From: a virus
Reading direction: 5' to 3' (one strand)
IMG/VR virus record: IMGVR_UViG_3300033149_003399
Coordinates: 1 to 43,319 of that record
DNA length: 43,319 nucleotides
Shown here: positions 1 through 43,319 of the stretch, piece by piece
Layout of the letters: every line of letters starts with the position of its first letter
Position numbering within the stretch: the stretch's first letter is position 1
Notes under the pieces: generated by a model
The model's input: only the letters and a program-made list of their open reading frames with translations
Databases searched by the model: none
What the model was told of the DNA's origin: nothing
Position numbers and translations under genes: made by a program

Positions 1-114
1 CGTGAAACTCACGAAGGCTTACGTTTCAGTTTATAATGGCGTGCTCCAGCTTAACGTCGGCAAGTGGGGCACGATAGAGAAGACCAGTGAGCCGGTTGAA
101 ACGGCTGACGTTAC
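1..114. repeat. Terminal direct repeat, copy at left end
   Basis: Bases 1-114 are identical to 43206-43319. The repeat lies inside the ssDNA-binding-protein gene, whose reading frame continues without a break across the junction. This is the usual signature of a circular assembly (a circular or circularly permuted genome) with a short overlap at the cut. It is not likely to be a biological long terminal repeat. The unique genome length is therefore 43,205 bp. Confidence 0.95.
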
Positions 115-214
115 CCAAAAACCCGTGAGCGTTGCCGACATCGTATCTAAATCCGAAAGCACGTCTTTCACGTGTCCGCACTGCGGCAAGAAAATCGTCG
201 TGGGGAAGGGCTGA
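2..214 (+). CDS. ssDNA-binding protein (RPA-like OB fold), C-terminal part across the circular junction
   Basis: This is the C-terminal 70 residues of the 136-residue protein that starts at 43009. It carries the last OB-fold strands (VKLTKAYVSVYNGVLQLNVG), then a linker, then a CPHCGKKIV half zinc knuckle close to the end. The GTG at position 2 is an internal Val codon, not the start. RPA/SSB-type OB folds coat single-stranded DNA during replication and recombination. The gene is the first of a plus-strand run; the next begins 3 bp after its stop. Only one CxxC pair is visible, so a complete zinc site would need dimerisation or other ligands. Confidence 0.9.
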   Translation: MKLTKAYVSVYNGVLQLNVGKWGTIEKTSEPVETADVTQKPVSVADIVSKSESTSFTCPHCGKKIVVGKG

Positions 215-217
215 GAA

Positions 218-721
218 ATGCACGTGATAACCGCGCCGGAGAAAGAAATTAATGATGGCGAACAATTCGCCATTTTTTTGGCTGGCGGCATAACCAATTG
301 CCCGGAGTGGCAAGATGACATCATAAAAATGATGAATGACGTGCCGCTCCTAAAAGACGTTACATTATTCAATCCGCGGCGAAAAAATTTTCCCATTCAC
401 GACCCCAATGCCGCTAATGAGCAGATCACGTGGGAATATTGGCATCTACACCAATCAGATGCCATTCTCTTTTGGTTCCCTAAAGAAACTCTTTGTCCCA
501 TCGTTCTGTTCGAATTGGGAGCGCACTCCATGCGCGACATTCCCATAGCGGTCGGAGTTCATCCCGAATACAAGCGAAAGCAAGACGTCGTCATTCAGAT
601 GAGCCTGAAGCGTCCGAAACTGAATGTTGTAACCAGCCTTGAAGATCTGGTTGCCGAAATCTGCGCCATCTACCGCGCGGATGAGAATGATCGGCTCAAT
701 CGAGATAGAGGCGTGAAATGA
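218..721 (+). CDS. Nucleoside 2-deoxyribosyltransferase-like protein
   Basis: This 167-residue protein has the signature of the nucleoside deoxyribosyltransferase-like fold: FLAGGI near residue 20, then a W-containing helix, FNPRR near 50, a WE..HL..SDAILFWFP segment around 70-90 and ETLCPIVLFELG near 90-100. Family members cleave or exchange the N-glycosidic bond of nucleosides, and several phage homologues sit in nucleotide-salvage or base-modification clusters. Here it lies in an operon with a radical SAM protein, a HAD phosphatase and a TGT-like protein, consistent with nucleotide or DNA-base chemistry. Its stop overlaps the next start (ATGA). The fold is fairly certain; the substrate is not. 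Confidence 0.8.
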   Translation: MHVITAPEKEINDGEQFAIFLAGGITNCPEWQDDIIKMMNDVPLLKDVTLFNPRRKNFPIHDPNAANEQITWEYWHLHQSDAILFWFPKETLCPIVLFELGAHSMRDIPIAVGVHPEYKRKQDVVIQMSLKRPKLNVVTSLEDLVAEICAIYRADENDRLNRDRGVK

Positions 722-849
722 TACGCCTGTACGTGTTACTTGGAATCATAGCGGGCGGCATCTGCGAGCGCGATGAGCATTGCCAAGCAGCATGTTCCAT
801 CGTTGAAATGGCGGCTTGTGATAGGTTGAGAAGCGAAATGGGGCGTTAG
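718..849 (+). CDS. Small Cys-containing protein, 43 aa
   Basis: This small ORF begins in the ATGA overlap with the upstream gene and ends 2 bp before the next start. The N-terminus is hydrophobic (MIRLYVLLGIIAGGI), followed by four cysteines (CERDEHC, QAAC, MAAC). The N-terminus could be a short membrane segment or signal. Tight spacing on both sides supports its being a real translated member of the operon. Function unknown. Confidence 0.55.
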   Translation: MIRLYVLLGIIAGGICERDEHCQAACSIVEMAACDRLRSEMGR

Positions 850-851
850 AC

Positions 852-1034
852 ATGCGGCAACAAAAACATAGAGATAGGGAGCGGGTCGAGTTCTGGGAAA
901 CGCGCTTCTACAAGATATACTGCTTGAATTGCAGGAACATGGAGTGCAACCAATTCAATAGAGACGAGTGTTCATTATACCAATGCCTATACAAGCGAGA
1001 GAAATATTACAAGGAGCCGTGGAGAGATGGGTGA
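852..1034 (+). CDS. Small Cys-rich protein, 60 aa
   Basis: A charged 60-residue protein with five cysteines (CLNC near residue 24, C near 32, C near 40, QC near 45), arranged like a compact zinc-binding module. Its end overlaps the next gene by 8 bp, as expected for translational coupling. No family recognised. The many Cys-rich mini-proteins in this genome suggest zinc-finger adaptors, but this one has no identifiable partner. Confidence 0.6.
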   Translation: MRQQKHRDRERVEFWETRFYKIYCLNCRNMECNQFNRDECSLYQCLYKREKYYKEPWRDG

Positions 1035-1302
1035 AGACCTAAGGCAGAAGTTCATGAACTTTTTAATATTCTCTGGCACGGCGGGCAGGATGTTCGAAAT
1101 AGAGCTTGATGCCGTTGAGCTGGCAATGCTACACGGCTTCATATTAGTCGCACTAAAGCATCCGGGCGTTCAGACGTTGCAGAATGCCGTTGCGTGCGCC
1201 GAGTCGATCTTGGACAAGATCGCAGACATCTTGCGAGATGAGGGGTTCTCAGACTCTGAAATCGAGTTGCTGAACACGATGGAGGAGGAAGTCAGATATT
1301 GA
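1027..1302 (+). CDS. Hypothetical alpha-helical protein, 91 aa
   Basis: This 91-residue, mostly helical acidic protein (MGEDLRQKFMNFLIFSG at the start, EGFSDSEIELLNTMEEE at the end) overlaps both neighbours. The purine-rich GGAGGAGGAAG run at its 3' end serves as ribosome binding site for the next gene. No domain recognised. Confidence 0.65.
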   Translation: MGEDLRQKFMNFLIFSGTAGRMFEIELDAVELAMLHGFILVALKHPGVQTLQNAVACAESILDKIADILRDEGFSDSEIELLNTMEEEVRY

Positions 1303-2000
1303 AGATCACCGCTGGAACTAGGGAATGGGCTGATAGCAACGTGAACTTTCTGCGCGGTTGTAGGAATGATTGCACGTACTGTTATGCCAAAAGGATGGCT
1401 CTGCGGTTCGGTCGGATCTCAAGCCCGGTAGAGTGGCGCGAGATGCGCGTGAATGACAAAGCCGTCAATAAGAATTATAAAAAGCGAAATGGACGCATAA
1501 TGTTTCCCACATCACACGATCTATTTCCAGAACACTTGCCAGAGATAACTACCGTGCTGGGAAAGCTTCTGACCGCTGGAAATAGCGTCTTGATCACCAC
1601 GAAGCCGCGCATTCGTGTAATCTATTCAATATGCGAGCAATTTGCACGTTACAAAAAACAAATGCAATTCAGGTTCACGATTACCAGCATTGATGATGAG
1701 ATCCTGCGCAAGAATGAGCCCGGTGCAACAACATTCGGCGAGCGTCTCAGATGCTTAAGGCATGCCTATGAATTCGGCTTCAAGACAAGCGTCTCCATCG
1801 AGCCGTTCTTAGATGAGAATCCATTATGTCTCGTTGAAAATATTTCTCCGTTCGTAACGGAGAGCATCTGGATCGGTCCGATGAATCATGTCGCCAATTC
1901 TGCAATCTATTCGAAAGCGAACCTGCGCAACATGCACGCAGAATTGAAAGATCATCCGCTTATTCGCTTCAAGGATGCGTTTTTGAATAAAATGCAGTGA
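1299..2000 (+). CDS. DUF5131 (phage Gp37/Gp68-type) radical SAM-like protein
   Basis: This 233-residue protein has a CxxxCxxC cluster near residues 21-28 (GCRNDCTYCYAKRM), which in radical SAM enzymes binds the 4Fe-4S cluster that cleaves S-adenosylmethionine. The N-terminal pattern, the P(T)SHDLF segment near residue 68 and the ITTKPR strand near 100 are typical of the DUF5131 phage family, related to spore photoproduct lyase. The start is probably the TTG at 1299, 4 bp inside the previous gene, with GGAGGAGGAAG just upstream. Function of the family is not settled; the context suggests nucleotide or DNA-base chemistry. The protein is slightly shorter than most relatives but has no obvious gap. 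Confidence 0.85.
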   Translation: MKITAGTREWADSNVNFLRGCRNDCTYCYAKRMALRFGRISSPVEWREMRVNDKAVNKNYKKRNGRIMFPTSHDLFPEHLPEITTVLGKLLTAGNSVLITTKPRIRVIYSICEQFARYKKQMQFRFTITSIDDEILRKNEPGATTFGERLRCLRHAYEFGFKTSVSIEPFLDENPLCLVENISPFVTESIWIGPMNHVANSAIYSKANLRNMHAELKDHPLIRFKDAFLNKMQ

Positions 2001-2009
2001 GATGATAAA

Positions 2010-2312
2010 ATGAGAATGTACAAGACGAAGAAGAAATGGAAAATAAAATGTTTTAGATGTAGAATACCGCTCAACACGGTTGAGACGTGTTATAGAGACG
2101 GATCCGGCATATATTGCAAGTTCTGCGGTGAAGAAATCATCGCAGATGAGGGATTTGACGAAATTCAGGAGTTTCATGAACGCGATGTATCACGTCAATA
2201 TCGGGATGCTTTAGAGAGATGGAAAGCGGATGGAAAGACATATCCAAAGCCATTATCTCCTGAAGAGAAACAACTACGGGATAGCCTGATAAGAAAATAT
2301 GGAGAATGGTGA
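2010..2312 (+). CDS. Zinc-ribbon protein, 100 aa
   Basis: The N-terminal half holds two CxxC knuckles (CFRC near residue 14, CKFC near 36), a classic zinc ribbon. The rest is a charged helical tail. Such small viral zinc ribbons often bind nucleic acid or partner proteins. It lies between the radical SAM gene and another zinc-ribbon ORF, all on the same strand with gaps of a few bases. No family assigned. Confidence 0.65.
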   Translation: MRMYKTKKKWKIKCFRCRIPLNTVETCYRDGSGIYCKFCGEEIIADEGFDEIQEFHERDVSRQYRDALERWKADGKTYPKPLSPEEKQLRDSLIRKYGEW

Positions 2313-2313
2313 G

Positions 2314-2427
2314 ATGACCGAGATTTGCGCAGAGTGCGGGTATCCGCTCGTGCTCGTGGATGAGGCTGAAGGCGTTTACTATTGCCCTGCGTGTAAAAAG
2401 TATTGGGAAGTGTGTGAAAATGGATGA
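2314..2427 (+). CDS. Mini zinc ribbon, 37 aa
   Basis: A very short ORF with two CxxC knuckles (CAEC near residue 5, CPAC near 24) spaced as in zinc ribbons. The start is one base after the upstream stop and the end overlaps the start of the HAD gene by 8 bp (at 2420). The pattern MTEICAECGYPLVLVDEAEG is a self-contained zinc fold, so I regard it as real despite its size. Confidence 0.6.
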   Translation: MTEICAECGYPLVLVDEAEGVYYCPACKKYWEVCENG

Positions 2428-2794
2428 CAAGGATAAACTCATTATTGCCGTTGATTTTGACGGCGTGATACACCGATACGATAAATGGATTGACGAGTTC
2501 ACGCTTGATAAACCCGTGAAGGGCGCACGCGAATACATGAGAAAGCTCGTGCGCGATGGGTGGTATGTGATAGTCTATACATGTCGTAGAAACCTAGATG
2601 TAGTTCGCGACTTTTTGAGAACATATCAAATACCGTTTCACTCCATAAACCACAATCCATATCAGCCCGAGGATGTCGGCAAGCACAAGATCTTTGCCCA
2701 CGTTTATTTAGACGACCGCGGCTTGCGGTTCATCAATTGGAAAAACGCATATTCGAAATTAAAGAAGATTCGAAAGAATGAGCTGAAGAAATGA
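2420..2794 (+). CDS. HAD-superfamily hydrolase
   Basis: This 124-residue protein has HAD motif I (AVDFDGVIH, residues 10-18, with nucleophile and acid/base Asp), motif II in the strand VIVYTCR near residue 50 and a late acidic motif VYLDDRG near 100. Length and motifs match the compact, capless phage and prokaryotic HAD phosphatases. I use the ATG at 2420 rather than an in-frame ATG 60 bp upstream, because 2420 overlaps the previous stop and the protein begins with the expected first strand. It overlaps the next gene by 4 bp. The substrate is unknown; a nucleotide or sugar phosphate is plausible in this cluster. Confidence 0.85.
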   Translation: MDDKDKLIIAVDFDGVIHRYDKWIDEFTLDKPVKGAREYMRKLVRDGWYVIVYTCRRNLDVVRDFLRTYQIPFHSINHNPYQPEDVGKHKIFAHVYLDDRGLRFINWKNAYSKLKKIRKNELKK

Positions 2795-3468
2795 TTAGAG
2801 TTTACATCTCGCACACGAGCGGATGCACGGGATGGGCAATGGAAGACATCATATCCGGAACCGTCTTCGGGCTCGCACACAGAACGATGGATAAGCCGTT
2901 CCGGGCGCGCGGTTGCAAGATGCTGGATTGGGATTACCGCGAGTTCATGAAAGACCCGAAGCGCGTGAAGGAAAGACACCTCAAACTTGCGATGGAGAAT
3001 GACTACGAGGTGATAATGTCAATGGATCTATGGCGCGATAACATCAACGAATCGCTCAAATATGCAGATATGCTCGAAAAATATTGCGACCGTGTTCTGA
3101 TTCCGGTGCATCATTTCTGTGATGACCTAGCGGGGCGAGAACTCGCATTGCCGAACGCGAACTGGTTCACCACCAATCCAGCAGTTCCTGACGAGTTCAG
3201 GGCGCAGATCACACACCTGCTGGGCGGCTCACCGCAAAGCCACCTGGAGAAGATTCTGAATAGTGCGGTGGATCTGAACGGAAACAAGATAAGATTAGGC
3301 AACATCAAGAGCGTGGACGGCAATCAGGCGTTTCGCGTGGCAATAAAAGGCAAGTATTGGACTCCGCACCGACCGTTCTGGCTGAAACCCGCCTACAGGC
3401 TTACGAACGAACAGATATTTCGGATATCGGTGTCGAACATGAACATAATATTTTCACGGCTCGGGTGA
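2791..3468 (+). CDS. TGT-related / DUF6610-like protein, candidate base-modification enzyme
   Basis: This 225-residue protein has a LIPVHHF strand near residue 106, an LPNANWFTTNPAVPDEF segment, the glycine-rich turn HLLGGSPQSHLEKI near 140-155 and KSVDGNQAF near 172. These resemble the uncharacterised DUF6610 family and, distantly, the TIM-barrel tRNA-guanine transglycosylases, whose DpdA relatives place 7-deazaguanines in DNA. It is shorter than full TGTs (about 400 aa), and I cannot identify both catalytic aspartates. The family assignment is tentative and is made from memory of motif style. The gene is coupled to the HAD gene by a 4-bp overlap. Confidence 0.45.
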   Translation: MIRVYISHTSGCTGWAMEDIISGTVFGLAHRTMDKPFRARGCKMLDWDYREFMKDPKRVKERHLKLAMENDYEVIMSMDLWRDNINESLKYADMLEKYCDRVLIPVHHFCDDLAGRELALPNANWFTTNPAVPDEFRAQITHLLGGSPQSHLEKILNSAVDLNGNKIRLGNIKSVDGNQAFRVAIKGKYWTPHRPFWLKPAYRLTNEQIFRISVSNMNIIFSRLG

Positions 3469-3472
3469 GACA

Positions 3473-3934
3473 ATGACAAGGCTTTTCGGCGAAGAACTCA
3501 TAAAAACGATGAAAGAACAGCAACGAAAATTCTGGCTCACCGGATATGAAGAAAATCGGGAGAACGGAATGCTATACTGCATCAACTGCGGCAAGGATCT
3601 TCCGAAGCGGCGGCGTAAATATTGTTGCGATGACTGCTGGACTACATTTTGGGGCTTGTATGACTCCGCGTTCGTGTGGGGGTCGATACGATGGAAAGCG
3701 ATGGAGAGAGATGGTTTCAAGTGTCAGTATTGTGGTTACACGGCGCCGGATGGCAGGCGATGGATAGGACTCGAGGTTCACCACGTCAAACCGCGTTGCG
3801 AAGGCGGAACCGATGACATGGATAATCTAATCACGCTCTGCAAGGAGTGCCACAAGAAAGAGACGGGTGAGCTCTTGCGCAGGCTGGGCAGGCGTCAGAG
3901 TCCAGATCAGAAAAGGTTAGATGATTTTTTTTAA
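3473..3934 (+). CDS. HNH endonuclease with C-terminal PCNA-interacting peptide
   Basis: This 153-residue protein has three visible parts. Residues about 35-55 form a zinc module (CINC, CCDDC). Residues about 83-130 form an HNH nuclease: KCQYCG, then LEVHHVKP with the HH pair, then NLITLCKECH. The last eight residues, QKRLDDFF, match the PIP box (QxxLxxFF) that docks on the sliding clamp PCNA in archaea and eukaryotes. HNH enzymes nick or cut DNA with a beta-beta-alpha metal site. It is the last gene of the plus operon, followed by an AT-rich convergent termination region. The nuclease call is firm; the PIP box is a sequence match awaiting a binding test. Confidence 0.9.
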   Translation: MTRLFGEELIKTMKEQQRKFWLTGYEENRENGMLYCINCGKDLPKRRRKYCCDDCWTTFWGLYDSAFVWGSIRWKAMERDGFKCQYCGYTAPDGRRWIGLEVHHVKPRCEGGTDDMDNLITLCKECHKKETGELLRRLGRRQSPDQKRLDDFF

Positions 3935-3984
3935 CAAAATGAGTGAATTACAAAAAAAGGTTTTTAATTTTTTCACGGCCATGA
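3935..3984. terminator. Convergent termination region with TCACGGCCATGA palindrome
   Basis: Between the plus-strand HNH gene and the facing minus-strand gene lie A/T tracts in both orientations, as expected for archaeal T-tract termination. The near-palindrome TCACGGCCATGA at 3973-3984 contains the stop codon of the minus gene. The same 12-mer (TCAYGGCCRTGA) recurs at 24940-24951 and 36099-36110, also at ends of transcription units. Confidence 0.5.
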
Positions 3985-4272
3985 ACTTAGAAATTCTTCA
4001 TCGCGATAGACCGAATCAATGATCGAGACGGTCAAGCAATATCTCTCAGTGATGTCATCATGTTTTTGCAGAAAAGCGGGCAATACCCGCGGGAGCTCCG
4101 TGCCATTCGCCTTGAATGTGTCCAATAATAACATGAAGATTTCTTTAACCGTGCCGTAGTCTCTCTTATCCGCCGCGAGCAGGCGGATCGTGTCGCAGAG
4201 GAACTTGCACTTCTCCTCAAACGACTCCTTTCGGCTCAATATTTTTTTAACTTGCTCGATCAATTTAATCAC
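3973..4272 (-). CDS. Hypothetical helical protein, 99 aa
   Basis: A helical 99-residue protein with no recognised domain. The annotated start is a GTG (4272) lying inside the ribosome-binding-site-like GAGTGAT. A TTG at 4263 would sit at ideal distance from that site and may be the true start. Upstream are two T tracts separating it from the preceding minus gene. It is the last gene of the minus unit that begins at 6457, and its stop lies in the TCACGGCCATGA palindrome. Confidence 0.6.
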   Translation of the reverse strand: MIKLIEQVKKILSRKESFEEKCKFLCDTIRLLAADKRDYGTVKEIFMLLLDTFKANGTELPRVLPAFLQKHDDITERYCLTVSIIDSVYRDEEFLSSWP

Positions 4273-4300
4273 TCAAAAAAAAGAAAAAAAAAGCTGGAGA

Positions 4301-4549
4301 TTAGTTCTCTTCTATCAGAAAACTGTAGAAATCATTAGTTCTCTCATATCTATCAATCGTGTCCCATTCTTCGAAATGGTGAACCTGAAGAATGGAACGA
4401 CCGATACTATCTGGTTCGCCCCATGACATTGATGACTCCCGCCTTAAATGTGCGCAGTTCAGGCAAATCTTTGCCTCCCTGTTCTTTCGGAAGCCAAACT
4501 TTGCCTGACGGCTCACTTTTTTAGCATAGTCGCTCATGTTATCACGCAT
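4301..4549 (-). CDS. Hypothetical protein, 82 aa
   Basis: This protein has a basic N-terminus and a single CLNC pair near residue 29, then an acidic C-terminal half (DTIDRYERTNDFY). The first ATG (4549) overlaps the previous stop; a second ATG at 4537 is preceded by GTGAT and may be used instead. No family recognised. Confidence 0.55.
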   Translation of the reverse strand: MRDNMSDYAKKVSRQAKFGFRKNREAKICLNCAHLRRESSMSWGEPDSIGRSILQVHHFEEWDTIDRYERTNDFYSFLIEEN

Positions 4550-4715
4550 ACCATTTGTCGATTCTATTATACGCTTTTTCTACGTTCTCGTCATTTATGA
4601 AGCGGATGAGGGCTAGATCCGCTCGGATGTGCAGTATTTCGGCATCCTCTCGCAACTTGTTAATACAGAGAAGTCGCCATGCCAAATCCTGCTTGCTGAT
4701 CTGTCGTCTTTTCAT
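4542..4715 (-). CDS. Hypothetical basic protein, 57 aa
   Basis: This small ORF (MKRRQISKQDLAWRLL at the start) is predicted to be helical with a charged pattern. It overlaps the upstream gene by ATGA and the downstream gene by 8 bp, which supports coupled translation. No motif recognised. Confidence 0.55.
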   Translation of the reverse strand: MKRRQISKQDLAWRLLCINKLREDAEILHIRADLALIRFINDENVEKAYNRIDKWYA

Positions 4716-4876
4716 CGCGTCCTCTCCAATTCGTCAGCAATGTCATTTATCGCCACGCATATTGATAACAACGAACATTGCTGGTATTTACTCGTATATA
4801 GAGCGCAGTTGTGCTCTCGGCAGTATGCAACCGCTTCGCCCGCCGACATTATAGGGCAAATTTTATCATAATTCAT
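4712..4876 (-). CDS. Small Cys-rich protein, 54 aa
   Basis: Four or five cysteines are spaced as C-x(10)-C-x(4)-CALY-x(7)-C, a compact metal-binding pattern that I have the impression of in other anaerobic archaeal and viral mini-proteins. The start at 4876 is preceded by GGAAGTGAT, nearly a perfect complement of the archaeal 16S 3' end, and by a T-tract plus hairpin leader (4877-4931). Function unknown. Confidence 0.65.
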   Translation of the reverse strand: MNYDKICPIMSAGEAVAYCREHNCALYTSKYQQCSLLSICVAINDIADELERTR

Positions 4877-4931
4877 TTTTTATCACTTCCTTTCATCTCG
4901 GGGCTCTCAGAGCGCCCGAGGTAAAAAAAAG
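4877..4931 (-). promoter_or_regulatory. Class I structured leader: T-tract, hairpin, strong RBS
   Basis: Reading on the minus strand: eight Ts, then a hairpin (plus 4897-4920; outer stem CUCGGG/CCCGAG, one-base bulge, inner stem GCUC/GAGC), then AAAGGAAGTGAT and the ATG. Two other leaders in this genome (26828-26879, 37902-37953) have the same order and spacing but different stem sequences. This implies selection for the structure. Possible roles are attenuation or antitermination at the T-tract, or RNA processing between genes. Confidence 0.65.
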
Positions 4932-4934
4932 GGA

Positions 4935-5060
4935 TTATTTTTGGATTAGATCTATGAGGATGTCGATGATCTCTGTGAGCATAGTTTTTATGCCCGCCAG
5001 GTCTGCGTTGTCCAGCTCTTCTTGGAACCGGAGAAGCATCTTGATGTCCATCGAGCTCAT
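4935..5060 (-). CDS. Hypothetical amphipathic mini-protein, 41 aa
   Basis: A 41-residue ORF whose ATG overlaps the previous gene's stop (ATGA). The sequence alternates charged and hydrophobic residues and ends in an Ile/Leu-rich helix (LTEIIDILIDLIQK), suggesting a short amphipathic or oligomerising helix. It is followed by the T8 tract of the class I leader. Confidence 0.5.
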   Translation of the reverse strand: MSSMDIKMLLRFQEELDNADLAGIKTMLTEIIDILIDLIQK

Positions 5061-5809
5061 CGCTTCCACCACGCGAATTCTGAGAGCGTGGGAGTTGCAA
5101 TTGTCCGCTCGAACCCTGAACTATTGCCGCGATTGGAAATCCTCACTGCTATCTCTTCGATCCCGGCGACTTTGTTGATCACGAAGTAGTGAAACTTCTG
5201 CCCGTGGTTGCCGGTGCTGGAGAAGTTCCAACCTTGCATGTAGAAAAGACAAGCATTGGCAGGCGTTACTGAGAAGCTGGATGCCGAATAGCCGCCCATC
5301 CCCGTGTGGCGAGTTTTTGTAATCGCCTTCACGAGTCTGAGATGAGCGTAGGAATTTTTAGACGTAGAGAAGTACAAGCGGATCACCTGAAGCGGAGGGT
5401 CATAGAGATTGTATCTGAAGAATGCGTTTCTGCCACTTAGCTGATTCAACGTATCATAATCAACCACGTCTTCGCCATCTAACTTGATTTTGAAGACGAT
5501 ACCTCTGCGATCGCTGTAATACTGGCTCTCGAGCCACTTTCCGTTGCGAAACGTGAACGTCTCGAAGAATCCCGGCTCGACATTTACCAGTGCGGCAAAG
5601 CCTTTTACGGACTTATGGTCCGTGATGATTTTCGCCTTTTTTTCCTGTAGCAAACGACGTGCTTCCTGCCGTGCCCACGCCTGGAGAGACGGATGGGAAA
5701 CGAAATGCGTTTTGAGTGCTTCGGGGAGATCTTGCAAGGATTTTAGAATGACATGTTGCTCAAGCGCCGTGATGCTGTCAAATTCTTGAACTTTTATTTC
5801 TTCTTGCAT
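5057..5809 (-). CDS. Hypothetical protein, 250 aa
   Basis: A 250-residue soluble protein. The N-terminal 75 residues look helical (MQEEIKVQEFDSITALEQHV) and the remainder is rich in aromatic and beta-type segments (FRYNLYDPPLQVIRLYFSTS near residue 130, TGMGGYSASSFSVTP near 170). I do not recognise a domain. It directly abuts the upstream regulator-like gene (stop and start adjacent) and overlaps a 41-aa ORF downstream, so the three form one leaderless-promoter operon starting at 6457. Confidence 0.7.
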   Translation of the reverse strand: MQEEIKVQEFDSITALEQHVILKSLQDLPEALKTHFVSHPSLQAWARQEARRLLQEKKAKIITDHKSVKGFAALVNVEPGFFETFTFRNGKWLESQYYSDRRGIVFKIKLDGEDVVDYDTLNQLSGRNAFFRYNLYDPPLQVIRLYFSTSKNSYAHLRLVKAITKTRHTGMGGYSASSFSVTPANACLFYMQGWNFSSTGNHGQKFHYFVINKVAGIEEIAVRISNRGNSSGFERTIATPTLSEFAWWKR

Positions 5810-6457
5810 TTAATCACCACTTTTCTCGGTCTCATCGGCTAGGTGAGCATAGTTATCCCTAGCCTCGCCATTCTCCGGGCAAGTCCCGCAAGGCTTGCCG
5901 CGAAGGGCTGAAATGATGAATGATGGAACGAAATAGAGCTTGCCGCGCGAGAAGATGGAGCGCACGCCCGCGAGCAGACCAGATTTCAATAAAACATCAA
6001 CGTGCCGCTTTGGAATGCTCTTGATTTCATCGTACTCCGACAGCCCCCGCAGAACGGAGACAGCCGAATTGATGACGCTCACGCTCCAGCGCCCATAGAA
6101 CTCCTTATATGGATTAAAAATTGAAGTAAAATATTTTTTGGTGACTTGAATAAAAAATGGGTTCGCTTGAAGCATTTTCTTTGCTTTGGGATGCGAACAT
6201 CCCCACTGCCGCGCCGCCTCCGAGGCGGACATGACAATGTGCGGTGCGGGCAATTGCCTGAACGTCTTGAGGCACTCGACCTTCCAAAAATACTCGCGGA
6301 TTGCCCTTCTACTCTTGAAACGGAGCCTAAGGGCGGTCTCCTTTGGCGGTACCGTGCTGGCAAGCACTATAACGCCTTTGGCATTTCTGATCTGAGTAGC
6401 AATTGCCTCCGCTTCAAGGAGACGGTCATGTTCAAATTTCTTATTTTTTTCTATCAT
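5810..6457 (-). CDS. Putative DNA-binding regulator, 215 aa
   Basis: Residues about 76-97 (MSASEAARQWGCSHPKAKK) resemble a helix-turn-helix of the kind found in excisionase and transposon-related binders. A CGTC pair lies near the C-terminus. The protein is the first gene of its unit. The TATA element at 6479-6487 is only about 25 bp upstream of the ATG, and no ribosome binding site is present, so the mRNA is probably leaderless. Function is inferred from the HTH only; it might alternatively be a replication-associated binder. Confidence 0.55.
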   Translation of the reverse strand: MIEKNKKFEHDRLLEAEAIATQIRNAKGVIVLASTVPPKETALRLRFKSRRAIREYFWKVECLKTFRQLPAPHIVMSASEAARQWGCSHPKAKKMLQANPFFIQVTKKYFTSIFNPYKEFYGRWSVSVINSAVSVLRGLSEYDEIKSIPKRHVDVLLKSGLLAGVRSIFSRGKLYFVPSFIISALRGKPCGTCPENGEARDNYAHLADETEKSGD

Positions 6458-6478
6458 GAGATTTTCACGTCATTCATG

Positions 6479-6512
6479 ACATATAAAAAAAATGTCACAA
6501 AAACATAAAAAA
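6479..6512 (-). promoter_or_regulatory. TATA promoter with shared upstream element (leaderless transcript)
   Basis: On the minus strand the element TTTTTTATGTTTTTGTGAC (plus 6494-6512) precedes a TATATG box (plus 6479-6484), and the ATG at 6457 lies about 25 bp further. The same 19-mer is found, identical, at 38532-38550, again before a TATA box and an ATG without ribosome binding site. The two promoters also share TGAAAATCTCATGA around the start codon. Confidence 0.7.
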
Positions 6513-7304
6513 AAGTAAATCGAAAAAATGGGAGACCGCCCCATTCGGGGAAATCTAAAAGACTATTTCAATTTGTGGGGCTGGCGGGCTGACAAAACGA
6601 ATCGTTTGAGAGCGTGAGGATTTTTCAGAAAATAAAAACGCCCGCGCGCCTTTCCACTGCCATTATCGCTTGCCGGGAAGGCACGGGAAGAAAGAAATCT
6701 GTTTGATTGGACGATCAAAAAATTAGACCGTGCCGTCCTGTCGGCTCGATTGCTTGCGGGGCGCAGAGGAAAAAAAGGTTCGGAACCCAAAGGAATTTTA
6801 CAAATGAAGAAAAAACCTCAGCGCCTTTCCGCCGGTTTGGTTAGCCGTGGGGGGCGGCGGGTAAATTCGGCTCGCTTCCCGCCTGTTAGCGCCCCCCTAA
6901 GGGCGAACTGTAGATTTTAGAACGGAGTTTGCGGGATTGGCGCGGCAAGATGAAAGAATATTTCAGATACGACTCCATTTTTTTCCAATGCTAAAAAAAA
7001 AGTGCCTCGCCGCTCTTTCCGCGCTCCGCCTTGGTCAGCAATGGCGCAACCCCATCCCGAAGGATGAGGAATGCCTTTTACGCGCCTACATTGGCTGACA
7101 TTAATGGGGACAACCCGCCCGTTGCCATTCGGCGCCACGGGGCTGCGAAGCAGCGAAGTCCGGGATTTACGTCCCCGAAGTGGCATTTGCGGGGCTGGGT
7201 GGGGAAAAAAATTAGTGGGAGGGAATAAAATTCTAAGGGAGAAATTTAGAAAAAGGTTCCCACCGCGCCTTTCCGCTCTGAAAAAATATTTGTTCGGGCC
7301 GTAT
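6513..7304 (-). ncRNA. GC-rich noncoding block with repeated GGAAAGGCGC/T-tract boxes (candidate structured RNAs)
   Basis: About 790 bp without a convincing gene; the ORFs here have implausible compositions. On the minus strand GGAAAGGCGC followed within about 15 nt by a T-tract occurs three times exactly (plus 7265-7274, 6821-6830, 6646-6655) and once degenerately (7011-7020). Strong hairpins include 6849-6897 (seven-bp GC stem plus six-bp inner stem), a UUCG-capped hairpin at 7053-7066 and one at 7142-7154. The block lies downstream of the tail operon. Candidate roles are a set of small RNAs, 3' UTR processing signals or a packaging region. Confidence 0.5.
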
Positions 7305-7448
7305 TTAAAATTTTTGTTCCAGGAGCTTTAACTTTTTTTCCTGCTCGGCGAGCTTTTTTTGAATGTAGCGTTTCAGCCGGGAGACTTCGGGCGATTCGGC
7401 AAGCCCGCGCAGGATCTCTTCCCGGATTCTCCCGCGGCTCACCGGCAC
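7305..7448 (-). CDS. Small coiled-coil protein, 47 aa (GTG start)
   Basis: The ORF starts with GTG overlapping the stop of the tail-fibre gene by one base. The sequence is a single charged helix with heptad Leu pattern (SRLKRYIQKKLAEQEKKLKL). A longer frame in the same place starting at an ATG gives an Arg/Pro-rich product that is less protein-like, so I prefer this frame. It may be a fibre accessory or chaperone peptide, but this is inference from position. Confidence 0.5.
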   Translation of the reverse strand: MPVSRGRIREEILRGLAESPEVSRLKRYIQKKLAEQEKKLKLLEQKF

Positions 7449-10400
7449 TACTCATACCACCCCAGGACTGTTATTGATATGTAGTTCGTTCCTGATGTTG
7501 CGTTATACGACAACTTCTGGTCGCTGTCCAGCCCGATGGTGACGTGCCGTGCTATGGTCACATTCGTGACAAACGCGCGCACCTCTGCCTGCACGTATGT
7601 GTAGCCTTTTTGTTTAAGGGCAATCTGGTTGTTAAGCGTGTTGTCATTAACGGTTACCCTGAGCAGTGCCGCCTTTGCGCTTGACCCAACAATTGCCGAC
7701 AGGTCCAAGTCGTGCCAATTGCCGTCAATCGTCAAATCTGTCTGGTCGTAGTCCTTGTTCACGTCGCCGCGTTTGACGAATATGTAGCCTTCGTTAGCTC
7801 GCTTTAATGGCTTGTCAATGGTAACATTCGTGTCTGCCGTTATGGAATTGCCCTGTAGGTTAAGGTCCTTGCTCAGCTTCACCTCAGACATGTTAAAGTC
7901 TGCGACTTCAGTGCCTCCACAGCCCATTTTTATTGACTCACTGCCATTTGTTGTCGTTATGCATAGGTAGACGTTGCTGCCTTGGCGGATCTGGAACACC
8001 TCGTTGACGTTGTCGTCGAGCAGGAGGTCGTGCTGGTTGAGGTCAAGGTCGCCCCCGAGCGTGGGCGAGGTGTCGTCCTCGAGATTTTCCATCTTATTAA
8101 CTACTGAGTTGAGATCAGCAGTAGATACCGTTATGCCGTCCAGCACGTTCAGCTCGTCCGCGCTGGCGGTTATGTCGTTTATGAACTTCGCCTGCATGTA
8201 GCCGAAGTCCTCGGTATTGCCGAGCGCGTTTTTCATGGTAACCGGTACAGAGTCAAACGTTTTTGTCCCCGTGATGGCCTGCGACCCTGCAAGCTTGACC
8301 ACCTCGTCATCTTTGGCGATGTTGGCGGCAGATAACGATTTGTTTTCGAAATCACCGCTCGATGATTGGTATTGCAGTATGTCCTTGTCAGCCACGCCGG
8401 ATATGGCTACGTCTGTAAGGTCGTCAAGGTCGGAAATCGTGGATGTTTCGCCAGATGTCCAGTTGCCCGTCACTATGACGGTGGTAGTCGAAGTCTGCTC
8501 TTGCAGGCGCTCGCGGATCTCCTTGAAGCGTTCCCCATAGGTGTCGAGCTCTGTCGAACGCCCCAGACCGAGGTCTAATGTGGTGTGAAGCCGTCCTGCC
8601 GCATCCTGCGTCCGCTCCAGCTTTCGAACGACCAATAATCTATAGGATGTTGCCTTTCCGCCTCCGCTCGTGGCATCCGCCGCCGCCTGCGCATACGTGA
8701 AGGTTTTGGTTCCGGTTATTGATGAAATAGTGAACGTGCCGTTGAAAGAGCTGTCGTCCATATCGGAAATCGTTATGGACTCACCCGACTTGAACAGGTG
8801 CGGCTCCGATGTCGTGATCGTAACGACATTCGAGCTCCGGACCGCCCCATTTTCCAGATCTGCCGCCACGTCCACCGTTTCTATGCCCTTAAATTTAACT
8901 TTTATTTTCATTCCCACGTCGAGATCGGGGTAGTTCTCGACAGTTAGGTGAACGGATGGGTGAATGTATGAGTATCGCTCATATAGAGAGTCGGCAATTC
9001 GCAACGCCTCTTCTCCCGAGACGATCTTGTCATTATTGTAAATTAGAACGGGCAATATCTGACCGTTGTCGCCAAACTTCTGCGACTTCTGCGACTTGAC
9101 GAAGCAACCGCGCTCCACGTTGCCGCGAACCAGAACCTCGCCGATTAAATGCCTCGTTCCACGATCTATTTGATAATTATTATCTATGACATCGCTCTCC
9201 TCGATGGTATTGGCGGTATATTCGTCGAAATCATCATCAACGTGAATGTGTCCGTCCGAATCGAGCCAGATATAAGATCCCGCCTCGCCTATCTCCAGAG
9301 CCAGCGTCCTTATCGCAGACCAGCCCGTGCGGTCGGAATAGTCTATTATGGTTACCTGATTGCCGTTTGCGTCCTTGAAATTCGATGCATCAACCCTGAT
9401 GTTGTCAGGGTCGTATTTGGCGGCAATCTCCTCGCACGCCTTATCAAGCCTGTAGCCCAATCTCACGACATTGCCGCTAACTATGCCGTCGGTATTCGGT
9501 GTTTCCGTGGCTTGCGTGTATATCGTCTTTGTGGATACCACGTCGTCAGTTATCGCCCCGTACGCTTTCGAAAACTTCGGATAATTGAACGTGAGCTCCA
9601 GGTGCGGTGTGGCGGCGCTCCACTTCCAAAAGATTGCGTCAGCTATCGAGTAATAGCTCAAGAACTCTGGAAACGTGCAGTCGGCATCCGGAAGCATTAC
9701 AATTCCGATGTAATACTCGGGGTTATACGGATCCTCTTCATCGGCTCCCACGTCAAACCGGGATATCCAGTCGTTGATTAGATCTGAAAGGTCCGGCGAC
9801 GTGATCTCCTGATTGGTGGTTCCAGATGCCGCTTGCGATTTTTCATTCGTGGTGTTTGTTAAATCGAATTTCGTGAGATCATCCGCCTCATGAAATGCGG
9901 GGCAGTTATCCATTGGAATCAGGCGATATTTTATAGTGAACGCCCCTGTAAGAGGTATTAGGCATCTTAACCTTAATGTTGCATTAGTTACGGTTGATTT
10001 TATTATTTGCTTTGTAACTGGGTCTCTCTTTCGTGGCAGATCCAATCTGAAACGAAATAATAATCCATTATTGACGAGCTCGTTTGTTTTTCCCAGCACG
10101 AACCCGCGGTAGAGATATGGGAATCGCACGAGATTATTAACCTGATCGGCTATGCCGTGCGAATAAACAGAATCAAGATACAATGTTTTTGATTGGCTTC
10201 CGGAGAAGTCCACGACCAAACCGTACGGATCCACGCCGCTGGGCTTATCGTGCCACTGGTCATCGTCTGTCCAATTGGCTGGCGTGCTCTGCAGGACGAA
10301 TTGAGCCGCCCCACCATTGCCGTCCACCACGGAACTGATCTTGTTTTGCCAAATCGCAGAATTAAATCCACATGGTCCCACGTTCATTATGCCGAGCCAT

Positions 10401-10876
10401 TCTTCGCATTGAAATTGAATCCGGTTGTGGAGAATGGTCACATCTACAATGTATCCGTTAAAAAGAATGTTTGCCTCGTCATCATCAAAGATCCGAATGG
10501 CTTTGTTCTGATAGCTCCAGTACGTGCCGATCTTTTCGCCGTCAGGGTCATTCACGAAGAACACGGCATTGCCTATGTTATCAAGTGCTTTCGTGTACTT
10601 GATGTTGCCCACGATGTTATCCGGAAAATCGTCGTATCTATATACCTGCCCATCGTTCGAAGACCCATCCGCCCCCGTGTTCGAATACGTGAAAGTATCG
10701 CTATCAACGACCGTTATTTGAAAATAGCCGTTGTACGTGTCGTCCAGAACTCCAGACACCTGCACATAGTCGCCCGTGCTGTATCCGTGATTCTCAGACG
10801 TGTCCACCGTTACGACATTCGAGCTACGTGAGATCGAGTCGATCTCATAGACGTTAAGCAATATTTTTACGATCAT
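7448..10876 (-). CDS. Baseplate hub / tail fibre protein, 1142 aa
   Basis: The largest gene of the genome, at the end of the tail module. Residues about 15-65 and 675-735 hold two copies of a small beta domain (SSNVVTVDTSENHGYSTGDY and SSNVVTITTSEPHLFKSGES) common in phage tail proteins. The middle, about 480-670, resembles hub/siphovirus Gp37-like regions. The C-terminal third has fibre-type repeats (TASADELNVLDGITVSTADL, then SPTLGGDLDLNQH), with a beta-rich end. It likely forms the tail tip and carries receptor binding. No enzymatic motif seen. The fusion of hub and fibre in one chain is notable. Confidence 0.8.
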   Translation of the reverse strand: MIVKILLNVYEIDSISRSSNVVTVDTSENHGYSTGDYVQVSGVLDDTYNGYFQITVVDSDTFTYSNTGADGSSNDGQVYRYDDFPDNIVGNIKYTKALDNIGNAVFFVNDPDGEKIGTYWSYQNKAIRIFDDDEANILFNGYIVDVTILHNRIQFQCEEWLGIMNVGPCGFNSAIWQNKISSVVDGNGGAAQFVLQSTPANWTDDDQWHDKPSGVDPYGLVVDFSGSQSKTLYLDSVYSHGIADQVNNLVRFPYLYRGFVLGKTNELVNNGLLFRFRLDLPRKRDPVTKQIIKSTVTNATLRLRCLIPLTGAFTIKYRLIPMDNCPAFHEADDLTKFDLTNTTNEKSQAASGTTNQEITSPDLSDLINDWISRFDVGADEEDPYNPEYYIGIVMLPDADCTFPEFLSYYSIADAIFWKWSAATPHLELTFNYPKFSKAYGAITDDVVSTKTIYTQATETPNTDGIVSGNVVRLGYRLDKACEEIAAKYDPDNIRVDASNFKDANGNQVTIIDYSDRTGWSAIRTLALEIGEAGSYIWLDSDGHIHVDDDFDEYTANTIEESDVIDNNYQIDRGTRHLIGEVLVRGNVERGCFVKSQKSQKFGDNGQILPVLIYNNDKIVSGEEALRIADSLYERYSYIHPSVHLTVENYPDLDVGMKIKVKFKGIETVDVAADLENGAVRSSNVVTITTSEPHLFKSGESITISDMDDSSFNGTFTISSITGTKTFTYAQAAADATSGGGKATSYRLLVVRKLERTQDAAGRLHTTLDLGLGRSTELDTYGERFKEIRERLQEQTSTTTVIVTGNWTSGETSTISDLDDLTDVAISGVADKDILQYQSSSGDFENKSLSAANIAKDDEVVKLAGSQAITGTKTFDSVPVTMKNALGNTEDFGYMQAKFINDITASADELNVLDGITVSTADLNSVVNKMENLEDDTSPTLGGDLDLNQHDLLLDDNVNEVFQIRQGSNVYLCITTTNGSESIKMGCGGTEVADFNMSEVKLSKDLNLQGNSITADTNVTIDKPLKRANEGYIFVKRGDVNKDYDQTDLTIDGNWHDLDLSAIVGSSAKAALLRVTVNDNTLNNQIALKQKGYTYVQAEVRAFVTNVTIARHVTIGLDSDQKLSYNATSGTNYISITVLGWYE

Positions 10877-11322
10877 CTATATCCAGCCGCCCAGTTCAGT
10901 TTGTTAGTGAAGTCATTAATTAGGTTTTTCATTTCATCGGATGTATATACCGATATGGCGGCAGATGTTGCAACAAACGTTCCCAATACCGATAAAGCCG
11001 CCGTGGCGGCTGCTGCCATCCCTGGATTCTCCAATACCGCAGATAATGCATAATACGTTGTTATTATTGACGAAATCGCCGAGACGGTTGATGAAATCGC
11101 CGATGAAATGATCGTCGGCACGATCCGGGAGAACTCGCCCAGCATTGCCGTGGCGGCTGACATCGTGGCGGTTATCATCGAGAGCGACACCATCATCAGC
11201 TCCCGCACGTTCACGCGCATTCTTTCGGCGCGCGCCTCGGTCTCGGCACTCATTGCGTTTAGGTTTTGCATCTCTTGCCGTGCTGCTGTTGTATCTAATG
11301 CTACATCTATGCGTACTGACAC
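10873..11322 (-). CDS. Candidate miniature tape-measure protein, 149 aa
   Basis: It sits exactly between the tail-tube and hub/fibre genes, the usual place of the tape measure. The N-terminus (residues 1-40) is a charged helix like tape-measure starts (ALDTTAARQEMQNLNAMSAE). Residues about 43-125 are hydrophobic Ala/Ser/Ile/Thr-rich helices resembling the membrane segments of tape measures. At 149 residues it is far shorter than the usual 500-2000 and would specify only a roughly 20-nm tube by the classical ratio. It could instead be a tail chaperone or another membrane-active tail protein. Confidence 0.5.
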   Translation of the reverse strand: MSVRIDVALDTTAARQEMQNLNAMSAETEARAERMRVNVRELMMVSLSMITATMSAATAMLGEFSRIVPTIISSAISSTVSAISSIITTYYALSAVLENPGMAAAATAALSVLGTFVATSAAISVYTSDEMKNLINDFTNKLNWAAGYR

Positions 11323-11335
11323 TAATATCGTCTCC

Positions 11336-12313
11336 TTACGTGTAATGCGTGTTGGTTACCTGCGAATATTCCGTTATGGTTGGGGTGGTACATACAAACC
11401 CGTATATCATCACGCCCACTGACCCACCTCCGACCGTGGGCATCTGCACCTCCCCGCCATCGAGAATGCAATCGGCGAAATTGAAATTGATCTTGTTGTT
11501 ATCGCCCTTTTTCAATTCGAATACGAGATCGTGCAAGTTTCCCGTAAGGGAATCTTCGAACAACGTTTTGTCATTAGCGTTCTCGGCATCGGGTAGGTGG
11601 ATGAATGAGCCGAAGACCTTGAGCGGTATGGCATCGTTATAATAGGGATACCGCTCTCCGCTACTTTGGTGGAAGTATTTCGGGTCTACCGCCCGTTCGA
11701 ATACCAGTTGCCATGCCTGTAAGTCCGATATCGTGTTTCCATTCCACGTTTCCGTGGCATTTACATCCAGAACGAACGGCTCATCGTGCTCCGTGTCGTA
11801 CGCGATCGGGTATGTCGTCAATTGCGTGTTTGAAACGATTTCGCCGAGTGCGAACGAGTATTTTACCGAAACTATCTGATTTACCATTGCATTTATCTCG
11901 ATCCTCTGTATGCGGCAGTTTTTAGCCTTGTATGCGAAATCTGAAGCCTGCCCGCCGCCAGACTCGAAGTATATCGTTTGTGGGCGACCCGGGCGCGTTG
12001 TTTTCGTGGTTATCGTGTGTATGAAATTGGGGTCCGAGCCGGAGTTCGAAACGTCGCCCATTAGCATGAAGATCTGGCGGCAATCTCTGAGCTCGCAGTC
12101 GATATCTATCGAGGCGTTGAACTTGCCGGCATGTAATGATTTTAAATCATACCCGGATACGCTACGAACCTCTAAAGGGTTGTTTTGATACCTAACTTTT
12201 GTCGCAGCAGCATCCAGAATTTTTCCGGGATGATATGTCTGTGTGTCCGCGTTTATGGTGGCGTTCGCGCCGTCTATCAGCCCGATTTTCTTAATCGTGT
12301 GTCTCGTTACCAT
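11336..12313 (-). CDS. Major tail (tube) protein
   Basis: A 325-residue beta-rich protein in the tube position, between gp10/terminator genes and the tape-measure-like gene. The start (KIGLIDGANATINADTQTY), the polarisation of beta strands and the C-terminal GGGSVGVMIYGFVCTTP are in keeping with siphovirus tube subunits, which stack as hexameric rings. Assignment rests on gene order and overall composition; no short diagnostic motif exists. A 23-bp gap separates it from the preceding gene. Confidence 0.65.
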   Translation of the reverse strand: MVTRHTIKKIGLIDGANATINADTQTYHPGKILDAAATKVRYQNNPLEVRSVSGYDLKSLHAGKFNASIDIDCELRDCRQIFMLMGDVSNSGSDPNFIHTITTKTTRPGRPQTIYFESGGGQASDFAYKAKNCRIQRIEINAMVNQIVSVKYSFALGEIVSNTQLTTYPIAYDTEHDEPFVLDVNATETWNGNTISDLQAWQLVFERAVDPKYFHQSSGERYPYYNDAIPLKVFGSFIHLPDAENANDKTLFEDSLTGNLHDLVFELKKGDNNKINFNFADCILDGGEVQMPTVGGGSVGVMIYGFVCTTPTITEYSQVTNTHYT

Positions 12314-12336
12314 TTTTAATCAAATCCTTTCAATAA

Positions 12337-12858
12337 TCATGTTGATGAAGCGACCATCCCTCTAACAAAACCTCTTTGGACTTCATGCTTTTGCAATCCG
12401 ACCATCATGAACTCCTCGTGTATCTGTGATAATATAAATTCAGTTATGTCCGGAATCACGCGCTCGACCCAGTCTAATGTCGTCCCTGGCGTTCGGGCAC
12501 GCTTGATCAATGGATTTTTTTCGCCTGACGAGAGAGATATGTATTTTGCGTGCTCCGCCAGCCACACGTATATCTGCGATAGGTTCGCAGTATCAGCACT
12601 ACTCACCACGGAGTTCCGGAGCTCATACGTGATTCCCTTCTTGCGCATGTAGCGGTAGTACGGCGGTCCCATGTAAACCGGAACCTTGTGATTGTATTTA
12701 AGCCGCTGTGCTATCTCGCCGTGCCGATTAACGGCAAGCCGCAATGCCCCGAGTATCGTATCGAGCATTATTTTGGTATGTTGGAAGCCTTTTTTACCGC
12801 ATAGAAAGTTCCAGCCACGTGGACGCCTGACTCCGTATGAAACTCGCGGCACGGTCAT
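12337..12858 (-). CDS. gp10-like neck/tail-completion protein, second paralogue
   Basis: A 173-residue protein. It shares with the gene at 14138-14734 the segments VPVY..P..YRY.RKKG.T..LRN (residues about 57-80) and IKRARTPGT(T/S)L.WV (about 121-135). These belong to the HK97 gp10-like neck family, which joins head adaptor to tail. Two divergent paralogues in one virion module are unusual. They flank the terminator-like gene at 13049-14020. Overlaps the small membrane-protein gene by 4 bp. Confidence 0.65.
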   Translation of the reverse strand: MTVPRVSYGVRRPRGWNFLCGKKGFQHTKIMLDTILGALRLAVNRHGEIAQRLKYNHKVPVYMGPPYYRYMRKKGITYELRNSVVSSADTANLSQIYVWLAEHAKYISLSSGEKNPLIKRARTPGTTLDWVERVIPDITEFILSQIHEEFMMVGLQKHEVQRGFVRGMVASST

Positions 12859-13049
12859 TTTGATGTTCGCCCCTTTTCTAAATATGTCTCAATTTTTCTA
12901 ATGTCTTTTCGAATGGACTCTTGAGTATCCGGTCGATTTAAGACATCATTTCTATATTCACGATAAAAATTGCCTACATAGAAACCTATGAGCAACATTG
13001 CGATTCCAAATCCAAAAAATAAAAATAAATCATATAAAATAAATAACAT
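12855..13049 (-). CDS. Small single-span membrane protein, 64 aa
   Basis: Residues 1-28 (MLFILYDLFLFFGFGIAMLL) form one strong transmembrane segment, followed by a charged cytoplasmic-type tail (RKDIRKIETYLEKGRTSK). It overlaps both neighbours and shares the AT-rich composition of the gene before it. A holin-like role is possible but position within the tail module does not prove it. Function unknown. Confidence 0.6.
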   Translation of the reverse strand: MLFILYDLFLFFGFGIAMLLIGFYVGNFYREYRNDVLNRPDTQESIRKDIRKIETYLEKGRTSK

Positions 13050-14020
13050 TAACTCACCTCTAATAATTCCAATATATTATATATTTTCCATGCCCTATCC
13101 ATTCTGTTATCCGATTGATCCAAATTTTGCACGATATTATTGTATACATATCCGCTTATTCTGTTTTCCTTGAATGCATTTTCAAGTCTGGACTGCGTAA
13201 GAGCAAGTTCCTCTTCTGTAGTACATGTTAGAACAAGTGGAATTAAATGCTTCTTGCGGTATACCACCATCCCTTGATATAATGCATGTGGTAACTGAGT
13301 TGTGTCCCGCTTTTTTATTTCTATCCCTGGCACCCTGATCTCCGTTATGTTTTGAACCTCAAGGATTGTACGTATATCATCTACGTAGCCCGACGAGGCG
13401 CTGATTCCGGGAGTTCTCGTTTTAACATTGAAATCATATCCGTCCTCAAAGCTCCATGCAACAGCGTCAAAATATGCTGAAGCGTCTTGTTGCACGAAGC
13501 GGCATCGATATGGTGGTAGCCCGACCGGATCCCCATCTATAACTGATAACCCCGACATGTCTACTAATAACTCACCTGATATTGTCCATATTTTAAAGCT
13601 CCATGTTGCAGTTGATCCATTGTAATCAATATAGATAATATACCACTGATCTGTGTAGTTTATTCCTGTATCTATGCCATTATAACGTATGTTGCCATAT
13701 GAGAATCCAACCGATATATAAATGATATAGGTATCATCCCAAAAAAAATTGTACGCCGAATACCCCGAAGTGTTTGGATGTATTATCAAATATGTTCTAA
13801 AGCTAGTTTCACTCGTGCTAAAATCAAGCTCACAATATGAGCTTGTTCCAGTCATTTTAAGCACGTTATGTACTCCATTGTATCTACTCACAAGAGAACA
13901 TGAGCCATATCTTGTCCAATCATCGAGTTCTGATGGATCATCCCACGAATATTTTCCAGAATAATCCCTAGATTGGACATGTTCCACTAAAAAACTTTTA
14001 ATATCATCATATATCGTCAT
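13049..14020 (-). CDS. Tail-terminator-like protein with inserted lectin-like (ConA/LamG-type) domain
   Basis: 323 residues. The first 15 residues (MTIYDDIKSFLVEHV) and the last ~110 (LYQGMVVYRKKHLIPLVLTC and an ALTQSRLENAF helix) look like the two halves of an archaeal tail-terminator protein. Between them about 180 residues rich in Tyr, Ser, Trp and Gly (DYSGKYSWDDPSELDDWTRY, then beta strands ending in YFDAVAWSFEDGYDFNV) resemble a concanavalin/LamG-like jelly roll that binds sugars. The gene is distinctly AT-richer than its neighbours, pointing to recent acquisition. The terminator reading depends on position and needs structure prediction; the jelly roll is the more visible part. Confidence 0.5.
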   Translation of the reverse strand: MTIYDDIKSFLVEHVQSRDYSGKYSWDDPSELDDWTRYGSCSLVSRYNGVHNVLKMTGTSSYCELDFSTSETSFRTYLIIHPNTSGYSAYNFFWDDTYIIYISVGFSYGNIRYNGIDTGINYTDQWYIIYIDYNGSTATWSFKIWTISGELLVDMSGLSVIDGDPVGLPPYRCRFVQQDASAYFDAVAWSFEDGYDFNVKTRTPGISASSGYVDDIRTILEVQNITEIRVPGIEIKKRDTTQLPHALYQGMVVYRKKHLIPLVLTCTTEEELALTQSRLENAFKENRISGYVYNNIVQNLDQSDNRMDRAWKIYNILELLEVS

Positions 14021-14046
14021 TTTTCATCTAATCTCCTTCCGTTCAT

Positions 14047-14136
14047 TCATTCTATCGCTCTGACGAGATTAAATTTTTTTCCAATGCATGAGTTCATGGA
14101 TTGATCCATGAATGAGTTATGGCCGTGTGAAATCAC
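14047..14136 (-). CDS. Possible 29-aa ORF between neck genes
   Basis: A GTG-initiated ORF begins inside the GAGGTGAT that overlaps the end of the upstream gp10-like gene and ends just before the ribosome binding site of the next gene. It spans the 20-bp perfect palindrome at 14093-14112. The peptide contains one Cys and two Met and has no recognisable motif. It may only be an untranslated spacer. Confidence 0.2.
   Translation of the reverse strand: MISHGHNSFMDQSMNSCIGKKFNLVRAIE
14093..14112. repeat. Perfect inverted repeat TTCATGGAT-TG-ATCCATGAA
   Basis: Nine-base arms separated by two bases, in the 117-bp gap between the two neck-module genes. As RNA it would form a tight hairpin just before the next gene, possibly limiting readthrough or protecting the mRNA end. 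As DNA it could be an operator, but no TATA box is seen nearby. Confidence 0.6.
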
Positions 14137-14137
14137 C

Positions 14138-14734
14138 TCAATTCATGTCGAGCAGGACCGCGCAGAGGCGGCACGCCAGATCGTCCACCAGCGCGTCGTG
14201 CGTGCTGATTGGAAGCGATTTTGGGTGCAAGCCCTGTTTTGCGAGCTCCTGCTTCCAGATGCTTCGCAGCCTTTCCCGAGCCTTTGGTCGAAGCATTTTT
14301 ACCCAGTGTAATGACGTGCCCGGCGTCCGCGCACGCTTGATCTTGACGTTGAAATCCGGCGACTGCTTGCTCACCCATTTGGCGTGTGGCGCAGTCCACC
14401 GTATGAACAGCTTCCGCTTTGCAAGGTTGTAGCGCGCCTGCACGTGGTTCCTTAGCTGCTCGGTCTTGCCCTTCTTTCTCGGATACCTGTACATTGCGGG
14501 CGTGTAAACCGGCACGGTTTTATGCCCGTGCAGGAACGCGTGTATCTCGACGGCGGCGCGTTCTAAGGTTCGCCTGTACGCCTTGAAAAGCTTGAGCGTG
14601 AGAATGTGCGGCGGGATCTTGTGAAGCCCGCGCTGGCTGAGCTTGCCCCATGGCGCCAGCACGAAGCTAAACCCGACCGTAGTGTCATTGAGCGCCACGA
14701 TGGGGCTTACCGAACTAATAGGTCTCTTGAGCAT
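14138..14734 (-). CDS. gp10-like neck/tail-completion protein, first paralogue
   Basis: 198 residues from the ATG at 14734, preceded by GGAG and lying inside the end of the adaptor gene; an in-frame ATG at 14761 would extend further into that gene and is less likely. Very basic. It shares the signature VPVYTPAMYRYPRKKGKTEQ and IKRARTPGTSLHWVK with the gene at 12337-12858, typical for HK97 gp10-like neck proteins. Positioned right after the head-tail adaptor, it is the best candidate for the genuine head-closure or neck protein. Confidence 0.65.
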   Translation of the reverse strand: MLKRPISSVSPIVALNDTTVGFSFVLAPWGKLSQRGLHKIPPHILTLKLFKAYRRTLERAAVEIHAFLHGHKTVPVYTPAMYRYPRKKGKTEQLRNHVQARYNLAKRKLFIRWTAPHAKWVSKQSPDFNVKIKRARTPGTSLHWVKMLRPKARERLRSIWKQELAKQGLHPKSLPISTHDALVDDLACRLCAVLLDMN

Positions 14735-15098
14735 AGACTCCGATGTCCTCGCTTGTTTCATTCGAGATATCTGCCAATATGAGGCTGATCTCCTCGGGCA
14801 ACAGCCCCGGCGGCTGAATTTTTGGGTAGCTGAAGGCGGAGCGATCCTCGGCGCTGTGCGACGTCCCGCCCTTGTTAAAGCGAAAGAGCCACCAGTTCTG
14901 AAGCCGCCTGCCGCAGTATGCCGACACGATGCTGTCCTCCAAATTGGAGTTGATCTCCGCGTCGGGGTCGTAAGCGCGTATGGCGGCGGTTGCGTCTGAG
15001 ATCCACGCCGTTACGGTCTCTTGCTTCGGAGCGGTTTTCTCATCGCTATCGACCGTGAACCCGTGCCTGCTTTCTATATCAGAGTATGTAAGCGTCAT
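14715..15098 (-). CDS. Head-tail adaptor (gp6-like connector)
   Basis: A 127-residue protein with the pattern of HK97 gp6/SPP1 gp15-type adaptors: the start MTLTYSDIESRHG, a helix with ISDATAAIRAYDPDAE near residue 37, and a C-terminal acidic helix. These dock under the portal. Lies downstream of the capsid genes and upstream of the neck protein, as expected. Overlaps the following gene by about 20 bp. Confidence 0.65.
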   Translation of the reverse strand: MTLTYSDIESRHGFTVDSDEKTAPKQETVTAWISDATAAIRAYDPDAEINSNLEDSIVSAYCGRRLQNWWLFRFNKGGTSHSAEDRSAFSYPKIQPPGLLPEEISLILADISNETSEDIGVYAQETY

Positions 15099-15112
15099 TA
15101 TTCATTTCCCCG

Positions 15113-15574
15113 TCATGTAAACGACATCAATATGTTCACCAGCGCCTGTATGAGCGGGTAGAGCATTAGTATCAGCATTAGGACTATCGTCCACATGTTT
15201 TCATACGCCTTCGCCTTCGCGCGCTCTATGAGCGTGGGCGGGGGCGGCACCGTGCTGCTGTTCTCAACTGTAACTATCTTGCGGATGAGCTGCTGCCCCA
15301 TCTGCCGTTTTTCATCGTTGGATATCTCGCCGTCGTCGTGCCTCTGCTGGAGGTTCAGAAATCCGTAGAATAGGAGATCCAGCTGAACCTCTTGCATCGT
15401 GGTGAGGTCTTCGGCATATTTTTCTTTTAATTCATCGGGGCTGAGCTTGCCGTCTTTATCCTTGTCATATTTTGCCGACGTGGGCGTGGGTTTCACGTGT
15501 TCGGAGCCGCCGAGATTCTCGGTTGTCATGTCCTTGAGCTCGTTCACCTTCTTGACCAGTTCATGTGCCATCAT
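15113..15574 (-). CDS. EF-hand-containing membrane protein, 153 aa
   Basis: Residues about 34-46 read DKDKDGKLSPDEL, a canonical EF-hand calcium loop (Asp at 1, 3, 5, Gly at 6, Glu at 12). A weaker acidic loop RHDDGEISNDEK lies near residue 80. The C-terminal 25 residues (MWTIVLMLILMLYPLIQALV) form a transmembrane helix. The protein therefore looks like a tail-anchored calcium sensor. It lies between the capsid and adaptor genes, so it could be a virion or egress component. No homologue known to me. Start overlaps the previous stop (ATGATG). Confidence 0.75.
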   Translation of the reverse strand: MMAHELVKKVNELKDMTTENLGGSEHVKPTPTSAKYDKDKDGKLSPDELKEKYAEDLTTMQEVQLDLLFYGFLNLQQRHDDGEISNDEKRQMGQQLIRKIVTVENSSTVPPPPTLIERAKAKAYENMWTIVLMLILMLYPLIQALVNILMSFT

Positions 15575-15858
15575 TTACCCTCCTTGAGGCGTTCTGCGAG
15601 CCTTAGCAGCTCGGCGGACGCCTGCTCGTATTGCTCGTTCTCCGCCTGGAGCTCGCTCACGCGTTTCTCGAGCCCTGAAACCGTTTCATTTAATTTGGAT
15701 ATCTCGGCGTGCAGTTTCTGGTTCTCCACCTCCGATAACGCCTTCTTCTCGAGCGCCACCACCTGCACGTTATTGATGTCGTCTATTGATTTTGATAAAG
15801 TGATGAGAGAATTAGCATGCTCACGCAGCCGATTCCCAATTTCTTTCAATTCTTTCAT
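15571..15858 (-). CDS. Coiled-coil protein, 95 aa
   Basis: Nearly the entire protein is a long parallel coiled coil with heptads (ENQKLHAEISKLNETVSGLE). It overlaps the EF-hand gene by 4 bp. In this location it may be a minor capsid, scaffolding or head-fibre stalk component. No globular domain visible. Confidence 0.65.
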   Translation of the reverse strand: MKELKEIGNRLREHANSLITLSKSIDDINNVQVVALEKKALSEVENQKLHAEISKLNETVSGLEKRVSELQAENEQYEQASAELLRLAERLKEGK

Positions 15859-15934
15859 TCCATCAATCTTCCTTGTCGAAATTGAATTTCGGTCTCTAAT
15901 GATCGTGATAAAAAAAATAAAAAAAATTGGATTA

Positions 15935-16819
15935 TTATGAGGACGCTATGCCGGTGTTTTTAGCGATGCTGTTAGGGTTCACGACGATGAGGCACCCCTG
16001 CCACTTCAGGTATCCCTTGAAACAGAAGTCGGTGTCGAGAAATCCGCCCAGAAGCGGCTTGACTTCGATTCCGTTTGTCAATTCGGACACGTAAAAGTTT
16101 TTAAGGTCTGGCTCGAGCAAGATTGCCGCAGCATCTCCAGAATCTGCCGTGAGATTTTTGGATAGGTGCTGCTTGCCCTCGTTAATGATTCCATTCGAGA
16201 TCAGTTTCTCGCGTGCTGAGTGCCCGTGCGTGCTATTCAGCAAGTCAAGGTACCCGTCCACGGTTGCGTCATAGATAGCCCACCAGCTTGCTTTGTTCTT
16301 AAAGCTGTCTTCGGTGAGCTTGTTCTTGAGTTCCTTGAACTTCGTGTAGATCTCGTCCATCCCGTTGCCGTTTCCATCGGTGCCGGCATTCACGCCGCTC
16401 CAATTGGTCAAGCCGTACTGCGTCAGCCCGCCGATCGTTGCCCCGTTAAGAATTAGACCCTCGATCTGGTCTTCCATGTTCTCCTTGATCTTCAGGATGG
16501 AATCGGTCTTGATTCGCCCGTTCTCGGAAATTTCGAGGTCGTTTTGGTGAACGGACCAAACCCGCGTGAGATCAACATAATACACGTCGCTAGATTCGTA
16601 GGCGGTCAGTGGGTTTTCGTTATATGTTGCATTTTGCTTGACGAACGTGAAGATTCCGTCGGGAACGTCCTTCATCGTCCGGTATGTCTCGTAGTGCGCT
16701 TTCTTGCTCGGGTGCTTGACAGGGATGTATGCCCGCCACTGCGGCTTGTACCGATTGAGATTGAAGATTTCTTTCTGAATGTTCTGAATGTCCTGCTGTG
16801 TTAGCCGTTCTTTGGTCAT
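15935..16819 (-). CDS. Major capsid protein, HK97 fold
   Basis: 294 residues, the right size for a capsid subunit cleaved or assembled with a separate scaffold. Helical N-arm (RLTQQDIQNIQKEIFNLNRY), E-loop region rich in basic residues near 25-50, a long helix around 160-180 (DEIYTKFKELKNKLTEDSF) and a beta-rich C-terminal P/A domain (YLKWQGCLIVVNPNSIAKN). Position after protease, scaffold and decoration genes supports this. HK97-type shells are built from hexamers and pentamers of this protein. A 76-bp AT-rich gap follows. Confidence 0.8.
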   Translation of the reverse strand: MTKERLTQQDIQNIQKEIFNLNRYKPQWRAYIPVKHPSKKAHYETYRTMKDVPDGIFTFVKQNATYNENPLTAYESSDVYYVDLTRVWSVHQNDLEISENGRIKTDSILKIKENMEDQIEGLILNGATIGGLTQYGLTNWSGVNAGTDGNGNGMDEIYTKFKELKNKLTEDSFKNKASWWAIYDATVDGYLDLLNSTHGHSAREKLISNGIINEGKQHLSKNLTADSGDAAAILLEPDLKNFYVSELTNGIEVKPLLGGFLDTDFCFKGYLKWQGCLIVVNPNSIAKNTGIASS

Positions 16820-16832
16820 TTTATCCGTCCCC

Positions 16833-17321
16833 TTAAGATGCTGCTAATATGCCTCCGCTTTCCACGCGTATCATGACAATGCATACTGCTGCCACGTCGC
16901 TGTGTTGTGGATTCATGTCGCTGTCCATTATGAACTCGCCGCGAACTAATGCCGTTCCGCTTCCGGAATGTGCCGCGTAGTAGCCGTCCGTTGCGGAAAT
17001 TATGACCTTTTGCCCCTTCGTCAGGGCGCCCCCAGATGCTACGTAGAGCACCCAGCAGATGGTTCCGGGCGGCGCTATGCCCGCGCGCTGGTTGTCGCTC
17101 ATCACGGTGTCAAGGTCGTGGTTGCCATCGGGGACCAACACCCCGGCGTAGCTCGTGTCGGATGCGTTCGCGGGATCGACATCGGTGTCATTTTCCCACG
17201 ATTCTGCCATTCCGGGATAATGATCGGAGCCATTAACCGTGCATGGTTGCAGCTTCACGCCGCATGCATCGACGAGAATGGTGTGAATGTTCAATCCGGA
17301 AAAGGTTTCTGCGGCTACCAT
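16833..17321 (-). CDS. Head decoration protein (gpD-like)
   Basis: A 162-residue, mostly beta protein with a GVLVPDGNHDL segment and ALVRGEFIMDSDMN near residue 125, which match the style of lambda-gpD-type decoration proteins that trimerise on capsid threefold axes. Located directly before the capsid gene, as in many siphoviruses. Asp-rich. Overlaps the scaffold stop by one base. Confidence 0.65.
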   Translation of the reverse strand: MVAAETFSGLNIHTILVDACGVKLQPCTVNGSDHYPGMAESWENDTDVDPANASDTSYAGVLVPDGNHDLDTVMSDNQRAGIAPPGTICWVLYVASGGALTKGQKVIISATDGYYAAHSGSGTALVRGEFIMDSDMNPQHSDVAAVCIVMIRVESGGILAAS

Positions 17322-18166
17322 TAAGCCTCGCCTCCTTGCGGTTTGTTATATAATTCGAATATGCTGGACGTGTCTTGGATGACTTCTTCTTCTCTAATGG
17401 TTAGATTGACTACGGGAACGCCGTACTTGTCGCTAACCTCGGGCTTCGGCTCGATTCTTAACGCAAGTGCTTGCCCGATTTCCTTTTCGAGCCGCTTGCA
17501 AACGCCGAAGTCGTCCAGTGAAGCATCGGCGCTCTTCCATTCTTCTATTAAACGATCTATGGCTTCATAATTCAACGGGACTGCCGTGTCTTCTCGCGCT
17601 TCCACGAAAGCCTTATAGAGGACTTTCTTGCGCTGGTCCGTGAGTTCCTTGTTCTGCTCTCGCAGCTTTTGGAGCTCGAAGTCCTTGATGTGTTTCTCGT
17701 CTTCGATCTTCCCTTTAGCTTTTAGCGAATTGAACAGGTTCTCGATTTCCTCGAGCGGCTTCGCGTCCAAACCGCGGATGTCCGGCAGAGTTCGCTTGAT
17801 GGCTAACACGCGTGCATCCTGTTGTTTGAAATGCGAGAGCTCCTTTTCGACTCGCTCCAGTCTTTTCTTCAGGGCTTCGTTCTCGACTTTTAGCGGGTCA
17901 TCCGCCTGCTCGTCGTTTGACTTGTCTTTGGAGTTAATGGAGTCCACGATCGTTTTTAATGCTGTCTCCATTTCGGAGATGCGCTTGTTTAGGTCTTCCA
18001 TGTCTTCAGACTCCTCTTTGATAATCTGGAGTTGTTTTAAGATCTGAGCATCGCTCATGCCGTTAATCAGATCCGCCTCAAGTCCGTGCTCCTCGAAGAG
18101 CTCGGATAAAAAAAGTTTTAACGCGGATCGCTCATGGGACTCGTGATTTTTTGGCATTAAGCTCAC
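17321..18166 (-). CDS. Capsid scaffolding protein
   Basis: 281 residues, dominated by coiled coil from about 50 to 200 (NKRISEMETALKTIVDSINS, later HIKDFELQKLREQNKELTDQ) with an acidic C-terminal tail. Its position between protease and capsid genes is the usual one for scaffolds, which are removed during maturation. Start is uncertain: GTG 18166 or ATG 18157, both inside the end of the protease gene. There is no protease domain in it. Confidence 0.65.
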   Translation of the reverse strand: MSLMPKNHESHERSALKLFLSELFEEHGLEADLINGMSDAQILKQLQIIKEESEDMEDLNKRISEMETALKTIVDSINSKDKSNDEQADDPLKVENEALKKRLERVEKELSHFKQQDARVLAIKRTLPDIRGLDAKPLEEIENLFNSLKAKGKIEDEKHIKDFELQKLREQNKELTDQRKKVLYKAFVEAREDTAVPLNYEAIDRLIEEWKSADASLDDFGVCKRLEKEIGQALALRIEPKPEVSDKYGVPVVNLTIREEEVIQDTSSIFELYNKPQGGEA

Positions 18167-18908
18167 TCAGATGCTCGTGGAGAACTTTAACGTTGTCTTT
18201 GTTCTTAAGTAGCTTGAGGTTCGGGCAAATTTTGTCGGATAACTCGTCAATGCGCCTGTCAAGCGAGATCCTTGTGTCCTTGACGTTTAATCCGCACTGC
18301 CCCAGCTCGCATCGCGGTCGTTCGCCGCGCGTCAGCACCGCGAGATGATCGAAGAGTATTCCCACCTGCGAGGCGCCGTACCGCTTTCCGTTGAGTGCTC
18401 CGGGCGGTCCGAAATGATTATACTGTCCTATCGAAACGGGAAACGGCTTCTTGCCCCTCAGGGCATCGTGCAGGTGCGGGTAGCGCTTTAGCTTCTTCAG
18501 CACGAAATTGGCACGACCGATCACTGTTCTACTACGTTCGTTCCACCTGATATCCTTGACTCTGCCCAATAGATTATCGGGCTTGCGCTCTTGAAATGAC
18601 GGGTGCCGGTCGAACATGTAAATCTCGTTAATCCGCGATGCCGCCGCCTTCAGCTCGTCGCCCAGTTTGGCTTCGGCACGGTTTCGTTCGGGGTAGGGCA
18701 GGACGCACTCGCGGGTCAGCACGACATCCACGGTCAAGTTCGTGGAAGATACCTTGTATGTATAGTCTTGCTGGAGCCACGTGTCCGCCGTGAAAAAAAG
18801 TGAGGGATTGTAGTCCGTCAGCCGCTCCATGTAGAGTGTTTCTCCATCGGAGTTTCGAATGACTTTATACTCGTGCCCTAAAATCGTCTTTATCGTGTCG
18901 GTTTGCAT
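18132..18908 (-). CDS. Prohead protease (S78/DUF2213-like)
   Basis: 258 residues. The likely catalytic histidine is in FDRHPSF near residue 101, the serine in PFPVSIGQYNHFG near 155, and the conserved strand VGILFDHLAVLTRGERPRC follows near 180, as in DUF2213/S78 herpesvirus-like prohead proteases. These digest the scaffold during capsid maturation. The enzyme sits before the scaffold gene, with which it overlaps by 35 bp. Confidence 0.8.
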   Translation of the reverse strand: MQTDTIKTILGHEYKVIRNSDGETLYMERLTDYNPSLFFTADTWLQQDYTYKVSSTNLTVDVVLTRECVLPYPERNRAEAKLGDELKAAASRINEIYMFDRHPSFQERKPDNLLGRVKDIRWNERSRTVIGRANFVLKKLKRYPHLHDALRGKKPFPVSIGQYNHFGPPGALNGKRYGASQVGILFDHLAVLTRGERPRCELGQCGLNVKDTRISLDRRIDELSDKICPNLKLLKNKDNVKVLHEHLSELNAKKSRVP

Positions 18909-18918
18909 CTATCTCGCC

Positions 18919-19203
18919 TCAGTTTCTCCATTTTTTCCCATACTCTTTCGAATACCATTCGAAGTCGATGCCTGCATCTCGGATGAGCTCGGGCGGCAGC
19001 AGGACATTTCGAACAAGGGCGGCAAACGTGTCAAAGATCTCGTAGAGCGTGCGGTATGGATTTGCCGGATATTCGTTCTCCTTGTTCGACTTGTCGAATA
19101 GATAGACCTTGCCGATTCCCATTCGCAACAGTAGCTCCATCAGAATTGCGGTTTTTATTGCCCTGAGGCCCGGAACTCTTTCCATCTTGCTAATGATTTT
19201 CAT
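18919..19203 (-). CDS. Hypothetical head-module protein, 94 aa
   Basis: Helical, moderately hydrophobic protein (LRAIKTAILMELLLRMGIGK) between the portal-side genes and the protease. No known domain. Three bases separate it from the previous stop. Probably a minor head component, judging by position only. Confidence 0.6.
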   Translation of the reverse strand: MKIISKMERVPGLRAIKTAILMELLLRMGIGKVYLFDKSNKENEYPANPYRTLYEIFDTFAALVRNVLLPPELIRDAGIDFEWYSKEYGKKWRN

Positions 19204-19206
19204 GAA

Positions 19207-19710
19207 TTAACCCCCGAACCGCTCCCGGCATTTCGAGAACGCTATGGCGATTATCTGCTTCTGCGGGAGCTCTGGGTGCGCCCTTTTCTCGTGAGCAATC
19301 ATCTTAGACACGCACTCTTTCATTGTCTTAGCCTGGATGGTGTCCAGCCCCTGCAGGGCAATTATGGCATCGATCATGACATTTACAAGATCCGAGGGAT
19401 GAATATGGTCTTGCCCCATTATGTCAATTACCCTTCCGAGCTGCGCCTGCAGGGCGTGGACTTCGGATGTTAGCGAGTCTATCATCGTTGCCTGTTCGGC
19501 AAGCGTGGCTTGTAATTGCTCGCGGGAGGCGATCTCCGTGAAGAGCGTCTCGCCGTGTTCTTTATCCTTTAACAACTTGTTCGAAAGCAGGTTTGCGTGG
19601 TGAACCGCCTCGAAAGTCGGCTCCGCATCTTCGACTTCTTTCAATTCTTCTTTTAACTTGCTGACGTGCTCCAGCAGCTCGCGGACACGCCCAGCCATTT
19701 CTTCATTCAT
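19207..19710 (-). CDS. Head-module coiled-coil protein with conserved C-terminal helix, 167 aa
   Basis: Residues about 1-95 form a coiled coil. The C-terminal stretch (MIAHEKRAHPELPQKQIIAI, then FSKCRERFGG) is of a type seen at the ends of several phage head and protease-associated proteins. Overlaps the portal stop by 4 bp. Role unknown; it might be a scaffold-like or morphogenesis factor acting with the portal. Confidence 0.55.
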   Translation of the reverse strand: MNEEMAGRVRELLEHVSKLKEELKEVEDAEPTFEAVHHANLLSNKLLKDKEHGETLFTEIASREQLQATLAEQATMIDSLTSEVHALQAQLGRVIDIMGQDHIHPSDLVNVMIDAIIALQGLDTIQAKTMKECVSKMIAHEKRAHPELPQKQIIAIAFSKCRERFGG

Positions 19711-21443
19711 GGTCTTTCCTCCTTTTTTGCCACGTAATTGATTATCTGTGATAATTTCTTCGGGGTGATGTTCGCCCCGCCGCAGAACTCATCTATGCTG
19801 GATTTGGGCTTGTTGAGTAGCGCCCTTATGAGCTCCGCCGTTGAGAACGAGTCGGGAGAACGCTCTCGCGCCGCCTTTAGAAGCTCGAACGGGATCTCTT
19901 CTTCGGGCTGTTCTTCCTCTGGCGGCTCTGGCTCTTGCTCCATCTCTTGCGTGAACTCTATCGGGATGATTTCGTTGCGCGGGTCTCCATCCGGTAACGG
20001 CGGCAGTAATTCCGGATTCTCCACGGCATTCGTGATCTCGCCTATGTTGTAGTGCAGCTCCGTCAAGATGTCCACCTGCTGCCTGATGTTGTCCAGCTGC
20101 TTGCGCCTAAACTCCTCCATCTCATCGTCCGACATGTGAATCTTTAGCAGGAACTCCACGTCCATGTCGAACTCCGCAAAAAAGCTCGGGTCGATGGCAC
20201 TGATGATCTTGCGCAGTATGGGCTTCAGAAACATCTGCTCGGTTCGCAACACTGGGTATATGCCGAGCCTGTTCTCTTTTGCCGATGACAGAGCTCCTTC
20301 AGCTGCACCTTTTAGCTTGTTAGCGGGTATGCCCGTTCCCATCGACATGAGCTCACAGATCTTGTCCATTATGACATCTATGGGAAACGCCGTGCCGCCT
20401 GGTCCGATCTGCTTCACGTCTATGTTCTTTTTTGATACCAGCGCGTTCCGCGTGAGGACGTACATTATCGTCTCGTGGAGTTCTTTCAGCTTGTCATCCG
20501 GCGTGTTCTCCAGAAGCGATTGCACCCACAGGAACGAACCGCGATTGTTCGCAAAGTCCGCTCCCGAGAAGGCGCACCACTCGAGCATTATTCCGTAAGC
20601 CCAGTTGCGTTCCAGAACTGACGTGCCGACCCACGAACTCTCTCCATCGACATGCGTGCCGTGAAACAGCACGGCTAACGGATTATTCTCCAGCCTGACC
20701 ACTTTGGACTGCACGTTGCCGTTTGCCATCGTGATCTCCACCGTAAGCCGTTTTGGATAACCCAGCTCATCTAAATCGCTATCCTGTATGGTGATCTGGT
20801 GTTCTGCAAACACCTGAAGCCGCTTGAGCTCGCCGCGCGGGTCGCCCTGATCCAGAACGTCCGCCGTTTTGGTTGCCCTCGGCTTTCGCTTTTTTGATTT
20901 CTTGACCGCCACGACTTTCTCCACGATGTCGGCAGATTCATCGATGTCGGTAACGTCGAATGTCGGCTCGCTGGTCTTGAACATCAGGAGAAGCCCGAAA
21001 TGGTCGCGGCGTTTGATCTCGTCTATTTTCGTGAGTATCTCTTGCAGGCCGTCATATTGTAGATTATTGAGCACCTTTTTAATGTAAGTAGCGCGCTCGT
21101 GTATCTTGCTCTTCATGGACTCGGTGTATTCTCTCTCTTCGCCGTACCTGAATTTCCAGCCGTCAATGACGGCTTGCTGTGCGATGTACTGCACGATGTA
21201 CCAGAACACGCCCGAGAGCTGCACGTTCTTGATCCGGTGGTCCTTATCGCTGTAATCCGTGTAATTCTTTTTCAGAATATCATTCATGTAGCGGAATTGC
21301 CGCATCTTCGTGCTGTCGGTTTCGTCCATCCAAGGATTGCGGTAGATGGCATCGTTTATCATATATATGCTCTTTAGCGAGTCCACGACGTTGTCTATCA
21401 TCGCGTCCCGCGTCAGCTTGTCTAAATCCGTTGTCTCGTTCAT
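19707..21443 (-). CDS. Portal protein
   Basis: 578 residues in the position directly downstream of the terminase block. Landmarks are an N-terminal helical region, WYIVQYIAQQAV, residues 230-300 with PLAVLFHGTHVDGESSWVG and VLERNWAYGIMLEW, a long central helix region GIPANKLKGAAEGALSSAKE near 385 and an acidic C-terminal tail. These match phage portals (dodecameric DNA channel). An in-frame ATG at 21491 would add 16 residues including several histidines. The protein has an unusually polar, Pro/Glu-rich segment near 500. Confidence 0.85.
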   Translation of the reverse strand: MNETTDLDKLTRDAMIDNVVDSLKSIYMINDAIYRNPWMDETDSTKMRQFRYMNDILKKNYTDYSDKDHRIKNVQLSGVFWYIVQYIAQQAVIDGWKFRYGEEREYTESMKSKIHERATYIKKVLNNLQYDGLQEILTKIDEIKRRDHFGLLLMFKTSEPTFDVTDIDESADIVEKVVAVKKSKKRKPRATKTADVLDQGDPRGELKRLQVFAEHQITIQDSDLDELGYPKRLTVEITMANGNVQSKVVRLENNPLAVLFHGTHVDGESSWVGTSVLERNWAYGIMLEWCAFSGADFANNRGSFLWVQSLLENTPDDKLKELHETIMYVLTRNALVSKKNIDVKQIGPGGTAFPIDVIMDKICELMSMGTGIPANKLKGAAEGALSSAKENRLGIYPVLRTEQMFLKPILRKIISAIDPSFFAEFDMDVEFLLKIHMSDDEMEEFRRKQLDNIRQQVDILTELHYNIGEITNAVENPELLPPLPDGDPRNEIIPIEFTQEMEQEPEPPEEEQPEEEIPFELLKAARERSPDSFSTAELIRALLNKPKSSIDEFCGGANITPKKLSQIINYVAKKEERP

Positions 21444-21480
21444 TTTCTCACGACCGCCATGGCCAGCATGATAATGATGT

Positions 21481-21627
21481 TATTTTTCATTTTTTTTCAA
21501 CTCTTTCAATTCAAATTTTAATCGGCGGATCTGCTCTCTTTGCCGCCGCAGGTCGCGCCTCATCTTCTCGTTTATGTTGATAAGCCTAATTATGTGAGCC
21601 TCATGCTCTTTGATTTCGTCTGACATT
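21481..21627 (-). CDS. Basic coiled-coil mini-protein, 48 aa
   Basis: Starts at 21627, inside the end of the small membrane protein gene, and ends 38 bp before the portal start. It is one charged helix (MRRDLRRQREQIRRLKFELK) with repeated Arg and Leu. It could bind DNA or partner with the portal or terminase. No family. Confidence 0.55.
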
Positions 21628-21819
21628 TTTCTTATGCCTCACTCTTTGATGATATGCCCTGACTTCGTCCTGCAGGGCGGGCACGTGCACGGCGCGAAGA
21701 TATCCGTCGTCTTTGGCGCTCTTGCCGAAGTACGCCTCTATCACCGCCGCCACGTCTGCCACGATCGCTATTGCGAAGATCGTGGGGATCTTACCATTTT
21801 TTTCCGTCAAAATTTTCAC
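21601..21819 (-). CDS. Small membrane protein, 72 aa
   Basis: GTG-initiated. Residues about 12-32 (IPTIFAIAIVADVAAVIEAY) form a hydrophobic segment with an adjoining basic, His/Arg-rich tail (YHQRVRHKKNVRRNQRA). It may span the membrane once. Lies in the small-gene cluster between terminase and portal. A holin-like function is conceivable but unsupported by any motif. Confidence 0.5.
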   Translation of the reverse strand: MKILTEKNGKIPTIFAIAIVADVAAVIEAYFGKSAKDDGYLRAVHVPALQDEVRAYHQRVRHKKNVRRNQRA

Positions 21820-21826
21820 TACTAAA

Positions 21827-21910
21827 TTATTCGCTTTTCATATTTAATATCGCGACTTTTGGCATCACTACCATCGGGGCGAATGCCATTTTTTTCGCTT
21901 TCATTAGCAT
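21827..21910 (-). CDS. Met-rich peptide, 27 aa
   Basis: The ATG overlaps the terminase stop by one base (TGATG) and the sequence has seven Met and several Lys. Its in-frame stop precedes the next gene by 7 bp. It is short, but the coupling is the same as throughout this operon. Function unknown. Confidence 0.35.
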   Translation of the reverse strand: MLMKAKKMAFAPMVVMPKVAILNMKSE

Positions 21911-23700
21911 CAGTACGCAAAATCATCACCGCGGATGTCGAAATCACTCGACATGTAGTTCACCTGGGATATGCCCATCTCGAGCGCATCGAGCAGGTGG
22001 TTGTCGTCGGTCTCGGGAAAGTTCAGGATCTCGAACTTAAGCTGGTTCATGCTGCTGTGGAACCAGATCTTGTGATTCTGGAACAATCCCTCGAGCGAGA
22101 GTATCCGGTCTATCTTCCTGCCCTTAACTTTCTTGATAAACTTGATCGGGAACCACGTGTTATCAGGCCAGTCTTTCGTCAGCACGCCAAACCCTGCCAC
22201 CGCCTCCACGAACCACGAGACCGACATCGCCTTGCGCCTCCACCGCACCGCCATGTTGTGAATGCTATTAAACGTATTTGCAAGTGTTTGACGGCGGTGA
22301 GCTATGTCAAGTATGATTATGTTCCTAAGCTCGTCAATGGTAAAGCACACAACCCCGGTGTAATCTGCCGCCTGCTCTTCCGATAGAGCCAGATCCACGG
22401 CGATGTAGACCGGATAGTTGCGAAGGTCGTGCAGGATCTCGCTCAGCTTCTTATACGTGCAGATGTATTCGTCCTTGAACTTGAGCCCCTTCAGTGGCGT
22501 GGGATTGTTCTGATATTCTCGCTCGAAGAAGATCGTGCCGACCTGCTGCCTCTTAAGCAGCAGTTCTTCGATGGTCCATCCGAAATCCGGCGCAAACACC
22601 TCGTAGTCGCCGTAAACCTCCACGCCGATGATCGTGCCCTCGGGGTCGCGGACGTATCTATACGTGTCCGGGCCTTCGGTCTTGTAGTCGCCACTGATTA
22701 TGGCCTGATTGACAAAAGTTTTCGAAGATTGCTTGTGATTTTCGTGGCAGATCCAGCAGTCTTCATCAAGGAAACACGCGGCAAGGTCCTTGTAGCCCTT
22801 CCGGGTCATTATTCCTATGACGAAGCCGCCGTCCCGAAGCGTGTTCATCGCCTCGCCGAGAAGCAGGTCGTGGTAAGTTTTTATGACTTTCGAAGACATT
22901 CCAGCGTGCGTGGGGTCGTCATAGATCAGGACATCGCAGTTCTTGCCCGTGAACGTGGACGTCAGACCGAGTGCCTGCACGCTCGGGTCCTCGATATTTT
23001 TCGGGCGTGCTATGGTAAATTTTTCCGCGCCCCACACGTTTCCCACGCGCCTGAACGGTCCGAAGTCCTTGTTAAGCCGCCGATTGTTTTCGAATTGGTC
23101 CCTAATCGGCTTGATCTTTTCAATCGCAAGGCTCTCTGATTCTGTAAAGTACTTGACAATGTCCATGCGGTTGAAAGTGAGCCAGTGGATAATGAAGTCT
23201 TGGACGATCCCTGTCTTGCCGTGCCGCTTTGGGTCGATGAAATTGATCCACCTATATCCCTGGCGCAGTAGCTGGTAGATCATTCGAAGCCGGCGCTCCT
23301 GCCACTCAACACGCTTCCGATCTAAATAATGGGATCTAAAAAGAACTATGTCCCTCTGGTAGTGTGCTAAAGTCTCGGCAACCTGCTCGAACTTTGATTC
23401 TTTGGATTTTTCCGCCAGAAATTTTTCCCACTGGACGTTTTTACCCTGGAGTTGCAAAAAACGCCGCTGTGATTCTGCGTCTAATTCTTCGAATTTCTCC
23501 TTGACCAGTGGAAATAGCTCCAGAGCTTCCAGCATCTCTTCCATTGAATTTTTAGTTTTCGTGCGCGGTCGTCCGCCCTTAGAAACACGTTTCGGCTTCG
23601 GCTCTGCCTTCTGAACCGAAACACTTTTCAAACGTGGCAGGTTGCGCTTCTTAGGGGGTCTGCCCGCGCCCGGACGGTATCCGCCTTTCGCCATGTTCAT
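21910..23700 (-). CDS. Terminase large subunit
   Basis: 596 residues. ATPase: Walker A DPKRHGKTGIVQ near residue 160, Walker B CDVLIYDDPT near 258. Nuclease: acidic residues VYIAVDLALS near 440 and HLLDALEMG near 572 for the RNase H-like DNA-cleavage site. It pumps DNA through the portal and cuts the concatemer. The N-terminus carries two AT-hook-like motifs (GYRPGAGRPPKKR and GGRPRTKTK), which may aid DNA recognition because no small terminase is seen next to it. Promoter-like AT run just upstream at 23716-23726 leaves little leader. Confidence 0.95.
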   Translation of the reverse strand: MNMAKGGYRPGAGRPPKKRNLPRLKSVSVQKAEPKPKRVSKGGRPRTKTKNSMEEMLEALELFPLVKEKFEELDAESQRRFLQLQGKNVQWEKFLAEKSKESKFEQVAETLAHYQRDIVLFRSHYLDRKRVEWQERRLRMIYQLLRQGYRWINFIDPKRHGKTGIVQDFIIHWLTFNRMDIVKYFTESESLAIEKIKPIRDQFENNRRLNKDFGPFRRVGNVWGAEKFTIARPKNIEDPSVQALGLTSTFTGKNCDVLIYDDPTHAGMSSKVIKTYHDLLLGEAMNTLRDGGFVIGIMTRKGYKDLAACFLDEDCWICHENHKQSSKTFVNQAIISGDYKTEGPDTYRYVRDPEGTIIGVEVYGDYEVFAPDFGWTIEELLLKRQQVGTIFFEREYQNNPTPLKGLKFKDEYICTYKKLSEILHDLRNYPVYIAVDLALSEEQAADYTGVVCFTIDELRNIIILDIAHRRQTLANTFNSIHNMAVRWRRKAMSVSWFVEAVAGFGVLTKDWPDNTWFPIKFIKKVKGRKIDRILSLEGLFQNHKIWFHSSMNQLKFEILNFPETDDNHLLDALEMGISQVNYMSSDFDIRGDDFAY

Positions 23701-24109
23701 CCCGTGGTATCAAGTTTTTTAAAGCATCTGTTCTAATTTTCTCGCGCCCCCTTATCTGTGTTACTGTAAGGAGTAATACTGGCTTTGGATCTCGGTGATA
23801 CTTTGTATAAAGGATCTTTTGTGCAAAACGAAACTTTTCCAGGCGAGGCGCGCCGTCATGGTTTCGGCGGGTTAGAAAAGAGATCGAGATGATTAGCGTT
23901 TTTTTATATGCTAATCCGATGGGAACGATTGTCAGGAATGTTATTGCAATTTTGTTCGAAATGGTTTTTGGGATTTCGGTGATTTCTGGAGAGTTTGTTT
24001 TATATAGAGATGGTTTTTTCGGAGAGATCTCTGCGTTTCGGTTTATCGGGTACCGGATGTTCGAAAAAAGTGGTGTATTTACATTGTAAAAATAAAGAAA
24101 AAGTTCGGA
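23701..24109. other. Divergent intergenic region upstream of terminase and of 24147 gene
   Basis: About 410 bp between the terminase start and a plus-strand gene. It contains the likely terminase promoter (CTTTAAAAAA on the minus strand at about 23717-23726) and, further right, a T/A-rich plus TATA-like run near 24083-24097 for the next gene. A 66-codon plus-strand ORF (23889-24089; hydrophobic, MISVFLYANPMGTIVRNVIA) is possible but has no ribosome binding site and an unusual codon pattern. I do not call it. Confidence 0.45.
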
Positions 24110-24146
24110 GTGCCAGAATCGAAATTTGGCACGGGAGTTGAAAAAA

Positions 24147-24611
24147 ATGAAGAATGAAGAAGAAATTCCCGATAACGTCATTCTCGGGGAAGACGAGGTT
24201 GAGCCAGACCGGTATTCGTTAGTGTCCATCAGGTATGTCGCCATGCCAGATGGAAAGATGTCGATGGTTCTTAGAGAGCTCGAGGTAACCTCGTTCTTGC
24301 CGCCGCGTCTCATAAAGGCAGCAATCTTGCGCGAGGAAGAAAGGCAATTGCGCTTGATTCGGGCGCGAGAAATATCTCCTGAAGATAAGTTGCTGGAGAA
24401 GATAGCGGGATTGATGCGTCTCGCATGGATAGATGATGAAGTCGATGAGATGGACGGATTCCCCACGATCATCGAGAATTTGAACTTTCTGCGCGAGAGC
24501 GGCAAGATCTCGAGACGAACGTATTTCCGCTGGAAGAGGATTTTAGCGGATAGAATCACGGAGCAGGCGGTTGATGAGATTGCCGCCGAGCTCGAAGAGA
24601 GCGAAGATTAA
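24147..24611 (+). CDS. Hypothetical protein with HTH-like C-terminal segment, 154 aa
   Basis: Translation starts at the ATG at 24147, preceded by GGGAG at optimal distance; a TTG at 24126 is inside a hairpin. The leader hairpin GTGCCA/TGGCAC (24110-24115 with 24127-24132) ends next to this site. The N-terminal half is acidic, and residues about 118-138 (ESGKISRRTYFRWKRILADR) look like a DNA-binding helix pair. It stands on the opposite strand to the virion genes. A small terminase or regulatory role is conceivable; evidence is weak. Confidence 0.6.
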   Translation: MKNEEEIPDNVILGEDEVEPDRYSLVSIRYVAMPDGKMSMVLRELEVTSFLPPRLIKAAILREEERQLRLIRAREISPEDKLLEKIAGLMRLAWIDDEVDEMDGFPTIIENLNFLRESGKISRRTYFRWKRILADRITEQAVDEIAAELEESED

Positions 24612-24667
24612 TTTTTTTTATTTTTTCATGATCCTTTCCTGTAAGAAATTTTAATTTTTCAGAAAAA

Positions 24668-24752
24668 CTTATATCATAATAATGCAATTTTTATTTGAGC
24701 CAGAGCGGGCGTGTTGGCTCCTATGCCAGTGCGCCCAAAATTATTTTTTTTT
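24668..24752 (+). ncRNA. TATA promoter followed by long hairpin and T8: candidate small RNA or attenuator
   Basis: A TATA box (CTTATATC, 24668-24675) is followed about 30 bp later by an extended hairpin: GGGCG...CGCCC enclosing TGGC...GCCA (24708-24736), then TTATTTTTTTT (24741-24751). Transcription from this TATA would yield a roughly 50-nt RNA ending at the T tract, or it may be a leader controlling the 24754 gene by termination. It overlaps the alternative hairpin GAGCCA/TGGCTC (24698-24721). Confidence 0.45.
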
Positions 24753-24753
24753 G

Positions 24754-24924
24754 ATGATTAAAATGGATGAAGAAAATAAAGATAAACAGATAGCGGATTA
24801 CATCGGGCAGTTCGCCGCCGGAGAGTACTACGCTCTCGATGATGGCGAGATCTGCGACTACTGCGTGCATCAAGAACCTGATGGCGCCTGCGACCTGGAT
24901 GAGTGCGATCCGGAACATGTTTAA
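24754..24924 (+). CDS. Small acidic Cys-rich protein, 56 aa
   Basis: Begins at ATG 24754, or 24763 three codons later. Acidic, with CDYCVHQ and ACDLDECDPEH in the C-terminal half, giving four cysteines in a compact pattern that may bind zinc or iron. No ribosome binding site is visible, and the start lies just after a T8 tract and hairpin, so expression may depend on readthrough of that attenuator-like structure. Function unknown. Confidence 0.5.
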   Translation: MIKMDEENKDKQIADYIGQFAAGEYYALDDGEICDYCVHQEPDGACDLDECDPEHV

Positions 24925-24939
24925 ATTTTTTTTTAACCT

Positions 24940-24975
24940 TCATGGCCGTGAGAAATGATGTAACATCGTGTTACA
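24940..24975. repeat. Two palindromes: TCATGGCCGTGA and TGTAACATCGTGTTACA
   Basis: The first 12-mer (24940-24951) repeats at 3973-3984 and 36099-36110. The second (24959-24975) has perfect seven-base arms and a TCG loop. Both lie in the convergent gap between a plus gene ending at 24924 and a minus gene ending at 25000, next to T-tracts on both strands. They may mark transcription ends or be protein-binding sites. Confidence 0.5.
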
Positions 24976-24999
24976 GATCGAAAAAAGAAATAAAAAAAA

Positions 25000-25188
25000 T
25001 TAGAGAAAGCCCTGATGAAATTTCAACGGTTCCCCACAGATGGGACAGTTCTGCCCGCAGATAGGAGCACCCTGTGAATCCCGCGATGTCCAACCGGCAT
25101 TTATGCCATGATCATTCACGCAGTACCAATGGGGACGTTCACCATCAAACAAAAAATTCATATTGTTCATTTCGCTCTTTTTTAGCAT
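25000..25188 (-). CDS. Zinc-ribbon mini-protein, 62 aa
   Basis: The start at 25188 has GGAAGTGA before it, overlapping the upstream stop. Four cysteines: YC near residue 22, ICGQNC near 47 and CPICGEP near 51 form a zinc ribbon with a short basic insert. Last gene of the minus unit beginning at 25877; it ends at the palindromic convergent gap. Function unknown. Confidence 0.6.
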   Translation of the reverse strand: MLKKSEMNNMNFLFDGERPHWYCVNDHGINAGWTSRDSQGAPICGQNCPICGEPLKFHQGFL

Positions 25189-25193
25189 GATTT

Positions 25194-25457
25194 TCACTTC
25201 CACGGTCGTTTTTTTTTCATTTCTTCTAATAAGCCATATTCCTTGCTTTTGTATGCCGAGAACTCGTCTCCAACGTGCTCGCGGCACTTCTGACAGGCTT
25301 TTTTGCCTAAGAAGTTTTCGTATGGCGTCCCTTTGAAGAAAATGTTTTGAATTTTGAATAAATTTGTTTTATGTTCTTCCCAAATTCCCCCACGCTTCCA
25401 GTTTCGTTTCCATCTGGAAGGGGGCACGTTTCCACAAATCTCACAAATTCTTGCCAT
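25194..25457 (-). CDS. Zinc-finger protein, 87 aa
   Basis: Translation from ATG 25457 with GGTGATAG just upstream. Two CxxC pairs (CEIC near residue 5, CQKC near 55) with a basic, Trp-rich middle (RWKRNWKRGGIWEEHKTN) and a Lys-rich tail. Suggests RNA or DNA binding. It is preceded by a conserved structured leader (25473-25531) that also precedes the Csx16 gene. Confidence 0.65.
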   Translation of the reverse strand: MARICEICGNVPPSRWKRNWKRGGIWEEHKTNLFKIQNIFFKGTPYENFLGKKACQKCREHVGDEFSAYKSKEYGLLEEMKKKRPWK

Positions 25458-25472
25458 TTCTATCACCAATCT

Positions 25473-25531
25473 GGCGGGATATAGCATGTCTGCCCCGAAC
25501 GCCCCGCAGTGCGCCCGGATTGACAGAAAAA
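25473..25531 (-). promoter_or_regulatory. Class II structured leader (hairpin with possible pseudoknot), copy 1
   Basis: On the minus strand: T-rich tract, CTGTCAATC, then stem CCGGGCG/CGUUCGG (plus 25512-25518 with 25495-25501, including two G-U pairs), 10-nt loop CACTGCGGGG, the shared GGGCAG run, GCTATAT and CCCGCC. The loop GCGGG can pair with the downstream CCCGC to form a pseudoknot. The second copy at 26490-26550 keeps loop, spacing and pairing while changing the stem bases. Confidence 0.7.
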
Positions 25532-25538
25532 TAAAAAA

Positions 25539-25877
25539 TCATAAATTTGCGAACTTTTCAAGCAGGATCTCGATGATCTTTTCGGCGTACTCCGTGGCAC
25601 GCCTGGAATACGCGTGGAAATAAATTTCATCGTCGTCGAGTTCTAAATACATTTTCTGGCAAGCCGCCTCGAGGTCTCGCCGTTTGGCGTTGCTGAGCTC
25701 GGATGGTTTTTTCCAGAGAAACGCTATGTCGCCGTCTTCGTCCAGAATGAGCTTGAGAACTGTCTCCTGACTAAAGTAGATATGTCGGTGTCCGTGCTTC
25801 TCCCAAAGCTTTCCGTTCGTAATTTCCATGATTTTTTTCTGCTTCTCCGTGAGAGAAGTATTTTTTTCCGATGCCAT
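25539..25877 (-). CDS. Hypothetical protein, 112 aa
   Basis: An acidic helical protein with a Lys-rich N-terminus (SLTEKQKKIMEITNGKLWEK), a charged middle and a C-terminal helix (KIIEILLEKFANL). It is first in a unit with a TATA box 25 bp upstream (25900-25909) and shared motif behind it. No domain recognised. Confidence 0.65.
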   Translation of the reverse strand: MASEKNTSLTEKQKKIMEITNGKLWEKHGHRHIYFSQETVLKLILDEDGDIAFLWKKPSELSNAKRRDLEAACQKMYLELDDDEIYFHAYSRRATEYAEKIIEILLEKFANL

Positions 25878-25899
25878 GAGAAGTTATGTGATAATGATC

Positions 25900-25938
25900 G
25901 CATATATCGTTGATGCATAAAAAACATAAAAAATCTAG
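25900..25938 (-). promoter_or_regulatory. TATA promoter with tandem ACATAAAAAA element
   Basis: The minus-strand promoter reads TTTTTTATGTTTTTTATGCAT and then GATATATGC (plus 25900-25908), about 25 bp before the ATG. The tandem element recurs at 42973-42993, and shorter variants occur at other promoters. The A/T runs also act as the end of the preceding gene's unit. Confidence 0.6.
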
Positions 25939-25945
25939 AAAAAAA

Positions 25946-26176
25946 TTAGAGGGATTTTTTGAGAATGTCCAAGTAATCCAGGTAATCCAGAAGAAGATTG
26001 TAGAGGTCCGCCGCCGTGAATTTGGCGTGCTGAGCTAAGGCATTCAGCGCATCGAACTCCGGCTCGAGAAGCCTGCCGAGCTTCTCCAAAGTATCCGCGA
26101 CTTTCTTCTTAGTAGCCGGTGGGAGCGTTTCGAGCTCCCGTTGATGCAAATTTAGCTTGTTTTGTTTAAATATCAT
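25946..26176 (-). CDS. Hypothetical helical protein, 76 aa
   Basis: Overlaps the Csx16 gene by 11 bp and is probably translated with it. Its composition is that of a charged helical bundle (ETLPPATKKKVADTLEKLGR, later LYNLLLDYLDYLDILKK). Because it is coupled to a candidate anti-CRISPR, it is itself a guilt-by-association candidate. Confidence 0.6.
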   Translation of the reverse strand: MIFKQNKLNLHQRELETLPPATKKKVADTLEKLGRLLEPEFDALNALAQHAKFTAADLYNLLLDYLDYLDILKKSL

Positions 26177-26468
26177 TCTCCTTCTCCGCTGGGTGCTTCA
26201 TGATGATATACCGGTTGATCTTGCAACCGAACTCTTCCATGTCGTCAGCCGTGAGCTCTTTCCCACGTGCTTCGACTGGGATGTCCATTGTCAAGTGCCA
26301 GTACTCTTTTGCAAGGGCGGCAAGGTTCACGGGGAGCGTCCCGATAACCACGTTGCCAAATAAATCATCTGGTACGGCGTGCTTTAGCACCTTAGCTCCC
26401 GAGAGCTCGGGATGGTGCCGTTTTAGCCATTCAATAGCGCCTGGATGGCGCGAGATTATTATTGTCAT
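26166..26468 (-). CDS. csx16: Csx16-family (VVA1548) protein, candidate ring nuclease / anti-type III CRISPR
   Basis: 100 residues with the family signature: MTIIISRHPGAIEWLKRH at the start, VVIGTLPVNLAALAKEYWHL around 40-60, DIPVEARGKELTADDMEEFG near 65-82 and a final RYIIMKH strand. Csx16 is a CRISPR-associated ancillary protein. I recall recent work placing it among the ring nucleases that degrade cyclic oligoadenylates made by type III systems, but cannot check this here. No other cas gene is present, so in a virus it would act as an anti-CRISPR by removing the signal. It overlaps a downstream 76-aa gene and has the class II leader upstream. Family call high; activity inferred. Confidence 0.92.
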   Translation of the reverse strand: MTIIISRHPGAIEWLKRHHPELSGAKVLKHAVPDDLFGNVVIGTLPVNLAALAKEYWHLTMDIPVEARGKELTADDMEEFGCKINRYIIMKHPAEKENDI

Positions 26469-26489
26469 GATCTCATCACTTCTATTTGT

Positions 26490-26550
26490 TGCGGGGTATA
26501 GCGTTCCTGCCCTGCACGTCCCGCAAGGCGTGCAGATTGACAGAAAAAAA
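26490..26550 (-). promoter_or_regulatory. Class II structured leader (hairpin with possible pseudoknot), copy 2
   Basis: On the minus strand: T7, CTGTCAATC, stem CTGCACG/CGTGCAG (plus 26529-26535 with 26512-26518), 10-nt loop CCTTGCGGGA, GGGCAG, GCTATAC and CCCGCA. The loop UGCGGG is complementary to CCCGCA downstream (six pairs). The stem differs from copy 1 at several positions with pairing kept, a compensatory pattern. It lies immediately upstream of the Csx16 gene. Confidence 0.7.
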
Positions 26551-26554
26551 GGGG

Positions 26555-26827
26555 TTATTTGATGCCGTAACCGTCCGAATCGATGACATCAAACGTCATC
26601 TGAAACGCGTGCTTTTCGAGCATTATGACAAGATAATGAACGTCTTCACGCTCAATGCCTTCGTCATCAACACCCCTTGCCGTGATCTTAACGACGAGGT
26701 TGGCATCTTTTTTGATATCCTTGTCCGTGGTTTTTGGGAGCTCTGTAATATCGCTCTCTTTTAGTGTGATTCTATACGTGCTATGAGAAACAAAGTCGAA
26801 TCCCATGCAAATTTTTTCATCAGCCAT
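26555..26827 (-). CDS. Hypothetical protein, 90 aa
   Basis: A beta-type small protein (ADEKICMGFDFVSHSTYRIT, later DDEGIEREDVHYLVIMLEKH) with no recognised domain. It has a class I leader (26828-26879) and strong GGAAGCGAT site upstream. It precedes the Csx16 gene in the same unit and could be a second anti-defence protein, by location only. Confidence 0.6.
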   Translation of the reverse strand: MADEKICMGFDFVSHSTYRITLKESDITELPKTTDKDIKKDANLVVKITARGVDDEGIEREDVHYLVIMLEKHAFQMTFDVIDSDGYGIK

Positions 26828-26879
26828 TTTATCGCTTCCTTTCGTGAGCCGGCTTTTACAAGCGGGCTCGCAAAAAAAA
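26828..26879 (-). promoter_or_regulatory. Class I structured leader: T-tract, GNRA-capped hairpin, strong RBS
   Basis: T8 (plus 26872-26879), then hairpin at plus 26846-26869 (outer GAGCC/GGCTC, C-C mismatch, inner GCTT/AAGC, loop GTAA = GNRA type), then AAAGGAAGCGAT and ATG at 26827. Same architecture as 4877-4931 and 37902-37953 with different stem sequence. Confidence 0.65.
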
Positions 26880-26890
26880 GAGATTAGGGA

Positions 26891-27178
26891 TTAGGCGAAT
26901 GGGCGGCACCAGAGCCGCCATTCCCACTCATTCTCGTCGCAGTCCTCCTGATCGGAGTTCTCGACCACGACAATTTCGCTCATGTAATATTCGGGGATGA
27001 CCTCTTCGGCAAGCTCTGACATGAGATCATTAGCGAGGTTAATATCCTCGCTTGTCAGCTCGCGATTGAACCGAGCGGTCGCAAACGTGTAATGTCCTTC
27101 GGGATGGGCAAGCGTCTCGTCCCATGCCGCCTTAAGCGATTCCTTGAAGTCGTTCTTATTAATAATTTCCAGATGCAT
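26891..27178 (-). CDS. Acidic hypothetical protein, 95 aa
   Basis: Strongly acidic near the C-terminus (NSDQEDCDENEWEWRLW). It starts at 27178 with GGTGAT before the ATG and is first in the unit that contains the Csx16 gene. Such acidic small proteins can act as DNA or protein mimics in anti-defence, but this is inference. Confidence 0.6.
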   Translation of the reverse strand: MHLEIINKNDFKESLKAAWDETLAHPEGHYTFATARFNRELTSEDINLANDLMSELAEEVIPEYYMSEIVVVENSDQEDCDENEWEWRLWCRPFA

Positions 27179-27210
27179 TTTTTATCACCAAATTCATTTT
27201 AAAAATCATT

Positions 27211-27245
27211 GCATATATAGTTAATTTTTATGTTTTTTATGTTGC
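27211..27245 (-). promoter_or_regulatory. TATA promoter with inverted ACATAAAAAACATAAAAA element
   Basis: Minus strand: ACATAAAAAACATAAAAAT (plus 27224-27242), then ACTATATATGC (plus 27211-27221), then about 33 bp to the ATG at 27178. The upstream element is the reverse orientation of that at 25900-25938, so orientation seems not to matter. Confidence 0.6.
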
Positions 27246-27266
27246 AATTAGAAAAAAGATGGGAGG

Positions 27267-27485
27267 TTATCGGTGCTTCTGGCGGGACTCTAAGCGGTCT
27301 AAGAAATCCTCGAGCGGTGTTACAAGCCCGCAGTTAGAACAGGTGAGCCGGCGTGTTGATACGATTAATTCGCCACCGCATTCTTCGCAATGATGATCTC
27401 CGGACGGCAGCATGCGATAGATCTTCGGCGTGGGCGTGGGAAGCCGTGAATATCTCGGGTATTTATATCGTTTATGGCGCATCAT
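27267..27485 (-). CDS. TFB-like zinc-ribbon protein, 72 aa
   Basis: The C-terminal half has CEECGGELIVSTRRLTCSNCG, a zinc ribbon similar to the N-terminal TFB/TFIIS ribbons that contact RNA polymerase. The N-terminus is basic and Tyr/Pro-rich. Start is ATG 27485 or 27482 after GAGGTG; a GTG at 27488 is also in frame. It is the last gene of the 27.3-33.5 kb operon. A transcription role is plausible, but the ribbon alone does not prove it. Confidence 0.55.
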   Translation of the reverse strand: MMRHKRYKYPRYSRLPTPTPKIYRMLPSGDHHCEECGGELIVSTRRLTCSNCGLVTPLEDFLDRLESRQKHR

Positions 27486-27491
27486 CACACC

Positions 27492-27656
27492 TCAAAGCGT
27501 CTTTTGCGTGTTGCACTCGACCCAACGGCACGACCGGCACGTTTCGAATGTTACGAGATGCAATCCCACGACATAAACGCGCAGGTCCGTGTTGGCATTA
27601 CACTCGGGGCAATAGTTAAAGTTCGTGATGATCTTTGACGGTTCCAGCCTGCTCAT
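27492..27656 (-). CDS. Zinc-ribbon mini-protein, 54 aa
   Basis: Two knuckles (YCPEC near residue 17, CRSC near 40) and a further WVEC near 45. The ATG overlaps the nuclease stop (ATGA). Probably coupled with the nuclease gene. No family. Confidence 0.6.
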   Translation of the reverse strand: MSRLEPSKIITNFNYCPECNANTDLRVYVVGLHLVTFETCRSCRWVECNTQKTL

Positions 27657-28240
27657 ATTATCAGTTGCCCCCCGATGAATTGTATGATGTCCACGATGCC
27701 GTCTGGCATCAGCTTCAGGTCGATCACCACGAGGTCCAATCCCGAACCGTAGATCTTCGCCTTCTTCTCTCCAAACGTTCCCTTTCTCACGTTAGTTTCG
27801 AACTCGTAGCAGACGCCTGTCGTGACATCTATCAGATCCGTGATCGCCTTCCTGTGCTTCAGTTCCGTGAAGATCTCATGGCCGTCATCGCGCAGGATTT
27901 TGGCGGCAATGCATTTTGCGATGAGATGCTTCCACGTCTCGTTACGATCGTGGAATAAAATTGTGTTGTGGTGTCGCGGGGCGTATGTAATGCCGTAGTC
28001 GCGGCATTTCTGAAGCGTGTCGGCAAACCCGCTCTTTGCGTGGTGCCGTATGGGAACGAACGTATTCGGGGGGAGTTTCTCGGGCTCCTTGCGCTCCGGT
28101 ATGTTGTAGTGGATAAGCGCGCGGCGAATCACGTATTCGTCCACCTTGTGATCCCGTGCGATTTCGTGGATCGGTTTTTTAAAGTACGTGTACTCGTCCT
28201 CGAGTTCTGCCTTGCTTATGATGTCTTCTACATGCTTCAT
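27653..28240 (-). CDS. PD-(D/E)XK nuclease-like protein with N-terminal HTH
   Basis: 195 residues. Residues about 24-50 (IHEIARDHKVDEYVIRRALI) look like a DNA-binding helix-turn-helix. The C-terminal half has LIAKCIAAKILRDDGHEIFT, then AITDLIDVTTGVCYEFETNVRKG: an acidic residue, an E(F)E strand and downstream KAKIYG and DLVVIDL segments, the pattern of the PD-(D/E)XK fold (archaeal Hjc/restriction-type nucleases). Catalytic Asp and Glu are present; the exact Lys is ambiguous. It may resolve recombination intermediates or act in host DNA degradation. Confidence 0.65.
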   Translation of the reverse strand: MKHVEDIISKAELEDEYTYFKKPIHEIARDHKVDEYVIRRALIHYNIPERKEPEKLPPNTFVPIRHHAKSGFADTLQKCRDYGITYAPRHHNTILFHDRNETWKHLIAKCIAAKILRDDGHEIFTELKHRKAITDLIDVTTGVCYEFETNVRKGTFGEKKAKIYGSGLDLVVIDLKLMPDGIVDIIQFIGGQLII

Positions 28241-28509
28241 TCCAAATCATCCCACGTTCCCTTGTTGTAATAACGGTCGTTCAGCAACCTGCTCTCTATT
28301 AGATGGTGATATTTCGGCTTGCCGAGGTCAAAATATTTATATTCTTCGTCTCTGGTCAAGAAAGGCTCGTCCAATATTCCGATGAGATAAAACTGATGCA
28401 ACATCACGCGGTTATCCCACGTTCTGTTGTTTCTATTGTCGATCGTATCCACGAACTCTTTTATTATTTTCTTAACGTCTTCCCTTAGTTTTAATGCATC
28501 GATCATCAT
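28237..28509 (-). CDS. Hypothetical protein, 90 aa
   Basis: Helical, charged protein (MIDALKLREDVKKIIKEFVD) with a conserved-looking Tyr/His-rich middle (GKPKYHHLIESRLLNDRY). Overlaps both neighbours by 4 bp. No domain recognised. Confidence 0.6.
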   Translation of the reverse strand: MMIDALKLREDVKKIIKEFVDTIDNRNNRTWDNRVMLHQFYLIGILDEPFLTRDEEYKYFDLGKPKYHHLIESRLLNDRYYNKGTWDDLE

Positions 28510-28913
28510 TTTTCTATCTTCTCCTCGAGCATGTCGCTAAGTTTTTTCACGCGTTCGATTAGAAACACTTTATCCGCCAGCCGCGTGCCTTTTGGGCAAG
28601 CCCGGAGCGGAAGCGTTCTTTGTAGCGTCTTGCTGAAAAAGTCGGGATGGAATAGCTCGGTTCCCTTGCTCGGCACGTATCTGCAACGCCATATTTCTGC
28701 GTGGCGTGCGACCGGACCGACATCGGGATATCCTATGAACCTGAGCGCGTTCTCGAGCGTGTCGAACACGGCGAGCGGACCGTATCCGATTTTTGGCACG
28801 GTTGTCGCCTTCTTCCTGTATGCCGTGGGGCGTGTCTGCATCGTGAAGCTGTACAGCTTTCCACAAATCGTCTCCACGATCTTGTATCCTTCTTCCCACT
28901 TCTCTTCACTCAT
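28506..28913 (-). CDS. Tandem paralogue family, member A, 135 aa
   Basis: One of four neighbouring paralogues (28506, 28910, 29284, 29996). Shared blocks: GYKIVE near the start, LYSFTM, PLAVFDTLENALRFIG, KCRYVPS-type strand, then GTRLADKVFLIE at the end. Each gene overlaps the next by 4 bp. Not a family I can name; the shared pattern suggests one small alpha/beta domain. Member A has the longest C-terminal helix (LSDMLEEKIEK). Confidence 0.65.
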   Translation of the reverse strand: MSEEKWEEGYKIVETICGKLYSFTMQTRPTAYRKKATTVPKIGYGPLAVFDTLENALRFIGYPDVGPVARHAEIWRCRYVPSKGTELFHPDFFSKTLQRTLPLRACPKGTRLADKVFLIERVKKLSDMLEEKIEK

Positions 28914-29287
28914 GGTTTAACTTCCTCCAATAAAATCACCTTGTCGGCAAAGATCACTCCAATGGGATAATCTGAACACGAAATGCGTTCCTCCCAACCG
29001 TCATTTGTTATATAATAGAGTGATGTTTCCGTGCTACGCACGAACTTGCATTTCCAAACCTCAAATCTCCGGATCTCTTTGGTGTCAAACCCATTTAAAA
29101 AATCACGGAGGTGTTCGAGCGTATCAAAAACCGCGAACGGTCCACAGCCGGGTCGCCGCTCGGTTATCTTGTCAGTAAAATACTCGGTGAGTGGCACGTG
29201 CCAATGCATGAGAAGGCTGAAATGCCTATTCCCGAGTATTAGCCTGGTTAATGCCTTATACCCGATTTCCCATTTTTCCTCGCTCAT
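28910..29287 (-). CDS. Tandem paralogue family, member B, 125 aa
   Basis: Starts at ATG 29287 after GGAGG. Contains GYKALTRLI, CGPFAVFDTLEHLRDFLNG, WKCKFVRSTET and IGVIFADKVILLEEV, matching members A, C and D in order. Divergence among copies is high outside these blocks. Function unknown. Confidence 0.65.
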   Translation of the reverse strand: MSEEKWEIGYKALTRLILGNRHFSLLMHWHVPLTEYFTDKITERRPGCGPFAVFDTLEHLRDFLNGFDTKEIRRFEVWKCKFVRSTETSLYYITNDGWEERISCSDYPIGVIFADKVILLEEVKP

Positions 29288-29673
29288 AACGTTATTTCCT
29301 CCGTTAGCATTACCGCGTCCGCCAGTCGCGTCCCCATGGGGAACTTCGTGGAAAAAAGGACGTAAAGCGTGCCGGTCTGGTCGTAGAACGACATCGTTCC
29401 TCGCACGCTCGGGCGGTAACGGCACTTATAAATATGCAGGTCGAGTTTCCCAATGTCTATGACATTACAAGCCAAAAAGTGGCTTGCATGTTCCAGCGTG
29501 TCGAATACCGCAAGCGGTCCGTTCTCATATGCTGGCTTTGTCTCCTTGCCGAGCCGATATTGCACTGCGGCAGGATGATACATGGTGCAGCTCCAGAGCG
29601 TGCCGCCGGGGCGGCGCTCGACTATCTTGTAGCCGTCTTTCCACGGGCTAATGATATCTGACTCCTCGTTCAT
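29284..29673 (-). CDS. Tandem paralogue family, member C, 129 aa
   Basis: Starts at 29673. Contains GYKIVERRPGGTLWSCTM, NGPLAVFDTLEHASHFL, IYKCRYRPS and GTRLADAVMLTEEI, in the order of the other copies. ATGA overlaps on both sides. Function unknown. Confidence 0.65.
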   Translation of the reverse strand: MNEESDIISPWKDGYKIVERRPGGTLWSCTMYHPAAVQYRLGKETKPAYENGPLAVFDTLEHASHFLACNVIDIGKLDLHIYKCRYRPSVRGTMSFYDQTGTLYVLFSTKFPMGTRLADAVMLTEEITL

Positions 29674-29999
29674 TTTACGTCCTCCAGCATCTCTTTTAAT
29701 CGGCGGAGAATCTCCTCGTAAAGAGGCAGTACTTTCTCGTATGGCGCTTCTCGTGCGAGACTCCATAAGTCCTCGCCAGACATTCCGCAAATCCCAGCGG
29801 GTATGAGCGGACATGGGGGATCTCTATTAAAAAGCTCATTATATTCTCGCTTGTGGCAGGCATAATGCTTGCAGAAACGGCAACATGTATGATGTAATGA
29901 GTCCGCCTCGTCTGGAAATCCATTCTTATATGCCTCAATGACTTTCTCATATTTATAGATCGTCGCCTTGAGGCAGAAATTGAGCATCTCGTCGGTCAT
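29670..29999 (-). CDS. Cys-rich protein with GICG..LW motif, 109 aa
   Basis: Contains CCRFCKHYACHKREY near residue 40-55 and CPLIPAGICGMSGEDLW near 68-83; the second block recurs in the gene at 30896-31255 (CPCYTRGICGSRESLW). Probably zinc-binding. It lies inside the series of tandem paralogues A-D, separating C from D. Function unknown. Confidence 0.6.
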   Translation of the reverse strand: MTDEMLNFCLKATIYKYEKVIEAYKNGFPDEADSLHHTCCRFCKHYACHKREYNELFNRDPPCPLIPAGICGMSGEDLWSLAREAPYEKVLPLYEEILRRLKEMLEDVK

Positions 30000-30712
30000 T
30001 TGTCAAACATCTCCATTAATTCGTCCCATTCTACATAGTTGCGCGGCTCTGGCTCGCGGAAGTCCCAAACCTCCACGCTTATTAATCGGTTAGGGGCTGT
30101 ACCTTGATAGTGCGTGCCGAATTGCCCGCAAACTATGGAGAATCTTTTCTTTCCGTTTTTACTCCCCACCACTTGATATTTGGTGTCGCCTAGATATATT
30201 GCCGTTGCGAAATGTTCGACTTCGTGTCCGCGCTTCTCGAGTTCTTCACCGACCTCGTTTATCGTGAAGATTCTCTTAAACTCCATGACCTTGTCGAGCA
30301 GTTTAACCCGCGATGCCAGGGTCGTTCCCTCGGGACACGTGTTCAGCGGTCTGCGCAGCCAATTGCCATCCGTTACATCCACGTAGAGGAACGGTTCGAT
30401 TTCGGCTGAACGGACGAATTTACACGCATGTATGACCCAAAAGGCATGCATGTTGTGCCATTCTATGAACCAGCATGCTTGCGCGAGCTCCTTGAAGACC
30501 GCCAGAGGTCCGCATCGGGGGCGCGGATATGTGGTCTTTCCAACAGTATATTCGAGCTTATAAGAAGTCGGAATAGAACAGCTATAGAGTTTGCCGTCTT
30601 TATCTCGATATAGAACCTTGTATCCGTCTTCCCATTGCGCTATCCTGTCGGATAGTTCTTGAATTTCCTTGCCGAAAGCACGGATGGTATCATCTGTTTG
30701 ATTTGTCATCAT
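29996..30712 (-). CDS. Tandem paralogue family, member D with extra C-terminal domain, 238 aa
   Basis: The first ~135 residues match A-C (EDGYKVLYRDKDGKLYSCSI, CGPLAVFKELAQACWFI, KFVRSAE, GTTLASRVKLLDKV). The last ~95 residues (FTINEVGEELEKRGHEVEHF, then a beta-rich region) are an additional domain absent from the others. Likely the ancestral or a fused form. Function unknown. Confidence 0.65.
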   Translation of the reverse strand: MMTNQTDDTIRAFGKEIQELSDRIAQWEDGYKVLYRDKDGKLYSCSIPTSYKLEYTVGKTTYPRPRCGPLAVFKELAQACWFIEWHNMHAFWVIHACKFVRSAEIEPFLYVDVTDGNWLRRPLNTCPEGTTLASRVKLLDKVMEFKRIFTINEVGEELEKRGHEVEHFATAIYLGDTKYQVVGSKNGKKRFSIVCGQFGTHYQGTAPNRLISVEVWDFREPEPRNYVEWDELMEMFDK

Positions 30713-30894
30713 TCATCATCTCCGTTGTTGTTGAGCAGTATGGTTACCTCCAATTCTTCCCCAGGCGTGAAATATCCGTGAAACGCCTTCGGTATGTTTA
30801 AATATAATCGGCGAGAACGCTTGCCGCGCTTGCTCTTGTATATCAACTCTCGGACCGTTCCGATCCATCTGATTTTCTTCTCGCTTTTTTCCAT
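30709..30894 (-). CDS. AbrB/SpoVT-like small DNA-binding protein candidate, 61 aa
   Basis: Residues about 28-55 (RLYLNIPKAFHGYFTPGEEL then EVTILL) match the swapped-hairpin pattern of AbrB-like antitoxins and regulators (R-x-I-P-K ... PGDxxEV). N-terminus basic. It overlaps member D by 4 bp. If correct, it may regulate the operon or be an antitoxin-like remnant; no toxin gene is identifiable. Confidence 0.4.
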   Translation of the reverse strand: MEKSEKKIRWIGTVRELIYKSKRGKRSRRLYLNIPKAFHGYFTPGEELEVTILLNNNGDDE

Positions 30895-30895
30895 C

Positions 30896-31255
30896 TCATT
30901 TTTCCTCCTTCATTTCCGTGAGCCTGTCGATGATTTCATTATAGCACAGGCGGAGCTTTGCCATGTGCGATGCTTTTGGTGGGCACGTTGATTTAATGAC
31001 ATTTCCCAAAACTTGCGCTTGCATCCAGAGGCTTTCGCGGGAACCGCATATCCCGCGCGTGTAGCACGGGCATTCCGGATTATTCATGAATAGGTAATGG
31101 AACCCGCACCTAAATCTGGTGCAGAATGCGCCCTGAGTCGAGTGTTGCTCTACGGCAAGCACGACCCTGCCTTCGCTCAGCATTTTCATTATGCTGTTGT
31201 ACTTCTCTATTTCGCTATCGAGACATTCATTGATTAAAGCCTTGTACACGTTCAA
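30896..31255 (-). CDS. Cys-rich protein with GICG..LW motif, 119 aa
   Basis: Shares NPECPCYTRGICGSRESLWM with the 29670-29999 protein and has a preceding FCTRFRCGFHYLF knuckle. Flanked by long helices. The two are likely distant paralogues, a second duplicated family in this operon. Function unknown. Confidence 0.55.
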   Translation of the reverse strand: MNVYKALINECLDSEIEKYNSIMKMLSEGRVVLAVEQHSTQGAFCTRFRCGFHYLFMNNPECPCYTRGICGSRESLWMQAQVLGNVIKSTCPPKASHMAKLRLCYNEIIDRLTEMKEEK

Positions 31256-31258
31256 CTC

Positions 31259-31366
31259 TCACGCCTCCATATATTGATGCCTTTCAATCAGCACGTCCAT
31301 CTTCTCGTTAATGGCGTTTAACAGCCGCGCGATGTTCCTAATTGCCCTCATTAACCCAAAAATCAT
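31259..31366 (-). CDS. Helical mini-protein, 35 aa
   Basis: The ATG overlaps the upstream stop (ATGA) and the sequence (MIFGLMRAIRNIARLLNAIN) is an amphipathic helix. A longer frame extending to 31648 is a shadow of the neighbouring gene. Function unknown. Confidence 0.4.
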   Translation of the reverse strand: MIFGLMRAIRNIARLLNAINEKMDVLIERHQYMEA

Positions 31367-31608
31367 TTCAGTTCCTCCAGAATTTCGCGGGCGTTGTCGC
31401 CGTTTACCAGCGATTTGGGGTATAATATCAGCATTCCCGGCTCGAGAAGTGCGCCCACGTGAAAGCCGCCATCGAATCCGCAGTATAGAACGGCTGGCTT
31501 CTTCACCAATGCGTTTGTAAAATCGCCGTCTTTGAAGTTGTTCATCAGAAGGCTCAGGGCGTATTCCAGCCCGTCCTTGTCGGTATAGACGTGAACGTTC
31601 TTGCTCAT
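31363..31608 (-). CDS. Hypothetical alpha/beta protein, 81 aa
   Basis: Compact protein (KNVHVYTDKDGLEYALSLLM, then VLYCGFDGGFHVGALL and MLILYPKSLVNG) with alternating strands and helices. No known family. Overlaps both neighbours. Confidence 0.6.
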   Translation of the reverse strand: MSKNVHVYTDKDGLEYALSLLMNNFKDGDFTNALVKKPAVLYCGFDGGFHVGALLEPGMLILYPKSLVNGDNAREILEELK

Positions 31609-31973
31609 TTTCCACTCTCCTTTTCGAATGCTTCGCAGAGCGTTGCAATCAGCTCCGCGTTCTTGCTAGGGAAGAGATGGAAGAGCCCGCTTTCATATAG
31701 CTTGCGATTGTAGTAGCACATTCTCTTGTGAATGCAGTCGTGGCAAACCTTGCCCTGTTCCGTGATGAAATCCCTTGTATTGAATAGATTCTCCGCTATG
31801 TAATTATCTATGAACTTCTGGTCGTCGGTCAGCAGGTCATACGGCTTGTTAGCCTCAGGATTGTATGCCGGCGAGTCTGACGTGGACTCACCCAACACCT
31901 GCACGGCTTCCAAATACCACTCGTGGAGCTTCCGTGCGAGTTTTTCGATGTTATTCGCGCCTGCCGTCTTCAT
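31605..31973 (-). CDS. Hypothetical protein with CHDCIHKRMC motif, 122 aa
   Basis: Helical N-terminal half, then CHDCIHKRMCYYNRKLYESG near residue 77, a compact Cys/His cluster probably binding zinc, and a C-terminal helix. Start at 31973 overlaps the previous gene by 23 bp. No family recognised. Confidence 0.6.
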   Translation of the reverse strand: MKTAGANNIEKLARKLHEWYLEAVQVLGESTSDSPAYNPEANKPYDLLTDDQKFIDNYIAENLFNTRDFITEQGKVCHDCIHKRMCYYNRKLYESGLFHLFPSKNAELIATLCEAFEKESGK

Positions 31974-32184
31974 CCATGGTCTCCTCGAGGTATTTTTTAA
32001 ACTGGTTCTGAAACGTTGCCGTGATGTTTATGAGCACTATGAGCATTTTCAGCAATAGCTTGCGTGCGTCCTCTTCCGAAAGCCTTTTCACGTATCTATA
32101 TGCGTCCAGCTCGCCTTTTGAGAGCTTGCCATTCAACGTGTCCTTGATTATTCTTCTCAACGTGTACTTGTCGCTTTTACCCAT
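31951..32184 (-). CDS. Hypothetical helical protein with hydrophobic segment, 77 aa
   Basis: ATG at 32184 overlaps the previous stop. Basic N-terminus (MGKSDKYTLRRIIKDTLNG), then a hydrophobic helix (KLLLKMLIVLINITATFQNQ) which may insert in membrane or pack as a helix bundle. Function unknown. Confidence 0.55.
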   Translation of the reverse strand: MGKSDKYTLRRIIKDTLNGKLSKGELDAYRYVKRLSEEDARKLLLKMLIVLINITATFQNQFKKYLEETMDEDGRRE

Positions 32185-32605
32185 TTTTGTTCTCACCTAT
32201 CTTCTTGATTTTCTCCGTTAGCTTCTCTAATCGGTCGAGCTCTAACCTTTCGGCTCTCAGCTCGTGAGAGTATTCCGTTAGAGAGCCGTATTCGTCCTTG
32301 ATGTGTTTCTCTATTAGCAAGGACTCGGCTTCTAACAGCGAAACGTCTCTCAGACATATCTTGGCATCCAGAATGTCCTTAACTCTATTTTGCCTGTTGT
32401 TAAGAGCATCAATTCTCTGTTTCACGAGTTTTATTGTCTCCTCAAGGGAGTTGATGTTCTGCCTTGCCACGTCAGCCTTGTTCTTGAGAAATCGTTCGTA
32501 GAAAGTCTCTGAAACTACCTGCCCTCTGAGATCGTCCTCGAGCCATCGTTTAAATGATGGTTTTGTCTCGAACTCGAATCTCGTTTTCGAATTATCATCA
32601 TTCAT
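32177..32605 (-). CDS. Coiled-coil protein, 142 aa
   Basis: After an N-terminal 40 residues, the protein is a long coiled coil with many charged heptads (QNINSLEETIKLVKQRIDAL, later LESLLIEKHIKDE). It is next to a second coiled-coil protein (32598-33137). The two may form a hetero-oligomer. Confidence 0.6.
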   Translation of the reverse strand: MNDDNSKTRFEFETKPSFKRWLEDDLRGQVVSETFYERFLKNKADVARQNINSLEETIKLVKQRIDALNNRQNRVKDILDAKICLRDVSLLEAESLLIEKHIKDEYGSLTEYSHELRAERLELDRLEKLTEKIKKIGENKNG

Positions 32606-33137
32606 TTCTTTTTACTCCTTTGTTTTTGGTAATTTCACCTTCCGCATCTCCGTCCTCCTCGGTAGATAATAGATGCTTTCTTATGATGTCCAATTCGTCT
32701 CTAAAATTGCTCCAGAACTCATCGTCATCTTCGGGCGGATATGCCGCCCTTGCCTCCATTAGCTCGTAGAACTGCTTATCGATCCCCTTGCGCTTCGCCT
32801 TCTGGTCCCTGATCCTGTCCATGAGCCCCGAGATTCGCCTACCGAGCTCTATACGCTCGAGGTCGAAGACCAATTGGAAGTTTCTCGGTAGTGCTGAACG
32901 ATCAATGCTATTCAAGAGGGCTTCTCGATGCGTTAAAGTATCCACCTGCTCCTTATAATTTTTGATGCTTTCCGTGCATTCGCTGTATGCCATTTTGAGT
33001 TTTTCTGTCGTGCTATCGACGTATCGCATTAGATATGGCTTGATATTGTTCGCCCTATGAACATCTGCGTTCATCGAGAAGCGCAATTCAGGAAGATCCT
33101 TGATCTCAAAATCGGATTTAAAATACTTTTTTGGCAT
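32598..33137 (-). CDS. Coiled-coil protein, 179 aa
   Basis: Start at 33137 in the TAATG overlap. N-terminal part (KYFKSDFEIKDLPELRFSMN), then coiled coil from about residue 40 to 120, then an acidic end (STEEDGDAEGEITKNKGVKR). Function unknown. Confidence 0.6.
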   Translation of the reverse strand: MPKKYFKSDFEIKDLPELRFSMNADVHRANNIKPYLMRYVDSTTEKLKMAYSECTESIKNYKEQVDTLTHREALLNSIDRSALPRNFQLVFDLERIELGRRISGLMDRIRDQKAKRKGIDKQFYELMEARAAYPPEDDDEFWSNFRDELDIIRKHLLSTEEDGDAEGEITKNKGVKRNE

Positions 33138-33388
33138 TATTTTTCCCATCCCGTGCCTGCCCTGGCGAAGTAATTAACCTTACCGCATTTCTTACAGCGG
33201 AACATGTTGAGCCACTCATTGTAAAGATACATCTTGTATTTGTCATCGCCGTGCCCATTTTCGCGGAGGTTTGCAGGCGCTCCGCAAAACATGCAGTAAA
33301 AATCATATCGCCTGTTCGGCAGTATTTCAGAAATAGTTGTTGAGTTTGCCGTGTATTTCACGGCTCTTATTTTTTTCTTCCGGTTCAA
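33137..33388 (-). CDS. Zinc-ribbon protein, 83 aa (probable TTG start)
   Basis: Two knuckles (CMFCG near residue 32, CKKCG near 66) with an intervening aromatic strand. The likely start is a TTG at 33388, five bases after AGGTGAT; a GTG at 33397 lies inside that site. It is coupled with the Com-like gene upstream and the coiled-coil gene downstream. Function unknown. Confidence 0.55.
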   Translation of the reverse strand: MNRKKKIRAVKYTANSTTISEILPNRRYDFYCMFCGAPANLRENGHGDDKYKMYLYNEWLNMFRCKKCGKVNYFARAGTGWEK

Positions 33389-33397
33389 AAAAATCAC

Positions 33398-33532
33398 CTA
33401 TTCATGCCGACCACAATCCGTGCAATAGATCACGAGCTCGTCGCGTGAAATGCATTTAAAAAAGCCTTTCACGACGATCTTGCCGCACTTAACACATCGC
33501 AACTTCGTGCAGTCGGTTCTGATCATGTCCAT
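33398..33532 (-). CDS. Com-like zinc-finger mini-protein, 44 aa
   Basis: Basic protein with LRCVKCGKIVVKGFFKCISR and IYCTDCGRH: two CxxC knuckles spaced as in the phage Mu Com family, whose founding member binds mRNA to control translation of a DNA-modification gene. It is first in the 6-kb operon, a good place for an RNA-binding regulator. AAAGGAG lies 10 bp upstream of the ATG. Family resemblance is by motif; activity untested. Confidence 0.6.
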   Translation of the reverse strand: MDMIRTDCTKLRCVKCGKIVVKGFFKCISRDELVIYCTDCGRHE

Positions 33533-33540
33533 TTGACATT

Positions 33541-33625
33541 TTCTCCTTTTAAATTAATTTTAAAAAAACATAAAAAACACATGTTTTTGTGACAAATTCT
33601 TGCATGAACGAGTATATAAAAATGA
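33541..33625. promoter_or_regulatory. Bidirectional promoter region with shared element in both orientations
   Basis: Minus strand: TTTTTTATGTTTTTTT (plus 33562-33577), a TATA-like TTTAAAATTAATTT and AAAGGAG lead to the gene at 33532. Plus strand: ATGTTTTTGTGAC (33581-33593), the conserved 13-mer, then GTATATAAAA (33612-33621). The plus promoter has no evident gene until 34334 and may make a noncoding transcript through the repeat region. Confidence 0.5.
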
Positions 33626-33878
33626 TCTTTTTTTTGCGCTTTTTTTATACAACCTGCATTTCGAGTGCGCCAACGGCCTGCAGAACGAGCTTGCCAATGT
33701 GTAGCATCATAGACAAACTACATATATATTAAAACTTTTTTTAGAGAGAGAATATATTGCTAAAAAATCTTCTCTTTTTAATTGGATCTAGAACTACCTC
33801 TTCTCTACCTCATTGATTGCGAGGTAGAGCTCATGATGGCGGTTAATATATATGTAGTTTGTCAGAAGTTAGACATAT
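33626..33878. other. Noncoding region with T-runs and long inverted repeat
   Basis: No gene is supported between 33626 and 33878. It begins with T8 and T7 runs (33627-33634, 33640-33646), then a short GC-rich stretch, then the 21-base inverted repeat described separately, whose spacer holds CTACCTC/GAGGTAG (a seven-base inverted repeat). Likely part of the origin or regulatory hub. Confidence 0.5.
33712..33863. repeat. 21-bp perfect inverted repeat flanking a 110-bp spacer
   Basis: The left arm at 33712-33732 (beginning GACAAACTACATATAT) is the exact reverse complement of the right arm at 33843-33863. Each arm contains a TATA-like ATATATATTAA. The arms point outward as TTAATATATATG followed by TAGTTTGTC. 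No target duplication flanks it. It could be an invertible promoter segment, divergent operator pair, origin hairpin or small MITE-like insertion. Confidence 0.85.
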
Positions 33879-34103
33879 TCAGCACTGCTTCGGCTCCAGT
33901 CGGTCGCCCACTTTCCGAATGCCGTCGAACAAAAGAATCTCCCGAATGTATGATTCAAGCGTCTTCGGGCTAATTCCGAACCCGTAACGCTTGTAGTATC
34001 TCGCCATGTATTCGAACTCGGTCAGACCGGGCTCTAAAAGGATCAGCTTGCGAAACTGGTTGATCCTTTGCTTTTTAAGATATTGCTGGTAATTGAGTCC
34101 CAT
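33879..34103 (-). CDS. Putative HTH DNA-binding protein, 74 aa
   Basis: Basic helical protein: INQFRKLILLEPGLTEFEYM and KRYGFGISPKTLESYIREIL look like a winged- or tri-helical DNA-binding domain. It lies directly next to the long inverted repeat and the origin box, on a short leaderless-type transcript (TATA at 34127-34135). A repressor or origin-binding role is a natural hypothesis. Confidence 0.5.
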   Translation of the reverse strand: MGLNYQQYLKKQRINQFRKLILLEPGLTEFEYMARYYKRYGFGISPKTLESYIREILLFDGIRKVGDRLEPKQC

Positions 34104-34333
34104 ACAGCATCACGTGGAATCTTTCCTATATATGCATGTCGGTCGAAGGCGGATTTCGAAAATAATCCGTCTAAATGCTTCTTTTTGCCAGAAGCTCTCT
34201 AAAAACCCGCTTTCGAATGGTTCCAATGGAAACAAGGGGGGTATTTATAAACAGCATTTATATATTACATTACAGCATATACTAACATAAATAAACATAA
34301 AAAAAATGAAAAAATGATTAGGAGCAACATTAA
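34104..34333. promoter_or_regulatory. Probable replication origin with canonical archaeal origin recognition box
   Basis: Plus strand 34221-34241 reads TTCCAATGGAAAC, then AA, then six Gs. This has the ORB dyad TTCCANTGGAA followed by AC and the G-string, the hallmark of Orc1/Cdc6 binding sites. It is flanked on one side by the inverted repeat CGGATT/AATCCG (34150-34169) and on the other by an AT-rich stretch (34243-34318), a likely duplex-unwinding element. Transcription runs away from this point on both sides. Only one strong box is visible. Confidence 0.65.
34127..34137 (-). promoter_or_regulatory. TATA box for the 34103 gene
   Basis: CATATATAGG on the minus strand, about 25 bp from the ATG, with CATG just upstream as possible BRE. 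The transcript would be nearly leaderless. Confidence 0.5.
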
Positions 34334-34708
34334 ATGATGACGGCAAAAGAGAAAATATTGGGAATGTTGATGGGCGACCCCGAACGACTTTTCTTTGCGC
34401 GGGACTTCTCCAGAGAGCTAGGGTATACGCCGCTGTATATCAGAACCGTTCTGAACTCAATGGCGGCTGATGGGATAATTACTAAAATTAGGAATAGGAA
34501 GACGTGGGAACAGCTCAAGAAAGACGGAATGAAATATCCCGGAAACATAAAGTATCTCTGGAAATTCCGCAAGAGTTGCTATTCGTGCAAGAACTGCAAG
34601 AAGTTCGGGAGCTCATATATATGCGCCCGCGATGGCGAGATAATTGACGAGCTCGGCAGAACGTGCGAACGCTATGATAGAAAAGAAGTCGTGGAGGAAT
34701 TGACGTGA
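34334..34708 (+). CDS. Winged-helix DNA-binding protein with C-terminal zinc cluster, 124 aa
   Basis: Residues about 5-60 (AKEKILGMLMGDPERLFFAR, then YIRTVLNSMAADGIITKI) form a winged helix. The C-terminal half has CYSCKNCKKFGSSYICAR and CERY, three or four cysteines for a metal site. AGGAG lies 9 bp before the ATG. It is the first plus gene downstream of the origin box and may be an early regulator or replication initiator accessory. Confidence 0.65.
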   Translation: MMTAKEKILGMLMGDPERLFFARDFSRELGYTPLYIRTVLNSMAADGIITKIRNRKTWEQLKKDGMKYPGNIKYLWKFRKSCYSCKNCKKFGSSYICARDGEIIDELGRTCERYDRKEVVEELT

Positions 34709-35067
34709 AATTCATAAGAGAAATTTTAGAACCGAAGCCGGAGAAGCACAGTGTAACGATATTGGTCGGTGGGGGCTTTTATAGGACGAGCCTGTTAAAG
34801 GAGATCATGGATTTCATTCAAACAGAAACAATGCACGTCTACTATGACGAAGACATGAATGAAGTCGTGATAGAGGAGATCGACCCCGAAACTGTCGAAC
34901 GGATCGAGAAACAGAACGAGTTCGCCAAGCAATTCATTCGCGATGCGATAAATGAGGCGGACAGAAATCAACTGCTTGAGATAACGGTAGATGAAAGCGA
35001 TTTCGACCTTATCAAGAAGGACAGTGAAAAAAATGGTGAAGATAAAAAAGAAATGCCTGGCTTGTAA
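34705..35067 (+). CDS. Hypothetical protein, 120 aa
   Basis: Alpha/beta start (MKFIREILEPKPEKHSVTIL, then GGGFYRTSLLKEIMDFI) with a charged acidic C-terminal half. Overlaps the winged-helix gene by 4 bp and the next gene by 35 bp. No family recognised. Confidence 0.6.
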   Translation: MKFIREILEPKPEKHSVTILVGGGFYRTSLLKEIMDFIQTETMHVYYDEDMNEVVIEEIDPETVERIEKQNEFAKQFIRDAINEADRNQLLEITVDESDFDLIKKDSEKNGEDKKEMPGL

Positions 35068-35173
35068 GGATCTGGTCGAAGTCGAAAAGGTTCATCGGTG
35101 TCAAAACAAGCACGGGCTACATGTTTACATCTGCACGGAATGCGCGCTGAGAATCTGCCGCCACCTGATGTAA
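35033..35173 (+). CDS. Zinc-binding mini-protein, 46 aa
   Basis: Basic, Cys-rich: CLACKDL near residue 8, HRCQNKHG, then YICTECALRICRH. The cysteines and histidines make a two-site zinc finger. ATG at 35033 lies inside the end of the previous gene. It is last in the plus operon. Confidence 0.6.
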   Translation: MVKIKKKCLACKDLVEVEKVHRCQNKHGLHVYICTECALRICRHLM

Positions 35174-35206
35174 AAAAAGAGTTTAAATTATTTTTTTATT
35201 TATTTT
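35174..35206. terminator. Convergent T/A-rich terminator
   Basis: Between two convergent genes lies an A- and T-run region (TTTTTTTATTTATTTTTTA on the plus strand), as expected for T-tract terminators of both units. No hairpin seen. Confidence 0.6.
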
Positions 35207-36067
35207 TTATTTTTTGATGACTTTTGGTAGCCTCATTGCCCCGCCTGCAACCTCATACCGCTCACGCAGTATGGGAAGGTCCGGAACTCCGTTCTCGAAT
35301 TCGAAGCTCTTGACGAACCTCTTTTTAATCTGCGAGAACCGCAAGATCTGCTTCTGCTTGTCCGTGAGCTGTTCTTCGATCTCTGGGCAGAACCAAATCG
35401 TGCAATAAGTCGGCTTGCCGCGCCCCTTACACGTGTTGCACGCATCTGGCGCCGCAAAGCAGGTAATGCCGTAATTATGGCAGCAATGGTACTTGTCCTG
35501 ACTCTTGCACTTGCCGTTTATGCATTTGTAGCGCATTATTTCCCACGCCACGCGCATCTGTTGCTTGGTCGTGTCGAAACGCTTCGACAAGTCTTTTAAG
35601 AATAGGAAAAAATATAAAGTCTTCTCCTCTGCGCTGAACGATCTCCAGCGTTCTTTCATCATTTGCTCTTTTCGAATGCGCGCCTTTTCGCGGAGGATTA
35701 CCTGCCTCTCGTGGTATAAATACATCAGCACCTGCCCATGGCATCTAAACTCGTCCCTGCTGGCAGGGATCTTATCTGTTGTCAAACACCAGCATCCCAG
35801 GCGCTTCCCCATCAACTCATCGAGATCGGGCCAGAGGTTCTTCCTGACGTGCTCTTCGTAGGCTCTGAGATTCCTGTAGAACTTGTTTCCCCACTTCGAA
35901 TCTTTCGTGAACACCTTGTGGAAACGCACGGCACGACCTATATAAGTGTCGAACTCCGGCGTTCGCCCGTTCCGCTTGTGCACGTCCACGAGAGTCGGAG
36001 CATTTCGCAACATCTCATCTCTATATTTCAGCTCCATCAAAATTGATTTAAATTGTTTGACTTGCAA
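35207..36067 (-). CDS. DUF4326-domain protein with C-terminal Cys-rich extension, 286 aa
   Basis: N-terminal 115 residues contain VHKRNGRTPEFDTYIGRAVR, SKWGNKFYRN, YEEHVR and GKRLGCWC...CHGQVL, the DUF4326 pattern of unknown function in phages. The C-terminal half has a dense Cys cluster (CINGKCKSQDKYHCCHNYGI, later CNTCKGRGKPTYC) that probably binds zinc, not part of typical DUF4326 proteins. Start is TTG 36067 or ATG 36037; both lack a perfect site. Confidence 0.7.
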   Translation of the reverse strand: MQVKQFKSILMELKYRDEMLRNAPTLVDVHKRNGRTPEFDTYIGRAVRFHKVFTKDSKWGNKFYRNLRAYEEHVRKNLWPDLDELMGKRLGCWCLTTDKIPASRDEFRCHGQVLMYLYHERQVILREKARIRKEQMMKERWRSFSAEEKTLYFFLFLKDLSKRFDTTKQQMRVAWEIMRYKCINGKCKSQDKYHCCHNYGITCFAAPDACNTCKGRGKPTYCTIWFCPEIEEQLTDKQKQILRFSQIKKRFVKSFEFENGVPDLPILRERYEVAGGAMRLPKVIKK

Positions 36068-36098
36068 TCATCTCATCTCCAATTGATTCTAAAAAAAT

Positions 36099-36110
36099 TC
36101 ACGGCCATGA
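36099..36110. repeat. TCACGGCCATGA palindrome, copy 3
   Basis: Identical to the copy at 3973-3984 and reverse-oriented relative to 24940-24951; all fit TCAYGGCCRTGA. It lies between the start of the DUF4326 gene and the end of the zinc-ribbon gene upstream, next to long A-runs. Confidence 0.55.
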
Positions 36111-36129
36111 AAAAAATAAAAAAAAATGG

Positions 36130-36354
36130 TTAGAGCCCATCTTTCTGGACCTCTTTCTCCGGGTCGGAGAGAGGGAGCTCTTTCGGCTCATCGGATGGTT
36201 TCTTTGACTCCTTTGGAAGAACCTCCTTAGTCATCACGACCGTGTCATTCTTAGGCGCGCCCTTCCGAGCCCTGTGCGGATGTTGATAGCGCTTGCAATT
36301 CGGACACTTCTTAGAATCGTCCGGAATCTCCGCGCCGCAGTTGTAACAAATCAT
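36130..36354 (-). CDS. Zinc-ribbon protein with charged tail, 74 aa
   Basis: CYNCGAEIPDDSKKCPNCKR at residues 3-22 is a classic zinc-ribbon of rubredoxin type, followed by a low-complexity Lys/Glu/Pro tail. Start has GAGGTTG upstream and a TATA element (36388-36404). Probably a nucleic-acid or protein adaptor. Confidence 0.65.
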   Translation of the reverse strand: MICYNCGAEIPDDSKKCPNCKRYQHPHRARKGAPKNDTVVMTKEVLPKESKKPSDEPKELPLSDPEKEVQKDGL

Positions 36355-36387
36355 GATTTTTCAACCTCGCTTCTATTGTTTTTTACA

Positions 36388-36404
36388 TATATATGTGTAT
36401 GTGG
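36388..36404 (-). promoter_or_regulatory. TATA promoter after T7 terminator
   Basis: ACACATATATATGTAAAA on the minus strand, preceded by T7 from the upstream gene's end and about 35 bp before the ATG at 36354. The site is itself palindromic (ACATATATATGT). Confidence 0.55.
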
Positions 36405-36419
36405 AAAAAAAGTACTCAT

Positions 36420-36656
36420 CTAAAACCTCCCTAATCGTCCCATAGGGATCGGCTCGCGGTCGGGGAGCTCGCTCCACTCCAGAACCTCCGCCACGAAGAC
36501 GTAATGCCATCCCTGATTCTTAAGCCACTCGAAGTGTTCCAACGCACTTTTATGCGTTCCGAAAGGATCAACGTGGCTTTTCTTCCGTGCGCGACCGATC
36601 TGGTCATGTCTGCTCTTGAAGTTCGTGCCGTATATAACCACGTAATTCGGCTTCAT
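36420..36656 (-). CDS. Hypothetical protein, 78 aa
   Basis: Alpha/beta mini-protein: VVIYGTNFKSRHDQIGRARK, then HKSALEHFEWLKNQGWHYVF and VAEVLEW. GGAGAGCT before the ATG. The central EHF.WL..GWHYVFVAEVL block has loose similarity to the middle of the paralogue family at 28506-30712, but not enough for a call. Confidence 0.55.
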   Translation of the reverse strand: MKPNYVVIYGTNFKSRHDQIGRARKKSHVDPFGTHKSALEHFEWLKNQGWHYVFVAEVLEWSELPDREPIPMGRLGRF

Positions 36657-36669
36657 TTAGAGCTCTCCT

Positions 36670-36882
36670 TTATTCTTCGCCAATTTCTGGGTCGCTTTTC
36701 TTTGCCTTGCGGATCCTGATGCGCCTCACGGTTTCTATGACCATCGTCTTGTCATCGCTAAGCCTGTAGATGCCATCGGGATACTCGTCCATTATTTGTG
36801 CCTTCCATGATTTTATGTCGTCTCTTTTCTTGCAGAACTCCTTGAACTCGTCCATGAAATCCATTAGAATTTGCTGTCTCAT
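36670..36882 (-). CDS. Hypothetical basic protein, 70 aa
   Basis: Helical, highly charged (FMDEFKEFCKKRDDIKSWKA, later VRRIRIRKAKKSDPEIGEE). May bind nucleic acid. No family. Confidence 0.55.
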   Translation of the reverse strand: MRQQILMDFMDEFKEFCKKRDDIKSWKAQIMDEYPDGIYRLSDDKTMVIETVRRIRIRKAKKSDPEIGEE

Positions 36883-36883
36883 C

Positions 36884-37135
36884 TTACTCGCCCCGCTTGA
36901 ATTGCAGTATCATGTGCGTGCTGTGGTTCACGCGTGCGGATAGCTGTTTTAACAGGTCGATGGTCTGGTTGCTCAATTGCTGGTTGCCGAAGTCGATTTC
37001 GTGTTTTCCGCCGGCGATCTTCTCGATCGCCTCGATTTTCTTCTTCATGTCTGCGATTTCTTGGTCGAACTTGGTCATATTTTTGGAGCCCTTTCCAGAA
37101 CCCGCTTCTTTTTTGCCTTTTGCTTCTGTACTCAT
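36884..37135 (-). CDS. Hypothetical coiled-coil protein, 83 aa
   Basis: Lys/Gly/Ser-rich N-terminal tail, then a coiled coil (QEIADMKKKIEAIEKIAGGK) and a C-terminal helix (SNQTIDLLKQLSARVNH). Start after GAGGTAAATAAA. Function unknown. Confidence 0.6.
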   Translation of the reverse strand: MSTEAKGKKEAGSGKGSKNMTKFDQEIADMKKKIEAIEKIAGGKHEIDFGNQQLSNQTIDLLKQLSARVNHSTHMILQFKRGE

Positions 37136-37150
37136 TTTATTTACCTCGCT

Positions 37151-37237
37151 TTAGTTCGAATGGATGATGAGCATCATCAGCGCTAAATAGGGGCGCAACC
37201 ACGCGAGATTAGCACCTGCGATGTAGCATAGACTCAT
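37151..37237 (-). CDS. Membrane peptide, 28 aa
   Basis: ATGA overlap with the ribbon-helix-helix gene; sequence MSLCYIAGANLAWLRPYLAL then a hydrophobic end, a potential membrane span. Short, so confidence is low. Confidence 0.35.
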   Translation of the reverse strand: MSLCYIAGANLAWLRPYLALMMLIIHSN

Positions 37238-37395
37238 GGACTCGCCTCCACGATCGGATGGTTGTCCATGTATTCCATAATCGCCTTGCCTATGATGTCC
37301 CGCATGTTTGACTTGCCGTCCTTTGTCAGAAACGTGCAATATCTGCGGAATACCTGCTCCAGCTCATCATCAATTCTGAGATGTATGACTCCCAT
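37234..37395 (-). CDS. Ribbon-helix-helix (CopG/MetJ-like) DNA-binding protein, 53 aa
   Basis: GVIHLRIDDELEQVFRRYCT followed by SNMRDIIGKAIMEYMDNHP matches an RHH domain (strand, helix A, conserved turn, helix B). First gene of its unit; the TATA-like CTTTTATACA at 37466-37475 on the minus strand is its candidate promoter. Likely a repressor, perhaps of its own operon. Start at 37395 lacks a perfect ribosome binding site. Confidence 0.7.
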   Translation of the reverse strand: MGVIHLRIDDELEQVFRRYCTFLTKDGKSNMRDIIGKAIMEYMDNHPIVEASP

Positions 37396-37600
37396 CTCTA
37401 ATTCATCCAAACTTATTTTTAATTTTGTTTTTTAGTGAACGGTACTTAATTTTTTTAGAGCATTGTATAAAAGGAGTTCGATAACAAAGATTTTTTGTGT
37501 TTTGTTACATAACAACGTAATTTGGCGTGACGGGATAGGTGCACGCAGTAATAAATGTCAAAAAAAATATTCAGTACATAAAATAAAAAAAAAGAATGAG
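37396..37600. promoter_or_regulatory. Intergenic region with TATA and AACAA repeats
   Basis: 205 bp upstream of the ribbon-helix-helix gene. It holds the TATA-like element at 37466-37475, T-runs, and repeated AACAA/TTGTT words (GATAACAAAG 37480-37489, TTTGTTACATAACAACG 37501-37517) that could be operators of the RHH protein. No gene seen. Confidence 0.45.
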
Positions 37601-37729
37601 TTATTTGGTGTCCTTGCGGACTGGAATGGGCTTATTCGAATAGTACTCGGCGTATTCGTCTTTTAGCCCGAGCTTCTTTAACACGCGGGCGAAGTGCGTA
37701 GAGATTTCTTCATCGGTCGGCTTTTCCAT
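37601..37729 (-). CDS. Hypothetical basic/acidic mini-protein, 42 aa
   Basis: Start at 37729 after GGTGAT. Helical: MEKPTDEEISTHFARVLKKL then GLKDEYAEYYSNKP. Separated from the next upstream gene by T9. Function unknown. Confidence 0.55.
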   Translation of the reverse strand: MEKPTDEEISTHFARVLKKLGLKDEYAEYYSNKPIPVRKDTK

Positions 37730-37751
37730 AAAAATCACCAAAAAAAAAGAG

Positions 37752-37901
37752 TTAGAATAATGGAGAGTTTTTACACGTGGGGCATGTCGGAATGTAAGTA
37801 TCCGCGCCGCTTATACAGGCAAATTCTGTCATGCGGTCGTCGCTTGATGGCGTGAACTTCTGCCCACACCAGGCACAAACATGTTTTTCTTTATTTTCCA
37901 T
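37752..37901 (-). CDS. Zinc-finger mini-protein, 49 aa
   Basis: VCAWCGQKF near residue 8, ACI near 29 and CPTCKNS near 40 form a zinc ribbon with a middle Cys. It carries the third class I leader (T8, GNRA-capped hairpin, AAAGGAAGTGGT). Function unknown. Confidence 0.6.
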   Translation of the reverse strand: MENKEKHVCAWCGQKFTPSSDDRMTEFACISGADTYIPTCPTCKNSPLF

Positions 37902-37953
37902 TTTACCACTTCCTTTTGGCTCTCCGCTCTCGCGAGCAGAGAATCAAAAAAAA
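37902..37953 (-). promoter_or_regulatory. Class I structured leader: T-tract, GNRA-capped hairpin, strong RBS
   Basis: T8 then hairpin at plus 37921-37942 (outer TCTC/GAGA, T-G pair, inner GCTC/GAGC, loop GCGA = GNRA), then AAAAGGAAGTGGT and ATG at 37901. Matches 4877-4931 and 26828-26879 in order, length and loop type. Confidence 0.65.
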
Positions 37954-37963
37954 GGGATTGAGA

Positions 37964-38203
37964 TCACCACGTCCGGCGCTCGATCCTTTTATTGCCCAGA
38001 TAGTCGGGCTCGCCGGATGGCTTAACGCTTTTTTTCGGAGACATCGCCGCCCTGAGGTTTCTCAGAGCCTCCTCGAGCTTCTGCGCCGCCAGCTTAGCGG
38101 TCGCACCGCCGAGGCGGTCGTCCCTGTACGCATTTATAGCCTTTTCTAATGCCCAGACGCATCGCTGGGCGGTTGTTTCGTCAATTTCAATCATTTTTTT
38201 CAT
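37964..38203 (-). CDS. Hypothetical helical protein, 79 aa
   Basis: Helical bundle type (TTAQRCVWALEKAINAYRDD, then AAQKLEEALRNLRAAM) with a basic C-terminal tail (NKRIERRTW). Start one base after the previous stop. No domain recognised. Confidence 0.6.
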   Translation of the reverse strand: MKKMIEIDETTAQRCVWALEKAINAYRDDRLGGATAKLAAQKLEEALRNLRAAMSPKKSVKPSGEPDYLGNKRIERRTW

Positions 38204-38204
38204 C

Positions 38205-38495
38205 TCACGTCAGGAGGTCGGGAGCGCGCTCGTAATCGCGCCCACCCCCGTGCTTACAAATAAAACAGACGGGGGCGTGAAATTCCGAGTGCTTGCAAGT
38301 TGTACAGCACTCATCCCTGCCATCCTCTGCACGGGATAAGGCTTGCATTATCTCCCTTGCGAGAGATGTAACGAAACGCAATCCCTCTTGCGTGGATGGC
38401 ATGTAATGAATGAGTTTCATTCCCGCCTGCACGAGATCCTGCCGGAACGCGGGCTTTTGGATCTCATCGGTGGTCAATTCGATTTTAATTTTCAT
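38205..38495 (-). CDS. Cys-rich hypothetical protein, 96 aa (leaderless)
   Basis: The C-terminal third contains CCTTCKHSEFHAPVCFICKH, a dense zinc cluster; the rest is helical. The ATG at 38495 has no ribosome binding site and lies about 25 bp after the TATA at 38518-38527, so it is probably leaderless. First gene of its unit. Confidence 0.6.
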   Translation of the reverse strand: MKIKIELTTDEIQKPAFRQDLVQAGMKLIHYMPSTQEGLRFVTSLAREIMQALSRAEDGRDECCTTCKHSEFHAPVCFICKHGGGRDYERAPDLLT

Positions 38496-38517
38496 GAGAT
38501 TTTCATGGAGGGCACGG

Positions 38518-38550
38518 CATATATAGTTCACGTCACAAAAACATAAAAAA
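38518..38550 (-). promoter_or_regulatory. TATA promoter with shared GTCACAAAAACATAAAAAA element
   Basis: Minus strand TTTTTTATGTTTTTGTGAC (plus 38532-38550), then AACTATATATGC. The 19-mer is identical at 6494-6512. The start context TGAAAATCTCATGA is also shared. A divergent plus gene begins at 38613. Confidence 0.7.
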
Positions 38551-38612
38551 TCTAGGCTTTTAATGCCAAAATTTTATTTACGAACATTGGCACGTACGAA
38601 GCGGTGTTTATC

Positions 38613-38837
38613 ATGAATAAAAAAGAAGTGCTCGAACGCATCGGGGACATGCTCGGCGACTGTGCCGCGTTGTCCACGAATGAGTTCGATAGCCTCTGCC
38701 GTGAGATGTACCTGCGGCTCAAGGCCGCTGGCTACATCGATGAGCCGGGCACGCGTGGGCTTGTCCTATACACGCCGCCTCAAGGCGTTTGGGACGAGCT
38801 CGTTAAAGCCGCCGCCGAGACGCTCGGGCTCGATTAA
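38613..38837 (+). CDS. Hypothetical protein, 74 aa
   Basis: Start ATG 38613 (a GTG at 38604 is also in frame). Helix-rich (MNKKEVLERIGDMLGDCAAL, later GVWDELVKAAAETLGLD). A TATA-like AATTTTATTTA at 38569-38579 is flanked by TGCCAA/TTGGCA arms (38564-38569 and 38587-38592), which may be an operator. Its stop overlaps the facing minus gene's stop by 4 bp. Confidence 0.55.
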   Translation: MNKKEVLERIGDMLGDCAALSTNEFDSLCREMYLRLKAAGYIDEPGTRGLVLYTPPQGVWDELVKAAAETLGLD

Positions 38838-38992
38838 CTCTTTTTTTCTTTTTTTTCCAGACTTTTAATCAAATCACGCATGTTTTTAAAAATGTATTTT
38901 TTATTATCGCGCTTGTCGTGTAGTATGAACTGCTTCGTGAGCGTCCAATACGTCAGCACGACATCGTCTTCTGCGATCTGAACCGAAACCAC
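38834..38992 (-). CDS. Hypothetical basic protein, 52 aa (GTG start)
   Basis: GTG start after GAGGTGAT. Two-part protein: beta-type start (SVQIAEDDVVLTYWTLTKQF) and basic Lys-rich end (DLIKSLEKKEKKS). Function unknown. Confidence 0.55.
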   Translation of the reverse strand: MVSVQIAEDDVVLTYWTLTKQFILHDKRDNKKYIFKNMRDLIKSLEKKEKKS

Positions 38993-38999
38993 TTTTTAA

Positions 39000-39176
39000 T
39001 CACCTCTCATGTATGACCTGCATGTTCTTGCACTTATGCGTGCCGCGCGGTCGTTTTTTGTGCCTCGAACGGCTGTAATAAAGCCGATTCGGTCTGTTAA
39101 AACAGTTATGTTCATCGACCTCACGGCGCGTGAGGTCTCGCTGATACTTGCGGCAGAAATATCTCTTGCCGGTCAT
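39000..39176 (-). CDS. Basic Cys/His protein, 58 aa
   Basis: Contains YFCRKYQRDLTRREVDEHNC and later HKCKN, giving a CCHC-like set of ligands, with an Arg/Lys-rich body (LYYSRSRHKKRPRGTHK). Probably binds nucleic acid. ATGA overlap with the upstream regulator gene. Confidence 0.55.
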   Translation of the reverse strand: MTGKRYFCRKYQRDLTRREVDEHNCFNRPNRLYYSRSRHKKRPRGTHKCKNMQVIHER

Positions 39177-39463
39177 CGTTCTTCGCCCCCGTTTAGCGTG
39201 ATGATGAAATTGTCCATGTTCAACGTCAGGTACTTTCTGATGCTTCTAACGCCACGCTCATAGCGCGGGATGACAACGTGCAGGAACTGAAATTCGAGCA
39301 GGTACGCGTTCAAATTTTGAATGGTCGTGCCGAGCTCTTCGGCGAGTTGTGTGAGATACATGTCGCCGCGAGCCAGCCTGGAGATGATCTTCATCGTAAG
39401 GGGCTTTTTAAGCAACTTCATGAGTCGCACGACCTTCTCATCGGGGATTATCATCATTGCCAT
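39173..39463 (-). CDS. Winged-helix (ArsR-like) transcription regulator, 96 aa
   Basis: VVRLMKLLKKPLTMKIISRL, then YLTQLAEELGTTIQNLNAYL form helices H1-H4 of an ArsR/MarR-type winged helix, followed by the wing (FLHVVIPRYERGVRSIRKYL). It lacks the Cys metal site of ArsR. It probably regulates this or a neighbouring operon; GGTGACAGC sites at 40131 and inside 39909-39937 are candidate operators. GGAGGAG upstream; ATGs at 39463, 39457 and 39454 are possible. Confidence 0.75.
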   Translation of the reverse strand: MAMMIIPDEKVVRLMKLLKKPLTMKIISRLARGDMYLTQLAEELGTTIQNLNAYLLEFQFLHVVIPRYERGVRSIRKYLTLNMDNFIITLNGGEER

Positions 39464-39632
39464 CTCCTCCGATGATTTTCACTTCTACTATATAAAAATT
39501 GCAATGTTTCATTCTTTGCTCGCATTTTTTCTTCACGTTTTCGAGATCCAGTTCTGCGTCCTGCTTGTCAAGATAGATGTCATGCGCATCGGCGCAGTCT
39601 GGCGCACCGCATCGTATCTGCCACGCCTTCAT
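39438..39632 (-). CDS. Hypothetical protein, 64 aa
   Basis: ATG 39632 after GGAGATGG. One CGAPDC knuckle near residue 8 and a long charged helix (DLENVKKKCEQRMKHC) with a beta strand (FYIVEVKII). Overlaps neighbours on both sides. Function unknown. Confidence 0.55.
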   Translation of the reverse strand: MKAWQIRCGAPDCADAHDIYLDKQDAELDLENVKKKCEQRMKHCNFYIVEVKIIGGDGNDDNPR

Positions 39633-39988
39633 TTTTCCATCTCCCTCCGCATCTGCCTGAGTATCGACAGCGTCAATCTTATGGCTCCGCTCCAACCGCC
39701 CCCGCGCCGCCTCTTGTTAGCGCGCGGCTCGGCATGTCTTAGAAATACCTTCACGTCGTCGTTGTCCCTGTTGTCCCGGCACCATTTCAAAATGTCAGGG
39801 AACTCCGGAACGTATAATACCTCTTTCGGCTTTGTTCTACTGCGCCTGACGGTCGTTCTGGCGGATTTTTCTTTTTTTTCATGGCCGTCAGGAACATGAC
39901 TTTTTTTCGCTGTCACCGGTGGCGCGGTGGTGACAGCTTCATTGATTTTTTCATGCTTTCCATTTTTTAGATTTTGTAAAAAACTCAT
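39629..39988 (-). CDS. Basic DNA-binding-type protein, 119 aa
   Basis: Rich in Lys/Arg/Pro with a disordered N-terminal 55 residues (KINEAVTTAPPVTAKKSHVP), then a helix-rich part (FPDILKWCRDNRDNDDVKVF) and Arg-rich C-terminus. Within its coding DNA lies a nine-base inverted repeat GCTGTCACC/GGTGACAGC. Function unknown. Confidence 0.55.
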   Translation of the reverse strand: MSFLQNLKNGKHEKINEAVTTAPPVTAKKSHVPDGHEKKEKSARTTVRRSRTKPKEVLYVPEFPDILKWCRDNRDNDDVKVFLRHAEPRANKRRRGGGWSGAIRLTLSILRQMRREMEK

Positions 39989-40109
39989 TTAAAACAACTC
40001 CTTCTTCTTCCGTTATGCTCTCAAAAGTGAGCAAATCCTTATTTTCGTTCAAGATCTTGACGATTATGTCAAAAACCTTGTCCTTTCTCAATCTATAATT
40101 TCTCGTCAT
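39951..40109 (-). CDS. Hypothetical basic mini-protein, 52 aa
   Basis: ATG 40109 after GAGGTGTCACC. Basic N-terminus (MTRNYRLRKDKVFDIIVKIL), helical. It overlaps the following gene by 38 bp in another frame. Function unknown. Confidence 0.5.
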   Translation of the reverse strand: MTRNYRLRKDKVFDIIVKILNENKDLLTFESITEEEGVVLNEFFTKSKKWKA

Positions 40110-40130
40110 GGTGACACCTCACGCGCAAAT

Positions 40131-40155
40131 GGTGACAGCGCGCATATATATATTA
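40131..40155 (-). promoter_or_regulatory. TATA promoter with GGTGACAGC operator candidate
   Basis: The TATA element (TAATATATATATGCG on the minus strand, plus 40140-40154) starts the unit of 40109. GGTGACAGC (40131-40139) abuts it, and the same word in both orientations forms an inverted repeat at 39909-39937. The word TGTCACC recurs at 40110-40116. Confidence 0.45.
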
Positions 40156-40170
40156 CAACGCATGCAGAAA

Positions 40171-42510
<2,340 letters not shown>

Positions 42511-42521
<11 letters not shown>

Positions 42522-42657
42522 TCGAATACTCGCTCCAGAACATCAATAGTAACATGATAATGAATGAGATTAGCGCAATTAATAGCGCCGAACCGAAAAA
42601 AAGGTCGGTCACGGTTTTACGCTCCCCTGAACCATTTTTATTAGGGGCATTATTCAT
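42511..42657 (-). CDS. Single-span membrane protein, 48 aa
   Basis: Basic/polar N-terminal 20 residues, then TDLFFGSALLIALISFIIML, a transmembrane helix. Overlaps the C5 gene by 11 bp and the upstream gene by 8 bp. Function unknown. Confidence 0.55.
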
Positions 42658-42892
42658 TGCCCTCCAGGCTCGTCAGGATTATCACGCGGCTCTTCCCATC
42701 GAGCTCGCTTAGTATATCACTCAACTGGCGGCTCTTCGATGGGATCTCCATCATGAGCCGCTCAGACTGTTCGAATGGAAAATTAGAGTCTTCCCAAACG
42801 GGCTTGGGAATGCGTATGTACCATACGTCCACGCTCTTGTTGCCAGACTTGCGCCTGACAACGGCGAAACGTGTTTCTTTTCTCAGCGTCAT
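42650..42892 (-). CDS. Hypothetical protein, 80 aa
   Basis: Begins after GGAGCTGATG. Basic start (MTLRKETRFAVVRRKSGNKS), beta strands (DVWYIRIPKPVW), and a final helix-strand (ILSELDGKSRVIILTSLEGN). First gene of the minus methylase operon; divergent to the SSB gene. No family. Confidence 0.6.
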   Translation of the reverse strand: MTLRKETRFAVVRRKSGNKSVDVWYIRIPKPVWEDSNFPFEQSERLMMEIPSKSRQLSDILSELDGKSRVIILTSLEGNE

Positions 42893-42939
42893 TTAGACAT
42901 CAGCTCCATTTCTAATTTTAATTTCATGAAATTTCTTAG

Positions 42940-43000
42940 ATAATTTTATAAATTTTTTATGCTAACATATACATGCATAAAAAACATAAAAAAGTTTAGG
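42940..43000. promoter_or_regulatory. Divergent promoter region between 42892 and SSB genes
   Basis: The plus 42973-42993 segment (ATGCATAAAAAACATAAAAA) carries the shared tandem element, the same as that at 25913-25932. TATA-like TTTATAAAT/ATTTATAAA at 42945-42954 and CATATAC at 42966-42972 could serve both directions. The A-rich stretch continues to the AGGTG site of the SSB gene. Confidence 0.55.
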
Positions 43001-43008
43001 TGTTAATC

Positions 43009-43319
43009 ATGAAAATTTCCGAAATTGATGCTAAATCGAAGAACGTGAGCCTCGTGGCAGTCGTGAACGAGAAAGATGAGCCTCGACGTGTTAATACGCG
43101 AAATGGCGAACAAACTGTTTGCAGCTTTCTTCTCGTTGATGGGACCGGTCAGATCCTGCTATCGCTGTGGGATGACGACATAAACAAGTTTAATGTCGGC
43201 GACCGCGTGAAACTCACGAAGGCTTACGTTTCAGTTTATAATGGCGTGCTCCAGCTTAACGTCGGCAAGTGGGGCACGATAGAGAAGACCAGTGAGCCGG
43301 TTGAAACGGCTGACGTTAC
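43009..43319 (+). CDS. ssDNA-binding protein (RPA-like OB fold), N-terminal part
   Basis: The N-terminal 66 residues before the repeated end, plus the overlap; the chain continues at position 2 of the window. MKISEIDAKSKNVSLVAVVN is followed by EQTVCSFLLVDGTGQILLSL and WDDDINKFNVGDR, the strand pattern of archaeal RPA/OB folds (aromatics W and F for base stacking). Total length 136 residues, a single OB fold. SD AGGTG is six bp upstream. First gene of the plus operon. Confidence 0.9.
   Translation, partial: MKISEIDAKSKNVSLVAVVNEKDEPRRVNTRNGEQTVCSFLLVDGTGQILLSLWDDDINKFNVGDRVKLTKAYVSVYNGVLQLNVGKWGTIEKTSEPVETADV
43206..43319. repeat. Terminal direct repeat, copy at right end
   Basis: Exact copy of bases 1-114, inside the SSB coding sequence. 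See the copy at the left end; together they close the circle. Confidence 0.95.

Follow-up and report, generated by a model that had tools for sequence, protein, structure and literature searches.

A virus-encoded, short-form Csx16 as a candidate anti-CRISPR ring nuclease

What might a csx16 gene do in a virus that has no CRISPR system of its own? The question is raised by a virus record of 43,319 bases in IMG/VR, analyzed here over its full length (hereafter, the window), in which an initial annotation had recognized a Csx16 homologue and proposed it as an off-switch for type III CRISPR. Its description of the family as one of ring nucleases was sound, as one member is known to cleave cyclic tetra-adenylate (cA4): a CRISPR-locus Csx16, and not the short form described below, fully degraded cA4 in vitro, in EDTA, and did not degrade cA3 or cA6 (Hoikkala et al., 2025, PMC12409355). 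By analogy with that protein, the expected substrate narrows from cyclic oligoadenylates at large to cA4. According to the same study, 68 type III loci contain Csx16, as do 2 of the 28,114 phage genomes surveyed, the latter being noted as matches without deeper analysis (PMC12409355). Since those two genomes are on record (PMC12409355), and since we also found the gene in the viruses Drs3 and PhiF3, the virus-encoded Csx16 is real but not new in itself.

The csx16 reading frame lies where the annotation had placed it, on the minus strand, which had been left unstated (Table 1), and its product contains all three motifs quoted as the family signature, ISRHPGAIEWLK, VIGTLPVNLA and EARGKELTADD. 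Pfam PF09652 matched at 2.6e-21 (76.1 bits; curated cut-off, 25) across the full domain, NCBIfam TIGR02620, the profile check that the annotation had proposed, matched at 9.3e-16 (57.9 bits; cut-off, 46.35), and PADLOC assigned the protein to Csx16 (1.8e-22). PF09652 gave no match in 14 control genomes. PHROGs held no family for the protein, and the DUF1874 profile of AcrIII-1 (Crn2) did not match it, the only Pfam matches being PF09652 and a sub-threshold TrcR. The gene thus encodes a genuine member of the Csx16 family and not of AcrIII-1/Crn2.

Table 1. Positions of csx16 and other features in the window.
Feature	Position	Strand	Remarks
Direct terminal repeat, left copy	1..114	+	114 bp; identical ends
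Terminase large subunit	21910..23700	-	Tailed-virus hallmark; phrog_38, 1.3e-51
Cys-rich ORF	25194..25457	-	87 aa (97 aa if start 25487); upstream element common with csx16; weak zinc-ribbon match, E 0.06
58-nt element, second copy	25474..25531	-	Before small Cys-rich gene
76-aa ORF	25946..26176	-	11-nt overlap with csx16 3' end; no accepted family
csx16, short form	26166..26468	-	Start 26468, stop 26166; 100 aa; profile matches, conserved residues, LP-to-RG spacing 23
58-nt element	26491..26548	-	23 nt before csx16 start; two stacked stems, loop-to-tail GCGGG/CCCGC pseudoknot possible
90-aa ORF, upstream	26555..26827	-	No accepted family; no csx16 link elsewhere
95-aa acidic ORF, upstream	26891..27178	-	Sub-threshold MPTase-PolyVal, 21.4 bits vs cut-off 27.5
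Direct terminal repeat, right copy	43206..43319	+	114 bp; identical ends

The conserved residues of the family, comprising the RH, H30, G43-x-LP and RG positions, are all retained in the window protein (R7, H8, G10, H30, G43, P46, R68 and G69). Since these are the residues conserved in the cellular family, an intact active site appears to be the simplest reading. Structure prediction, which the annotation had also called for, yielded a confident AlphaFold2 model (pLDDT 94, pTM 0.80) in which strands alternate with helices, i.e., a predicted Rossmann-like, CARF-type fold. The order of elements equaled that in the model of a CRISPR-locus Csx16 (L022, pLDDT 95), with one helix shortened, spanning residues 47-50 in the window protein vs 47-55 in its counterpart. 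Neither PDB nor BFVD yielded a significant match in Foldseek searches; the weak PDB matches included the CARF domains of Cad1, which bind cA4/cA6 (E 0.14 and worse).

The window carries identical 114-bp direct terminal repeats and is therefore complete, as the annotation had held, and it encodes a tail tube protein (Pfam scan) as well as a terminase. Csx16 was the only cas family among the 18 Pfam families found in its 80 ORFs, in agreement with the earlier statement that no other cas gene is present. The gene therefore lies outside a type III CRISPR locus, the typical though not strictly defining location of CRISPR-associated Csx16, and belongs to a mobile genetic element (MGE) that has no type III system itself. 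No tRNAs were found in the window, and its ribosome-binding sites (AAGGAG/AGGAGG type) would suit a bacterial as well as an archaeal host. When 20 kb of the window was searched for spacer matches in 393 Halobacteriota genomes, only chance-level matches appeared, and no CRISPR array occurred at the best-matching loci in those genomes. No close viral relative was found via terminase, portal or one neighbor protein; therefore, acquisition or loss of csx16 at its present locus is not traceable. Elsewhere in the window, four adjoining ORFs on the minus strand (28506-28913, 28910-29425, 29284-29814 and 29996-30712; together 28506-30712) resemble tandem paralogues with a common GPLAVFDTLEHA-like stretch and matching DNA repeats. 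An AT-rich AACATAAAAA-type motif, possibly a promoter element, occurs repeatedly between genes, on both strands (25919-25943, 27218-27243, 33553-33576 and 34280-34314).

The closest relative found was the Csx16 of P-10H_0 (LC711081), an 84-kb plasmid of an uncultured archaeon (60% identity), followed by that of virus contig L094 (52%); the Drs3 copy was 37% identical. The P-10H_0 protein is of the same short form and its plasmid likewise lacks Cas10, but the genes flanking csx16 differ from those in the window virus. Further genes common to the two elements encode a nucleoside deoxyribosyltransferase (56%), methyltransferases (41% and 64%) and a DUF4326 protein (33%); this sharing is suggestive, and only suggestive, of an archaeal host. 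For an adjacent pair of methyltransferase genes in the window (40622-42521, minus strand), the closest plasmid counterparts are on P-10H_0, the bearer of the nearest csx16. That plasmid also contains a ~30-nt repeat, present three times at ~61-nt spacing next to PCNA and Orc1/Cdc6 genes (L074, 10451-10600), which could represent iterons or a CRISPR-like mini-array.

Scans of IMG/VR with single-sequence and two-sequence queries found nothing. Five-sequence alignments as queries returned 8 loci in one scan and 15 in another; these loci represent 18 different contigs, and an identical protein is encoded on two of them. In the phage collection, csx16 was present in the Methanobacterium viruses Drs3 (two records, one genome) and PhiF3, both tailed archaeal viruses without Cas10. 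Plasmid copies without nearby cas genes were found on pMESIL02 (by type IV secretion genes), pDEIPR02 (by single-strand-binding protein genes) and pSC2. In the genome collection, twelve Cas probe proteins found matches at the majority of the 57 csx16 loci on chromosomes; they had none at the 18 IMG/VR contigs, the two methanogen viruses, P-10H_0, pMESIL02, pDEIPR02 or pSC2. Similarly, the Cas10 palm profile PF22335 had no match in 21 csx16-bearing MGE records searched in their entirety, and matched in 20/20 csx16-bearing cellular genomes, 16 of them at 60 bits or more; the Cas10 count was restricted to matches of at least 60 bits because PF22335 also matches in E. coli, presumably via related cyclases. 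On the viral contigs, flanking ORFs matched terminases and N4-like RNA polymerases, and among the 25 commonest PADLOC families (44 others ranked below these), just Csx16 and methyltransferases were present. As to individual plasmids, pMESIL02 encodes a 261-aa protein with apparently two tandem Csx16-like domains (L098, 5998-6780) and a larger one of 671 aa that begins with a Csx16-like domain (L005, 7998-10013); the first such domain of each has Q where the RH motif normally has its conserved R. On pDEIPR02, a short-form csx16 (L099, 6001-6285) is followed by DUF4326 and single-strand-binding protein genes, an arrangement resembling the leading region of conjugative plasmids. Leading regions are places where anti-defence genes gather.

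Comparison of these copies revealed a split within the family that the annotation had not described. With form measured as the number of residues separating the LP and RG motifs, the spacing was 27-28 in 58/58 chromosomal and CRISPR-plasmid Csx16 proteins. Among MGE copies it was 22-24 in 15, and the gap is shared by two others without an exact RG match, so that 17/23 are short, with about four residues (one helical turn) absent; the window copy is among them. The six long MGE copies are those of Drs3 and PhiF3 (spacing 28) and contig L092, which group with methanogen Csx16, plus L009, L012 and L015. The short/long split gave a Fisher p of 8e-13, in a test that ignores relatedness. Within the copies sampled here, the short form was found only on viruses and plasmids. 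Biased cellular sampling was considered as a source of artefact, but for the three phyla re-sampled with the Pfam profile (Pseudomonadota, Acidobacteriota and Halobacteriota) it was not borne out, 19/19 measurable copies being of the long form (some overlapping the 58). Chromosomal sampling consisted of these three phyla by profile together with a motif-based scan. The short forms have kept the conserved residues: H8, G10, G43, P46 and G69 are invariant, H30 is present in 16/17, and R7 and R68 are each kept in 15/17.

In the phylogenetic tree, which superseded an earlier one holding two very divergent plasmid proteins, most MGE copies fell in MGE-only clades. The window protein grouped with those of P-10H_0 and L094 (100/98), apart from a clade uniting 14 copies from viruses and plasmids (98/96). 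When all 17 short forms were constrained to a single clade, the likelihood was 9.2 units above that of the free search (p-AU 0.61), so that a single MGE lineage of short forms is possible, as is convergent loss of the helix turn, the alignment having ~100 columns. It is conceivable, although we regard it as somewhat doubtful, that short-form Csx16 represents a distinct ring-nuclease lineage of viruses and plasmids whose enzyme, having lost a helix turn by the conserved loop, is thereby adapted to turn over rapidly or to act with a changed specificity. If this were true, an anti-CRISPR-adapted subfamily could be told apart by sequence from the host's own off-switch.

Considering its family, its conserved residues and its occurrence without other cas genes, the window Csx16 is probably a cA4-degrading anti-CRISPR ring nuclease, similar in action to AcrIII-1 but of another family. 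The annotation had proposed such a role, and by analogy and lone occurrence it is still the best reading. In the proposed mechanism, a host type III complex would recognize viral RNA and its Cas10 would make cA4. Viral Csx16, a small Rossmann-like (CARF-like) and probably dimeric protein, would bind cA4 via a conserved face bearing the RH, H30, LP and RG residues and cut it to short linear products, leaving cA4-activated effectors off and allowing viral replication to continue. Within a CRISPR locus Csx16 is a brake; in a virus lacking cas genes, the same reaction would remove the signal produced by the host's Cas10, as it does with AcrIII-1. Activity of the window protein, its dimerization, its target and its benefit to the virus are all inferred. 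With one helix turn missing, binding of cA4 or dimerization might be weakened.

That last feature also bears on the alternative that fares best, namely, tight binding of cA4 (or of another cyclic oligonucleotide) by the short form with slow or no cleavage, which would sequester the signal. Phage sponge proteins and Csx15 act in this manner. Csx15, which was once predicted together with Csx16, proved to be a good cA4 sponge and a slow nuclease (PMC13148439); a protein deprived of one turn of the helix adjoining the conserved LP loop could behave likewise. However, the residues common to the CRISPR and MGE forms are kept, with H8 in every copy, Csx15 itself has not been seen in phages, and sponging has been argued to be a poor strategy against large yields of cyclic oligoadenylate (PMC13148439). 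We therefore consider sequestration unlikely. Slightly less likely still is a different or broader target, in which the MGE form would degrade cA3, cA6, or a CBASS or other cyclic nucleotide and counter a defence other than cA4-based type III immunity. The region by the conserved loop is remodeled in most MGE copies, and the phage-borne ring nuclease Crn4 shows that broad specificity is possible (PMC12830947), but the assayed Csx16 was cA4-specific (PMC12409355) and the conserved residues are largely unchanged. Finally, an unused gene of host origin, stray or in decay since its capture from a CRISPR locus, is quite improbable: the virus is known from one record and Csx16 is rare in Halobacteriota (3/393 genomes in our sample), yet the frame is intact with its conserved residues kept, relatives on virus L094 and an archaeal plasmid form one supported clade with it, the gene recurs in unrelated viruses and plasmids, and MGE-only clades for most MGE copies are what would be expected of a kept viral function rather than of stray host genes.

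Destruction of cA4 by the window protein would thus give it the same predicted role as AcrIII-1, with which it shares no family relationship. To our knowledge, DUF1874 (AcrIII-1) is the only experimentally established viral anti-CRISPR ring nuclease. The window Csx16 and its ~20 relatives on viruses and plasmids suggest that counter-defence recurrently employs a second family of ring nucleases, of which mobile elements apparently carry their own, trimmed version. Crn4b, of a different fold and family, is likewise common to CRISPR loci and mobile elements (phages and plasmids) and has been proposed as an anti-CRISPR (PMC12830947). Such proteins make it possible to ask, by direct comparison of enzymes, how a host off-switch adapted to ending an immune response differs from a viral one adapted to forestalling it.

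The annotation had further listed the neighbors of csx16 as anti-defence candidates. Their layout is as it had described, with an overlapping 76-aa gene and 90- and 95-aa genes upstream, all on the same strand, and the 76-aa gene is probably co-transcribed with csx16. Their candidacy fared less well: the 76-, 90-, 95- and 112-aa neighbors had no accepted family match and no counterpart by other MGE csx16 genes, and with both family matches and recurrence absent, an anti-defence cluster is unsupported.

A second feature absent from the annotation is a 58-nt element upstream of csx16 that is repeated before a small Cys-rich gene (Table 1). The two copies are 79% identical, where shuffled sequences are expected to give 0 matches, and each can fold into 5-bp and 7-bp stems. 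All 17 predicted pairs form in both copies, two of them, in the 7-bp stem, being changed on both sides, and in each copy the GCGGG loop is able to pair with CCCGC beside the start codon. Since there are only two copies and their folding energy is modest (z-scores of -1.2 and -1.5), the structure is a lead. The element had no match in Rfam families, IMG/VR contigs or the other csx16 loci compared. Co-regulation of the Cys-rich gene with csx16 is possible. Because shared upstream sequences mark early anti-defence genes in archaeal viruses (PMC11065993), this gene may be a better anti-defence candidate than the neighbors listed earlier, though that is only a guess.
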